A stretch of 45,254 nt of DNA, from positions 1-45,254 of the IMG/VR virus record IMGVR_UViG_3300032325_000636; one strand, written 5' to 3'. Each line of letters opens with the position of its first letter. The first letter of the stretch is position 1. Both the position numbers and the translations under genes were made by a program. Under the pieces are notes generated by a model. The model was not told the DNA's origin. It searched no databases and saw nothing but the letters and a program-made list of their open reading frames with translations. Positions 1 through 45,254 of the stretch are shown piece after piece. This DNA is from a virus.

Positions 1-1125
1 AGTAGATCCTTGAATACCAGTCGCACCGATTGCACCTACCCCTGTTGCACCAGTAGGGCCGGTCGCTCCGTCATTACCTGATGCACCTGTAGCGCCATCT
101 GCGCCAGTAGCACCATCAAGTCCTGTAGCACCTGTTAAGCCAGTAGCACCTACAGAACCTGATGATCCAGTAGGGCCGGTCGCTCCGTCATTACCTGATG
201 CACCTGTAGCGCCATTTTCGCCAGTAGCACCTGTTAGACCTGTAGCACCTGTAGCGCCATTTTCGCCAGTAGCACCTGTAGCACCTGTTAAGCCAGTAGC
301 TCCATTTGCACCAGTTGCTCCCTGAATACCAGTAGCTCCGGTTACTCCAGTAGCGCCATTGGTACCTGTTGCACCTGCGGGTCCGGTTGCACCAGTTGCG
401 CCACTACCACTACCTCCCCCTGCAGCCCAACTTAAATTACCAGTGCCATCTGTGGTTAGTACATATCCAGCTGTACCACCTGTAATGACAACATTGCTGT
501 TAGAGCCAAGATTACTTATACCTGATACGCTTAGTGAGGTTAAAATACCAGTTGATGTAATGTTTGGCTGAGCACCTGTTGTTACTTGTGTAGCTAAAAA
601 CGCTGTACCATTTAATGGGCCTGTAATAGAACTAGCTACAATATTGCTAGTAGTAAATGTGTTAGTATCTTTGTTAAAAGTAAGTGCTGAAGAGCCTCTT
701 AGTACACCATTATCATTAAACTGAACTTGTGTATTGCTACCACCAGGTGATCCATTACCACTACCAGGCGCTGCCCAAGTTAAATTACCTGTACCATCTG
801 TTTGTAAGAAAGTACCATTGGTACCACCCTGAATCATTACTTGATTAGCATATCCTAGAGTAGCATTACCTGATACAAATAATTCGTTAAGAGTACCCAA
901 TGATGTAATGTTGGGTTGGGCTGCGTTAGTAACTGTTTGTGCTGTTAGGGCTTGTCTAGCTGGGGGTAATAAATTTCCAGTTTGCACTAAAATATAATTA
1001 GCCAACGCACCAACTGTTGTTTTATCAGTAGATGCAGTTCCAACAGTGCTAACTATGGGTAAAATAGAATTTGAAGTAAGTTGATTACCTATATTGGGTA
1101 GTGAGGTGATCGGTATAGTAGTCAT
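1..1125 (-). CDS. Collagen-like tail fibre protein (partial, C-terminus outside window)
   Basis: Open from an ATG at 1123-1125 to the window edge, about 375 codons without a stop. The N-terminal 220 residues hold two copies of a fibre module seen also in the next two genes: a [13 protein letters not shown]-type stretch, then a beta-rich stretch ending [11 protein letters not shown]. After these comes a Gly-X-Y collagen-like region rich in GATGATG. Such proteins usually form trimeric fibres or decorations on phage tails or capsids. AAAGGATATACC before the ATG is a good ribosome binding site, and a perfect TATAAATA lies upstream. The role in host attachment is inferred from composition and neighbours, since no receptor-binding domain is visible before the edge. 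Confidence 0.85.
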
Positions 1126-1146
1126 TTAGGTATATCCTTTATGTAC

Positions 1147-1154
1147 TATTTATA
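1147..1154 (-). promoter_or_regulatory. T4-late-like promoter octamer TATAAATA
   Basis: Exact TATAAATA on the minus strand, 21 nt before the ATG of the collagen-like gene. It overlaps the stop codon of the preceding fibre gene. It matches the octamer of T4 late promoters, and variants of it precede most structural genes here. Confidence 0.6.
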
Positions 1155-2286
1155 CAGTTTTGTTGAATTCGGTTACATTGTATGTTGCGTAAACTATATT
1201 TCCGTTCTTAGGAGTTAGTATGACTTGCATATATCCAGTACCATTAGCTGCTACATTGGCTATAGTATCTAATATTGCGGGGTTTGTAGTAACACGATTA
1301 GTTTCTGTAAAGCTGATTGCTAATGAGGCATTCATTGCAGCCATTAATTCTAAAATTTCAACTTCACCACTATTTTGTATTCGCAAAGTCATTAAAAATG
1401 AATTTACATTATTAGAACTGCTTGTCCAAACTACAGTAGGAACATTATTTGCTGCTGAACCAGGGTAAGGATTACCTGAAATAATAGTTCTTGTACCATT
1501 GATTTGCTGTTGTTCGTTATTGCCTATGATATCCAATGTACCATCGATAACGGCGCCGGCGCCAGTAAATGTAACAACATTTGCGTTTCCATTTACACCA
1601 ACGGTAATGTTGCCACTTGTAGCTACAGTAACATTACTGGTACCATTTACAATAGCAGTTCCGCCGCTAACTGTAATATTAGTTAGTAAACCGCCATCAC
1701 CTATGAAATAATTCGCACTTATATTACCTATGGCTGATATGTTACCTACGGTTAATAAGTCACCGGTTGAGTCATATGTAAAATTAGTAGTTCCACCTAA
1801 CACACCACCGTCATTGTATTGAACTGCGGTGTCTGGACCACCCACTAAGCCAGAAGCTGCATCGATCCAAGATAGATTACCAGTGCCATCTGTACTTAAT
1901 ACATAACCTGATGTGCCGCCCTCGATAAAAACATTACTCACATTACCTAGTTGTGTGTTTCCACTAACTGTAAGATTTGCGATTGATACTAGATTTGATG
2001 TGCTTGTGAATGTGAAAGAAGAAGATGCACCAAATAAACCGTTATTATTAAACTGAATTTGGGTGTTACTACCACCTGGATTGCCGCCACCGCCACCTGT
2101 TACTAGATTTAAATTACCTGAGACGTTACCAATGTAAAGTGAAGGATTATCGGGGTTAGTAGATACATCAACTACCAATTCACCCAGTCTGGCATCGCCT
2201 GCATCAGAATATTGCTGTGCAGTTAGATCAGTGTGCTTACTAGAGGCACGTTCGATACCAGGTGGAATCGGTGGGGTTTGACTCAT
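1150..2286 (-). CDS. Fibre-like structural protein
   Basis: A 378-residue protein that begins with a Pro-rich MSQTPPIPPGIE segment and a LGELVVDVSTNPDNPSLYIGN stretch typical of phage fibres. It then carries two modules (GGSNTQIQFNNNG ... [10 protein letters not shown]) homologous to modules in both neighbouring collagen-like genes. The last 150 residues are a different beta-rich domain with no collagen triplets. There is no signal peptide or membrane segment. The three neighbours probably share modules through recombination. A virion fibre or appendage role is inferred, and the exact structure is unknown. Confidence 0.75.
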   Translation of the reverse strand: MSQTPPIPPGIERASSKHTDLTAQQYSDAGDARLGELVVDVSTNPDNPSLYIGNVSGNLNLVTGGGGGNPGGSNTQIQFNNNGLFGASSSFTFTSTSNLVSIANLTVSGNTQLGNVSNVFIEGGTSGYVLSTDGTGNLSWIDAASGLVGGPDTAVQYNDGGVLGGTTNFTYDSTGDLLTVGNISAIGNISANYFIGDGGLLTNITVSGGTAIVNGTSNVTVATSGNITVGVNGNANVVTFTGAGAVIDGTLDIIGNNEQQQINGTRTIISGNPYPGSAANNVPTVVWTSSSNNVNSFLMTLRIQNSGEVEILELMAAMNASLAISFTETNRVTTNPAILDTIANVAANGTGYMQVILTPKNGNIVYATYNVTEFNKTV

Positions 2287-2312
2287 TAAATAGTCCCTAT
2301 ATATACTATTTA
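2287..2312 (-). promoter_or_regulatory. Leader stem-loop with Shine-Dalgarno in its loop
   Basis: On the minus strand TAAATAGT pairs perfectly with ACTATTTA (8 bp) around a 10-nt loop that contains AGGG. The ATG follows at once. The 5' arm is itself a weak version of the octamer promoter (CTAAATAG). If the stem forms it would place the ribosome binding site in the loop, so translation could be tuned by folding. Confidence 0.4.
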
Positions 2313-2369
2313 GCTGTTTGGGTATTAATAAGTAGTCGCATTATGTTAGTTTAGTTACAATGTTGCATT

Positions 2370-5735
<3,366 letters not shown>

Positions 5736-5750
5736 AATTAAATCCTCATC

Positions 5751-5772
5751 TAGTATTTATCAAAAAATACTA
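5751..5772 (-). promoter_or_regulatory. Octamer promoter GATAAATA inside a stem-loop
   Basis: GATAAATA on the minus strand (5754-5761) lies 18 nt before the ATG of the large collagen-like gene. The octamer forms part of a perfect 8-bp inverted repeat, TAGTATTT/AAATACTA. The same hairpin could help end the upstream transcript. Confidence 0.45.
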
Positions 5773-5799
5773 AATGGGGAACCGGGGATTACAGCTTAA

Positions 5800-6021
5800 T
5801 TACTTATTCCAAGAAATACCCCTAGCTCGCCAATACAATCTATGTGCGGATTTGGGTAGTTTATACCATTTATTAAAACGATTAGGTTGTCCACGATTAG
5901 TAGGGTCGCCCATAAAGCCTACATTGGGCACAGAATGTGAATTTCTAATCTTATCGTGAGGACTTTCACGAAGTAGTCTTTGGGGATCGTTAAAAAATCT
6001 AAAAGCGAATTGTCTAGTCAT
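5800..6021 (-). CDS. Hypothetical protein, 73 aa
   Basis: A short basic, Arg/Asn-rich protein starting MTRQFAFRFFNDPQ, with no membrane segment. I do not recognise a family. The start is taken at the ATG at 6019-6021 and not at the TTG 15 nt earlier. The earlier codon lies inside a strong sigma70-type promoter whose predicted transcription start falls on this ATG, so the mRNA may have no leader. There is no Shine-Dalgarno sequence. Confidence 0.6.
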   Translation of the reverse strand: MTRQFAFRFFNDPQRLLRESPHDKIRNSHSVPNVGFMGDPTNRGQPNRFNKWYKLPKSAHRLYWRARGISWNK

Positions 6022-6027
6022 ACTATG

Positions 6028-6056
6028 ATTATACAATATAATGCGAGTTTAATCAA
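6028..6056 (-). promoter_or_regulatory. Sigma70-type promoter, leaderless arrangement
   Basis: TTGATT, a 17-bp spacer and TATAAT on the minus strand. Seven nt beyond the -10 box is the A of the ATG of the next gene. Confidence 0.65.
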
Positions 6057-6066
6057 TGAATATGGG

Positions 6067-6621
6067 TTATAAACTTTGGCCCCAGCGGGTATTAATCACG
6101 TTCCAATTGATTATTTTCCACTGTTCTTTTAGGTATTTCTTTTTATCACTACCATAATCTAATATCCAGGCATGTTCCCACCAATCTACTAATAGTAGAA
6201 TATCATTACGAACTTGATGGTTTGCAATAGTTTTAATCTTACCATCTGTAGCCAAATATATCCAACCTGAACCCTGTATCTTCATGGCTTCAGTTTCAAA
6301 CTGTGCCTTCATATTATCGTAATCACCAAAATGCTTATTGATGAATCCCATCATAGGACCATTTGGCTTGTTGTTATTTCTTACTTCTCTAAACTGTGGG
6401 AATAGTGTGTTATGGAGAAAAGCTCCGGCATAGTTAAAATCACGATCACCCTCACCCCTGTTATATCTTTCAGCATATCCATGGGCTAGTTTACCATAGT
6501 GAAGTTCTATGGTATCTTTGGATAAGACGGGACTTACTTCACTGGGAGTAAAGTTTAGGGCTATGATTTCTATGTCTTGAGGACGAGCCTTGTCCTCTAA
6601 TAATTGTATTATTTCTCGCAT
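6067..6621 (-). CDS. Fe/Mn superoxide dismutase
   Basis: A 184-residue protein of the iron/manganese superoxide dismutase family, which converts superoxide to peroxide and oxygen. The four metal ligands are visible: His41 (in ELHYGK), His70 (in AGAFLHNT), Asp146 and His150 (in VDWWEHAW). The GSGWIYL segment is also present. The usual GKHH is changed to GKLA, and the residue at the outer-sphere Gln position of Mn enzymes appears to be His135 (TIANHQV), as in some family members. The metal therefore cannot be told from sequence. No signal peptide, so it should act in the host cytoplasm. An octamer promoter lies 4 nt before the ATG and there is no ribosome binding site. Confidence 0.9.
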   Translation of the reverse strand: MREIIQLLEDKARPQDIEIIALNFTPSEVSPVLSKDTIELHYGKLAHGYAERYNRGEGDRDFNYAGAFLHNTLFPQFREVRNNNKPNGPMMGFINKHFGDYDNMKAQFETEAMKIQGSGWIYLATDGKIKTIANHQVRNDILLLVDWWEHAWILDYGSDKKKYLKEQWKIINWNVINTRWGQSL

Positions 6622-6625
6622 CTAC

Positions 6626-6633
6626 TATTTATC
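6626..6633 (-). promoter_or_regulatory. Octamer GATAAATA directly upstream of ATG
   Basis: Four nt separate the octamer from the SOD start codon. With T4-like spacing, transcription would start within a base of the ATG. Confidence 0.5.
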
Positions 6634-6656
6634 GAGTGCTAGAAATAATCTACTAC

Positions 6657-6872
6657 TTATTTGCGTTTGGTAATTCTACCGCGAGACAAGTCATAAGGTG
6701 AGCATTCAATTTCAACTGGATCACCCATTAGAATTTTAATCTCATTTTGACGCATTCTGCCTGAGATATAACCAATGATAGTTGGCCCTGTTTCAAGTTC
6801 TACCCTAAACATACAATTTGGTAGAACTTCTTTTACTACTCCGCTTAAACTGATAGATGTTTCTTTTGACAT
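6657..6872 (-). CDS. infA: Translation initiation factor IF-1
   Basis: A 71-residue single OB-fold protein that matches bacterial IF-1 over its whole length: [41 protein letters not shown] and [13 protein letters not shown] correspond to the conserved core and C-terminus. IF-1 binds the ribosomal A site of the 30S subunit during initiation. A phage copy could bias initiation towards phage mRNAs, some of which here seem leaderless; that is inference. The ATG follows AAAGGAAA by a rather long spacer. The gene lies between the endonuclease-like gene and SOD in the same direction. Confidence 0.93.
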
Positions 6873-6896
6873 GTTGCTTTTTTGTTTCCTTTAGAG

Positions 6897-7820
6897 TTAT
6901 CGACGCATTCTTTCTTGCGCGAGTTTGTTACGATGCTGTAAATATTCCCATTCTTCCTTAGGACCAGTCTGAGAATAATATTGATCCTTGGTTATTCTCG
7001 ACAATTGACCTTGTTTATTTACTACTATCACGAACCCTTTTAATTTTTCACGGGTCGCTTCAGAAATAACTTGGTTTGCTCTTGCTAATTTTATTTTTTC
7101 TCTAGTTTCTTCGGTAATTGGCGGTCTATTTTTCATACCGATAATTCGCCGTTCACGCTCTGCCAATAATTCTTCTGGACTTTTTAGGGCTCTGGCCCTT
7201 GCTAATCCTTCTTTTTGCTTTTTCTTTCTATCTTCACTATGTTTTACACCTGTAATCTTAGCCGCAGCCTTTTTTCTTGATTCTGGTGTTATGATTTGTC
7301 TTGATCTAGCTAATTTTAGCTTTTCAATAGACTTAGGTGTATGAGAGAATTCTCCTTTCTTTCTAGTGGTTCCGTTTTTTTCTTTAGTCTCTCTTGACTT
7401 TCTAGTGGCTTCAGTGGCGACTTCAGGGGACAACGGACCCTTTACGACCCCTTTTGTTTTTGCGGATATTTTTGCACCAATTGATGGGTCTCTTGGACCC
7501 GAATAAGTTTGACCACCATCTAGTCCGTTTTCAACTATACAATTTGCCCAAATTTTATTACCAAAATCATCAACTGATTTAACAATATTATGTTGAAGTG
7601 AGAATCTGACTGCAAATTCAGAGCATTCATCCTTGCATTCAAAATATCCAACTATTTCTGTAGTAAATTTTCGGCCATGTTCTTTCAGATGCCGAAGCCA
7701 ATATTTTCCACTTCCTGGATAAGAATATGGATCAGTTTTAACTGTTTTGCAAAAATATTTCAATCCAGTAACGGTATGAGTTTTTACACAGAGATAAGTA
7801 GGCTTAAATACTTTTTTCAC
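6897..7820 (-). CDS. GIY-YIG-like homing endonuclease
   Basis: A 307-residue basic protein. The first 110 residues resemble phage GIY-YIG-like nucleases (YLCVKTHTVTGLKYFCKT, then YPGSGKYWLRHLKEHG and IVENGLDGG). The rest is a chain of Lys/Arg-rich helical repeats such as SIEKLKLARSRQ, TPESRKKAAAKI and TEETREKIKLARANQ, which look like NUMOD3-type DNA-binding modules. Such enzymes are selfish mobile genes that cut intronless or empty sites. The canonical GIY motif is poorly preserved, so activity is uncertain. Its ATG overlaps the stop of the upstream gene by 4 nt. No intron is visible nearby, so it is free-standing. Confidence 0.7.
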   Translation of the reverse strand: MKKVFKPTYLCVKTHTVTGLKYFCKTVKTDPYSYPGSGKYWLRHLKEHGRKFTTEIVGYFECKDECSEFAVRFSLQHNIVKSVDDFGNKIWANCIVENGLDGGQTYSGPRDPSIGAKISAKTKGVVKGPLSPEVATEATRKSRETKEKNGTTRKKGEFSHTPKSIEKLKLARSRQIITPESRKKAAAKITGVKHSEDRKKKQKEGLARARALKSPEELLAERERRIIGMKNRPPITEETREKIKLARANQVISEATREKLKGFVIVVNKQGQLSRITKDQYYSQTGPKEEWEYLQHRNKLAQERMRR

Positions 7821-8209
7821 CTACGCATCCTCGCTACTTCTTCAATATGATCCGGGTTGTATATCGGTATCGCATTTGATTTTGCCATCTGAGCAATTCC
7901 TATGATTTTTGTACCGGTATAGTGTTGAGTTTGCTTGACAGTAACTGGTCCAGTAACTCCGGTATCAACGCTTTTAGTTTGAGAAGCCATAAATCTGCCT
8001 GGAGGCGGGCCCAGTACCGGAAGTGCTACTTTGGAACTAGGCAAGCTCATTGCTCGGGGCTTGCTCATAGCAGCCCATCGTTTTTGATTTTGTTCCCACT
8101 CTTGATTGAGTACTTCTTGTTTTAGCTTGGCTTCACTGCTAGCAAATTTTTGCTTGCCCTTGCGTTTACCAGTTGTAGTAAGCGCTGGGTGAGAGAGATG
8201 CATCGTCAT
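7817..8209 (-). CDS. Conserved phage protein of unknown function, 130 aa
   Basis: Starts MTMHLSHPALTTTGKRKGKQK, has a Lys-rich helical stretch, a Pro-rich middle (LPVLGPPPGRFM) and ends NPDHIEEVARMRR. The overall layout resembles small conserved proteins I associate with large T4-like phages, but I know no function. No membrane segment. It is the first gene after a strong sigma70-type promoter and overlaps the nuclease gene by ATGA, so the two are probably co-transcribed. Confidence 0.7.
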   Translation of the reverse strand: MTMHLSHPALTTTGKRKGKQKFASSEAKLKQEVLNQEWEQNQKRWAAMSKPRAMSLPSSKVALPVLGPPPGRFMASQTKSVDTGVTGPVTVKQTQHYTGTKIIGIAQMAKSNAIPIYNPDHIEEVARMRR

Positions 8210-8241
8210 TGTGTGTAGGTCATAGTGATTGATTAGTGTGT

Positions 8242-8270
8242 ATTATACTAGAACGGGGATTATTTGTCAA
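8242..8270 (-). promoter_or_regulatory. Sigma70-type promoter (consensus)
   Basis: Perfect TTGACA, 17-bp spacer and perfect TATAAT on the minus strand, before the 130-residue conserved gene. Confidence 0.8.
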
Positions 8271-8273
8271 CCG

Positions 8274-8627
8274 TTATTTGTTTAAAATATCCCACATTTT
8301 TTGCTTTGCTATGATTTCTGCTTCTAGTGCGCGGTATTTATCGCCCAATTCTTTTAGCTCACTCCACTTATCTTCTAGTGCAGGATTTGGGTGTAAGATA
8401 GCCAATCGTTCTTCTATTTTATCTAGTGTATCATTAAGACTTTTGCCCTTAATAATAACATCACTCCCAAAAATTGCAGTGCCTCGAATATGCAGGTTAC
8501 TATCTGTTAATGGGGTAGGACTTATACTTTGCCAATTAACTGAGTTATTAGTTATTGATGTACCATTAGAAGTTATACCATGAGTGCCATGAACAAAAGG
8601 ATAGTGATAGGAGTCATTACTAGACAT
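8274..8627 (-). CDS. Conserved phage protein, probable virion-associated
   Basis: A 117-residue protein. The N-terminal half is Ser/Thr/Asn-rich with fibre-like beta character (HIRGTAIFGSDVIIKGKSL). The C-terminal half is helical and probably coiled coil (LNDTLDKIEERLAIL, then ELKELGDKYRALEAEI). Similar small proteins occur near tail or neck genes of T4-like phages, but I cannot name one. The start overlaps the stop of the AbrB-type gene (TAATG). Confidence 0.65.
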   Translation of the reverse strand: MSSNDSYHYPFVHGTHGITSNGTSITNNSVNWQSISPTPLTDSNLHIRGTAIFGSDVIIKGKSLNDTLDKIEERLAILHPNPALEDKWSELKELGDKYRALEAEIIAKQKMWDILNK

Positions 8628-8815
8628 TACCCAATCCTCTTCATAATAATTCTACCCTGATCATCTAATGAAAAATCAACTGCGTCACCTTCTTTCCAAC
8701 CCATTTTCTCTAGTAGTGCAGGTGGAATGGGAATAAGTAGGTCGTCAGTGCTATCATCTACTTGGGTAATGACTTCATAACTTACATAAGGATTAGCTGG
8801 ATTTTGTTTGCTCAT
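8627..8815 (-). CDS. AbrB/MazE-type DNA-binding protein
   Basis: A 62-residue protein whose second half matches the swapped-hairpin AbrB fold: LLIPIPPALLEKMGWKEGD followed by AVDFSLDDQGRIIMKR. The family contains transition-state regulators and antitoxins that bind DNA as dimers. No toxin gene lies beside it, so a regulatory role is more likely than a toxin-antitoxin pair. It is first in a small unit with the virion-associated-like gene. Confidence 0.8.
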   Translation of the reverse strand: MSKQNPANPYVSYEVITQVDDSTDDLLIPIPPALLEKMGWKEGDAVDFSLDDQGRIIMKRIG

Positions 8816-8868
8816 TTCTTTATTATATAGTATTCATGATGGTAATGCAAATATTTAGGTAACCAATC

Positions 8869-9396
8869 TCACCAGGCTTTGCATGACCAATATCTTGCTT
8901 TCCATTTTGGGCCTGGATTCTCGCAGTGATGTCTTGCTCTAAATGATTTTCTACGGCCAGGAATGCTCTTTTTAATACGCATAGTTTTATCACCAAAATT
9001 TACTTTGACAACATTACCTTTTGGACCCTTAACATACACTTTAGATTTTGCAACATCCCCTGCCATTGGTTTATTTAGTTGAACCGTTCTACCTTGATAT
9101 TTGGCTTCTTCAACATCTGCTTCACCAACTGTACCTGACCCTGCTGCGTCGGTAGAAATGCCCATTAGCATTTTTTCATTGACTGATTCTAACATTACAC
9201 CGTGATGCTTTAACAGTTCCATTACTGTGTTATCACTATGAATAACAACACCGTCACTCATAAAGCCAATAACGCCGGTTTCGATAACAGTATCTTCTGC
9301 TATCTCCAATGAAAAGCTATCGCCAATTCCCATTTGTTCAGTTATTTCTTCACTGAATTCTTCAACTAAATTTAATAATTTTCTAATATCAGTCAT
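8869..9396 (-). CDS. Conserved phage protein with Cys/Arg-rich tail, 175 aa
   Basis: An acidic N-terminal two-thirds (starts MTDIRKLLNLVEEFSEEI) is followed by a KVYVKGPKGNVVKVNFGD beta segment. A very basic C-terminus ends RKSFRARHHCENPGPKWKAR, then YWSCKAW. This tail resembles C-termini I associate with several large-phage head-region proteins, but I cannot assign a function. The two Cys and two His could bind a metal. It is divergent from the plus-strand repeat gene, with back-to-back octamer promoters between. Confidence 0.65.
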   Translation of the reverse strand: MTDIRKLLNLVEEFSEEITEQMGIGDSFSLEIAEDTVIETGVIGFMSDGVVIHSDNTVMELLKHHGVMLESVNEKMLMGISTDAAGSGTVGEADVEEAKYQGRTVQLNKPMAGDVAKSKVYVKGPKGNVVKVNFGDKTMRIKKSIPGRRKSFRARHHCENPGPKWKARYWSCKAW

Positions 9397-9415
9397 GGTT
9401 ATACCTATTAATTAG

Positions 9416-9423
9416 TATTTATT
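9416..9423 (-). promoter_or_regulatory. Octamer promoter AATAAATA
   Basis: Minus-strand octamer 19 nt before the ATG of the Cys/Arg-rich gene. It is one half of a divergent promoter pair. Confidence 0.5.
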
Positions 9424-9439
9424 TTAAATTACATTTTTT

Positions 9440-9462
9440 GATAAATACTGTAATAATTACAG
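9440..9462 (+). promoter_or_regulatory. Octamer promoter GATAAATA followed by a stem-loop
   Basis: GATAAATA (9440-9447) is followed immediately by CTGTA-ATAAT-TACAG, a 5-bp stem with a 5-nt loop, then the ATG at 9471. The mRNA would begin at or within the stem-loop. Confidence 0.5.
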
Positions 9463-9470
9463 GTATAAAA

Positions 9471-10304
9471 ATGCTACTATCAAATGGTTGGACTATGACT
9501 TCTGGGTTAACTTTTACCTCATCGGCGGCACCTCCGCCCGCGGGTGGTAATCTTGTTATGACTTTTAATACTGCATTGGCGGTGACTAATCCAGATACAG
9601 TTTATCTACCACTTGGTGGCACAGTTAATGCAACAATCAACTGGGGTGATGGTAATACTGCTGAACCTGCTAACGGTGCAAATGTTTATAGTCATACCTA
9701 TACTACTGCCAATACTTATACAGTAACGGTTACAGGAACAGTGTCTGAATATGGCCAAGTATTTTTTGGCACTGGTGAAAACGAACCATTAGTTTCAGTA
9801 GATAGTTGGGATAATGATTTAGGACTAACTAGCCTATTCTCAGCGTTTTACAGTGCCATAAACCTCACTCAAGTACCAAATACTCTTCCTACTGCTGTGC
9901 AATTTCTTAACGCTGCGTTTTTGGGTGCCAACACATTCAATCAAGACTTAAGTGGTTGGGATACTTCTAATGTAACTGGGTGGGATAATGTATTTCAAGA
10001 TGCTAGTGCATTTAATGGTAATATAAGCACTTGGAATACAAGTCAAGCATCATCGATGCAATCCTTTTTCGATAGTTGTTCTGCCTTTAATGGCAATATA
10101 AGTAGTTGGGATGTGGCCAATGTTGGTAGCATGAACCAAATGTTCCAAAATGCTACTGCGTTTAACCAAGACTTATCGTCTTGGATAACTGGCTTATCTA
10201 TACAACCCTCTAATTTTTCATTGGGTGCTAATGCAGTGTTCGCTAATAACGCCAGCAACTTGAAACCATATCTAAGTGGCGGTACCGTAAGGATCAATAC
10301 CTAA
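9471..10304 (+). CDS. BspA-like repeat surface/fibre protein with PKD-like segment
   Basis: A 277-residue protein. Residues about 45-95 look like a PKD beta-sandwich (INWGDGNTAEPANG then SHTYTTANTYTVTVTG). The rest contains at least three copies of a DUF285/BspA-type repeat: FNQDLSGWDTSNVT, FNGNISTWNTSQASSM and FNGNISSWDVANVGSM. Such repeats form leucine-rich-like solenoids in bacterial surface proteins and in phage fibres. The start is the ATG at 9471, not the TTG 33 nt earlier, because the earlier codon lies in the promoter octamer. There is no signal peptide. Adhesion or virion decoration is inferred from the next two lectin-like genes. Confidence 0.75.
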   Translation: MLLSNGWTMTSGLTFTSSAAPPPAGGNLVMTFNTALAVTNPDTVYLPLGGTVNATINWGDGNTAEPANGANVYSHTYTTANTYTVTVTGTVSEYGQVFFGTGENEPLVSVDSWDNDLGLTSLFSAFYSAINLTQVPNTLPTAVQFLNAAFLGANTFNQDLSGWDTSNVTGWDNVFQDASAFNGNISTWNTSQASSMQSFFDSCSAFNGNISSWDVANVGSMNQMFQNATAFNQDLSSWITGLSIQPSNFSLGANAVFANNASNLKPYLSGGTVRINT

Positions 10305-10359
10305 GCCTACATTCTAGATTTAAGAAATCGTTTTGAAATAATATATTTCACTATATTTG

Positions 10360-10367
10360 AATAAATA
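10360..10367 (+). promoter_or_regulatory. Octamer promoter AATAAATA
   Basis: Octamer followed by GTAGTAAG, 80 nt before the first LamG gene. The long leader contains a short AGGA/TCCT inverted repeat and ends with an AAAGGAAA ribosome binding site. Confidence 0.5.
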
Positions 10368-10447
10368 GTAGTAAGAAAGTTATCTCAGGATAGGATTCCT
10401 CTTTAACTTGCTTCCCAAAACTCTTCTCTTAAATAAAGGAAAATAAT

Positions 10448-10539
10448 ATGCAATTTTCAGGCGTAACAATGACAGGCGGTTATAGCGTACTTACAGGTGC
10501 CGCCCCTGCTGGTGATCAATATTGGGCTAATGTATCGTT
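10448..10539. repeat. Direct repeat, 5' end of LamG genes (copy 1)
   Basis: These 92 bp are identical to 11843-11934, from the ATG through codon 30. The identity runs slightly into the leader, whereas the downstream coding sequence diverges sharply. Confidence 0.95.
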
Positions 10540-11821
10540 GTTGATGAACACAACTAGCACCAACGCACAAACAAATAACACATTTTTAGATAGCAGTACA
10601 AATAATTTTAGTATGACCAGAGTTGGCTCTGCTACACAAGGATCATTTACACCCTTTACAGTTGCGAATGGATCTAGTTATAGTACAGCAACAAATGGTG
10701 GAAGTGCATATTTTCCTGGAACTTCTTATTTAACCGCTCCCGCATCAACTAACTTTGCGTTTGGCACAGGTGATTTTACAATGGAATGTTGGGTGAGATT
10801 TTCATCTACTTCTGGTTTTATTCCTTTAATGCAAAGTGATTCTGCATTATCATCAACTAGTGATAAAATATGGTTGGGTTTAAATAGTAATGTTTTAACT
10901 TTGGGCCAGCACGCTACAGCAAACGCAGCAACTACAGCGTGGACACCTAGTACAAATACATGGTACCATGTGGCAGCAGTTAGACAGTCAGGTACAGTAA
11001 AGTTATTCATTAATGGAGTTCAACAAGCAGTAACCAATAGCACTATATTTACTAGCACATCTTTTGGTCAAAACGGATTTGGAGTAGGTGTTGTCAGTAC
11101 ACCAGTTTATTTAACTGGTTATATGTCAAGTGTTAGGGTGGTTAAAGGAACCGCAGTTTATACAGCTAGCTTTACTCCATCTACTACACCACTAACCGCT
11201 ATATCAGGTACAAGCTTATTACTTAATTTTACAAATGCAGGTATGTACGATGCTGCTGCTAAAAATAATATGCTTAGTACTGGTACTGCTCAGGCATCTA
11301 CCACACAAGCTAAGTGGTCACCTACATCAGCATATTTTAATGGTATTAGTGCTAGCTTACAAATCCCATCTTCTGCGATTCTTTATCCAACAATGTCAGA
11401 TGATTTTACCGCAGAAATGTGGGCATATCCAGACACTTCTCAGTCATTAGCTATATTAATGGGATTTAATTCAAGCACAGTACTAGCACCTTGGGTATTA
11501 AGAATTACATCCTCTACACTTGAAGTCACATTAGGCAATATTTCGATAACTCAAGGAACAGTAACAGTTGGTCAATGGAATCATATTGCATTCACAAAAT
11601 CGGGTTCTACTGTGAGGCTTTTCCTTAATGGTGTACAACAGGGATCCAATGCCACAGTAAGCTCAATAACTGTTGGCGGCATGAATTTTACTATTGGAGA
11701 TTGGTCAAACGGCGGGAGACCATTCAATGGATATATTCAGGACGTGCGTATAACTAAGGGCGTTGCTCGTTACACTAGCAATTTCTCAGTACCAACAGCA
11801 GCTTTCCCAACTAGTGCTTAA
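10448..11821 (+). CDS. LamG/concanavalin-like lectin-fold protein (copy 1)
   Basis: A 457-residue protein with two LamG-type jelly-roll domains, about 85-265 and 285-455. Each has the typical FGTGDFTMECWVRF or DDFTAEMWAY strand, a TWYHVAAVRQSGTVKLFINGVQ or QWNHIAFTKSGSTVRLFLNGVQ strand and a closing YIQDVRITKGVARY. The 33-residue N-terminus (MQFSGVTMTGGYSVLTGA) is shared with the next gene and may be a virion-docking segment. It has no signal peptide. A carbohydrate-binding role on the virion is inferred from fold and from the neighbouring fibre genes. AAAGGAAA precedes the ATG. Confidence 0.85.
   Translation: MQFSGVTMTGGYSVLTGAAPAGDQYWANVSLLMNTTSTNAQTNNTFLDSSTNNFSMTRVGSATQGSFTPFTVANGSSYSTATNGGSAYFPGTSYLTAPASTNFAFGTGDFTMECWVRFSSTSGFIPLMQSDSALSSTSDKIWLGLNSNVLTLGQHATANAATTAWTPSTNTWYHVAAVRQSGTVKLFINGVQQAVTNSTIFTSTSFGQNGFGVGVVSTPVYLTGYMSSVRVVKGTAVYTASFTPSTTPLTAISGTSLLLNFTNAGMYDAAAKNNMLSTGTAQASTTQAKWSPTSAYFNGISASLQIPSSAILYPTMSDDFTAEMWAYPDTSQSLAILMGFNSSTVLAPWVLRITSSTLEVTLGNISITQGTVTVGQWNHIAFTKSGSTVRLFLNGVQQGSNATVSSITVGGMNFTIGDWSNGGRPFNGYIQDVRITKGVARYTSNFSVPTAAFPTSA
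11204..11325. repeat. Direct repeat, LamG interdomain segment (copy 1)
   Basis: These 122 bp are nearly identical to 12620-12741. The few differences are synonymous third-position changes. They encode the linker between the two lectin domains (NFTNAGMYDAAAKNNMLSTG). Confidence 0.9.
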
Positions 11822-11842
11822 TTAGTATAAAGGAAAAATAAT

Positions 11843-11934
11843 ATGCAATTTTCAGGCGTAACAATGACAGGCGGTTATAGCGTACTTACAGGTGCCGCCC
11901 CTGCTGGTGATCAATATTGGGCTAATGTATCGTT
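11843..11934. repeat. Direct repeat, 5' end of LamG genes (copy 2)
   Basis: Identical to 10448-10539. Confidence 0.95.
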
Positions 11935-13252
11935 TCTATCAGAAACAACGAGTACCAATGGACAAACAAATAATACTTTTTTAGATAGCAGTTCAGCCGC
12001 TCTTATTATTAGTAGATTTGGATCATCTACTCAGGGTTCAGTAACACCATTTACAGTTGCTTCAGGTAGTAGTTATAACACAGCTACAAATGGCGGTAGT
12101 TCATCTTTCTCAGGTGGCGGTGAATATTTAAAATCAGCAGCTTCAGCTGGATTATCATTTAATGGTGATTTTACAATTGAATGCTGGGTTAAAACATCTA
12201 CAATATCATTAGACCCATATGGAAGAAGAGTTTGGTCTTTTGGATCTGGATTGGATACTAGCATTTTAGATTTAGGTTTTTATAATGGTAGCTCTATAAC
12301 ATCAAATGCATGTTTATCTGCAGGTAGTTTGGGTGCTATAATTACCGGCACTATCGCAGTTGCAGATGGTAATTGGCATCATGTTGCGGTTACTCGTTCA
12401 GGATCTTCTATTAAGCTATTCGTAGATGGTGTTCAAAGCGGTAGTACATATACATCCTCTGCTACCTTTGCAGCGGGGTCTGCTAACGGCATGTACATAA
12501 GCTCACTAGGCGGTGTCGGTGGTTATTTAGTAGGTAATATATCAAGTTTAAGAGTAGTTAAAGGAACTGCGGTATATACTTCTGCATTTACTCCACCAAC
12601 AGCACCTCTAACTGCGGTATCAGGTACAAGCTTATTACTTAATTTTACAAATGCAGGTATGTATGATGCTGCTGCTAAAAACAATATGCTTAGTACTGGT
12701 ACTGCTCAGGCATCTACTACACAAGCTAAATGGTCACCTACTTCGGCGTTTTTTAACGGATCAAGTTCTCTATCTACGCTAACTAATACAGAATTTGGAT
12801 ATGGTACAGGTGATTTTACGATTGAATTTTGGTTGTATTTGAATGCGGTTGGTACTCAAACTATAGTATCTAATTTAACATCAGCTTCTGGAACTCAACC
12901 TTATATATATTATGACTCTGTGTTAGGACTTGTTTATTTCACTGCGAGTGCAGCTAGAATAACAGGGTCAGCCTTGAATACTGGTACTTGGTATTACATA
13001 ACGGTTTGTAGGGCAAGTGGCTCAACAAAGATGTTTATTAATGGTACTCAAACAGGTAGTACTTATACTGATAATAATAATTATGGTTCATCTAACCCTT
13101 TAAGTCTAGGAGATTACTTCAATACATATCCAACATTGCATGGATCCAGTAGATTAAACGGTTATATACAAGACCTTCGTATAACTAAGGGCGGTGCTCG
13201 TTATACTACTACATTTACTCCCCCAACAGCAGCACTACCAACTAGTGCTTAA
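11843..13252 (+). CDS. LamG/concanavalin-like lectin-fold protein (copy 2)
   Basis: A 469-residue tandem paralogue of the preceding gene, with the same order: identical 30-codon start, LamG domain, nearly identical interdomain linker, second LamG domain (FGYGTGDFTIEFWLYL, then GTWYYITVCRASGSTKMFING) and a C-terminus ending PTAALPTSA. The lectin domains are strongly diverged while the start and linker are conserved, as expected if binding surfaces are exchanged on a fixed scaffold. AAAGGAAAAATAAT supplies its own ribosome binding site 22 nt after the previous stop. The unit ends in a strong terminator. Confidence 0.85.
   Translation: MQFSGVTMTGGYSVLTGAAPAGDQYWANVSFLSETTSTNGQTNNTFLDSSSAALIISRFGSSTQGSVTPFTVASGSSYNTATNGGSSSFSGGGEYLKSAASAGLSFNGDFTIECWVKTSTISLDPYGRRVWSFGSGLDTSILDLGFYNGSSITSNACLSAGSLGAIITGTIAVADGNWHHVAVTRSGSSIKLFVDGVQSGSTYTSSATFAAGSANGMYISSLGGVGGYLVGNISSLRVVKGTAVYTSAFTPPTAPLTAVSGTSLLLNFTNAGMYDAAAKNNMLSTGTAQASTTQAKWSPTSAFFNGSSSLSTLTNTEFGYGTGDFTIEFWLYLNAVGTQTIVSNLTSASGTQPYIYYDSVLGLVYFTASAARITGSALNTGTWYYITVCRASGSTKMFINGTQTGSTYTDNNNYGSSNPLSLGDYFNTYPTLHGSSRLNGYIQDLRITKGGARYTTTFTPPTAALPTSA
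12620..12741. repeat. Direct repeat, LamG interdomain segment (copy 2)
   Basis: Partner of 11204-11325, with only synonymous differences. Confidence 0.9.
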
Positions 13253-13272
13253 TTAGTTAAATTGCGACATAG

Positions 13273-13307
13273 AAAAGAGTAGTGGTAAAACACTACTCTT
13301 TTCTTTT
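13273..13307 (+). terminator. Rho-independent terminator
   Basis: AAAAGAGTAGTG and CACTACTCTTTT form a perfect 12-bp stem with a 6-nt loop (GTAAAA), followed by TTTTCTTTT. It closes the LamG unit. Confidence 0.92.
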
Positions 13308-13313
13308 AATCTG

Positions 13314-13341
13314 CATAAATACATAATCTTAGTGAGATTAT
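13314..13341 (+). promoter_or_regulatory. Octamer promoter CATAAATA followed by a stem-loop
   Basis: CATAAATA (13314-13321) is followed one nt later by ATAATCT-TAGTG-AGATTAT, a perfect 7-bp stem with a 5-nt loop. The stem ends one nt before the ATG at 13343. No clear ribosome binding site is outside the stem. Confidence 0.5.
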
Positions 13342-13342
13342 C

Positions 13343-13705
13343 ATGCAAAAAATTTTAGTAGTGGTAGGGTTGATATTTGTTTGCGCTACTATATCAGCAC
13401 AGCCAAGACCCAAGCCTGCTGAAAAACCAAACACACTAGAAATATTGTGCGATGATACTACTAAGATAGCAAAATTATTAGTAGAAGAATACAAAGAAGT
13501 ACCCGTTGTAGTAGGATCAACAGATAATGTATATGGTAATATAATGACTTTTTGGACTAACCCTGAAACTAGAACTTGGACTATATTAGTTACTAAAAAA
13601 GACAAAAGTTGCGTGTTAGATACAGGCGGCAAATTTGAAGTAGTGGGTAAAAAGGCTACCCAAACTTCTTTACAAAATATAAAAATGCATTATAATGTTA
13701 TATAA
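13343..13705 (+). CDS. Exported protein of unknown function, 120 aa
   Basis: Begins with a clear signal peptide (MQKILVVVGLIFVCATISAQ, probable cleavage after ISA). The mature part has two Cys (in ILCDDT and KSCVLD) that could form a disulfide in the periplasm, and a FWTNPETRTWTILVT core. I do not recognise a named family. The gene has its own octamer promoter and is the first gene of the plus-strand segment before the carboxypeptidase fragment. Confidence 0.7.
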   Translation: MQKILVVVGLIFVCATISAQPRPKPAEKPNTLEILCDDTTKIAKLLVEEYKEVPVVVGSTDNVYGNIMTFWTNPETRTWTILVTKKDKSCVLDTGGKFEVVGKKATQTSLQNIKMHYNVI

Positions 13706-13720
13706 TAAATTCTTAAACGA

Positions 13721-13966
13721 TTGGGCAGACTTTTGGTTAGATTACTCCGTAAATCTATTATTACTGTATCACTTCTCACCGCATTTCATTGTGGGGCAGC
13801 AGCCAATACCTTACCAAATGTTACTGCACAAGCGTGGGTCGTAGCAGACAGCGACGGAAATATCCTCCAAGGTGTCAATACCGACACGGTTCGTTCAATA
13901 GCAAGTATCACTAAATTGATGACTGCCATGGTCGTCCTAGACACTGTTTTGTCAGCATGTCATTAA
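13721..13966 (+). pseudogene. Truncated D-Ala-D-Ala carboxypeptidase paralogue
   Basis: Encodes an 81-residue product beginning at TTG that aligns with the first 72 or so residues of the intact carboxypeptidase at 19.6 kb: a signal peptide after GRLLVRLLRKS, then AQAWVVADSDGNILQG and SIASITKLMTAMVVLD with the catalytic Ser-X-X-Lys (SITK). It then ends abruptly (TVLSACH, stop). The SxN and KTG motifs are absent, so it cannot be an active peptidase. The DNA is clearly diverged from the intact copy, so the duplication is not recent. It may be a relic left when the curli block was placed between the two, or a small exported product may still be made. Confidence 0.75.
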
Positions 13967-13973
13967 ATATTTA

Positions 13974-14303
13974 TCAACCTTCACCTGAAGCAGCAGTTTT
14001 TTTATCCTCATCCAGTATACTTTTAATTTCTAATTCTACTTTTTGCGCTTCTAATACACGCTCGGATTCAATAACCTTTCCACGAAGATGTAGTGTAGTG
14101 TTTACTTTTTGTTGTAATCTAATTAAATCATTATCAAGCATTCTGATGCGATCTATTAGTGCTATAAGAGTTGTATTGGCGTCGCCTAATACAGGCTTAA
14201 TTTCTTTTGTTACCCAAGTCCATACATAAAATATCAAATACCCCATGCCACCCGCAGCAATGATGGGAAATCCATATTTATTAATCATTTCAGCTAAATT
14301 CAT
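13974..14303 (-). CDS. Small one-helix membrane protein, holin-like (copy A)
   Basis: A 109-residue protein. A single transmembrane helix near the N-terminus (YGFPIIAAGGMGYLIFYVWT) is followed by a long charged coiled coil (LIALIDRIRMLDNDLIRLQQKV) and a Glu/Lys-rich tail. The next gene is a shorter paralogue. Size and layout fit small phage membrane proteins such as holins or related lysis proteins, but no sequence motif proves it. AAGGAG precedes the ATG. It is convergent with the carboxypeptidase fragment. Confidence 0.65.
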   Translation of the reverse strand: MNLAEMINKYGFPIIAAGGMGYLIFYVWTWVTKEIKPVLGDANTTLIALIDRIRMLDNDLIRLQQKVNTTLHLRGKVIESERVLEAQKVELEIKSILDEDKKTAASGEG

Positions 14304-14314
14304 AATGTAACTCC

Positions 14315-14596
14315 TTAATCTCGGCGAGCGTCGTTTTTGCCATCTGCCCTTGCTATTCTGTCAACATCAGGCCTAAGACCTAAAGCATTAGAAACAATTG
14401 AATCAATTCTGATAACATCGTGATTCATTGTTTTAACACGATTATCTAATGCTACAATTATTCCTTTGATTCCATTTACAGAACTTGTGACTCCTGCTAG
14501 TATAAACTTAAGAGTTAGGAATACAAAGTATCCACCTGCACATGCAGCAGCTATAGGAAATCCCACTTCAGCAACTAATTTTAAAAACTCATTCAT
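14315..14596 (-). CDS. Small one-helix membrane protein, holin-like (copy B)
   Basis: A 93-residue paralogue of the next gene downstream: the same N-terminal segment (VGFPIAAACAGGYFVFLTLKF), then IIVALDNRVKTMNHDVIRIDS, matching LIALIDRIRMLDNDLIRL. The tandem pair probably arose by duplication and may form hetero-oligomers. AAGGAG lies before the ATG. It is divergent from csgF. Lysis or membrane-anchoring roles are possible; neither is shown by the sequence. Confidence 0.65.
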   Translation of the reverse strand: MNEFLKLVAEVGFPIAAACAGGYFVFLTLKFILAGVTSSVNGIKGIIVALDNRVKTMNHDVIRIDSIVSNALGLRPDVDRIARADGKNDARRD

Positions 14597-14685
14597 TGTT
14601 TACTCCTTATAATTATGTTGTACTATTTCTAAAGTATAATATGATCTAAATAATAGATAATAATAACTATATTTATCGGAGTAAT

Positions 14686-15135
14686 ATGAAACCGCAGGGT
14701 ATATTGAGTTTTACCTTGGCTTTAGTAATCGCTTCAAGTTCGTATGCTAGTGAACTTACTTTTCAGTTCAGTAGCCCTAGCTTTAGCGGTCAAGGGTATG
14801 GCAGCCATGTGCTTACCATAGAACAATTAGAAGCCAATCGCCGTCAAAAAATAAAAGACGAGCAAGATGCCGCAAAGGCTAAAGCAGAACTGGCGGCTAG
14901 GAATTCTAATCTACAAAAATTCCTCGTAAATTTAGAAAGCAGAATTTATGCTCAATTATCTAAACAAATGGCAGACGCTATGTTTGGCGAAAGTGGTGCC
15001 ACATCAGGTAGTTTAGATTTTCAAGGCACAAATATTAACTGGGTGAAAACAGGCACTGATGTTACATTAACTATTATACAAGAGGATGGAGGCCGTACAG
15101 AAATCACTGTACCTGTAGCCTCTTTTAGATTCTAA
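14686..15135 (+). CDS. csgF: Curli assembly protein CsgF homologue
   Basis: A 149-residue exported protein: signal peptide ending SSYA, then SELTFQFSSPSFSGQGYGSH, which matches the mature start of CsgF (TMTFQFRNPNFGG in E. coli). The C-terminal domain has the expected GTDVTLTIIQEDGGRTEITVP strands. In curli systems CsgF docks on the CsgG pore through this N-terminus and links the nucleator to the cell surface. A helical Lys/Glu/Ala-rich insert lies in the middle (EQLEANRRQKIKDEQDAA). The ATG follows CGGAG. Its stop overlaps the start of csgG (TAATG), so the two are translationally coupled. Confidence 0.9.
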   Translation: MKPQGILSFTLALVIASSSYASELTFQFSSPSFSGQGYGSHVLTIEQLEANRRQKIKDEQDAAKAKAELAARNSNLQKFLVNLESRIYAQLSKQMADAMFGESGATSGSLDFQGTNINWVKTGTDVTLTIIQEDGGRTEITVPVASFRF

Positions 15136-15911
15136 TGCGAAGCATAATATTATCCTTATGTATGATGTTATTAGCAAGTTGTGCTAGTATACCTTTTCAG
15201 AAAGAAATAGAAGATCCTGTTACAATAGTACCTAGGTTAAAATTAGCAGATACTTTACCTATGTTAGATGGTCCACCGATAACAATGGCTGTTTATGGTT
15301 TTAAAGATTTAACGGGACAGAAAAAACCCAATGATAGGTTAGCATTGTTTAGTAGTGCAGTAACACAAGGTGCTGAGGTATTTTTAATACAATCATTACA
15401 AAATAGTAGAAATTATTTTAGGGTAGTGGAACGAGTTGGATTAGACAACCTTATAAAAGAGAGACAACTAATTCGCAGCCAACGAGAAGTTTACGAAGGT
15501 AAAGAAGCAAAACCTCTTAAACCTATGACTGTGGCTGGAGTCATAATAGAAGGAGGAATAGTAGGTTATGATAGTAATATCAGATCAGGTGGAACAGGTG
15601 CAAGATTATTAGGTATAGGGGCTAATAAACAATATAGAGTAGATGAAGTAGTAGTATCTTTAAGGTTGATAAGTGTAAACAGCGGAGAAATACTTTTAAC
15701 CGTTAATGTGAGTAAAACAGTTTATAGTACATCACATGGTGTGGGTATGTTAAAATTTTTTGATGCATCCACAAAATCACTGGAAATTGAAAGCGGGGCG
15801 GCAATTAATGAACCCACAACCTATGCTGTTAGAGTCGCTATTGAACATGCAGTATATGAAATGGTTTTACAAGGTGAAAAACGCGGTCTTTGGCAGTTCA
15901 TAAAACAATAA
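15135..15911 (+). CDS. csgG: Curli secretion channel lipoprotein CsgG homologue
   Basis: A 258-residue lipoprotein with lipobox LASC (Cys16). It follows CsgG along its whole length: ITMAVYGFKDLTGQKKPND, SSAVTQGAEVFLIQSLQNS, FRVVERVGLDNLIKERQLI, GVIIEGGIVGYDSNIRSGG, then TGARLLGIGANKQYRVDEV and a GLW motif near the end. CsgG forms a nonameric outer-membrane pore that exports curlin subunits. The regions for the constriction and transmembrane hairpins are present, so a working channel is plausible. The accessory CsgE and the regulator CsgD are not in the window. Confidence 0.95.
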   Translation: MRSIILSLCMMLLASCASIPFQKEIEDPVTIVPRLKLADTLPMLDGPPITMAVYGFKDLTGQKKPNDRLALFSSAVTQGAEVFLIQSLQNSRNYFRVVERVGLDNLIKERQLIRSQREVYEGKEAKPLKPMTVAGVIIEGGIVGYDSNIRSGGTGARLLGIGANKQYRVDEVVVSLRLISVNSGEILLTVNVSKTVYSTSHGVGMLKFFDASTKSLEIESGAAINEPTTYAVRVAIEHAVYEMVLQGEKRGLWQFIKQ

Positions 15912-15921
15912 GGAATAAAAT

Positions 15922-16509
15922 ATGAAAAAAATAATAACAATAATAATGATGTTAGCTTCGTTTAATATATTTGCTAATGAAGTTTACATTGAACAGGTAG
16001 GAAATAATTCTACTGTAACTATAACACAAGATGGTGCCGATAATACAATAGGTACAAATATAACTCCTTTTTACATAGGTAGTGGCTCAAATACTGTTAC
16101 TATAGATCAAATAGGAAGTACTAATACTTTAACTGGTGTAATCAATGGTTCAGCCACAGATTTAACTCTTTCTACAACAGGAAGTAATAATATTCAGGAA
16201 GTAAACTGTGGCAGCACAGCAACAGCAAGTTGTAGCTCATCTACAATAACACAAACAATTGGTGGTGATGACAATACTATTACTCAAAATTTAGGAACCG
16301 GTGCCAATCATAGTAGTAATATAAATGTAACTGGTGATTTCAATGCTGTAACGCATACAAGCACAATGACGGGTGCTAGCACAGTTGATATTACTGTTAT
16401 TGGAAATACAAATACTATTGGAGTTACACAGAGTGGCTTATTACCTAAAACTGTATCTGTTACAAGTACTGGCAATAATAATACTGTTTCTATCACCCAG
16501 TCTGACTGA
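15922..16509 (+). CDS. Curlin-repeat protein (CsgA/CsgB-like amyloid subunit candidate)
   Basis: A 195-residue protein with a signal peptide (ends NIFA). Its mature part is built of short Asn/Thr/Gln-rich repeats of the curlin type: VYIEQVGNNSTVTITQDGADN, VTIDQIGSTNTL, ITQTIGGDDNTITQNLG, then TVSVTSTGNNNTVSITQ. Curlin repeats fold as beta-arches of amyloid fibres. A pair of Cys flanks NCGSTATASC. The position right after csgG makes it the natural substrate of the channel. Its last 77 nt also encode the start of the next protein in another frame. Confidence 0.85.
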   Translation: MKKIITIIMMLASFNIFANEVYIEQVGNNSTVTITQDGADNTIGTNITPFYIGSGSNTVTIDQIGSTNTLTGVINGSATDLTLSTTGSNNIQEVNCGSTATASCSSSTITQTIGGDDNTITQNLGTGANHSSNINVTGDFNAVTHTSTMTGASTVDITVIGNTNTIGVTQSGLLPKTVSVTSTGNNNTVSITQSD

Positions 16510-17524
16510 AGCTAATATTGGTAAAATAAGCCAACAGACAGGTCCTACAGAAATTGTTAGAAATAACAAAAGTCAACCTAGTGCTGTAAATTCTACTGTA
16601 CAAATGAGTGATACTATTGTTACGGCTAAATCAAATGTTCTATTAGATTTTGAAGATAATACCCAAGTTAAAATGACTGAACATAGCAAACTTTTAATTG
16701 ATGAGTTTGTATATGATCCTAATAAAGGCACAGGTAAATTAGGCTTAAAAGTAGCTTTAGGCACAGCCCGATATGCTAGTGGTCAAATAGCTAAAAATAA
16801 TCCGCAAACTGTTAATGTAAAAACACCCACAGCTACAATAGCAGTTAGAGGTACAGATTTTAGTATGACTGTTGATGAATTAGGTAGGTCATTAGTAATA
16901 CTATTGCCTAGTTGTGATGATAAAGGATGTGTGACAGGTGCTATTACTGTTAGTAACGAATCAGGCACGGTTCTACTTGATATAGCATATCAAGCCACAT
17001 TAGTAAGTAGTTTACAAACTCCGCCCACTGAGCCCAAAGTTATTAATGTTGACCAAACAAATATTAATAATTTGCTAATTGTTGCTCCTCCCATAAAAAC
17101 AGAAGAAGTAGAAATAAGAACTCAAACTACATTAGATATAAATTATTTGAATCAGGATTTGCTAAAATATTCTGAGTTAGATAAAAACTACTTAGAAAAT
17201 GTAAAAGAACTAGATTTGAATTTGTTAGATAATGAATTTTTAGGAAATATGTTAGACATCAGTCTAGCAGAAATGATGGCTAACCAAGTAGAATTAAACC
17301 AAATCAATGAATTGCTACCTAAATTCAATGCTATTAATGGTATAAAGTATTTCTTTAATGATGATAGGAGTAAAATTACATTAACTAAAAACTTATCACA
17401 TATAGCTCAAGTTACAACAAATACCGAACAAAATTCTCAGATAAATATTATACAAGATGGTGTTAGCGTTCAGCAACAAATAAATCAAGGTGGCACCACT
17501 AGTGTAACAATAATACAAAAATAA
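16433..17524 (+). CDS. FecR-domain exported protein with curlin-like C-terminus
   Basis: About 363 residues from a GTG at 16433-16435. This start gives a clean signal peptide (LKLYLLQVLAIIILFLS, cleaved near LTEA) and has GGAG 9 nt upstream, so it is preferred over the longer frame. The FecR domain is clear: TIVTAKSNVLLDFEDNTQVK, a VALGTARYASG strand and TPTATIAVRGTDFSM. A helical, Asn/Leu-rich region follows (LDINYLNQDLLKYSELDKNY). The last 30 residues (SQINIIQDGVSVQQQINQGG, then TTSVTIIQK) look like curlin repeats. It may be a periplasmic or surface partner of the amyloid. Its stop is directly followed by the cyclase ATG. Confidence 0.8.
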   Translation: MAYYLKLYLLQVLAIIILFLSPSLTEANIGKISQQTGPTEIVRNNKSQPSAVNSTVQMSDTIVTAKSNVLLDFEDNTQVKMTEHSKLLIDEFVYDPNKGTGKLGLKVALGTARYASGQIAKNNPQTVNVKTPTATIAVRGTDFSMTVDELGRSLVILLPSCDDKGCVTGAITVSNESGTVLLDIAYQATLVSSLQTPPTEPKVINVDQTNINNLLIVAPPIKTEEVEIRTQTTLDINYLNQDLLKYSELDKNYLENVKELDLNLLDNEFLGNMLDISLAEMMANQVELNQINELLPKFNAINGIKYFFNDDRSKITLTKNLSHIAQVTTNTEQNSQINIIQDGVSVQQQINQGGTTSVTIIQK

Positions 17525-19576
17525 ATGAAAAAACTAATATTAAGTCCTTGGACTGCTATCATAACATTATCTATCTTACTTTTAATAAGAACTATAGATC
17601 CTAGTTTAGTTGAAAGTGTAAGATTAAGATATTTTGATACACTAATATCACAGCCCCGCCACACAGAAACTCACCCAACCAATGTATATACCGTAGACAT
17701 TACAGACAAATCACTAGAAAAGTTGGGACAATGGCCTTTACCCAGAGGTGAATTTGCTAAAATAATAAAAGAATTATATGATCGACAGGCTGGATTAGTT
17801 GTTCTAAATATAACATTAAGTAATTACGATAGGATGAAACAAGATGGAATTCTTGAGGCCGTATTAAAAGAATATCCTGTTATACTTACTAGTGTTCCCC
17901 ATGACAAAAACATAAACAATCCTAGAAATCCCGCAGCAAATGTAATAAACTCGCAATACGCAGGCATGATTGTACAATATAAAGGTATAATAGCTAATAT
18001 TCCACAATTAGAGCAAACTGCTGCAGGTGTAGGTATAGTTAATACTTTGCCCGAAATAGATGGCGTGAATCGTAGGGCGCCTCTAATTATTTCAGTTGAG
18101 GGTAAACTTTATCCTAGCTTAAGTATGGAAATACTTAGAATAGCTGCAGGAGATCCCGCCTTTCAAGTTAAACTAAATGAGAATGGTGTTGAAAAAATGC
18201 GTATACCTAAATTTGGTCCAATACAAACTGACAATTTAGGTAGAATATGGATAGATTGGCAACAACAAGTTAATAATTTTTCATTAGACAAATTACCTAA
18301 AACATTTGATAATGGTATAGTGATATTAGGCACAACCGCCGCAGGTATCAGCAATCCTTTACCTACAAGCATAGGTGCTCAATACCCCCATTATGTACAG
18401 GCAAAAATACTATCAACAATGATTAATGGTGTGGTAATAAAAAGACCTGACTATAGTGATGGCATAGAAATATTAGTATTTCTTGTATCTGGGGTTTTAT
18501 TATTGTTTTTGACGAGGTATACATATGTTGGATTATTGTCGTATGGTATTCTTATTGGTGGCGTGGTTATCGGTAGTTGGTATTCTTTCACTAACTTTTT
18601 ATTTCTCTTTGACAGTACTTACTTTGCCTTTGGGACAACTTTGGTCGCTTTGCATGCCTATGGTATAAAGTTCATAAGTGAATACTTACAAAAGCAGCAA
18701 ATCAAAAAACAGTTTAGTACCTATTTATCTCCTGCAATGGTAGAAAAACTACAGAAAAATCCTGAACTGTTACAGTTAGGTGGTGAGCGTAGAGAGTTAA
18801 GTATCATGTTCACTGATGTCAGAGGCTTTACTACTATTTCAGAACATTATGGCAGTGATGTTGAAGGCTTGACCAAGATTATGAATCGCTATATGACTGC
18901 TATGACTGCTAAAATTATAGAAAATAATGGTACATTAGACAAGTATATTGGCGACGCACAGATGGCATTTTGGAATGCACCCCTCGATGATGCTGATCAC
19001 GCAAAACACGCAGTTAAAACAGCATTAGAAATGATGGGAAGTTTAGATGAGTTTAATAAAGAAATTGCAGCAGAAGGCATACCAGCTTTTGGTATGGGTC
19101 TTGGCATTAATAGCGCCCAAGTTGTTGTGGGTAATATGGGTAGCGATCAGCGTTTTGATTACACTTGCCTTGGCGACGGTGTTAATTTGGCGAGCAGATT
19201 GGAGGGTCAGTCTAAGCCGTATGGTGTCAAAATTGTTTTAGGACCATTAACAGCAAAACAAGTTGCTGATGAATATTTTGTATTAGAGTTGGATTGTTTG
19301 GCTGTAAAGGGCAAAACAGAAGGGGTAAATATCTACACAGTATTAGATAACCCCAAACCTGAATACAAAATAGCAAAAGAACTACATGAAATTATGCTAG
19401 TATACTATAGAGAACAAAATTGGGACAGAGCGTTAGAAATTATAAATCAACTCAAAGAAGAATTCAACGGTGAGATGAACAAATACTATGAGATGATGGA
19501 AGAAAGGATTAGTGAATTGCGAGTTTCTAATTTGGATACAAACTGGGATGGTGTGTTTAGGGCGAATTCTAAATAA
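17525..19576 (+). CDS. CHASE2-domain class III adenylate/guanylate cyclase
   Basis: A 683-residue membrane sensor. One N-terminal helix (ILSPWTAIITLSILLLI) is followed by an extracytoplasmic CHASE2 domain (about 30-300, with YTVDITDKSLEKLGQWPLPR). Next are three closely spaced helices (about 310-385), a linker helix and a class III cyclase domain (about 415-600). Catalytic features are complete: metal Asp in MFTDVRGF and YIGDAQMAFW, base-binding Lys in DKYIGD, and transition-state Asn and Arg in GDGVNLASRLEG. The product should be a cyclic nucleotide, most likely cAMP, but ATP versus GTP choice is not certain. FecR and CHASE2-cyclase genes are neighbours in many bacteria. Confidence 0.93.
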   Translation: MKKLILSPWTAIITLSILLLIRTIDPSLVESVRLRYFDTLISQPRHTETHPTNVYTVDITDKSLEKLGQWPLPRGEFAKIIKELYDRQAGLVVLNITLSNYDRMKQDGILEAVLKEYPVILTSVPHDKNINNPRNPAANVINSQYAGMIVQYKGIIANIPQLEQTAAGVGIVNTLPEIDGVNRRAPLIISVEGKLYPSLSMEILRIAAGDPAFQVKLNENGVEKMRIPKFGPIQTDNLGRIWIDWQQQVNNFSLDKLPKTFDNGIVILGTTAAGISNPLPTSIGAQYPHYVQAKILSTMINGVVIKRPDYSDGIEILVFLVSGVLLLFLTRYTYVGLLSYGILIGGVVIGSWYSFTNFLFLFDSTYFAFGTTLVALHAYGIKFISEYLQKQQIKKQFSTYLSPAMVEKLQKNPELLQLGGERRELSIMFTDVRGFTTISEHYGSDVEGLTKIMNRYMTAMTAKIIENNGTLDKYIGDAQMAFWNAPLDDADHAKHAVKTALEMMGSLDEFNKEIAAEGIPAFGMGLGINSAQVVVGNMGSDQRFDYTCLGDGVNLASRLEGQSKPYGVKIVLGPLTAKQVADEYFVLELDCLAVKGKTEGVNIYTVLDNPKPEYKIAKELHEIMLVYYREQNWDRALEIINQLKEEFNGEMNKYYEMMEERISELRVSNLDTNWDGVFRANSK

Positions 19577-19586
19577 CCCAATAAAT

Positions 19587-19615
19587 TTGACATATACTAT
19601 AGTGTATGATATTAT
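19587..19615 (+). promoter_or_regulatory. Sigma70-type promoter
   Basis: Perfect TTGACA, 17-bp spacer and TATTAT, 22 nt before the GTG of the carboxypeptidase gene. That gene therefore need not depend on the curli operon. Confidence 0.7.
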
Positions 19616-19637
19616 ATGACTAATTATTTTTTATAAA

Positions 19638-20399
19638 GTGGGTAGAATTTTGTTTAGATTCCTGCGTAAAACTGCTATTGCATTATCACTTTTATCCTTG
19701 GGCACCGTCCAAGGACAAGAATTAAGAACCTTAACTGCCACCTCTTGGCTAATGGCCGACAAATCAGGCAATATGCTAAATGGTACAAACACCAATGAGA
19801 TTCGTTCAATCGCTAGTATTACAAAGTTAATGACTGTTTTGGTTGTACTTGATGATAGTCCCGATTTGAATGCAGTTATACCTAGAAAACTCTATGGCAG
19901 AAGTTTCACCCGACGACAACTAATTGAATTGGCATTGGTTAAATCTAATAATGAAGCGGCTCAGATGTTATGTCAGTATTACTCTACTGGCTTACGAGGC
20001 TGTATGGATGCTATGAATGCTAAAGCCTTTAGTTTAGGTATGTATAACACTAGATTTACAGATCCTACAGGATTATTTTACACCAATGTTAGTACAGCAG
20101 AGGACTTAATCAAACTTGTACTAGAGGCCAGCAGTTATTATGTAGTAGTAGATGACAGCAATAAAAGTGTGATTACCTACAATGTAAGTAAAAATAGAAA
20201 TATTTCTTTTGGAAATACAAACCCTATGGCAGGCAAATTTAAAATGCTTGTCAGCAAAACAGGATGGATCAGTAAATCAGGAGGATGTATTGCTATGATG
20301 GTTGAGGACCAAGATTCAACTAAGATTATTATTGTATTGGGATCGAGGTCTACCGCTACTAGAATTCCTGAGGCTAAAGTTATTTTAGCAAGTAACTAG
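19638..20399 (+). CDS. D-alanyl-D-alanine carboxypeptidase (S11 family, PBP5-like)
   Basis: A 253-residue exported serine peptidase that trims the terminal D-Ala of peptidoglycan stem peptides. All active-site motifs are present: Ser60-Ile-Thr-Lys63, Ser103-Asn-Asn105 and Lys207-Thr-Gly209. It consists of the catalytic domain only and lacks the C-terminal domain and membrane helix of host PBP5-type enzymes. A signal peptide follows a basic start (GRILFRFLRKT). The GTG start is the only plausible one; there is no strong ribosome binding site. It may modify the wall during infection or aid lysis. The stop overlaps that of the convergent DUF3307-like gene by 4 nt. Confidence 0.92.
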   Translation: MGRILFRFLRKTAIALSLLSLGTVQGQELRTLTATSWLMADKSGNMLNGTNTNEIRSIASITKLMTVLVVLDDSPDLNAVIPRKLYGRSFTRRQLIELALVKSNNEAAQMLCQYYSTGLRGCMDAMNAKAFSLGMYNTRFTDPTGLFYTNVSTAEDLIKLVLEASSYYVVVDDSNKSVITYNVSKNRNISFGNTNPMAGKFKMLVSKTGWISKSGGCIAMMVEDQDSTKIIIVLGSRSTATRIPEAKVILASN

Positions 20400-20764
20400 A
20401 TAATCATAAGAGCTAGGAAAATATAAGTGATTTGATGTAGCATTTGATCAAATCCTAGCCAGTTCCAAAATTCTTTTTTGCTGGAATCACTTTCACCATA
20501 ATTTGATTTGCACCAATCTATGTGATAGTGTAGGGCAAAATCTATATTACCTAAAATAAAAGCAAATAATACATAATAAATTTCTAAATCCAAAACAAAA
20601 AGGGCACAAATAGTTGTGCCTATACCATGTTTGAAGCTATGGCCTATACCTGCTAAATTGGCATAAATCTTTTTACCAATAATTTCTTTATTTGATTGAT
20701 TTAAAAAATCAACAAACCAATGCTTAAATTGTAGAAGAAATAAAAATAAAAGTATATTAGTCAT
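20396..20764 (-). CDS. DUF3307-like integral membrane protein
   Basis: A 122-residue protein with three or four hydrophobic helices. Conserved polar signatures sit in the helices: FKHWFVDFLNQ, IGHSFKHGIG, DFALHYHIDWCK and FDQMLHQITY. Their spacing of His and Asp is typical of the DUF3307 family, a membrane family of unknown function found in bacteria and phages. The ATG overlaps the stop of the preceding frameshifted small gene (ATGA). Confidence 0.75.
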   Translation of the reverse strand: MTNILLFLFLLQFKHWFVDFLNQSNKEIIGKKIYANLAGIGHSFKHGIGTTICALFVLDLEIYYVLFAFILGNIDFALHYHIDWCKSNYGESDSSKKEFWNWLGFDQMLHQITYIFLALMII

Positions 20765-20870
20765 CGTTTAATTCCGTAATCTTTGTTGGGTATGGGTGAA
20801 AAATCAGGGTGGATATTATTTCTAAGTATATCTAAACTTTTTTCCACTTAGCCAAGTCTTCTTTGGGCAT
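20761..20870 (-). CDS. 36-aa small gene needing a -1 frameshift (or sequence error)
   Basis: From ATG at 20868-20870 the zero frame encodes MPKEDLAKWKKV and stops. Sliding back one base on the six-A run (TGG AAA AAA GTT) gives MPKEDLAKWKK then SLDILRNNIHPDFSPIPNKD and a stop at 20761-20763. That stop overlaps the ATG of the next gene (ATGA), the same coupling used throughout this cluster. Both halves read as normal protein. Either one A was lost (mutation or assembly error) or ribosomes slip on AAA AAA. GAGAG before the ATG could serve as ribosome binding site. Confidence 0.5.
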
Positions 20871-20887
20871 ATAATCTCTCTAAGATA

Positions 20888-21130
20888 TTAATTTCTTTTT
20901 GGTTGATAATCGATACCAATCTTTGGGGTGAAGTCTGTAATAAAATCGTCCTTCATATCATCACCATACTTTAGCGTGATATAGCTAAACAGTGCATCTT
21001 TATCTTTTTCCATACCAATAGTTAGATGGTATTTCCAAGAGATCTTTTGGTGAATATGACGCTTAAGATTTGGATCTTTTAAGATATCGTCAAAGTTGCT
21101 GTTGGTTCTGTAAAAAGTAAATAGTTTCAT
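20888..21130 (-). CDS. Hypothetical protein, 80 aa
   Basis: Starts MKLFTFYRTNSNFDDIL when read from the ATG that overlaps the stop of the upstream gene (AAATGA); the in-frame codon 9 nt earlier is less likely. It contains ISWKYHLTIGMEKDKDALFS and ends DYQPKRN. No membrane segment or known motif. The KDKDALFSYI segment faintly recalls the C-terminal motif of the small tandem array at 37-40 kb. Confidence 0.6.
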   Translation of the reverse strand: MKLFTFYRTNSNFDDILKDPNLKRHIHQKISWKYHLTIGMEKDKDALFSYITLKYGDDMKDDFITDFTPKIGIDYQPKRN

Positions 21131-21330
21131 TTTTTCCAAAGTACAAAGTTAATATAGTCTGCTTCGTTGTCAAATATAAATTGATAGCGGCCTTCAGTGT
21201 ATCCTGCAGGATCTACTACATCATATCCCCACATACCTACGCAATACTCTTGGCACCAACGAACGATAGGGCCAAGCTCACCAAATTTTAGCCGCATATC
21301 GGTAGTGTATTCTTTAGTATCGGGTAACAT
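21127..21330 (-). CDS. Small protein related to the Leu-Arg-Trp array family
   Basis: A 67-residue Trp-rich protein with VRWCQEYCVGMWGYDVV and a C-terminus GRYQFIFDNEADYINFVLWKK. The last stretch fits the array pattern of an acidic pair, hydrophobic residues and F-x-L-x-W. It is an isolated member 16 kb from the array. Here the terminal TGG is followed by AAAAAATGA, not by an AGGTGG ribosome site. The start is either this ATG, which overlaps the deaminase gene by 17 nt, or Met12 at 21297. Confidence 0.6.
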   Translation of the reverse strand: MLPDTKEYTTDMRLKFGELGPIVRWCQEYCVGMWGYDVVDPAGYTEGRYQFIFDNEADYINFVLWKK

Positions 21331-21826
21331 CTATCTTGCCCTTCTGTAAAAACTCTATACCCTGCTCACTACGATATGCGTTACGGTAATAAACCTTTGT
21401 GATGCCAGCTTGATAAATCAACTTTGCACAATCTATACAAGGTGCATGAGTGCAAAATAGAGTAGAGCCCTCACTGCTTTCAGTAGATTGTGCTACTTTC
21501 ATTAAGCAGTTACTTTCAGCGTGAAGTACCTCTGGTTTAGTTTTTAACCGATAGCGGTTTTGCATTTCATTGCCATCTTTGTCTAGGTAAGTGCCTTCGT
21601 AGGGCCAACCTTCTTCGATTTCATCAGGATCAAGCCATCCGCCAGCACTACACCATTCAACATCTTCACAATCATTATCCCAACCTGCAGGTGTACCATT
21701 GTACCCAGTGGCAAGTATTTTATGTTCTTTAACAATAACCGCGCCCACTTGTAATCTTTTTGCATAAGATAACTCGGCAGTGATATCTGCTATACGCATG
21801 TAGTAATCAATAAATTTTTGGTTCAT
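21314..21826 (-). CDS. dCMP deaminase
   Basis: A 170-residue zinc-dependent deaminase of the dCMP deaminase (ComEB) family, which makes dUMP for dTTP synthesis. Zinc ligands are visible: His102-Ala-Glu104 in VLHAESN with the catalytic Glu, and Cys130 and Cys133 in APCIDCAK. The N-terminus has VGAVIVKEHKILATGYNGTP, the usual substrate-contact region. A Trp/Glu-rich insert between them (about 55-90) is typical of phage versions. The ATG overlaps the preceding stop (ATGA). A normal phage nucleotide-metabolism gene. Confidence 0.93.
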   Translation of the reverse strand: MNQKFIDYYMRIADITAELSYAKRLQVGAVIVKEHKILATGYNGTPAGWDNDCEDVEWCSAGGWLDPDEIEEGWPYEGTYLDKDGNEMQNRYRLKTKPEVLHAESNCLMKVAQSTESSEGSTLFCTHAPCIDCAKLIYQAGITKVYYRNAYRSEQGIEFLQKGKIDVTRY

Positions 21827-22077
21827 TTAATTAAATTATTTTCTATGTAATTTTTAGCCATTTCATCTGAAATAGCTAATCCTAGTATAAAATCATCAGA
21901 CTTAAAATGCTCTATAAATGATTCTGCTAACGAAAGACCTTTTAATTTATCAAAAATAAAAAAGGTATTCAACCATTCATTATATTGTTCTTTAGAAGTA
22001 AGTGATTTAGGTTTCAATACAGTATCAAACATTGGACCTGTACTTAAAATTGTTGCCATTTGATCAAAAGAGTTCAT
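21823..22077 (-). CDS. Hypothetical protein, 84 aa
   Basis: An alpha-helical soluble protein starting MNSFDQMATILSTGPMFD and ending MAKNYIENNLIK. The start is the ATG after the stop of the preceding gene; upstream in-frame codons lie inside that gene. No recognised domain. It lies in the ATGA-coupled chain leading into dCMP deaminase. Confidence 0.6.
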   Translation of the reverse strand: MNSFDQMATILSTGPMFDTVLKPKSLTSKEQYNEWLNTFFIFDKLKGLSLAESFIEHFKSDDFILGLAISDEMAKNYIENNLIK

Positions 22078-22084
22078 TATTGAA

Positions 22085-22621
22085 TTAATCCCAAAGTGCG
22101 CGAAAATATTTACCAAACAGTGCTAATCCTTCTTGAATTCTTTCTTCATGAAGCATTAGTCCCTCAGAATCAAACCAATGTTCATGGGGATTTTTATCTT
22201 CCATTTCAAATGTTTCTTCTTGTTTACCAGTTATTGGATTCGTAATTGTAGTATCACTTTTTACAAAGTTATAGTTTGGCTTACCATGATGATATAGTTC
22301 ATTATAGTCATCATGAGCTATTTGATAAAATGACCAAATCATCTTATCCAAAATAAGATCCCACTCTTTGATACCTTCGTCAAATGCTTCTCCATGTGTT
22401 TCTATGTAAAAGTCAAATGATAGTTGGTCTAAATAATCTTCGCCACCTACCGTACCAAATTCATTTGGCACACCCTGCTTTTCGTGTTTTAACTGTAAGA
22501 GTGCAGGATAAACAATAAGGGCTAGTGTATGGTCTAAGCTCCAAGTATCAAATTGGTCAATTTTGATATCAATCTTTCTGCGGGACCCTTTAGCGGGGTA
22601 ATTACCAATTTTTATTTTCAT
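22085..22621 (-). CDS. Conserved phage protein of unknown function, 178 aa
   Basis: Contains IKIDQFDTWSLDHTLALIVYP, LKHEKQGVPNEFG and WDLILDKMIWSFYQIAHDD. These are signatures of a family I associate with many T4-like and large phages and for which I know no function. The second half is acidic and His-rich (EDKNPHEHWFDSEG). Its helical pattern suggests a globular soluble protein. The ATG overlaps the preceding stop (ATGA). Confidence 0.75.
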   Translation of the reverse strand: MKIKIGNYPAKGSRRKIDIKIDQFDTWSLDHTLALIVYPALLQLKHEKQGVPNEFGTVGGEDYLDQLSFDFYIETHGEAFDEGIKEWDLILDKMIWSFYQIAHDDYNELYHHGKPNYNFVKSDTTITNPITGKQEETFEMEDKNPHEHWFDSEGLMLHEERIQEGLALFGKYFRALWD

Positions 22622-22989
22622 TCGATGTTTATTGCTTTATCGGATACTCGACCTTCTACGAACCACATTGTAGAGTCACCATATACAACCAATGCCAATG
22701 AAATATTTTCATGCTTGTATAAGTGTGTAGCTAAGTCTGCCAGTGTTGGTGCCTGACATACAAAAGCTTTAGTAGTAATATCATACAAATACATTACACC
22801 ATTGTGTTCTTCTGCGGTATATACAGGGGCTGATTTAATCTTGGACTCAGGTCTATTAAAAATGATTTGCTTGTTGTTCAACATATCATTGATATTAACG
22901 CTAACTCTTATCATTAAGAGTAGCCTACCAATATACCATCCGGCAACGAAAAAGATGATTGAGGAAATAATAAATTCAAGAATAGTCAT
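22618..22989 (-). CDS. N-terminally anchored membrane protein, 123 aa
   Basis: One N-terminal transmembrane helix (LEFIISSIIFFVAGWYIGRLL) is followed by a soluble alpha/beta domain (VMYLYDITTKAFVCQAPTLA, then LATHLYKHENISLALVVYGD). No recognised family. An octamer promoter (CATAAATA) lies 6 nt before the ATG, with no ribosome binding site, so this gene may be a leaderless start inside the cluster. Confidence 0.65.
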   Translation of the reverse strand: MTILEFIISSIIFFVAGWYIGRLLLMIRVSVNINDMLNNKQIIFNRPESKIKSAPVYTAEEHNGVMYLYDITTKAFVCQAPTLADLATHLYKHENISLALVVYGDSTMWFVEGRVSDKAINIE

Positions 22990-22995
22990 ATAGTG

Positions 22996-23003
22996 TATTT
23001 ATG
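22996..23003 (-). promoter_or_regulatory. Octamer CATAAATA directly upstream of ATG
   Basis: Six nt separate the octamer from the ATG of the anchored membrane protein gene. Confidence 0.45.
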
Positions 23004-23012
23004 TAGCTAAAG

Positions 23013-23249
23013 TTAGTTGGTTGAAGAATTCTTCTTTCTCCAATCACCAATAAAACCCAAATTTTTTGAACACTGCTTGCAAATGGCGTCACATGCGTTA
23101 GTTTCATTTACACCACCATCATGCTTGCACGATGCTTGTTTATTGTGCAGCTTAATATAATAACTGGTGTAGATAAAAATTGCAGGTGCTAATAATACTA
23201 CGCCAAATAAAAACCCAATTACATCTAATATACTAATTGTAAATAACAT
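23013..23249 (-). CDS. Small membrane protein with Cys-rich tail, 78 aa
   Basis: An N-terminal hydrophobic helix (IGFLFGVVLLAPAIFIYTSYY) is followed by a short soluble tail with four Cys and one His: SCKHDGG, ACDAICKQCSKN. The tail resembles a small zinc-binding knuckle. The ATG overlaps the preceding stop (TAATG). Function unknown. Confidence 0.6.
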   Translation of the reverse strand: MLFTISILDVIGFLFGVVLLAPAIFIYTSYYIKLHNKQASCKHDGGVNETNACDAICKQCSKNLGFIGDWRKKNSSTN

Positions 23250-23485
23250 TATTTTAATCCAAAATGTCTTTTAATAGCACCACTACACTCTTTAGCAAAA
23301 ATAGCCGTTGGTGCCTGGTCGTGTAGGAAGTTACCACCTTCTACAACACCAACACATTCACGAACAATAGACTGGGCAAATTGTTCGAAAGCCTCAGCCG
23401 CATCAACATCTTTAGTCAACACGATACCGTTGTGTCTAATGCCTAGACCTACACGGTCGGCAATTTCTTTAAATTTATCATTCAT
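23249..23485 (-). CDS. Conserved small phage protein, 78 aa
   Basis: A helical soluble protein with FEQFAQSIVRECVGVVEGG and the C-terminal SGAIKRHFGLK. The arrangement of an IVREC helix and a terminal IxxHFG is frequent among short phage proteins of unknown function. It is coupled to both neighbours by start/stop overlaps. Confidence 0.65.
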   Translation of the reverse strand: MNDKFKEIADRVGLGIRHNGIVLTKDVDAAEAFEQFAQSIVRECVGVVEGGNFLHDQAPTAIFAKECSGAIKRHFGLK

Positions 23486-23994
23486 TGCTTTTTATCCTGT
23501 TTTGCTATTACATGCTTTTCATGGTAAGCTTTCCAATCATTAAGATAATGATCCCAACGAACCCACTTGTTGATACCTTTTCTAGTTTTCACAATAAATC
23601 CCCACTCGCGTTGATGGGGACCCATAAAGAAAAGTGTAGTAGCCGGCTGTTCATTTTCTAGTTCAAGCCAATGCAGTTCACTCGCACTACGGCGAATGAT
23701 GCTGCCTGGTCCTTTAAAAATCTTTGTATCACTTATCATCTTACCTTTATTATCATAAACAGGAGTATGTTCCCAATACCCACCCCGTAAGATAATAGTC
23801 ATAAACGGCCACGGATGATCGTGCATGATAGGATCATCTGAGCGTTTAATAACATGTAGAGTTACATTAAAGGGAAAAGTCTTGCGATCTTTTAAGAAAA
23901 GATAATACCTATCCATGTAAGGCAAGTTAGTACGGCGGTCTGGGATCGATCTATATCTTCCCAGTTTATCCATCAATTTGTGAAAAATGTTCAT
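23482..23994 (-). CDS. Cupin-fold protein
   Basis: About 170 residues from ATG (MNIFHKLMDKLGRYRS); an in-frame TTG 18 nt upstream is less likely. The cupin core is seen as HDHPWPFMTIILRGGYWEHT (first motif with two His and Glu) and GSIIRRSASELHWLEL (second motif with His), then ATTLFFMGPHQREWGF. Such metal-binding barrels serve as dioxygenases, isomerases or sugar-binding proteins, and the substrate cannot be told. A terminator for the upstream gene lies just before this one. The stop overlaps the next start. Confidence 0.75.
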   Translation of the reverse strand: MNIFHKLMDKLGRYRSIPDRRTNLPYMDRYYLFLKDRKTFPFNVTLHVIKRSDDPIMHDHPWPFMTIILRGGYWEHTPVYDNKGKMISDTKIFKGPGSIIRRSASELHWLELENEQPATTLFFMGPHQREWGFIVKTRKGINKWVRWDHYLNDWKAYHEKHVIAKQDKKQ

Positions 23995-24009
23995 AATTGA
24001 TACCACTTT

Positions 24010-24039
24010 CAAAAAAATAACGGGCTTAAGGTGCCCGTT
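24010..24039 (-). terminator. Rho-independent terminator
   Basis: On the minus strand AACGGGC and GCCCGTT form a 7-bp stem around a 7-nt loop and are followed by ATTTTTTTG. It ends the single-gene unit of the winged-helix-like protein. Confidence 0.85.
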
Positions 24040-24065
24040 TAACCTGTTACTACTTGCCGATAAGA

Positions 24066-24326
24066 TTAGGCAACTAGACCTAGGCGTAGAGCCTTGATGC
24101 CAGCAGCGATAATGCGACGGGTAGGAGTACCTAGACGGTACTTAGTAGTTACGCGACCTTTGCTATCAACATGACGGTTAGCGTAGATTGCATAACCTTG
24201 ATCACGGATATCTGAAACGGTTGCAGTTGGGTTAGCAATGCTAAAGCGCGCAGCGATTTGCTTTGCAGTTAGTTGCTCACCAGCTTGTAGTGCCTCTAAT
24301 AGGCGTTCTTGTTTAGTTACAGTCAT
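24066..24326 (-). CDS. Winged-helix/HTH-like small protein
   Basis: An 86-residue basic protein starting MTVTKQERLLEALQAGEQLT. AKQIAARFSIANPTATVSDI has the helix-turn-helix pattern, followed by a wing-like strand pair (GYAIYANRHVDSKGRVTTKY). It probably binds DNA and may be a phage regulator. The start is the ATG preceded by AAAGGAAAT; the frame extends 59 codons upstream but that part covers the promoter. It is transcribed alone, between its own promoter and terminator, which suggests high, separately controlled expression. Confidence 0.75.
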   Translation of the reverse strand: MTVTKQERLLEALQAGEQLTAKQIAARFSIANPTATVSDIRDQGYAIYANRHVDSKGRVTTKYRLGTPTRRIIAAGIKALRLGLVA

Positions 24327-24368
24327 TTTATTTCCTTTTAAAGTATTTCGCTTTATCAGCGTATAAAT

Positions 24369-24397
24369 ATTATACATGAGTTCGTTGTTGATTACAA
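24369..24397 (-). promoter_or_regulatory. Sigma70-type promoter
   Basis: TTGTAA, 17-bp spacer and perfect TATAAT. The leader has a short CGCT/AGCG stem and ends with AAAGGAAAT. Confidence 0.65.
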
Positions 24398-24411
24398 CAG
24401 TGTTTGGGTGC

Positions 24412-25254
24412 CTATACTTCCATATACTTGAGTTTAAAATCATCTGCTTCGGGTTCATGCCCAATATAGCCCCTTGGATTACACGCGATCCTAGTATCAC
24501 CAATCATATAGTCAAATGGATGATGAGTATGACCATGAGTCCAAAGTTTGATTTCGGGGTGATCCAAAATAAATTCACTAAGATCGGAACTATAAGCGCC
24601 ATTCATTTCACGCTCATTAGCATATCTAGGATGAGTTGACAACTTACTTGGTGAATGGTGTCCTACCACGGCATATCGTTTTTCACGGTTTCCTTGGACC
24701 ACTGTTTTAATGTAATCTAAACTACGACGGTGCCTAGAGGCAACATGGGCTGGGCGAAGTTTAGTATATCCTTGACCGTCATGATGAATAACCCTGAAGT
24801 CATTCATACCCGAATTAACGATATGCAGAGTAAGTGGATCTCCTCCATTCATATCAGTCCAAAGTGTACAGCCGATGAAAGTCACATCACCAATTTGTTT
24901 GGTGTCGTCTTCCATGAAATAAACATTGGGAAATTTGGCACACTCATTGCGAAGATCGGTTAAGCTACCATCAAACTTACCATGATAAAACTCATGATTA
25001 CCCGCTACATAGATAACATGGGGAAATTCTTTGCTTACTTGACTGAGGAAATCACGGTACCTAAGTGCGGCTTTTTGCCGGCTAGTCATACCGTCAAGCA
25101 TTGCCGCAACACGGACCTTTTCTTCAGTATGATCATGTAGATCCTGGGCAATCATAATATCGCCACTGAGGATCAGTACCTCAGCACCGCCGTCATTAAT
25201 AAGGGTGATATCACCAAATTCTAAATGGATGTCCGATCCTAGTGCTACAATCAT
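24412..25254 (-). CDS. Calcineurin-like metallophosphoesterase
   Basis: A 280-residue enzyme with all five metal-binding motifs in order: GSDIHLEF, LSGDI, AGNHEFYHG, VGHHSPS and THGHTHHPF. These define a two-metal phosphoesterase, but the substrate (nucleotide, RNA end or protein phosphate) is not evident. No signal peptide. It is preceded by a 13-codon mini-ORF whose TGA overlaps this ATG. A plus-strand gene at 29.5 kb is a degenerate relative. Confidence 0.9.
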   Translation of the reverse strand: MIVALGSDIHLEFGDITLINDGGAEVLILSGDIMIAQDLHDHTEEKVRVAAMLDGMTSRQKAALRYRDFLSQVSKEFPHVIYVAGNHEFYHGKFDGSLTDLRNECAKFPNVYFMEDDTKQIGDVTFIGCTLWTDMNGGDPLTLHIVNSGMNDFRVIHHDGQGYTKLRPAHVASRHRRSLDYIKTVVQGNREKRYAVVGHHSPSKLSTHPRYANEREMNGAYSSDLSEFILDHPEIKLWTHGHTHHPFDYMIGDTRIACNPRGYIGHEPEADDFKLKYMEV

Positions 25255-25292
25255 ATTAGACCTAGTATTTTTTTCATAAACTCATTCATCAT
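25251..25292 (-). CDS. 13-codon mini-ORF linking two genes
   Basis: Reads MMNEFMKKILGLI. Its ATG overlaps the stop of the 50-residue membrane protein (TAATG) and its stop overlaps the phosphoesterase ATG (ATGA). It may act only as a translational bridge that delivers ribosomes to the phosphoesterase. No independent sign of a functional peptide. Confidence 0.35.
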   Translation of the reverse strand: MMNEFMKKILGLI

Positions 25293-25444
25293 TACACTCC
25301 AAAGTAAAGCATGATGCGTTCAATGACCAAGTAGTAAGACCAAATGGGAATCAGTACTGCAAAGAATGTGCTCCAAAAACCCTTTGCGATTACGATGCCT
25401 GCAATCCAAAAACAGAAAAAAACAAAACTAAGAAGTTCTTTCAT
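25292..25444 (-). CDS. Small hydrophobic membrane protein, 50 aa
   Basis: Reads MKELLSFVFFCFWIAGIVIA then KGFWSTFFAVLIPIWSYYLV, giving two short transmembrane helices. The ATG overlaps the stop of the SWIM-type gene (ATGA) and the stop overlaps the next mini-ORF, so coupling supports it as a real gene. Function unknown. Confidence 0.6.
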   Translation of the reverse strand: MKELLSFVFFCFWIAGIVIAKGFWSTFFAVLIPIWSYYLVIERIMLYFGV

Positions 25445-25833
25445 TTTACCTTAACTCCGCTAAGTTCGCTAACATGCTTACACTGTTTGCGAAATTGAAA
25501 CCCAGGGCAAGTGCAATCCCAGCCCCGGCCATTGCTAGTCACCGTGTAGCTATTGCCCTTACTACCTGCAACGGTATAGACTTTAGCCTGAGTATTCACT
25601 GTAGCAAGTTGACCAGCAAGTAACTGGATGTCATCGACAAGGTTCACCGTGATTACTCGTACAGGCATTTCATCATCACCTGTCATGCAAAACTGCCTAT
25701 CACTCAGCCATTTGTAGGGCTTGATTACCTCACCCTGATACTCGCGGTAAGGGGCAGTTGGGGGGAACATTTTGGGACCCTGTGAATAGGCCATACGCAC
25801 TAGAATTTTACTACCAACGGTTGGCACTTGCAT
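25441..25833 (-). CDS. SWIM zinc-finger protein
   Basis: A 130-residue protein. The C-terminal SWIM motif is visible as YTVTSNGRGWDCTCPGF followed by QCKHV (Cys-X-Cys then Cys-X-His), a zinc site that binds DNA or protein. The N-terminal half (VGSKILVRMAYSQGPKMFPP) is beta-rich, like a small barrel. The start is the ATG at 25831-25833, chosen by aligning its leader with two other genes that share the same promoter cassette; upstream in-frame codons lie inside the promoter. Confidence 0.8.
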   Translation of the reverse strand: MQVPTVGSKILVRMAYSQGPKMFPPTAPYREYQGEVIKPYKWLSDRQFCMTGDDEMPVRVITVNLVDDIQLLAGQLATVNTQAKVYTVAGSKGNSYTVTSNGRGWDCTCPGFQFRKQCKHVSELSGVKVK

Positions 25834-25864
25834 CTTTGATCCCATTTTCTCAGTATATATCACT

Positions 25865-25893
25865 ATTATACACCCGTAGCTATTTACTGTCAA
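25865..25893 (-). promoter_or_regulatory. Sigma70-type promoter, shared cassette (copy 1)
   Basis: Perfect TTGACA, 17-bp spacer and perfect TATAAT, followed by ATATACTGAGAAAATGG. The same arrangement and leader occur before the genes at 42.5 and 42.9 kb. Confidence 0.85.
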
Positions 25894-25895
25894 CC

Positions 25896-26303
25896 TCAGG
25901 GGCCAACTTCAGGTTCCATTCGGTAAGACTCTACCTCAGTAGTGTCTACTTTAGGCTTGCAGAATTCTTTCTCCAAACTTTCAAACAGTTCCTTGAATTC
26001 CCAATTGGGGAGATGGGGAGGCTGAGGGCTTAAGTCATACTTGTAGCCAACGTCAACATCAAAAGTGTAGACACCTGACTGAACCTGAACGGTAGCTTTT
26101 GCAAGCGTGGCTTTATGTATCAGATCAACAAATCGGGCAGGGTAAGATTTAGTAAATTCTTCCCATTTTTCTCTTTGAGCCCACCATTCTTTGAGTTCGC
26201 GCAACCTAATCCTAGCCTCTTGCCGCTTTTCGCGTGATTCTTTTTCTGCTCGGTCACGCCAGTATCCTGACGCATTTAACCCATCGGCTTGGTCATCATT
26301 CAT
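25896..26303 (-). CDS. Hypothetical protein, 135 aa
   Basis: A charged helical N-terminal half (EKESREKRQEARIRLRELKE, then WWAQREKWEEF) is followed by a beta-rich part (ATVQVQSGVYTFDVDVGYKY) and a C-terminal helix. No recognised domain. GGAGATTC before the ATG is the ribosome binding site. It has its own consensus promoter. Confidence 0.65.
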   Translation of the reverse strand: MNDDQADGLNASGYWRDRAEKESREKRQEARIRLRELKEWWAQREKWEEFTKSYPARFVDLIHKATLAKATVQVQSGVYTFDVDVGYKYDLSPQPPHLPNWEFKELFESLEKEFCKPKVDTTEVESYRMEPEVGP

Positions 26304-26338
26304 TATTGAATCTCCAAAAATATTTCAATGTTAAAGCT

Positions 26339-26367
26339 ATTATATACCCAAAGACTTTTACTGTCAA
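26339..26367 (-). promoter_or_regulatory. Sigma70-type promoter
   Basis: Perfect TTGACA, 17-bp spacer and perfect TATAAT. The -35 box overlaps the end of clpP. Confidence 0.8.
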
Positions 26368-26957
26368 CCTTGGCGTTTTTCAATAACTTCGTCTACCAAG
26401 CCATATTCCAGAGCTTGTTGTGCTGACATAAAACGGTCTCTCTCCATATCACGCAGAAGTTCTTCAAAGGTCTTGCCCTTGCTATTGTGTTTGACATAGA
26501 TATGGGTAAGATTTTTCTTCATTTCTAAAATTTCTTTGACTTGAATCAGCATATCAGTTGCTTGACCACGGGCACCACCTGAAGGTTGATGAATCATGTG
26601 TCGAGCATTGGGTAGAATAAATCGCTTACCTGCTGTTCCTGCTTGTGCTAGAAGCGAACCCATTGAACAGGCCTGACCCATAACAATAGTAGAAATGTCT
26701 GATGTCACAAACTGCATAGCATCATAAATTGCCATGCCCGCGGTTACTGAACCACCGGGTGAGTTGATGTAAAGTGATATATCTTTTTCTGGGTTTTCGC
26801 TTTCTAAATATAAGAGTTGTGCTACAATCAAATTAGCCATTTGATCGTGGACTTCCCCTTCTAGAAGAATAACTCGGTCTCGTAGTAATCTGCTATAGAT
26901 ATCATAGCTTCGCTCACCACGACTAGTTTGTTCTAAAACCATTGGTACTAGACTCAT
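26364..26957 (-). CDS. clpP: ATP-dependent Clp protease proteolytic subunit ClpP
   Basis: A 197-residue serine peptidase of full normal length. The catalytic triad is Ser98 (GQACSMGS), His123 (MIHQPSGG) and Asp174 (ERDRFMS). The oxyanion strand [17 protein letters not shown] and the N-terminal [17 protein letters not shown] are highly conserved. ClpP forms a double heptameric barrel fed by ClpX or ClpA. Here the same phage region carries ClpX and ClpS, so a phage-specific protease is possible. It could also mix with host subunits. Own consensus-type promoter and an AAGGAAAC ribosome binding site. Confidence 0.97.
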
Positions 26958-26981
26958 ATTGTTTCCTTTATAGTTACTATA

Positions 26982-27010
26982 ACTATACAGAAAACTACGG
27001 TGAATGTCAA
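26982..27010 (-). promoter_or_regulatory. Sigma70-type promoter of clpP
   Basis: Perfect TTGACA, 17-bp spacer and TATAGT, 25 nt before the ATG. Confidence 0.75.
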
Positions 27011-27013
27011 TAG

Positions 27014-28555
27014 TTATTTTCTTTTATTTCTACCCACACCAACTTGGGCTTCAGGTTCTGATTCATCACTGCTACTTGGTCTTCGACCATTAACGATATC
27101 TGCGGCGGCGGTAGCTAGACTAACATCCGCACTTGGTGCCGTCGTGCCCACATCTACATTTGCATCATCTTTTGATACACCAGTGCCCTTATCTATTTTA
27201 AAAGTAAAATTACCTTTAATATCGGTACTACTGTAATTTTTACTTGCTGATAAGTATACACCTTTGGTCGTATCTCCTGGATACACTGTTTCAAATGCTT
27301 GTAATATCCATGAGGTTTTGCCTTCTTTGGCCTTTGTATAAACTTGAACTAAAGCACCGTTGTTTAAAATATCGGCGGCAGCTTTGCTAAAATTAGTTTG
27401 TTCATTTACTTGTTCTGCTGCTTTATGGGCAACTGCGGCCATAAGGTGATAGTAAAGATTTACCTGTTCAGGATTTTTAGTAGTACGCTCTTTGGCTAAT
27501 TTTTTTAAATTGTTGCTTATTTTTAAACGGTCAATCGTGTTTAAATTTATGGGTGGGGTATTCTTTAATGCTTTAATAGTATTAGCGTCAGCATCGTCTA
27601 TGATACCATATTTTACACCTAATAAAAGTGGAGCTCCGGCTTGTCCTGCTGCTTGCATATCACGCAGTAAATCAATAACTTGGCTATATTTTTTTATAAG
27701 TTTTCTGCCAGCGTCAGTTTGTTGTAAATCATTTACACTGTCAATTAAATTTTTTGCACTAGCAGTAGCTCCTTTACCACCTTTACTACTTACTTTTACT
27801 GTTTTACCATCTGGGTTAACCATAATACTGTCGCTTAATCCTGCAGTTTTACTGGTATCAAAACTAATAAGCGTATTCGCAAAGGTGCCATCTAAAAATA
27901 TTTCAGCAGCTTCGCCAGCGTTTCCAGTATATGAGCCTTTTTGCAGAGCCATTGGTTGTAGAATTTCACAGAAGTAATCTCTAAATCCACTAAAGCTTAC
28001 ACCAGGTGGTATTGGAAATTCAATCGGTAATCCTTCACCCATAGCTATAGAATGTGCAACAGAATATAATGGGTTGTCAGTTCCCAATGATGAGGCTAAC
28101 TGATTCATAATATCAGGGATAGTTAAATCTAGTTTATCTGTTAATAAATCTTGAGGGGATAATTTAGCCTGTGATTTAGCGGCTGCTTTACCTCCAAACT
28201 TGTAATCACCTATCTGATTGGGAACATAATTATCTGTTTTGTTTGGCTTTACTTGTTCTAAGTATTGTCCGATATACATCTCACCATCAGGAGTTGTAAA
28301 TGATGATATCGCAAATCCACCAGTTCTAGCTGATTTTGCATTTTGCCATTGTATATTACCCAATTCTTGTGTTACTTGGTCTATGGCAGTAGTTAATTGA
28401 TCAGGTGGTAGTTTTCCTCCCCCTTCGGGGAAAAATTTGATATCGTTGAAGGTCATCTCTTCACCCTCAGGGTTTCTAAATACATCCCCGGGCTTTCTAC
28501 CGGCTAAGCCAGTGCTTTCTGTTAGTTGTTGTAGTAGGTCTAATATATCGCGCAT
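27014..28555 (-). CDS. Large phage protein of unknown function, possible nuclease-like core
   Basis: A 513-residue soluble protein, starting [20 protein letters not shown]. The middle contains [14 protein letters not shown], then [20 protein letters not shown]. The order Glu, Asp, then V-x-S-x-K is reminiscent of PD-(D/E)XK nucleases, but the match is weak. The C-terminal 40 residues are acidic and low-complexity. It begins with an octamer 6 nt before the ATG and has no ribosome binding site. It could equally be a virion or packaging-associated protein. Confidence 0.6.
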
Positions 28556-28561
28556 AATATG

Positions 28562-28569
28562 TATTTATT
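28562..28569 (-). promoter_or_regulatory. Octamer AATAAATA directly upstream of ATG
   Basis: Six nt separate the octamer from the ATG of the 513-residue gene, so the transcript would have almost no leader. Confidence 0.5.
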
Positions 28570-28573
28570 CTCT

Positions 28574-29065
28574 TTAACATTTAAATAAGTTTTGATGCTT
28601 GAACCATAATCGTCTACCATGTGCCCTTTTTAGCGATATTCCATGTTCTTCTAACTTCTTTTTATACAAAAAGAATGTGGGACCATGACTCATCAATCTA
28701 TTTTTACCCTGTGCTTCCCTATCTTCACCTAGTATATCCCACTGGTACTGATGACACATTTCATGTGCTAGGGTAGCTATTAGCCATTGTTTGCAAAACC
28801 ATTTGTCCATTAGCTTGATTTTACAATAAGAATCAGTATTTGGGAACTTTTCTACTTCCCCATAACACAATCCCCAATACTTTCTGCATCTGGGAGCAAC
28901 TTCAAGTATGGGCAACGGTAATTGATTGTCGAATATAGTTTCGTTGATTAAAAAAAATAGTTCAGTTACTTCAGCAACATTGGTTCTATACCCTAATCGT
29001 TTTTGATTACCTACGCTGGGTAATTTTTCTAGCATCAATTTTGAGAGGGCAGAATTTTTATGCAT
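28574..29065 (-). CDS. SprT-like zinc metallopeptidase
   Basis: About 163 residues from ATG (MHKNSALSKLMLEKL). The active site is LAHEMCHQYQWD (HExxH) with a third ligand probably the His of LMSHGPTFF. The FFLINETIFDNQLPLPI stretch is typical of SprT-like proteins, whose eukaryotic relative SPRTN digests DNA-protein crosslinks. Phage copies may act in DNA repair or head maturation; the sequence does not tell. The start is set by the octamer 5 nt upstream of this ATG; an upstream in-frame codon is ignored. Confidence 0.85.
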   Translation of the reverse strand: MHKNSALSKLMLEKLPSVGNQKRLGYRTNVAEVTELFFLINETIFDNQLPLPILEVAPRCRKYWGLCYGEVEKFPNTDSYCKIKLMDKWFCKQWLIATLAHEMCHQYQWDILGEDREAQGKNRLMSHGPTFFLYKKKLEEHGISLKRAHGRRLWFKHQNLFKC

Positions 29066-29070
29066 ACTAC

Positions 29071-29078
29071 TATTTAAC
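29071..29078 (-). promoter_or_regulatory. Octamer GTTAAATA directly upstream of ATG
   Basis: Reads GTTAAATA-GTAGT-ATG. The predicted transcription start is the A of the start codon of the SprT-like gene. Confidence 0.45.
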
Positions 29079-29115
29079 ACTACCTTATAATAAAAATACA
29101 TTATCTCTCTGCCCA

Positions 29116-29123
29116 TATAAATA
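29116..29123 (+). promoter_or_regulatory. T4-late-like promoter octamer TATAAATA
   Basis: Exact octamer 19 nt before the ATG of the Lys/Ala/Pro-rich protein gene, with TTAGGAG between as ribosome binding site. Confidence 0.65.
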
Positions 29124-29142
29124 CTTCTTTAGGAGAATTAAA

Positions 29143-29520
29143 ATGGAAGTAATATTAGCAATCATAGCAGTCGCGGTAGTAGCGGGACTGCTATACAAAT
29201 TTGTATCAATTAGAAAAGATGCAGCAGTACATGAGTTTCCAACAACTCAACCAGAAGCTGCACCCTACAAAGTTGAACCAGCCAAAGAAGTTGCAGCGGT
29301 TTCACCTAAAGAGGTTGCCAAACTAGAAGTAGTCACAGCTACTAGACCAAGCAAAGCTAAACCTAAAGCGCCTGCTAAAAAGGGAACAACTCCATCTATG
29401 GCTAAACCAGAAGTTGCTCCAAAGAAAGCTGGTAAGACTCAAGGTGCTAAAAAGCCAGTTAATACACCAAGTACTGCTGCACCAGCTCAGCCAAAGAAAA
29501 CTAAAACTGGTAGCAAGTAA
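29143..29520 (+). CDS. Membrane-anchored Lys/Ala/Pro-rich protein
   Basis: A 125-residue protein. An N-terminal membrane helix (MEVILAIIAVAVVAGLLYKF) is followed by a tail built of Pro, Ala, Lys and Thr (KAKPKAPAKKGTTPSMAKPE), very like histone H1 tails or TonB-type linkers. The tail may bind nucleic acid or span an envelope layer. The start is the ATG after AGGAG; the frame is open for 34 codons upstream but that part crosses the promoter. Confidence 0.7.
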   Translation: MEVILAIIAVAVVAGLLYKFVSIRKDAAVHEFPTTQPEAAPYKVEPAKEVAAVSPKEVAKLEVVTATRPSKAKPKAPAKKGTTPSMAKPEVAPKKAGKTQGAKKPVNTPSTAAPAQPKKTKTGSK

Positions 29521-29525
29521 TTTAT

Positions 29526-30230
29526 ATGGCCACTATAGGGTTTGATATAATCAGTGATCTAAACTTAGACGCTGAAGAAAGCTTTAATTGGGAAGGTAAA
29601 GCAACTAGTTTGTATTGTATTATTGCAGGTAATCTTAGTGATGATTTGCGTGTTATACATCAAACTTTGCTTCATCTTACTAAATTTTATTCAGGTGTAT
29701 TTTATGTCGCCGGATCACTAGAATACACCGCCATTGATGATGTAACTACCCGAACCGAAGAAATATATAAAATATGCAAGTCAATTAAGGGTGTAGCTTT
29801 TCTGTATCAACATGTAGTGGTAGTAGATGGGGTAGCTATTGTGGGTGCAAATGGATGGTATGGTAATACTACTCAAGTATATACTGGACTAGACTATTTG
29901 CAACTACAAGTTCAAAACTATTCGGATATAACTTATTTAGGTAACACTATTGAAAAGTTACAGTTGCATTTGGATGCCAAAAAGATATGCATGGTAACTC
30001 ATAGTGCTCCTAGTGAGAAACTATTCTTTGGTGAAATGCCATCAGATATTAGCGAACAACAACCACCGATAGTGTCTATCCATACTGATACTGAAAAGAA
30101 AATAACTCATTGGGTTTATGGGTCATATGATAAAACAGTTGATACTACCATAGATAATATCAACTATATAAACAACAGTTATTATAAGCGCAAGCCTTAT
30201 TGGCCCAAGCGAGTTGAAGTTAAGTATTAA
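29526..30230 (+). CDS. Degenerate metallophosphoesterase-like protein (probable pseudoenzyme)
   Basis: A 234-residue protein with the order of a calcineurin-like phosphoesterase but changed metal ligands. SDLNLD stands for SDxHLE, IAGNLSDD for xxGDxxxD, VAGSLEY for GNHEY, and HWVYGSYDK for THGHTH. THSAPSEK still matches GHHSPS. Most metal ligands are lost, so catalysis is unlikely. The fold seems kept (GVAIVGANGWYGNTT). It may bind a ligand or serve as a structural protein. It lies 6 nt after the previous gene, and its stop overlaps the stop of convergent clpS by 4 nt. Confidence 0.7.
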   Translation: MATIGFDIISDLNLDAEESFNWEGKATSLYCIIAGNLSDDLRVIHQTLLHLTKFYSGVFYVAGSLEYTAIDDVTTRTEEIYKICKSIKGVAFLYQHVVVVDGVAIVGANGWYGNTTQVYTGLDYLQLQVQNYSDITYLGNTIEKLQLHLDAKKICMVTHSAPSEKLFFGEMPSDISEQQPPIVSIHTDTEKKITHWVYGSYDKTVDTTIDNINYINNSYYKRKPYWPKRVEVKY

Positions 30231-30526
30231 AGATCAGCCTCTACTTTAACTTGTAGAGGATAGCCCTGTGATCTAGCATCGATAGTAACTTCGATTCCGC
30301 GTTGTTCTGCAATTTCGTAGGGTAGTACTGCTACCACTGCACTACCCTGAGTGTGAATGCTTTCAGTAATGGTAGAAGCAGTTTCATTAGTATAATTAAA
30401 ATAGTCAATTAAACTATTTACCACGAAATGCATACTAGTTACCTCATCATTGAAGTAAATAACCTTGTATAGTGGGGGTTCACTTAAATCTAGATTTGGT
30501 TTGATTTTTAGGTCTTCTTTAGACAT
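30227..30526 (-). CDS. clpS: ClpS adaptor (N-degron recognition)
   Basis: A 99-residue protein that matches ClpS across its length: PPLYKVIYFNDEVTSMHFVV, an ESIHTQGSAVVAVLPYEIAE helix-strand and a QGYPLQVKVEADL end. Residues that hold the N-terminal amino acid of substrates are kept: Asn26, Asp27, Met32 and His58. In hosts ClpS delivers N-end-rule substrates to ClpA. No ClpA is in the window, so the phage protein either redirects host ClpAP or works with the phage ClpXP. Preceded by an octamer promoter and leader stem-loop. Confidence 0.93.
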   Translation of the reverse strand: MSKEDLKIKPNLDLSEPPLYKVIYFNDEVTSMHFVVNSLIDYFNYTNETASTITESIHTQGSAVVAVLPYEIAEQRGIEVTIDARSQGYPLQVKVEADL

Positions 30527-30545
30527 TATTTTCTCTTTTTAAGGT

Positions 30546-30579
30546 AGTGTGCGAGTTTCCCCGCACACTGGTATTTATT
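30546..30579 (-). promoter_or_regulatory. Octamer promoter AATAAATA followed by strong stem-loop (clpS leader)
   Basis: On the minus strand AATAAATA (30572-30579) is followed two nt later by AGTGTGCG/CGCACACT, an 8-bp stem with an 8-nt loop (30546-30569). No U-run follows, so it is a leader structure and not a terminator. Confidence 0.55.
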
Positions 30580-30593
30580 GAGATTCTATTATA

Positions 30594-31052
30594 CTATTTG
30601 TTGTAAGAAATAGCAATTGTTTTGGCTTTTTGCTCCTCAGGTATTTCACGCTGTAGGTGCAGACTTAAAATACCTAATTCTAAATTAGCATTGACAACTT
30701 CTACGAAATCAGCCAATTTAAACTCTCGGCGAAAGCTTCTTTCACTAATACCTTTGTGTAGGTATGTTAGACTAGTTTCCGATTGTTCAATAGTTTCTTT
30801 GCAATGCTTACCCTCAATAACCAAAAAGTTCTTTTCTTTAGTAACAGTAAGATCATTTGGACCAAATCCTGCAACAGCAATACTAATCAAATACTCATTT
30901 TCATTGATTTGAACTATATTGTATGGAGGATAATTTGTTTGATTTTGTTGAGCAGTTGCTCGATGAAGTTCATCAAACATACTGTCGAAACCAACAGCAA
31001 ATTTATGAATTTCAGGTAGGTTGAAGGAACGTAGTGTTAGTTGATTTGTCAT
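30594..31052 (-). CDS. Hsp20/IbpA-type small heat-shock protein
   Basis: A 152-residue alpha-crystallin-domain chaperone. The N-terminus is IbpA-like (LRSFNLPEIHKFAVGFDSMF). The crystallin core has YPPYNIVQINENEYLISIAV, AGFGPNDLTVTKEKNFLVIE, a SERSFRREFKL strand and the GILSLHL motif. It would hold unfolded proteins in the host cell, perhaps aiding virion assembly or feeding the Clp protease. The start is the ATG after AAAGGAG; a TTG 21 nt upstream is rejected because it overlaps that site. Small Hsp20 proteins are known from T4-like cyanophages. Confidence 0.93.
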   Translation of the reverse strand: MTNQLTLRSFNLPEIHKFAVGFDSMFDELHRATAQQNQTNYPPYNIVQINENEYLISIAVAGFGPNDLTVTKEKNFLVIEGKHCKETIEQSETSLTYLHKGISERSFRREFKLADFVEVVNANLELGILSLHLQREIPEEQKAKTIAISYNK

Positions 31053-31081
31053 TTTTATTTCTCCTTTAAGCAAATAATGAC

Positions 31082-31121
31082 TGTAAAACCCGATAATCGG
31101 CGTTTTACATAGTTATTTATT
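31082..31121 (-). promoter_or_regulatory. Octamer promoter AATAAATA followed by strong stem-loop (hsp20 leader)
   Basis: AATAAATA on the minus strand (31114-31121). Four nt later TGTAAAAC and CCGA pair with TCGG and GTTTTACA, a 12-bp stem with one bulged base and a TAA/TTA loop (31082-31109). The predicted transcription start is at the base of the stem. Confidence 0.6.
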
Positions 31122-31160
31122 ATACAGTAATTGCGTAAAAAAATATATTATTTAGGGCAA

Positions 31161-32372
31161 TTACTCATCTTGCCAAATATAAGTTTTTGGAGTAATGACT
31201 TGATCTCTATCAATAATGATTTCTTTGGTGTTCTGTTCTCTATAAAACTTAGTGTAAAACATATGAACCATTAAAACACGCTCTAATTCAGTATGTAGAC
31301 CTCTAGCGCCTGTTTTTAATTTTAGCGTATTTTCTGCTAATTGGTCTAGTGCATCATCAGTGAATTTTAATTCAATATCATCTAGCGAGAAAAGATACTT
31401 GTACTGTTCAATATAGTTATTCTTAATCTGAGTAAGTACCTTAATAAGATCTGGTTTGGATAAATCGTTTACATTCACTGTAGTAGTAAATCTACCAATA
31501 AACTCTGGAATCATGCCAAACTTGATTAAATCGTCTGGAGTAACACCAGATAATTCTGTTTCTTTTTTATTATTTTTTATTTCTGCACCAAACCCAATAC
31601 TAGTGCCAGTTGTTCTATTATTGATAATTTCTTTTAATCCTACAAATGCGCCGCCAGCAATGAATAAGATATCTTTAGTGTTAATCTCAATCATTTCACC
31701 TCCAGGATGTTTGCGACCACCTGCTGCTGGTATTCTGCAAGCTGTACCTTCTACTAATTTGAGTAGTGCTTGTTGAACACCTTCACCTGAAACATCTCGG
31801 GTAATGCTAGTGCTTTCGCTTTTTCTAGCAATTTTATCAATTTCATCAATAAACACAATTCCACGTTCTGCGCGTCTAGGATCACCGCCTGCTGCATTTA
31901 GCAACATTTGAATCATGCTTTCAACATCATCACCTACATATCCTGCTTCTGTTAAGCTGGTTGCGTCGGCTACGACAAAAGGAACATTTAGATATTTTGC
32001 TACAGTCTTTGCTAACAGTGTTTTACCAGATCCTGTAGGTCCTACTAGCAGCACATTGCCCTTTTGAATCTCTAAGTCTTTGGGAGGCTTATTGATTCGT
32101 TTGTAATGATTTGCGATTGCTACGCTTAATACACGCTTTGCGGACACTTGACCAATTATATGCTGATCTAAGTATTCTGTAATCAATTCAGGATCGTATT
32201 TGGTAGTTTCTTCCTGTATGATTATGTTGGTCTCTTCCACCATTAATTCATTGCATAGCGTTACACAGTCGCTACAGATAGCCACATCTTCACTTACAAT
32301 TAATTTATTAACTATGTCTTTGTGATTACCACAAAATGAGCAGTGATTTATTATTTTAGATTCAATAGTCAT
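31161..32372 (-). CDS. clpX: ATP-dependent Clp protease ATP-binding subunit ClpX
   Basis: A 403-residue AAA+ unfoldase of normal ClpX length. The N-terminal zinc domain has Cys11, Cys14, Cys33 and Cys36. Walker A is GPTGSGKT (111-118), Walker B VFIDEID, the GYVG pore loop 144-147 and the RKH loop 220-222. The IGF loop that docks on ClpP is present (SIGFGAE, 259-261), and sensor 2 is KTGARGL. It should unfold substrates for ClpP, either the phage's or the host's. The ATG has no ribosome binding site and lies 5 nt from a GATAAGTA octamer. Confidence 0.97.
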
Positions 32373-32377
32373 ACTAC

Positions 32378-32385
32378 TACTTATC
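32378..32385 (-). promoter_or_regulatory. Octamer GATAAGTA directly upstream of clpX ATG
   Basis: Reads GATAAGTA-GTAGT-ATG, the same 5-nt spacer as the SprT-like gene. One mismatch to the usual octamer. Confidence 0.4.
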
Positions 32386-32416
32386 TTAGGTAGATACTTA
32401 TTTAATTAAAATATAA

Positions 32417-33433
32417 TCACTTGCATTCATATTTAGAAACGATCTCTAGTTCTACCGTATTAGCCTCTCGCAGTCTGTCAATTAGACCAGGTGATTGGTT
32501 GATATCAAATTTAAGGTAGCCTGTTTCCACCGTGTTTCCATAAAAAGAAATATTTTCTCTGGCCGAATAAAAAGCTTTTCCACGGGCCCACTGAGGCTCC
32601 ATACATGTTCTCCAAACACTATATGTTCCCGCATTTCTAATGGTAACCATAATGTACGGTTCTCTATCAATCAAAATAGTCTGCAATAGCTTCAAGCTAG
32701 AATTGTCTGCCATTTGGTATGACCATTGATTACCAAAGATAAGATTTTTTGGATCCTTTGCCATAATCGTTACATAACCAGCAGGTGACTGTCCTGCCAT
32801 ACGATCCATAGTAGGAGAGATTACGCTATTCTTAGAAGGTGCTAGAATCGACATAGCTTCATTAACAGCCATTAAGTAATTAAAATTCCAAGCCATAGAA
32901 TATTTAATAAATAACCATGGCGAACGATTTCTATCGACATTGATTGACGTTTCACTACTTGAAACAGTAAACGCCTTATTAGGAAAGTCACTCATCACCT
33001 GTTTAAGTAGTTGGTCACTTCTAGCTTTAGCATCAAGCAGGCTGTTTAGTTGGGAGACTTGTTTACCTCCGTCAAACTGTTCAGGTTTGGTAGAGGCACC
33101 TAAAATCCTATCAGCCAATTTGCTCTTATTGACCCAAACATCCATAATTACCAGTGTTTTGCCGCTTAGTGGGATAGTGTCAATTACTTTATGGTCCGTG
33201 ACATAACCCGACGCATAATTCAAAATCTCATCTTTGTTCAGGGTACCATTGACTGCTTGTCGATCCGATACTACTACTGAACCAACCGACAATTCAATAG
33301 CAGTACGGAAACCATTTTGTTTTGCTTGTTCCTCTGTTGCGCCCTCTCCATGAACCCTAATTGGATTCTTAGCAGTTTGGGCGGCAGTGTGGCCAACAAA
33401 AATAAGTGCTAGTACAAAGATGAGATTTTTCAT
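32417..33433 (-). CDS. Exported protein with FlgT/LPP20-like N-terminal domain
   Basis: A 338-residue protein with a signal peptide (LIFVLALIFVGHTAAQ). The next 110 residues (RVHGEGATEEQAKQNGFRTA, then ILNYASGYVTDHKVIDTIPL) have the alternating helix-strand pattern of FlgT/LPP20-like domains, which sit in the periplasm. The rest is not recognised. It follows a lipoprotein gene with only one nt between stop and ATG, so the two products may form a complex in the envelope. The family call is tentative. Confidence 0.55.
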   Translation of the reverse strand: MKNLIFVLALIFVGHTAAQTAKNPIRVHGEGATEEQAKQNGFRTAIELSVGSVVVSDRQAVNGTLNKDEILNYASGYVTDHKVIDTIPLSGKTLVIMDVWVNKSKLADRILGASTKPEQFDGGKQVSQLNSLLDAKARSDQLLKQVMSDFPNKAFTVSSSETSINVDRNRSPWLFIKYSMAWNFNYLMAVNEAMSILAPSKNSVISPTMDRMAGQSPAGYVTIMAKDPKNLIFGNQWSYQMADNSSLKLLQTILIDREPYIMVTIRNAGTYSVWRTCMEPQWARGKAFYSARENISFYGNTVETGYLKFDINQSPGLIDRLREANTVELEIVSKYECK

Positions 33434-33434
33434 T

Positions 33435-34091
33435 TTACTTGAAGTTTTTGCGAAGGTTGCGGGCGGCTTCTTGGGAATCTTTATCCCAACGAATCGTAAC
33501 CATTACCGTTTGACGATCAACGATCTCGGCATCTTTGATATATGCGCCTCGGATTTTGCCCTCAGCATTGTTGCGAATGCTTTCGGTCAGTGTGCGTACC
33601 GTTTCGTTGGAATTTTCTCGGACTGCGGTGTTGCTGCCTTTAGCAACTTCATCATCCGATAGCGAAACCACATCATCCGATTTGATTTTGCTGGTGATTT
33701 GGTCTTTGGCTTTTTCCACATTCTTGGTAACAGTTTGCATCACGTTGGTGCTACTCACACCTTCATTGATGAAGTGGATAAGTTTAGCTTTGGCTTGCAT
33801 TTCAGCAGCAACGAATGCTCGCTCACGCATGACTTCCGAGTTACTAAAACTGTTAGCATATGCGGTAACTTCGATAGCTTTAATGTCACTTTTGACGCAA
33901 GTGGCTTCAGAAAACCCAGTGCCCCACCAGCAACTCCACTCCAATTTAATGCCTTGCCGCTTGAAAGAAGTAGCAAGCTTTTGGGCATTGATTGCGGTAA
34001 CGGGACCGGTTTCTACTTCATAAGAGGGTTTGGTTGAGGAACACCCTGCTAGGACTAGTGCTAGGGTCAGTGCAGCGACTTTGAATTTCAT
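33435..34091 (-). CDS. Lipoprotein, 218 aa
   Basis: Signal peptide with lipobox LAGC (Cys17), so the protein is lipidated and envelope-bound. The mature part has a SCWWGTGFSEATCV segment with two Cys, a helical middle (RERAFVAAEMQAKAKLIHFI) and a last domain (GAYIKDAEIVDRQTVMVTIR) like LPP20-type lipoproteins. It is the first gene of a two-gene unit with the FlgT-like gene and has a sigma70-type promoter. A role in superinfection exclusion or envelope remodelling is possible but not shown. Confidence 0.7.
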   Translation of the reverse strand: MKFKVAALTLALVLAGCSSTKPSYEVETGPVTAINAQKLATSFKRQGIKLEWSCWWGTGFSEATCVKSDIKAIEVTAYANSFSNSEVMRERAFVAAEMQAKAKLIHFINEGVSSTNVMQTVTKNVEKAKDQITSKIKSDDVVSLSDDEVAKGSNTAVRENSNETVRTLTESIRNNAEGKIRGAYIKDAEIVDRQTVMVTIRWDKDSQEAARNLRKNFK

Positions 34092-34122
34092 AGAAACTCC
34101 ATTTAATTAAGTTAGAACAGCT

Positions 34123-34151
34123 ATTCTACACTAAATGGGATTAATTGTCAA
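34123..34151 (-). promoter_or_regulatory. Sigma70-type promoter
   Basis: Perfect TTGACA, 17-bp spacer and TAGAAT. It overlaps the end of the upstream membrane-protein gene; the leader ends with GGAG. Confidence 0.7.
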
Positions 34152-35670
34152 GTTTTTTTAGATATTGGGCAATCTCTTCTTTTTCGATTTCGGACAGTAA
34201 TTCTATGTCGTATTCGCCCTTTTCTATCTTTTCTACCAAATGTTTGATGTATTCAGCGTTATGCAGGTAAGTATCTGATTGATGTTTCTTTACTTCTATC
34301 CAATTATTACCATCGAATTTGTAAACACGATTGGGCAATATATCTACTCTTACAAAGGTAGCTCCCTTTTTAGCTACTTCAGGAAATTTAGTACCAAAGC
34401 CCTCACCCATTATTTCAGTAGATTCAGGCTTACGCATGAAAAATTCAGGCTTGAGATTTTTTAGTACATCTAAATGCATAGTCTTACCATTATAATGTAC
34501 ATACCCGCCCGCAAGTTCTATGTAAGGTTTTTCTTCTACTGGTTCTTCTTGTGTTACACCTTCAGTGATGACTTCTACAATTGGTTCTGTTTTGGGTACT
34601 GAATTTATTGTGATGTCATCCGAAACGCGAATATCATCGGAAGCTAAGATAGTGGGTTCGGTAGATAATTTGGGTTCTTCGACTATGGGAGGATTTGGTA
34701 CATGTAAAGCGCCTGTAGGGAACCATTTCCATGGCTGGTTGAGATAAGCATGTTTGGATAAGTCGAATTCTTCTTCAGGTTCTATGATTTTGGGTTCTTC
34801 TACTGGTTCATCCAATGCTACAATTTCTTCTGGTGTGAATTCTCTGATAGCAATATCATTTGGTGTGGCAATGGACATAGCATTAATATCATCTTCTCTT
34901 TCTTTTTCCCATTTTCTACTGCCATTGGCTGCAATAACTAGTGTTAGAGCCAGTGGATCAAATACTAATACAATCAGAATAATTACCCAACGAACTGCTT
35001 TTTCTAGGGTAGCTTGGTCAGTATCATCCCCATATACTAGTGCTGCTATATATTTTATTGGTCCTACTTCTGCTTCTACTTTTCTTAGTTCACTGGCAAT
35101 CGGTGCTCGTTCTTCATTTAGTTTGGATATTTCTTTTTGTGCGTCTGCGATTTCTTTTTGTAATTTATTTCTTTCACCACTTTGTTGTCTACGAATGACA
35201 ACTGCTCGTTCTGCACCTTGTTCACTGGCACTTCGACCTAGACGTTGATCTACTTGTGCATTCATTTGTGCTAGGGCTTGTCTGGCTACTTCAATATTTT
35301 CTCGCTGAATTTTAATCTTTTCATCTAACAAAGATACTTTAGCAGCAACGTCACCAGCTGGGATGCCTTGATCAATGTGTGCTTTGCTTAAAAATCCATA
35401 TATTCCCATACTAGTTAAAAATGCCAGTGCAACTACTGCTGTTGACAAATAGAATTTAATCTTAAGTGATACTCGATCCCAATGCCTATGTAGCCATACA
35501 GTAGTGATAACTTTGGCAAATTCTAGGGCACCGCCCATAATAATAATGGGTATTACAGCCGCAGCAAATATCGCAGTAAGACCACTGATACTATACCAAG
35601 CAGCTATAGTACTAAGAGTCAATGCGGTTAATAGTGTAATGTTAGATAGGGTTATGAATTTTATACGCAT
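34141..35670 (-). CDS. Multi-pass membrane protein with coiled coil, 509 aa
   Basis: Four hydrophobic helices: two near the N-terminus (ITLLTALTLSTIAAWYSI and IFAAAVIPIIIMGGALEF), a third near 70-95, and a fourth (WVIILIVLVFDPLALTLVIA) at about 230. Between the third and fourth is a long coiled coil (RNKLQKEIADAQKEISKLNE). The C-terminal 250 residues are soluble and acidic. Similar membrane proteins are, to my knowledge, found in large T4-like phages without a known role. The octamer lies 4 nt before the ATG. Confidence 0.7.
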   Translation of the reverse strand: MRIKFITLSNITLLTALTLSTIAAWYSISGLTAIFAAAVIPIIIMGGALEFAKVITTVWLHRHWDRVSLKIKFYLSTAVVALAFLTSMGIYGFLSKAHIDQGIPAGDVAAKVSLLDEKIKIQRENIEVARQALAQMNAQVDQRLGRSASEQGAERAVVIRRQQSGERNKLQKEIADAQKEISKLNEERAPIASELRKVEAEVGPIKYIAALVYGDDTDQATLEKAVRWVIILIVLVFDPLALTLVIAANGSRKWEKEREDDINAMSIATPNDIAIREFTPEEIVALDEPVEEPKIIEPEEEFDLSKHAYLNQPWKWFPTGALHVPNPPIVEEPKLSTEPTILASDDIRVSDDITINSVPKTEPIVEVITEGVTQEEPVEEKPYIELAGGYVHYNGKTMHLDVLKNLKPEFFMRKPESTEIMGEGFGTKFPEVAKKGATFVRVDILPNRVYKFDGNNWIEVKKHQSDTYLHNAEYIKHLVEKIEKGEYDIELLSEIEKEEIAQYLKKLDN

Positions 35671-35674
35671 CTTA

Positions 35675-35682
35675 TATTTATT
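35675..35682 (-). promoter_or_regulatory. Octamer AATAAATA directly upstream of ATG
   Basis: Four nt (TAAG) separate the octamer from the ATG of the membrane-protein gene, and no ribosome binding site is seen. Confidence 0.5.
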
Positions 35683-35707
35683 CTAGGACTGTGGCTGCTA
35701 AATGTAA

Positions 35708-35896
35708 CTATTTAAATAAGTGCCCGTATGTTACGAGGAACTCGGAATATTCCATAACATATCTTACTGGTATTCCAGGTCCAATCTTAGTCATATAAGT
35801 TACCCAATACTTACCCTCATCACGGAGTTTAATTTGGGTAACCGTTATAGACTTACCATCTTCAAACACATAGGACTTTCCAACTACGTCCTTCAT
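35708..35896 (-). CDS. Small conserved-looking protein, 62 aa
   Basis: Beta-rich: GKSYVFEDGKSITVTQIKLR, then YWVTYMTKIGPGIPVRYVME, ending VTYGHLFK. It looks like a small barrel domain. The ATG overlaps the stop of the large acidic gene (ATGA). No function recognised. Confidence 0.6.
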   Translation of the reverse strand: MKDVVGKSYVFEDGKSITVTQIKLRDEGKYWVTYMTKIGPGIPVRYVMEYSEFLVTYGHLFK

Positions 35897-37014
35897 TGTT
35901 CGTTATGATAGATATTAAACTCACTCCACTGACCACGCCAATTGTCACGATCACTGTCCATACCCTCATCTTCAAGTTCCTGATCATCATAACTGATACT
36001 GTTAACGCAGCTTGCACCATTGATGTCCCAAGTAGTATATTTTAGCTTGCGTGGATCGAATTCTTGATCACCAGTTACAATAGTACTTTTAAAGCAGCTA
36101 CCCTTACCACCTTGAGTCCACATTACAAAATAGCCTTTGCCCAAATAGTCAGGATAAAGTTCCTCTACTTCTTCACTGGCTTCCCAAGCTCCCTGTGTTT
36201 CACCATGTGCACCATTGACAAAGCCCGATAAGTCACCGTTAAAAATTTCTTCACCTGCTTCATTTTCAATAGTCATTACCATATCTTCATCAAATCCCCA
36301 AAATGATGTCACATTATTATATTCATAATAAGGGTGTTCAAATCTGGCTGCTTCGGGAGTTTCATTCTCATCGTAATCATAATCTTCGTTCATAGCATAA
36401 CTAAGATTATCTTCCATTTCTTCCTGAATCCAATAATCATACTGTTCTTTGGTAATAGTTCCTACACCAATTTCACGAGTACGGCCCCAAATACGAATAA
36501 TATATTCACCAGGTGGGTAGTTGGGTAGTAGTTCTTCCTTAGATTTAGTAGATTCTACTGGTTCTTCGTAGGCGGTTTCTCCATCAGCGGTTTCTTCGAT
36601 GGCTTGGGCAAAATCGAAGGGCCATGCTGCAAGTTTAGGGGTACTGTGTACTACCTCTGCTTGTTCTGTACGGTCTCCTTCATCATCCTCGGAATCTTCT
36701 TCGTCATCAAAATCTTCTGGATTACCAAATGGATACTCTTCTTCTTTTTCTACAACCTCATATGTAACTTCATATCCACCTTTGCGATCAGTCCATAGAT
36801 CATCTTCATCCAACCAATCCCAATCTAGGCCTACATCATAAGCATCATTGATAACTTCATCGATATTAACTTCACCAGACGCGATACCTTTTAACATTTC
36901 TGCGACTCCGATTTCGTCTAAGTTTGGGTAAATCTCGCCGATAATCTCTTCGTCAAATTCAATACCAAAACGTCGCTCAAGTTGATGCCATTCACTTTTT
37001 ACAATAAATACCAT
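35893..37014 (-). CDS. Acidic protein of unknown function, 373 aa
   Basis: A strongly acidic protein with a run of Asp/Glu around 95-115 (DFDDEEDSEDDEGD). The N-terminal part is helical (WHQLERRFGIEFDEEIIGEI). Later parts hold GEYIIRIWGRTREIGVGTIT and GYFVMWTQGGKGSCFKSTIV, a Trp-rich beta-type domain. The overall charge suggests interaction with basic partners or DNA mimicry, which is only a guess. AAAGGAA precedes the ATG. Confidence 0.6.
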   Translation of the reverse strand: MVFIVKSEWHQLERRFGIEFDEEIIGEIYPNLDEIGVAEMLKGIASGEVNIDEVINDAYDVGLDWDWLDEDDLWTDRKGGYEVTYEVVEKEEEYPFGNPEDFDDEEDSEDDEGDRTEQAEVVHSTPKLAAWPFDFAQAIEETADGETAYEEPVESTKSKEELLPNYPPGEYIIRIWGRTREIGVGTITKEQYDYWIQEEMEDNLSYAMNEDYDYDENETPEAARFEHPYYEYNNVTSFWGFDEDMVMTIENEAGEEIFNGDLSGFVNGAHGETQGAWEASEEVEELYPDYLGKGYFVMWTQGGKGSCFKSTIVTGDQEFDPRKLKYTTWDINGASCVNSISYDDQELEDEGMDSDRDNWRGQWSEFNIYHNEQ

Positions 37015-37087
37015 TTTAAATTCCTTTAGAGTTAGTAACGATTAATGTGAGTATAACAAAAATAAAGTGTATTTGAAAGCATTATGG

Positions 37088-37345
37088 TTAACCATGTTTT
37101 AGTGTGTACCAAGTCACTGTTGCGTCATCAAGCTTTACTCTAAAAAAATCATTATCACCTGATATGCTAGGCAATTTCATTTCATTACTCAAAAAATCAT
37201 ACAACAACTGTAAGTTACTTTCTCTGTTGTGATCTGCAATTTTTATCTCTCGCTCTTTAAAATAAGGCAGCATCTTTTGATCAAGAATATCTGCAAGCCA
37301 CCAACGCACCCATTTAGGGTCCGAACCTAAGGGATCAATCCACAT
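37088..37345 (-). CDS. Small-array gene 15 (last), 85 aa
   Basis: The most downstream gene of a fifteen-gene array. It starts MWIDPLGSDPKWVRWWLADI and ends DDATVTWYTLKHG. It lacks the Leu-Arg-Trp tail of the others, and no gene follows closely. The AGGTGG of the upstream gene serves as its ribosome binding site. No known function. Confidence 0.6.
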   Translation of the reverse strand: MWIDPLGSDPKWVRWWLADILDQKMLPYFKEREIKIADHNRESNLQLLYDFLSNEMKLPSISGDNDFFRVKLDDATVTWYTLKHG

Positions 37346-37346
37346 T

Positions 37347-37583
37347 TTATAACCACCTCAATATAAACATAGTTTTGTATTTCTCTTCCCAAAAATCTAA
37401 GAAATAATAATGTTCGTAATATTGATTATTTTCATCAAGATCCCAAAAGCTTCGGCAAACGAATCCTAGTTGACGCCGTTGAACATATGAGATAGCAATA
37501 CTAGGTCCATACTGTTCTATCAGCTTGGGGCGTATATTGTGTAGCCATTCTTTGGCAGTTAGTTTGATAGGAGATATAGTCAT
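37347..37583 (-). CDS. Small-array gene 14, 78 aa
   Basis: Starts MTISPIKLTAKEWLHNIRPK and ends KYKTMFILRWL. The terminal TTG AGG TGG codons (Leu-Arg-Trp) form the ribosome binding site for gene 15. Its own start lacks this feature, because gene 13 ends Leu-Ile-Trp (TTG ATA TGG). Start taken at the ATG that overlaps the preceding TGA. Confidence 0.6.
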   Translation of the reverse strand: MTISPIKLTAKEWLHNIRPKLIEQYGPSIAISYVQRRQLGFVCRSFWDLDENNQYYEHYYFLDFWEEKYKTMFILRWL

Positions 37584-37771
37584 AGCCATATCAATGAAAA
37601 CATAATAGCATCTTTTTCATGCCTAAACTCGATACATAATTTATTACCCTGCATGCCAGCTTTCCAGTTACCGTCTACTGGACCAAATTTATTTTTCAAC
37701 CACTTGTTCATTTCAGTAGTTTCGGGATTCATATCCCACCATACATGATTGGTAGTTATACGATATTTCAT
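37580..37771 (-). CDS. Small-array gene 13, 63 aa
   Basis: Starts MKYRITTNHVWWDMNPETTE and ends IEFRHEKDAIMFSLIWL. The acidic-Asp-Ala-x-x-F pattern of the family is clear, but Arg of the tail is Ile and the embedded AGGTGG is lost. ATG overlaps the preceding TGA. In-frame GTG six nt upstream lies inside the preceding gene's ribosome-site codons. Confidence 0.65.
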   Translation of the reverse strand: MKYRITTNHVWWDMNPETTEMNKWLKNKFGPVDGNWKAGMQGNKLCIEFRHEKDAIMFSLIWL

Positions 37772-37950
37772 TGCCACCTCAACATAAAAAATGGTAAATA
37801 CTCTTCACGGATATACATACTGTAATCATCCTGATAATACCATATTTTATCATAGCCATGGCCATCTAGTCCAAATGTTCTATCAAACCATGGTATCACT
37901 TCATGCCAAAATTCCAGAGACCAGTCTTTAGTGATAATTTCTACCATCAT
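37768..37950 (-). CDS. Small-array gene 12, 60 aa
   Basis: Starts MMVEIITKDWSLEFWHEVIP and ends REEYLPFFMLRWQ. It carries the Trp-rich N-terminal half and C-terminal F-x-L-R-W motif of the array. AGG TGG in its last codons precedes the next ATG by five nt less than a usual spacer, with ATGA overlap. Confidence 0.65.
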   Translation of the reverse strand: MMVEIITKDWSLEFWHEVIPWFDRTFGLDGHGYDKIWYYQDDYSMYIREEYLPFFMLRWQ

Positions 37951-38153
37951 GTCCACCTCAATAGAAACATCAAATAAGCTTGCTCACTGGAAAATGATAC
38001 TTCATAGTATGAAGATCCAAAGCGTCCTTTATCCCTTAAGTTACTTACATTAATATCAAAATCTTTTTCTAAAGACTTAGTTTCGCTTAACTTAACCAAA
38101 ACATTATAAAGAGCCGGGGTGCTTGTGCGTGATACTTTAATCGTGTACCTCAT
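37947..38153 (-). CDS. Small-array gene 11, 68 aa
   Basis: Starts MRYTIKVSRTSTPALYNVLV and ends VSFSSEQAYLMFLLRWT. Less Trp-rich in the middle than its neighbours, but the acidic residue plus F-L-L-R-W tail is intact. Start is the ATG overlapping the preceding TGA after AGGTGG. Confidence 0.65.
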   Translation of the reverse strand: MRYTIKVSRTSTPALYNVLVKLSETKSLEKDFDINVSNLRDKGRFGSSYYEVSFSSEQAYLMFLLRWT

Positions 38154-38440
38154 GACCACCTCAATATCCAAAGAAACACATCAGGCTTATGTGAGAATCC
38201 CCACCATTCTTCCTCTGCATTACTACTATAACACAATATTCTACCTCGGCAATTTCTTAGTACCCATTGATGATATTCTTTAAAATTTTCATGGTTTCGT
38301 AACTCATTGACTACTACATTTACAAACCAACGAGATTTACCATACCGATCTTCTAAAGACCAAAGTGGGCTATCCCATTTAGCTATTTTGGGATCTATTT
38401 TTTCCCAATACTCTCTAAATTGTTTTCTACTAATAATCAT
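38150..38440 (-). CDS. Small-array gene 10, 96 aa
   Basis: Starts MIISRKQFREYWEKIDPKIA and ends HKPDVFLWILRWS. It contains EEEWWGFS in place of the usual strand before the tail. Its own start follows TAA directly and has no AGGTGG, because gene 9 ends Ile-Leu-Trp-Ser without that codon pair. It may be read by reinitiation or weakly. Confidence 0.65.
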   Translation of the reverse strand: MIISRKQFREYWEKIDPKIAKWDSPLWSLEDRYGKSRWFVNVVVNELRNHENFKEYHQWVLRNCRGRILCYSSNAEEEWWGFSHKPDVFLWILRWS

Positions 38441-38821
38441 TTAGGACCAAAGTATCGTTGCCAGTGTAGCATATTTTTCACGACCTTTACGGATTTTTAT
38501 AGTTAGCGTATTTTCAGTTACATCGTTTCCTGTAAAGCCCCAGTTCCAATCCCAACTTTGTTTGCCTACATTTTCTTCTAACCACGGGCGGTAATGATCA
38601 TTTGGATCCGCTGAGGAATAAGGTAAGTAGGCTGAACCGGTTCGATCATAGTATCGTGGATCTCGAACTCCAATAATTGTTCCGGTGGGCCAGGCTACCT
38701 TGATTACAGTGCCGGGCATAAACCTCCACCATAGCTTATCTATAAATTTCAAGCCACTGGGTATACAATGTGAATATTTGCCTTTCCAAAAGAATAAACC
38801 TCTTACTTGCTGCTTGATCAT
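38441..38821 (-). CDS. Small-array gene 9, 126 aa
   Basis: The largest gene of the array, starting MIKQQVRGLFFWKGKYSHCI. It has an extra basic N-terminal half (FIDKLWWRFMPGTVIKVAWP) and ends KYATLATILWS. The tail is diverged and does not encode AGGTGG. Start chosen at the ATG overlapping the preceding TGA. Confidence 0.6.
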   Translation of the reverse strand: MIKQQVRGLFFWKGKYSHCIPSGLKFIDKLWWRFMPGTVIKVAWPTGTIIGVRDPRYYDRTGSAYLPYSSADPNDHYRPWLEENVGKQSWDWNWGFTGNDVTENTLTIKIRKGREKYATLATILWS

Positions 38822-39042
38822 AGCCACCTCATTGTGAACCACATCTTGCTCGATTCTGTTTTAAACCTAAATTGTTCGCGGATATATTCCCAATCATCTT
38901 TGCCCAATACAGAGTCACACCAGCTACTAAGTTGATACCAATCTCCCTTATTATCATACCATTCAGTAGTGCGGGGATAATCAACAGTGTATGGAAATGT
39001 CTTGTTAAGGTGTTTAATATATGAATTAGTTGTTTGACCCAT
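38818..39042 (-). CDS. Small-array gene 8, 74 aa
   Basis: Starts MGQTTNSYIKHLNKTFPYTV and ends FRFKTESSKMWFTMRWL. The tail codons ATG AGG TGG CTA TGA give both Met-Arg-Trp-Leu and the ribosome site plus overlapping ATG of gene 9. Start is TAATG-overlapped with the preceding stop. Confidence 0.65.
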   Translation of the reverse strand: MGQTTNSYIKHLNKTFPYTVDYPRTTEWYDNKGDWYQLSSWCDSVLGKDDWEYIREQFRFKTESSKMWFTMRWL

Positions 39043-39236
39043 TAACTCCACCTCAAAATAAAATGAACCACATCACATTCATTATGAAACCAAGCACAGT
39101 GTGGCAACAAAGAACACTGTATACGATTTTCTCTTAGCCATTCTTGTACTTCAATTAGTGGAGTTTTATTACTGTCTGGAATCGATACTCTATATCTATA
39201 ATCAGTAACCGTATCACCAAAATCATGTACTTTCAT
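39042..39236 (-). CDS. Small-array gene 7, 64 aa
   Basis: Starts MKVHDFGDTVTDYRYRVSIP and ends WFHNECDVVHFILRWS. A good example of the family layout: N-terminal strand, a Trp/Leu helix (LIEVQEWLRENRIQ), a second strand, then the tail. Start after AGGTGG at the ATGA overlap. Confidence 0.7.
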   Translation of the reverse strand: MKVHDFGDTVTDYRYRVSIPDSNKTPLIEVQEWLRENRIQCSLLPHCAWFHNECDVVHFILRWS

Positions 39237-39400
39237 AGCCACCTCAATGCGAATAATACAGCATCTTTCTCATCACTAAAATAATAAACAATACCGTAGT
39301 CAGGTCCAACTAAGTGCGTAATATAACTTGGACAATTTTCTTCAGCCCACTCCAATGCTTTATCAACGCAATCGTGATCCCAAGGTAAGGTAACTGTCAT
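39233..39400 (-). CDS. Small-array gene 6, 55 aa
   Basis: Starts MTVTLPWDHDCVDKALEWAE and ends YYFSDEKDAVLFALRWL. Near the minimal form of the family. The longer upstream frame is only the previous gene's tail read in another frame, so the ATG after AGGTGGGCATA is the start. Confidence 0.7.
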   Translation of the reverse strand: MTVTLPWDHDCVDKALEWAEENCPSYITHLVGPDYGIVYYFSDEKDAVLFALRWL

Positions 39401-39648
39401 TATGCCCACCTCAATACAAACATAGTCCATTGTTCGTCGGTAAATTCATATGTTACAAAAGAATTATGTCTATGCATTTTTGTCATTCCAAAATATTTTG
39501 GAACTACATCAAATAACCCTTCATATCCACGCCTATCAAAAAGGTCTCTCATATCTTTAGGTTGATATTCTGCGATAACCATATCCACCATTCTCCACTG
39601 CTTATACTCTAGTGTTCCCCTTGGGTGATTGGCACTCAAAATCTTCAT
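39400..39648 (-). CDS. Small-array gene 5, 82 aa
   Basis: Starts MKILSANHPRGTLEYKQWRM and ends YEFTDEQWTMFVLRWA. It is the closest paralogue of gene 2 (shared MKILSAN, GYEGLFDVVPKYFGMT and YEFTDEQWTMFVL), separated from it by two other genes. This marks a recent duplication within the array. Confidence 0.75.
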   Translation of the reverse strand: MKILSANHPRGTLEYKQWRMVDMVIAEYQPKDMRDLFDRRGYEGLFDVVPKYFGMTKMHRHNSFVTYEFTDEQWTMFVLRWA

Positions 39649-39887
39649 GACCACCTCAATACAAATGCTGTATGATATTTTGGGTCATCCCATCGTAGAT
39701 ACTCACCCTGTGTGCGTGTTCTTATAAACTTGCCATGTGGTTCTAGTTGTTGGTTTATGCAACTATCCAGATCACGATAAGTATGATAGCCACCAATATT
39801 TATTAAATCAGCTTGGCAATACCTTATAAAGTTGAACCAATAATTAGGCCAGTACCCAGAAAGAGAAACACGATATTTTTCAGTCAC
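39645..39887 (-). CDS. Small-array gene 4, 80 aa, GTG start
   Basis: Begins at GTG, overlapping the TAG of the preceding gene (TAGTG), after AGGTGG. Product starts with TEKYRVSLSGYWPNYWFNFI after the initiator and ends DPKYHTAFVLRWS. The upstream ATG frame lies in the previous gene and is rejected. Confidence 0.6.
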   Translation of the reverse strand: MTEKYRVSLSGYWPNYWFNFIRYCQADLINIGGYHTYRDLDSCINQQLEPHGKFIRTRTQGEYLRWDDPKYHTAFVLRWS

Positions 39888-40069
39888 TATGACCACCTCA
39901 GCAAATATAAAGTATAAACATCTTCGTTCATCCAAAGATTTTCTAATCCGTAATCATACTCTTCACCCCACTGAACATGGATAGGTCCGAAGTTAGTTTC
40001 AAGCCACTGTCTAACATCACGCTTACGTTCCCAGTCCCATCGCTCAATAGCGAGTCTATATTGGTTCAT
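39887..40069 (-). CDS. Small-array gene 3, 60 aa
   Basis: Starts MNQYRLAIERWDWERKRDVR and ends MNEDVYTLYLLRWS. It contains VRQWLETNFGPIHVQWGEEY, the common helix-Gly-strand centre of the family. Its ribosome site is the variant AAGTGG encoded by Leu-Lys-Trp of gene 2. Confidence 0.65.
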   Translation of the reverse strand: MNQYRLAIERWDWERKRDVRQWLETNFGPIHVQWGEEYDYGLENLWMNEDVYTLYLLRWS

Positions 40070-40320
40070 GTCCACTTCAATACAAACATAGTCCATTGTT
40101 CATCGGTAAATTCATATGTTACAAAAAAGCTAATTGGATCTCTATACATTCTTGTCATTCCAAAATATTTTGGAACTACATCAAATAAGCCTTCATAGCC
40201 GGAATTGTAGTCTATGCCTGGATAATCTGCCGGCAGATTGTCTCTAATAACTATATGCACCAGTCTCCACTGTTTAAGCTCTACTGTTCCTTTTTGGCAA
40301 TTGGCACTCAAAATCTTCAT
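40066..40320 (-). CDS. Small-array gene 2, 84 aa
   Basis: Starts MKILSANCQKGTVELKQWRL and ends YEFTDEQWTMFVLKWT. Paralogue of gene 5 with strong identity in its second half. The Arg of the tail is Lys (AAG), which changes the embedded ribosome site to AAGTGG. Confidence 0.75.
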   Translation of the reverse strand: MKILSANCQKGTVELKQWRLVHIVIRDNLPADYPGIDYNSGYEGLFDVVPKYFGMTRMYRDPISFFVTYEFTDEQWTMFVLKWT

Positions 40321-40577
40321 GACCACCTCAATACAAATATTGTAGCATCACTGTCTTTTTCAAACTCAAAAAAATCATAACCAGGTGCCACACCCAATGT
40401 AGTTCTTAAAAGTGTTTCAAATTCGTCCGTAACTATAATAGCACCTTGTTCTTTCAGCCATACTCTGTATTCTTTTGCCCAAGCACGATCATCATTGGGT
40501 AGTGTAGGTACAATATTTTTGGCAAAGAATATTTGCGTTTTGTAATAAATCTCATTAGTGGATATGCGTATAGTCAT
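40317..40577 (-). CDS. Small-array gene 1 (first), 86 aa
   Basis: First gene of the array in transcription order. Starts MTIRISTNEIYYKTQIFFAK, carries WAKEYRVWLKEQGAIIV and ends FEKDSDATIFVLRWS. Its ATG overlaps the TGA of the DNA ligase gene, so the whole array appears to be co-transcribed with the ligase. Function unknown for the whole family. Confidence 0.7.
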   Translation of the reverse strand: MTIRISTNEIYYKTQIFFAKNIVPTLPNDDRAWAKEYRVWLKEQGAIIVTDEFETLLRTTLGVAPGYDFFEFEKDSDATIFVLRWS

Positions 40578-41911
40578 TTGTCATCACGGAATCGAACGAA
40601 TCTGGGAAAGCGAAGTGAGTATGTTCCGTCTTGGTTTTTAGTAATCACATCACAAAGGATTTCAACTTTTCGACCAATAACCAAATCGCGGTCATTCCAA
40701 AGATCAGTTCGATCACCATCGCTAAACCCACTACCAACATTGACCGAAATATCTCGGCCGTCGTCGTGTCCTTGGCAAACCAAAGCACCCAAGCGACCTT
40801 TATTTCTACCAGTACCCTCTTCAACATCTACTACCTCCAAGTCTACTGTGATAGTAGGTTTCCATTTCATCCAACTGGTGTTGCGCTTACATTCGTAAGG
40901 CGCTCCCAAATCCTTAATCATAATACCCTCAAAGCCTGCTTCAACTTGATCAGCAGCATAACGGTCAAGTTGGTCACGACCTTCACTGGTATCCAAATCT
41001 ACCAAGAGATGAGGCAGTAGTTCAACATTGGGCATATCATCAATGACTGGGCGAAGACTTTCCAAGATTTTAATACGCTTACTCAGTTGAGCATTCCAAT
41101 GACCTTCTCGGAAAGCAGTTAGCGGGATAATGTCGAACACATTGAACACACTATCCTCAGCTTGGACATTTTCTTTACGGCGAGCTTGGCGCATTAGTTC
41201 TTGGAAAGAATTACCAATCACTTCACCATCCAACACAAATCCCATTGACATATTACTGGTTGCGGCTGTGCGTACAATCTTTGTAAAATTCTGTTCAATT
41301 TGATTTTCAATGTGAGTAAAGTTTTCAAAAACCTTACCATTGCGACTGTAGCTAACTACAGTCACATCACCAGAATCGCTAATATTAGCCATCATCAGTA
41401 CACGAACACCATCAAGCTTGGGCTCCAATCTCTTGACACCACGCATTTCAGGGCGGCCTTCACTGTTAGCAGCCAGTTGGCAACCAAACACGGGAATTTG
41501 ATATTTAGTACCCTTGACTACCTTGTTAATTGTCTTTTCACTGATACCTGCTCGCAAGTCTCGGCGAATAACAGGGGCGCAAAAGTTGTTCCATTCATCA
41601 CTGTCGAACTTCATAGATATAAGAGCAATAGCATCACGGGCAGCATTGCCTGTTACCGCCCTAATAGACAGTAGGTGTAGAAGTTCATTAAACTCTGGCC
41701 ATGGATTGGGAGCATCAGTGATTCCTACAGAATTGGACACTTGCCTAACAGCAAAGGTAATAAAGGGATTGTAGCAAGCATGAGTAAGGCCCAAAAACAT
41801 TTGAGCATTGACGCTGCCCAGTGTAGCGGCTTCAAGTGCCTGCCTAATTACATCTTCTTTATGTAGACGAGAATCACTTTCATTGAGTTTGTTGATCCAT
41901 GAACTTGACAT
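40574..41911 (-). CDS. ATP-dependent DNA ligase
   Basis: A 445-residue ligase that seals nicks in duplex DNA during phage replication. The nucleotidyl-transferase motifs are present: Lys165-Leu-Asp-Gly (RLEPKLDGVRV), MGFVLDGEV, FEGIMIKD and WMKWKP. An N-terminal helical part (about 1-140) and a C-terminal OB-fold (about 340-445, LGALVCQGHDDG) fit T4-type ligases. AAGGATAT precedes the ATG. The stop overlaps the start of the small array. Confidence 0.95.
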   Translation of the reverse strand: MSSSWINKLNESDSRLHKEDVIRQALEAATLGSVNAQMFLGLTHACYNPFITFAVRQVSNSVGITDAPNPWPEFNELLHLLSIRAVTGNAARDAIALISMKFDSDEWNNFCAPVIRRDLRAGISEKTINKVVKGTKYQIPVFGCQLAANSEGRPEMRGVKRLEPKLDGVRVLMMANISDSGDVTVVSYSRNGKVFENFTHIENQIEQNFTKIVRTAATSNMSMGFVLDGEVIGNSFQELMRQARRKENVQAEDSVFNVFDIIPLTAFREGHWNAQLSKRIKILESLRPVIDDMPNVELLPHLLVDLDTSEGRDQLDRYAADQVEAGFEGIMIKDLGAPYECKRNTSWMKWKPTITVDLEVVDVEEGTGRNKGRLGALVCQGHDDGRDISVNVGSGFSDGDRTDLWNDRDLVIGRKVEILCDVITKNQDGTYSLRFPRFVRFRDDK

Positions 41912-41920
41912 TGTATATCC

Positions 41921-42184
41921 TTAAATTAGTGTAGTAAGATGATCCATCAATTCTGCCGGTGAACCAAATGTAGTATTTCCTTTGCGGCTGTCTCGCAGAA
42001 CCATGAACTTGGGACCATAGATTTGGACCTCAAAGTCACGAGTGCGAGCGTAACCAAATGTAACTGATCGGTAGCTTCGACCAATCTTGTTGGTGTGTTT
42101 GCTTGTAAGAATGCCGTAGGGCGCAGTGAAAAATTGCTCTGTGGCCCAGTCATAGATAAATGTCTGAATCTCTTCGCGGCTCAT
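41921..42184 (-). CDS. Hypothetical protein, 87 aa
   Basis: Starts MSREEIQTFIYDWATEQFFT and contains IGRSYRSVTFGYARTRDFEV and PKFMVLRDSRKGNTTF, a beta-rich fold. The ATG at 42182-42184 is chosen over a GTG six nt earlier. No recognised domain. It lies between the ligase and another unknown, all in one direction. Confidence 0.6.
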   Translation of the reverse strand: MSREEIQTFIYDWATEQFFTAPYGILTSKHTNKIGRSYRSVTFGYARTRDFEVQIYGPKFMVLRDSRKGNTTFGSPAELMDHLTTLI

Positions 42185-42199
42185 TGTCACATTCCTATC

Positions 42200-42538
42200 T
42201 TAGTATGCGTTATAAATAACCAAATGATCAACACCGGGCACATTACCCACGGGGCGATAAACACACATTTCACCGTCCCAACCATCTTCATTGAAAAGCT
42301 TGTCCTCAGGACCAACCACTACAAACCTGACTTCTTTGCCAGTGTGATGACTTTTGACAAAGAATTGACGGGGCATGCCAATGTACTCGCTGACCAGTTT
42401 GAGAACCTTGCGAGACTTATCGTAGTCACACTTGCTGAGGTCGATTGAGGGAATCTGATCGGGAAGTTGCCACTCACCATTGACTTTGACCATTTCAGTG
42501 TTCGGGCGATACACACCGTATTTTCCACCGCTTTTCAT
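42200..42538 (-). CDS. Hypothetical protein, 112 aa
   Basis: Starts MKSGGKYGVYRPNTEMVKVN and ends VDHLVIYNAY. It contains GMPRQFFVKSHHTGKEVRFV and a repeated YRP motif. The first gene after the second copy of the shared sigma70 cassette, with GGAG as ribosome site. No known family. Confidence 0.65.
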   Translation of the reverse strand: MKSGGKYGVYRPNTEMVKVNGEWQLPDQIPSIDLSKCDYDKSRKVLKLVSEYIGMPRQFFVKSHHTGKEVRFVVVGPEDKLFNEDGWDGEMCVYRPVGNVPGVDHLVIYNAY

Positions 42539-42567
42539 CTGTTACTCCGTTTTCTCAGTATGTGAGT

Positions 42568-42596
42568 ATTATACACTCATACCCATTTATTGTCAA
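42568..42596 (-). promoter_or_regulatory. Sigma70-type promoter, shared cassette (copy 2)
   Basis: Perfect TTGACA, 17-bp spacer and perfect TATAAT. From -35 to -10 it is identical to copy 3, and both continue with CTGAGAAAACGGAGTAA before the gene. Confidence 0.85.
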
Positions 42597-42868
42597 CCAT
42601 GGTGTGGCCGTGCAAACCACTCATCAACCGTGAGAATTTCTGGAGGATAATATACGCCCTCCTCAAAAAAGTTATCAGCGTCCCACTCTCGGCCTGCAAA
42701 GGTAAATTCTACCCAGTGACGGGTAGATTGTTTGGCCTGGCGAGCCTCTTTACAGGCCTCTTCAAATTCTACTGCGAAGGCTTCTGCCGATTCATACTCC
42801 ACTGGAATTGTGTTGGTGGCATGCCAAGTATAACCATCGCCCACAGTGTGTTCAATAACCAGTCGCAT
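42593..42868 (-). CDS. Hypothetical protein, 91 aa
   Basis: Starts MRLVIEHTVGDGYTWHATNT and contains EFTFAGREWDADNFFEEGVY and ILTVDEWFARP. Trp and acidic residues are frequent, as in several short phage proteins. The second of two adjacent ATGs is chosen, because it gives the 6-nt spacing from GGAG seen in the sister cassette. Confidence 0.65.
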   Translation of the reverse strand: MRLVIEHTVGDGYTWHATNTIPVEYESAEAFAVEFEEACKEARQAKQSTRHWVEFTFAGREWDADNFFEEGVYYPPEILTVDEWFARPHHG

Positions 42869-42899
42869 CATTTACTCCGTTTTCTCAGTGTATATAGAT

Positions 42900-42928
42900 A
42901 TTATACACTCATACCCATTTATTGTCAA
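42900..42928 (-). promoter_or_regulatory. Sigma70-type promoter, shared cassette (copy 3)
   Basis: Perfect TTGACA, 17-bp spacer and perfect TATAAT, followed by the CTGAGAAAACGGAGTAA leader. Confidence 0.85.
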
Positions 42929-42931
42929 GTC

Positions 42932-43396
42932 CTAGCCAACCATGACAATTTCAGCAAAGCCCTCATCCAAAGTTGGCATTTCAAAATCACGGATCATTCG
43001 ATCCATTACATTCTTTGGTATGCTCTTTCCTAGACGGCTTGCCAAACGCCGCTCCAATTCATGGGGTTCAGGTGTGGGGAACACTACGGCAACATGCTCA
43101 TATTTGGGCAGCATACGAAACTTGCGGCAGCGGCTGGCAACAGTAGTGCTGGTTTGATCCCAGATGATATCATGGCCCAGTTGGCGCGCTGCCACAACCT
43201 GATCGGACATCAACTTTACAGCGGTGGGCATGTACTCGGTGAATACTTCGTTGTAAGTTCGGCCCTGTGACTGAGCATATGCTTCAACAAAGTTGTCCGT
43301 GGATACCACCGTCAGGCCCAGCAACTGGACTTGGTTTTTGATCCAAGTGCTTTTACCACTACCGGGAACTCCAATCAATTGATAACACTTAGACAT
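42932..43396 (-). CDS. Polynucleotide kinase (5'-kinase domain only)
   Basis: A 154-residue P-loop kinase resembling the kinase half of T4 polynucleotide kinase: Walker A GVPGSGKS (residues 9-16), STDNFVEAYA and DQTSTTVASRCRKF. It ends LDEGFAEIVMVG. It lacks the 3'-phosphatase half of T4 Pnk. Such a kinase puts a 5'-phosphate on broken RNA or DNA for ligation. The RNA ligase lies two genes upstream in the same direction, which suggests an RNA-repair pair. Confidence 0.85.
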   Translation of the reverse strand: MSKCYQLIGVPGSGKSTWIKNQVQLLGLTVVSTDNFVEAYAQSQGRTYNEVFTEYMPTAVKLMSDQVVAARQLGHDIIWDQTSTTVASRCRKFRMLPKYEHVAVVFPTPEPHELERRLASRLGKSIPKNVMDRMIRDFEMPTLDEGFAEIVMVG

Positions 43397-43398
43397 TT

Positions 43399-43572
43399 TT
43401 AACCTTTCCTTTCAATTTCATCTGCGGCTTCTTCTAATAAATCTGCAATACGATCCGGCGCACCTTCTTCCACTGACTTACGTCCTTTTATCTGCCTGCG
43501 AATCTCTGCTCGTTTGCGTAAACGAAACACTAGACTCTGTTCGGCTATGGGCAAATGGCTTTCATCGATCAT
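43399..43572 (-). CDS. Small helical protein, 57 aa
   Basis: Starts MIDESHLPIAEQSLVFRLRK and contains PDRIADLLEEAADEIERK. A charged, fully helical protein, perhaps an oligomerising accessory factor. The ATG overlaps the stop of the RNA ligase gene (ATGA). Longer in-frame starts lie within that gene. Confidence 0.6.
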   Translation of the reverse strand: MIDESHLPIAEQSLVFRLRKRAEIRRQIKGRKSVEEGAPDRIADLLEEAADEIERKG

Positions 43573-44453
43573 ACTGCACCCAAATAGTTGCGAACCCAAG
43601 CCAAGCGGGCCTGTTCATCCATAGCCGTGTACTCAGTGATGTTAGCACGGATAGCGTCGATGAGCCCGTAATACTCCTCATCAATTTGATGCTTGATATC
43701 CTTTTTCAAGTCTACCAACTTGTCAGTGCGTGGGTTGCGAGCCACCCACTTGGAAGTCAGATAGTACGGCGACTTGATCTTGGCACTTACACCATCATCT
43801 GTATAAAATACAAATCCCTCATGTCGGCATTCCTTAGTCATCACTTGCAACTCCGCGATAGTACAGCGGATACACTCAACACCAAAACAACCAAACGATA
43901 GGTGCAGTCCTGGGCTTACGCTAATCGACCCACCCCAAATTTTTTGACGATGACCCAAGTAATACATACCTTCTACTTCTGGGACAACATGCGGATCATT
44001 GCGATGGACACACTCAAACATAAAAGTGTATCCGCTATAATCTTCACAAGTCTGACGAAACTTTTCCAAGTTAGGAGCAATCAATTCTCGGGCCATTGCT
44101 ACATAATCTGAATCCGTGCTTCCCGTAGTAGATACTAACAGATCACCATTGTACCAAGTAACCGCAACCATGAAACCATTGACTTTGCGGTATGCGGTAA
44201 CTTGAGTATCCGGGGGTAGAACCGGTGCTTCACGCTCGATGCCATAATTATATATTTTTGTAAATGGGTACTGCACCAAGTTGAAATCTTGATCCACGAT
44301 AGCACCACGGCATTCTGCCACATAGTCATTCCACAGGTTATCATAGAACACTCGGCGAGCATACTTTAGGACGAAGATCCCAGTACCGGCTGGCCGCATG
44401 TTCACCAGATTTGGGTTTCCCTCCACATATGCTTTCAATTCATCTTTAAACAT
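43569..44453 (-). CDS. RNA ligase (T4 Rnl1-like)
   Basis: A 294-residue ligase from ATG (MFKDELKAYVEGNPNLVNMR). Nucleotidyl-transferase motifs: Lys90 in YRKVNGF (motif I), FMFECVH (motif III-like), EGFVFYTDDG (motif IV) and AKIKSPYYLTSKW (motif V), with ECRGAIVDQDFNLVQYPFTK as an upstream conserved block. T4 Rnl1 repairs tRNAs cut by host defence nucleases. The start is set by this motif order; the longer frame runs into the promoter region. It heads the operon that includes the kinase. Confidence 0.9.
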   Translation of the reverse strand: MFKDELKAYVEGNPNLVNMRPAGTGIFVLKYARRVFYDNLWNDYVAECRGAIVDQDFNLVQYPFTKIYNYGIEREAPVLPPDTQVTAYRKVNGFMVAVTWYNGDLLVSTTGSTDSDYVAMARELIAPNLEKFRQTCEDYSGYTFMFECVHRNDPHVVPEVEGMYYLGHRQKIWGGSISVSPGLHLSFGCFGVECIRCTIAELQVMTKECRHEGFVFYTDDGVSAKIKSPYYLTSKWVARNPRTDKLVDLKKDIKHQIDEEYYGLIDAIRANITEYTAMDEQARLAWVRNYLGAV

Positions 44454-44519
44454 TTTACTTTTTAGTATTTTGAATAAATACATTATAACACAAACGGTAA
44501 TTTGTGTCAAGTGTCTATG

Positions 44520-44527
44520 TATAAATA
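44520..44527 (+). promoter_or_regulatory. T4-late-like promoter octamer TATAAATA
   Basis: Exact octamer on the plus strand, followed by ACACAAAGGAATAATAGT and the ATG at 44546. AAAGGA is the ribosome binding site. Confidence 0.65.
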
Positions 44528-44545
44528 ACACAAAGGAATAATAGT

Positions 44546-45254
44546 ATGATAACATTAACTGCTGGCCTAGTAATTACTGCCGGCGTATATATGGGAGCCG
44601 ATCAGCCCTTCGGTAATAAAGCTATATTTGGGTACGGCTCCACCACCGCTAATTCTAGTGGTATACTATCCATGACCAATCTAGTATCAAATACAGGTGT
44701 GGTTGCTGATGACACTACAGGTGTTGGTACTGCCAGGCAGCGTCTTGCAGCCGCTGGGTATGGAGGAGATAAAGCTATTTTTGGATACGGTGAGACCGAT
44801 ATAATAGTATCAATAACTAACTTAGTATCAAACTCAGGAGTAGTTGCTACAGACACTACCGGTGTTGGCACGGCTAGACGAAGCTTGGCGGCCGCAGGTT
44901 ATGGTGGGGACAAAGCCATATTTGGATACGGCGCGACCACCGCCTCGAACAGTAGTGTAGTATCCATTACCAACCTAGTATCAAACGCAGGCGCAGTTGC
45001 TACAGACACCACAGGTGTTGGCACCGCTAGACTAAATTTAGCGGCTGCAGGTTATGGCGGAGACAAAGCCATATTTGGATTCGGCTTCGTTACACCAGTA
45101 GCAGTATCAATGACTAACTTAGTATCAAACACCGGTGTTGTTGGCAATGATGTCACTGGGGTTGGCACTGCTAGACGAAATTTAGCGGCTGCAGGTTATG
45201 GCGGAGATAAAGCCATATTTGGATTCGGAACAAGCTTTTCTCCTGTACAAACCA
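44546..45254 (+). CDS. Repeat-rich fibre-like protein (partial, C-terminus outside window)
   Basis: Open from ATG (MITLTAGLVITAGVYMGADQ) to the window edge, 236 codons. It is built of 47-51-residue repeats with a core like GYGGDKAIFGYG, a variable segment, SMTNLVSNTGVV, DTTGVGTAR and LAAA. Four full cores and a degenerate first one are present. The pattern suggests a beta-propeller or solenoid like phage fibre or attachment proteins. No signal peptide. A late, virion role is inferred from the exact TATAAATA promoter and the repeat composition. Confidence 0.75.
   Translation, partial: MITLTAGLVITAGVYMGADQPFGNKAIFGYGSTTANSSGILSMTNLVSNTGVVADDTTGVGTARQRLAAAGYGGDKAIFGYGETDIIVSITNLVSNSGVVATDTTGVGTARRSLAAAGYGGDKAIFGYGATTASNSSVVSITNLVSNAGAVATDTTGVGTARLNLAAAGYGGDKAIFGFGFVTPVAVSMTNLVSNTGVVGNDVTGVGTARRNLAAAGYGGDKAIFGFGTSFSPVQT

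Follow-up and report, generated by a model that had tools for sequence, protein, structure and literature searches.

In an array of fifteen small phage genes, most of the tails appear to serve also as ribosome binding sites for the genes that follow them, and we consider it very probable that these genes form a cassette array in which the tail doubles as a Shine-Dalgarno site and from which cassettes are moved tail to tail. Support for this explanation comes from the junction geometry, codon selection in the tail, gain and loss of whole cassettes at the tails, and shuffled gene order, all read from sequence comparisons. The window, i.e., the whole 45,254-nt stretch of viral DNA that was analyzed (IMG/VR record IMGVR_UViG_3300032325_000636), carries the array of an uncultured tailed phage, probably from freshwater. 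As originally predicted, there are 15 small, co-directed genes with a shared tail; they run from position 40577 to 37088 on the minus strand, immediately after the gene for an ATP-dependent DNA ligase. The array, its borders and a further family member are as follows.

ATP-dependent DNA ligase: 40574..41911, minus strand; PHROG 114, E 1.4e-84; upstream border of the cassette slot (synteny)
Gene 1: 40317..40577, minus strand; tail FVLRWS; AGGTGG 40323-40328; start overlaps ligase stop (ATGA); orthologues in other arrays
Gene 2: 40066..40320, minus strand; tail FVLKWT (AAGTGG); duplicate of gene 5
Gene 3: 39887..40069, minus strand; tail YLLRWS; AGGTGG 39893-39898
Gene 4: 39645..39887, minus strand; GTG start (TAGTG overlap); tail FVLRWS; AGGTGG 39651-39656
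Gene 5: 39400..39648, minus strand; tail FVLRWA; AGGTGG 39406-39411
Gene 6: 39233..39400, minus strand; tail FALRWL; AGGTGG 39239-39244
Gene 7: 39042..39236, minus strand; tail FILRWS; AGGTGG 39048-39053
Gene 8: 38818..39042, minus strand; tail FTMRWL; AGGTGG 38824-38829
Gene 9: 38441..38821, minus strand; 126 aa; tail TILWS, without AGG
Gene 10: 38150..38440, minus strand; tail WILRWS; AGGTGG 38156-38161
Gene 11: 37947..38153, minus strand; tail FLLRWT; AGGTGG 37953-37958
Gene 12: 37768..37950, minus strand; tail FMLRWQ; AGGTGG 37774-37779
Gene 13: 37580..37771, minus strand; tail FSLIWL; ATATGG, a possible internal ATG for gene 14
Gene 14: 37347..37583, minus strand; tail FILRWL; AGGTGG 37353-37358; alternative start 37589
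Gene 15: 37088..37345, minus strand; last gene; tail WYTLKHG; no AGGTGG and no overlapping follower
373-aa acidic protein: 35893..37014, minus strand; downstream border of the cassette slot in relatives (synteny)
Extra family member outside the array: 21127..21330, minus strand; tail FVLWKK; next ATG overlaps (ATGA)

Junctions and the tail signal

Mechanical ORF listing sets several array starts too far upstream because the true ATG shares its frame with the GTG within AGGTGG. The 14 junctions comprise nine ATGA overlaps (-4) and three overlaps of 1 nt (TAATG or TAGTG), the gene 9/gene 10 junction abuts (TAA, then ATG), and that between genes 14 and 15 has an offset of +1 nt. The expectation that each stop overlaps the next ATG therefore holds for 12 of 14 junctions, with same-strand offsets (-4 or -1) that are also the commonest in relatives, but not for the abutting and +1 junctions, nor strictly for gene 4 with its GTG. 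Reading of the junctions confirmed the earlier count of AGGTGG at 11 of 14 (ends of genes 1, 3, 4, 5, 6, 7, 8, 10, 11, 12, and 14) and AAGTGG at one (gene 2). In gene 13, the ATG of ATATGG can serve as the next start (MAMTIS). Gene 15, correctly foreseen to lack the LRW tail, ends TLKHG and hence has no AGGTGG. The Shine-Dalgarno element lies within the 3′-terminal codons of the upstream gene, where the AGG codon stops 5 or 8 nt before the next start. Nine copies of TTGAGGTGG occur in the window, every one inside the array (0.35 expected; 0 of 100 shuffles reached nine). Within the family, a second junction mode places the following ATG within the Arg-Trp codons, and some members combine an LRW containing AGA with a +1 GTG start, their tail being no obvious Shine-Dalgarno site.

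Codon selection on the tail

At -4/-1 junctions the tail Arg was AGG in 165 of 209 cases, compared with 7.8% of 1922 internal Arg codons of the same genes (p = 5e-114); internal xRW in long ORFs used AGG in 4.3% of 164 cases. Scans with the alignments of orthologue groups A2 and A3 removed the bias of an initial DNA-pattern scan, and in loci retrieved through a motif in the middle of the protein, where the tail was not selected on, AGG accounted for 60 of 89 tails vs. 6.3% of internal Arg. With starts called mechanically (ORFs of at least 42 aa) and deduplication at 85%, which leaves related sequences not fully independent, AGG was present in 222/306 (73%) at -4/-1 and 12/44 (27%) at 0 to +10 (p = 1.4e-8). 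By spacing from tail codon to start, the counts were 162/262 at 5 nt, 59/84 at 8 nt, 7/39 at 10 nt, and 2/53 where the next start lies inside the Arg-Trp codons, with enrichment only at 5 and 8 nt. Arg itself occupied 306 of 371 tails at -4/-1 vs. 70 of 123 otherwise (p = 4e-8), and the tail Leu codon ended in TG in 86% of cases vs. 31% at internal Leu. The AGG enrichment at -4/-1 bears out the proposed coupling of protein tail to RNA signal and indicates that the tail codons are under strong RNA-level selection as the Shine-Dalgarno site of the next gene.

Could the tail then be purely an RNA signal, a boundary sequence with no protein constraint? Arg does track RNA geometry, and one orthologue group turns LRWG into LTCG, LARG or LAQG when the next start differs (in A2, LTCG accompanies a GTG start at -8). 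An unrelated family with HFGVEE tails and a GGAG site follows the same tail-as-ribosome-site logic with other residues. Nevertheless, tail F (92%) and L (96%) are independent of junction class (p = 0.19 and 0.60, respectively), and the AGGTGG site does not require them; gene 9 orthologues that lack coupling retain Trp, and dN/dS is low (family median, 0.133), all of which make a tail without protein constraint very improbable.

The converse, that L-R-W is kept purely for the protein, as the end of the last helix, and that its resemblance to a Shine-Dalgarno site arises incidentally from the codon habits of phages, would accommodate the conservation of F, L, and mostly W in all junction classes, the placement of the tail where a helix predicted with confidence ends and the persistence of AGG at some tails with no follower. 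It does not accommodate the rise of AGG from 6–8% at internal Arg and 2.5–4.3% at internal xRW to 67–79% at coupled tails, or its fall, at the same protein position, from 62–70% at 5–8 nt to 18% at 10 nt. Among the 14 gene 9 orthologues, whose endings are AALRWS or variants, Trp is invariant, as a protein constraint would have it, while the preceding residue is R, K, M, L or W; AGG is mostly paired with ATGA, and uncoupled orthologues have K, M, L or W in place of Arg. Codon evidence of this kind already excludes the protein-only account in its pure form, and we regard it as very improbable. Because AGG follows junction geometry, and Trp is invariant while Arg varies, Arg is best read from these alignments as largely an RNA signal in frame, with Phe, Leu and mostly Trp belonging to the protein. 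The suggestion that both selections act is accordingly upheld, F, L and mostly W being kept whatever the geometry.

Two stricter forms of the original prediction did not survive. AGG is not obligatory when a gene follows, as CGN encodes 29 of 306 coupled Arg tails (~9%). Nor is AGG clearly freed when none follows, since it was found in 10 of 15 Arg cases at tails without a plausible close follower, an underpowered set; at the ATGA of several of these tails the ORF is very short or broken, and Arg itself is down to 47% at tails without a close follower.

Gain, loss and order of cassettes

Among close relatives, whole cassettes are gained or lost tail to tail. In 36 of 40 deduplicated events all coordinates fell inside tails, with 18% expected per coordinate, and the homology between genes 2 and 5 spans exactly the preceding tail to their own tail. 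The gene 6 orthologue group has 10 different successors, neighbor order is shuffled among relatives, and most array genes have orthologues elsewhere in other orders. In these comparisons a gene and its tail are gained, lost and shuffled together as one unit; since the changes fall exactly at tail joints, the tails would act as plug-and-play connectors. The idea of a self-propagating duplication unit is retained in that respect, but not as regards its main route: tandem duplication was rejected as the origin of the array, in which genes 2 and 5 are the sole pair of recent copies, and nothing shows an enzyme for self-propagation.

Selection for intact genes alone would likewise put indel borders near gene ends.

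Protein family and predicted fold

The array genes belong to a large, unannotated family of Trp-rich small proteins present in hundreds of uncultured phage contigs, with the profile pattern E..W...G..W......F.F..E.DA..F.LRW. Ten of the 15 genes and the gene at 21127-21330 matched the profile at E<1e-3. Scores were weaker for genes 4 (0.004), 5 (0.01) and 2, gene 9 was joined by profile-profile comparison and has the same predicted fold, and gene 15 did not match the family profile. Searches of PHROGs and Pfam with the array genes gave nothing above chance level, a PDB sequence search found no relative of the array proteins, and neither tblastn of three members against 50,697 phage records nor a DNA search with the array region gave a match. 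Gene 5 alone as a scan query also returned no matches, which is explained by the lack of orthologues of genes 2 and 5 among the loci examined.

The predicted structure of gene 13 is beta-alpha-beta-beta-alpha (pLDDT 86.7), an order of strands and helices that would fit a ferredoxin-like fold, beta-alpha-beta-beta-alpha(-beta) around one sheet, but PDB matches reached Z ≤5.7, values common for small alpha/beta models, the best being the ACT domain of TyrA (Z 5.7; rmsd 2.4 over 55 residues). Foldseek found no significant match in PDB (best E 0.57), an absence that carries no evidential weight, and the best viral structure matches were unnamed proteins of uncultured Caudovirales. Tentatively, the likeliest role for the family may be an accessory one, as binding proteins that act in host takeover or counter-defence.

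Many contigs contain comparable LRW-tail arrays, with 5–6 motif ORFs per 10 kb vs. 0.28 in control loci from cells; as a control, cellular genomes scanned with the pattern gave almost only single chance matches. One 6.4-kb contig (L259), assigned to Bacteroidetes by binning, has a 12-gene array and is probably of phage origin. Least probable of all is an ordinary, prokaryote-typical operon of unrelated small phage genes with ATGA overlaps and intragenic Shine-Dalgarno sites, because, although overlapping pairs with such sites are frequent across most prokaryote groups (PMC6728339) and individual array genes lack family matches, the genes are homologous by profile and profile-profile comparison, the signal keeps to a single form and a single protein frame, the arrays recur, and the cassettes move tail to tail.

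Discussion

In the cassette explanation that we favor, each cassette would encode a Trp-rich beta-alpha-beta-beta-alpha protein whose last helix closes with F-x-L-R-W-x. The L-R-W codons (TTG AGG TGG) would form the Shine-Dalgarno sequence GAGGTG, provided that the host has a matching anti-Shine-Dalgarno sequence. With AGG ending 5 or 8 nt ahead of an ATG that overlaps the stop (ATGA or TAATG), a ribosome finishing one gene would be positioned to re-initiate on the following one, so that the whole array could be translated from a single mRNA without spacers. Phe, Leu and mostly Trp would be retained for the protein, and Arg largely since AGG is the RNA signal. As the outlet of every cassette would suit any follower, gain, loss and reordering could proceed tail to tail without breaking translation. 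We infer that re-initiation actually takes place and that homologous recombination between tails is the cause of the cassette movements. It is conceivable, if a good deal less certain, that such arrays are, across a large set of uncultured phages, a natural plug-and-play assembly in which the tail is both universal translational connector and recombination seam, so that single-gene cassettes are inserted, deleted and reordered without regulatory DNA or integrase, and that at least two unrelated families (LRW and HFGVEE) have converged on it.

A conserved C-terminal Arg that is largely an in-frame RNA signal illustrates clearly how functional annotation would be misled by the conservation of a motif. 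The cassette explanation also accounts for how spacer-free phage gene arrays could remain expressible during turnover of gene content. The tails offer a ready library of connectors, and the unannotated Trp-rich family is a plausible reservoir of proteins that act in host takeover or counter-defence.

Comparison with known systems

Integron gene cassettes are promoterless, single-gene units gained, lost, and reordered in arrays. The phage array shares these features; in contrast, its joint is coding sequence and implies no integrase. With genes that overlap or lie 0 to +1 nt apart, the array junctions offer no space for an attC in its usual intergenic position. In lambdoid phages, short boundary or linker sequences occur at gene borders (the Susskind-Botstein and Clark models). 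Like these, the tails are short shared border sequences that could seed recombination and that carry start and stop signals, but they form a protein motif specific to one family, for which codon selection was measured and which hundreds of related cassettes have in common. The fold as predicted would share its beta-alpha-beta-beta-alpha arrangement with ferredoxin-like alpha+beta domains (ACT, EF-G, YajQ and RRM among the structure matches), from which the phage proteins differ in having neither sequence relation nor a significant Foldseek match in PDB. Closest in geometry is termination-reinitiation at ATGA/TAATG overlaps of the trpE-trpD type (PMC6728339; PMC12548453), with which the array shares -4/-1 overlaps and a Shine-Dalgarno site in the upstream 3′ end. 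Unlike in that coupling, the phage motif is read in frame as the conserved protein tail of a whole family, recurs in arrays of up to 15 genes, and also marks the borders of movable cassettes.

Results

In the window, a virus record of 45,254 bases, an ATP-dependent DNA ligase gene (PHROG 114 match) is followed by 15 small, spacer-free genes on the minus strand (40577 down to 37088), most ending in F-x-L-R-W-x (the LRW tail). Of their 14 junctions, 12 are overlaps of 4 or 1 nt, another is abutting and the remaining one has a single spare base. AGGTGG, the Shine-Dalgarno site for the following gene, occurs at 11 of these junctions and AAGTGG at one, and the sequence thus bears out the counts of the original prediction. 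The window has nine copies of the string TTGAGGTGG, all inside the array (0.35 expected), and the array region had no DNA match among 50,697 phage records. Other features of the window are as follows.

21127-21330: further LRW-family member outside the array (profile match)
ends at 23249, minus strand: gene with a second conserved tail, HFGV(E/K)E
14686-19576, plus strand: curli-type cluster in a phage fragment
within 14686-19576, plus strand: CsgF (E 5.8e-18)
within 14686-19576, plus strand: CsgG (E 1.2e-50)
within 14686-19576, plus strand: curlin-repeat protein (E 3.7e-8)
within 14686-19576, plus strand: FecR-domain protein (E 1.1e-10)
within 14686-19576, plus strand: CHASE2-adenylate/guanylate cyclase
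19638: D-Ala-D-Ala carboxypeptidase, after the curli-type cluster
2370-5735, minus strand: 1121-aa protein whose long G-x-x repeats (GATGATG...) are collagen-like, as in phage fibres
26364-26957, 31161-32372 and 30227-30526, minus strand: ClpP, ClpX and ClpS, all on one phage fragment

Scanning a viral collection with the junction DNA pattern matched at least 120 stretches, and in many of them one strand has several LRW-tail ORFs. Such ORFs number 5-6 per 10 kb in viral loci vs. 0.28 in cellular loci with the same pattern, and about half of the latter figure comes from one array-bearing contig. This contig (L259, DLXM01000070.1), 6.4 kb long and binned as a Bacteroidetes genome, has a 12-gene LRW array; it is probably a phage contig, and its binning is possibly a weak hint of the host. 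Family members are present in contigs of 333-344 kb and more, and one 69-kb contig has 22 profile matches.

A profile built from the viral LRW-tail ORFs recovered 10 of the array's 15 genes with E<1e-3. Genes 4 and 5 matched weakly, and gene 2, a copy of gene 5, more weakly still. Gene 9 was placed in the family by profile-profile comparison (94.5%) and is predicted to share its strand/helix order, while sequence comparison gave no placement for gene 15. The AlphaFold model of gene 13 is beta-alpha-beta-beta-alpha (pLDDT 86.7), and in it the LRW tail closes the last helix. By predicted structure, the nearest proteins are unnamed ones from uncultured Caudovirales, and no solved structure stood out as a match. 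Trp amounts to 6.9% of residues. With a median dN/dS of 0.133 among close pairs, the genes do encode real proteins.

Discussion

Selection on the tail Arg codon was assessed by three comparisons. At junctions where the next start overlaps the stop by 4 or 1 nt (coupled tails), Arg was AGG in 165/209, one ascertained junction per locus having been taken out, vs. 7.8% of 1922 internal Arg codons of the same genes and 4.3% at internal xRW in long ORFs. When loci were instead chosen by a motif in mid-protein, and hence without selection on the tail, AGG was found in 60/89 tails vs. 6.3% (559 internal Arg codons) and 2.5% (242 internal xRW codons). The third comparison was made within tails according to where the next gene starts, with no Shine-Dalgarno term in the scoring, and is the strongest, since protein position is held constant: AGG was found in 222/306 Arg codons of coupled tails, in 12/44 with starts at 0 to +10, and in 162/262, 59/84 and 7/39 at spacings of 5, 8 and 10 nt. 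Where the Arg-Trp codons themselves contain the next ATG, AGG was found in 2/53. In this second mode, an Arg or Lys codon ending in A (AGA, CGA, AAA) yields A-ATG-G, whose ATG often serves as the next gene's start, as called from sequence. The tail Leu codon, which supplies the G of GAGGTG, is TTG or CTG in 86% vs. 31% internally.

Among the tail residues, Phe (92%) and Leu (96%) are independent of junction class, whereas Arg is present in 306/371 coupled tails vs. 70/123 others (p 4e-8) and Trp depends weakly on class (p 7e-4). Two orthologue groups provide natural experiments. Across the 14 sequences of the gene 9 group Trp is invariant, the preceding position holds R, K, M, L or W, and AGG accompanies the ATGA junction in most cases; in the other group (A2), LTCG takes the place of LRWG if the next gene has a GTG start at -8, and LARG or LAQG does so at some +1 starts. 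These patterns indicate that Arg is mainly the RNA signal, and F, L and usually W serve the protein.

An unrelated set of small proteins ends in [KR]HFGV(E/K)E (DNA TTC GGA GTT GAA GAA TGA), in the window and in relatives including L104, L115, L117, L128 and L137. With GGA GTN in this tail, GGAG comes to lie 7 nt upstream of the next ATG, and Gly is GGA in 37/39 coupled tails vs. 25% of internal Gly; thus another family of the same phages appears to show the same solution.

Taken strictly, the original prediction would have Arg as AGG wherever a gene follows and free where none does. In this strict form it fails: CGN occurs in 29/306 Arg codons of coupled tails, and among 32 members without a close follower, where Arg falls to 47%, 10/15 Arg codons are still AGG. 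In some of these members an intact ATGA opens a tiny ORF, which looks like the remnant of a lost follower. An orthologue lineage (L040, L319, L327, L328, L339, L341) keeps AGG TGG with the next start 34 nt downstream, while its Leu codons vary. Therefore, AGG seems to move together with its cassette, and absence of a follower does not simply set it free.

In relatives, the order ligase, variable slot, 373-aa gene and 509-aa gene is conserved, and the slot holds from none to ~10 other small genes; among the relatives compared, only the window has an LRW array there. The gene that comes next differs widely within orthologue groups (ten successors in ten adjacencies for gene 6 and its orthologues), and a fixed gene order is retained in one lineage. 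Homology between genes 2 and 5 begins at the preceding tail and stops at their own. Comparing close relatives with flanks of 85% identity or more, we found 40 deduplicated gain/loss events near family stops, with inserts of 179-857 bp, i.e., one or a few cassettes. The shorter-side junction fell within -30 to +12 of a stop in 40/40 (18% expected), and all three coordinates did so in 36/40. Tail-to-tail recombination is a likely cause, with the caveat that selection for intact genes would also favour gene borders and that the conserved tail resembles microhomology. In several loci (L034, L318, L020, L309, L418 and others), two cassettes of an array share a repeat limited to their final 60-80 nt, which looks like a swap of the C-terminal half together with the tail.

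LRW proteins may be accessory binding proteins that act in host takeover or counter-defence. Such a role would suit proteins that are small, variable, dispensable-looking and aromatic-rich, that evolve under purifying selection with conservation confined to structural-looking residues, and whose gene content turns over fast.

Prokaryotes commonly re-initiate at gene overlaps that contain an intragenic Shine-Dalgarno motif, and the motif is often, not always, required (PMC6728339; PMC12548453). A family-tail motif bordering movable genes was not found described in the literature searched, which mostly excluded subscription papers. In contrast to known overlap re-initiation, the LRW array has its motif built firmly into the tail of a protein family, where it also delimits movable single-gene units, and it is this combination that is new.
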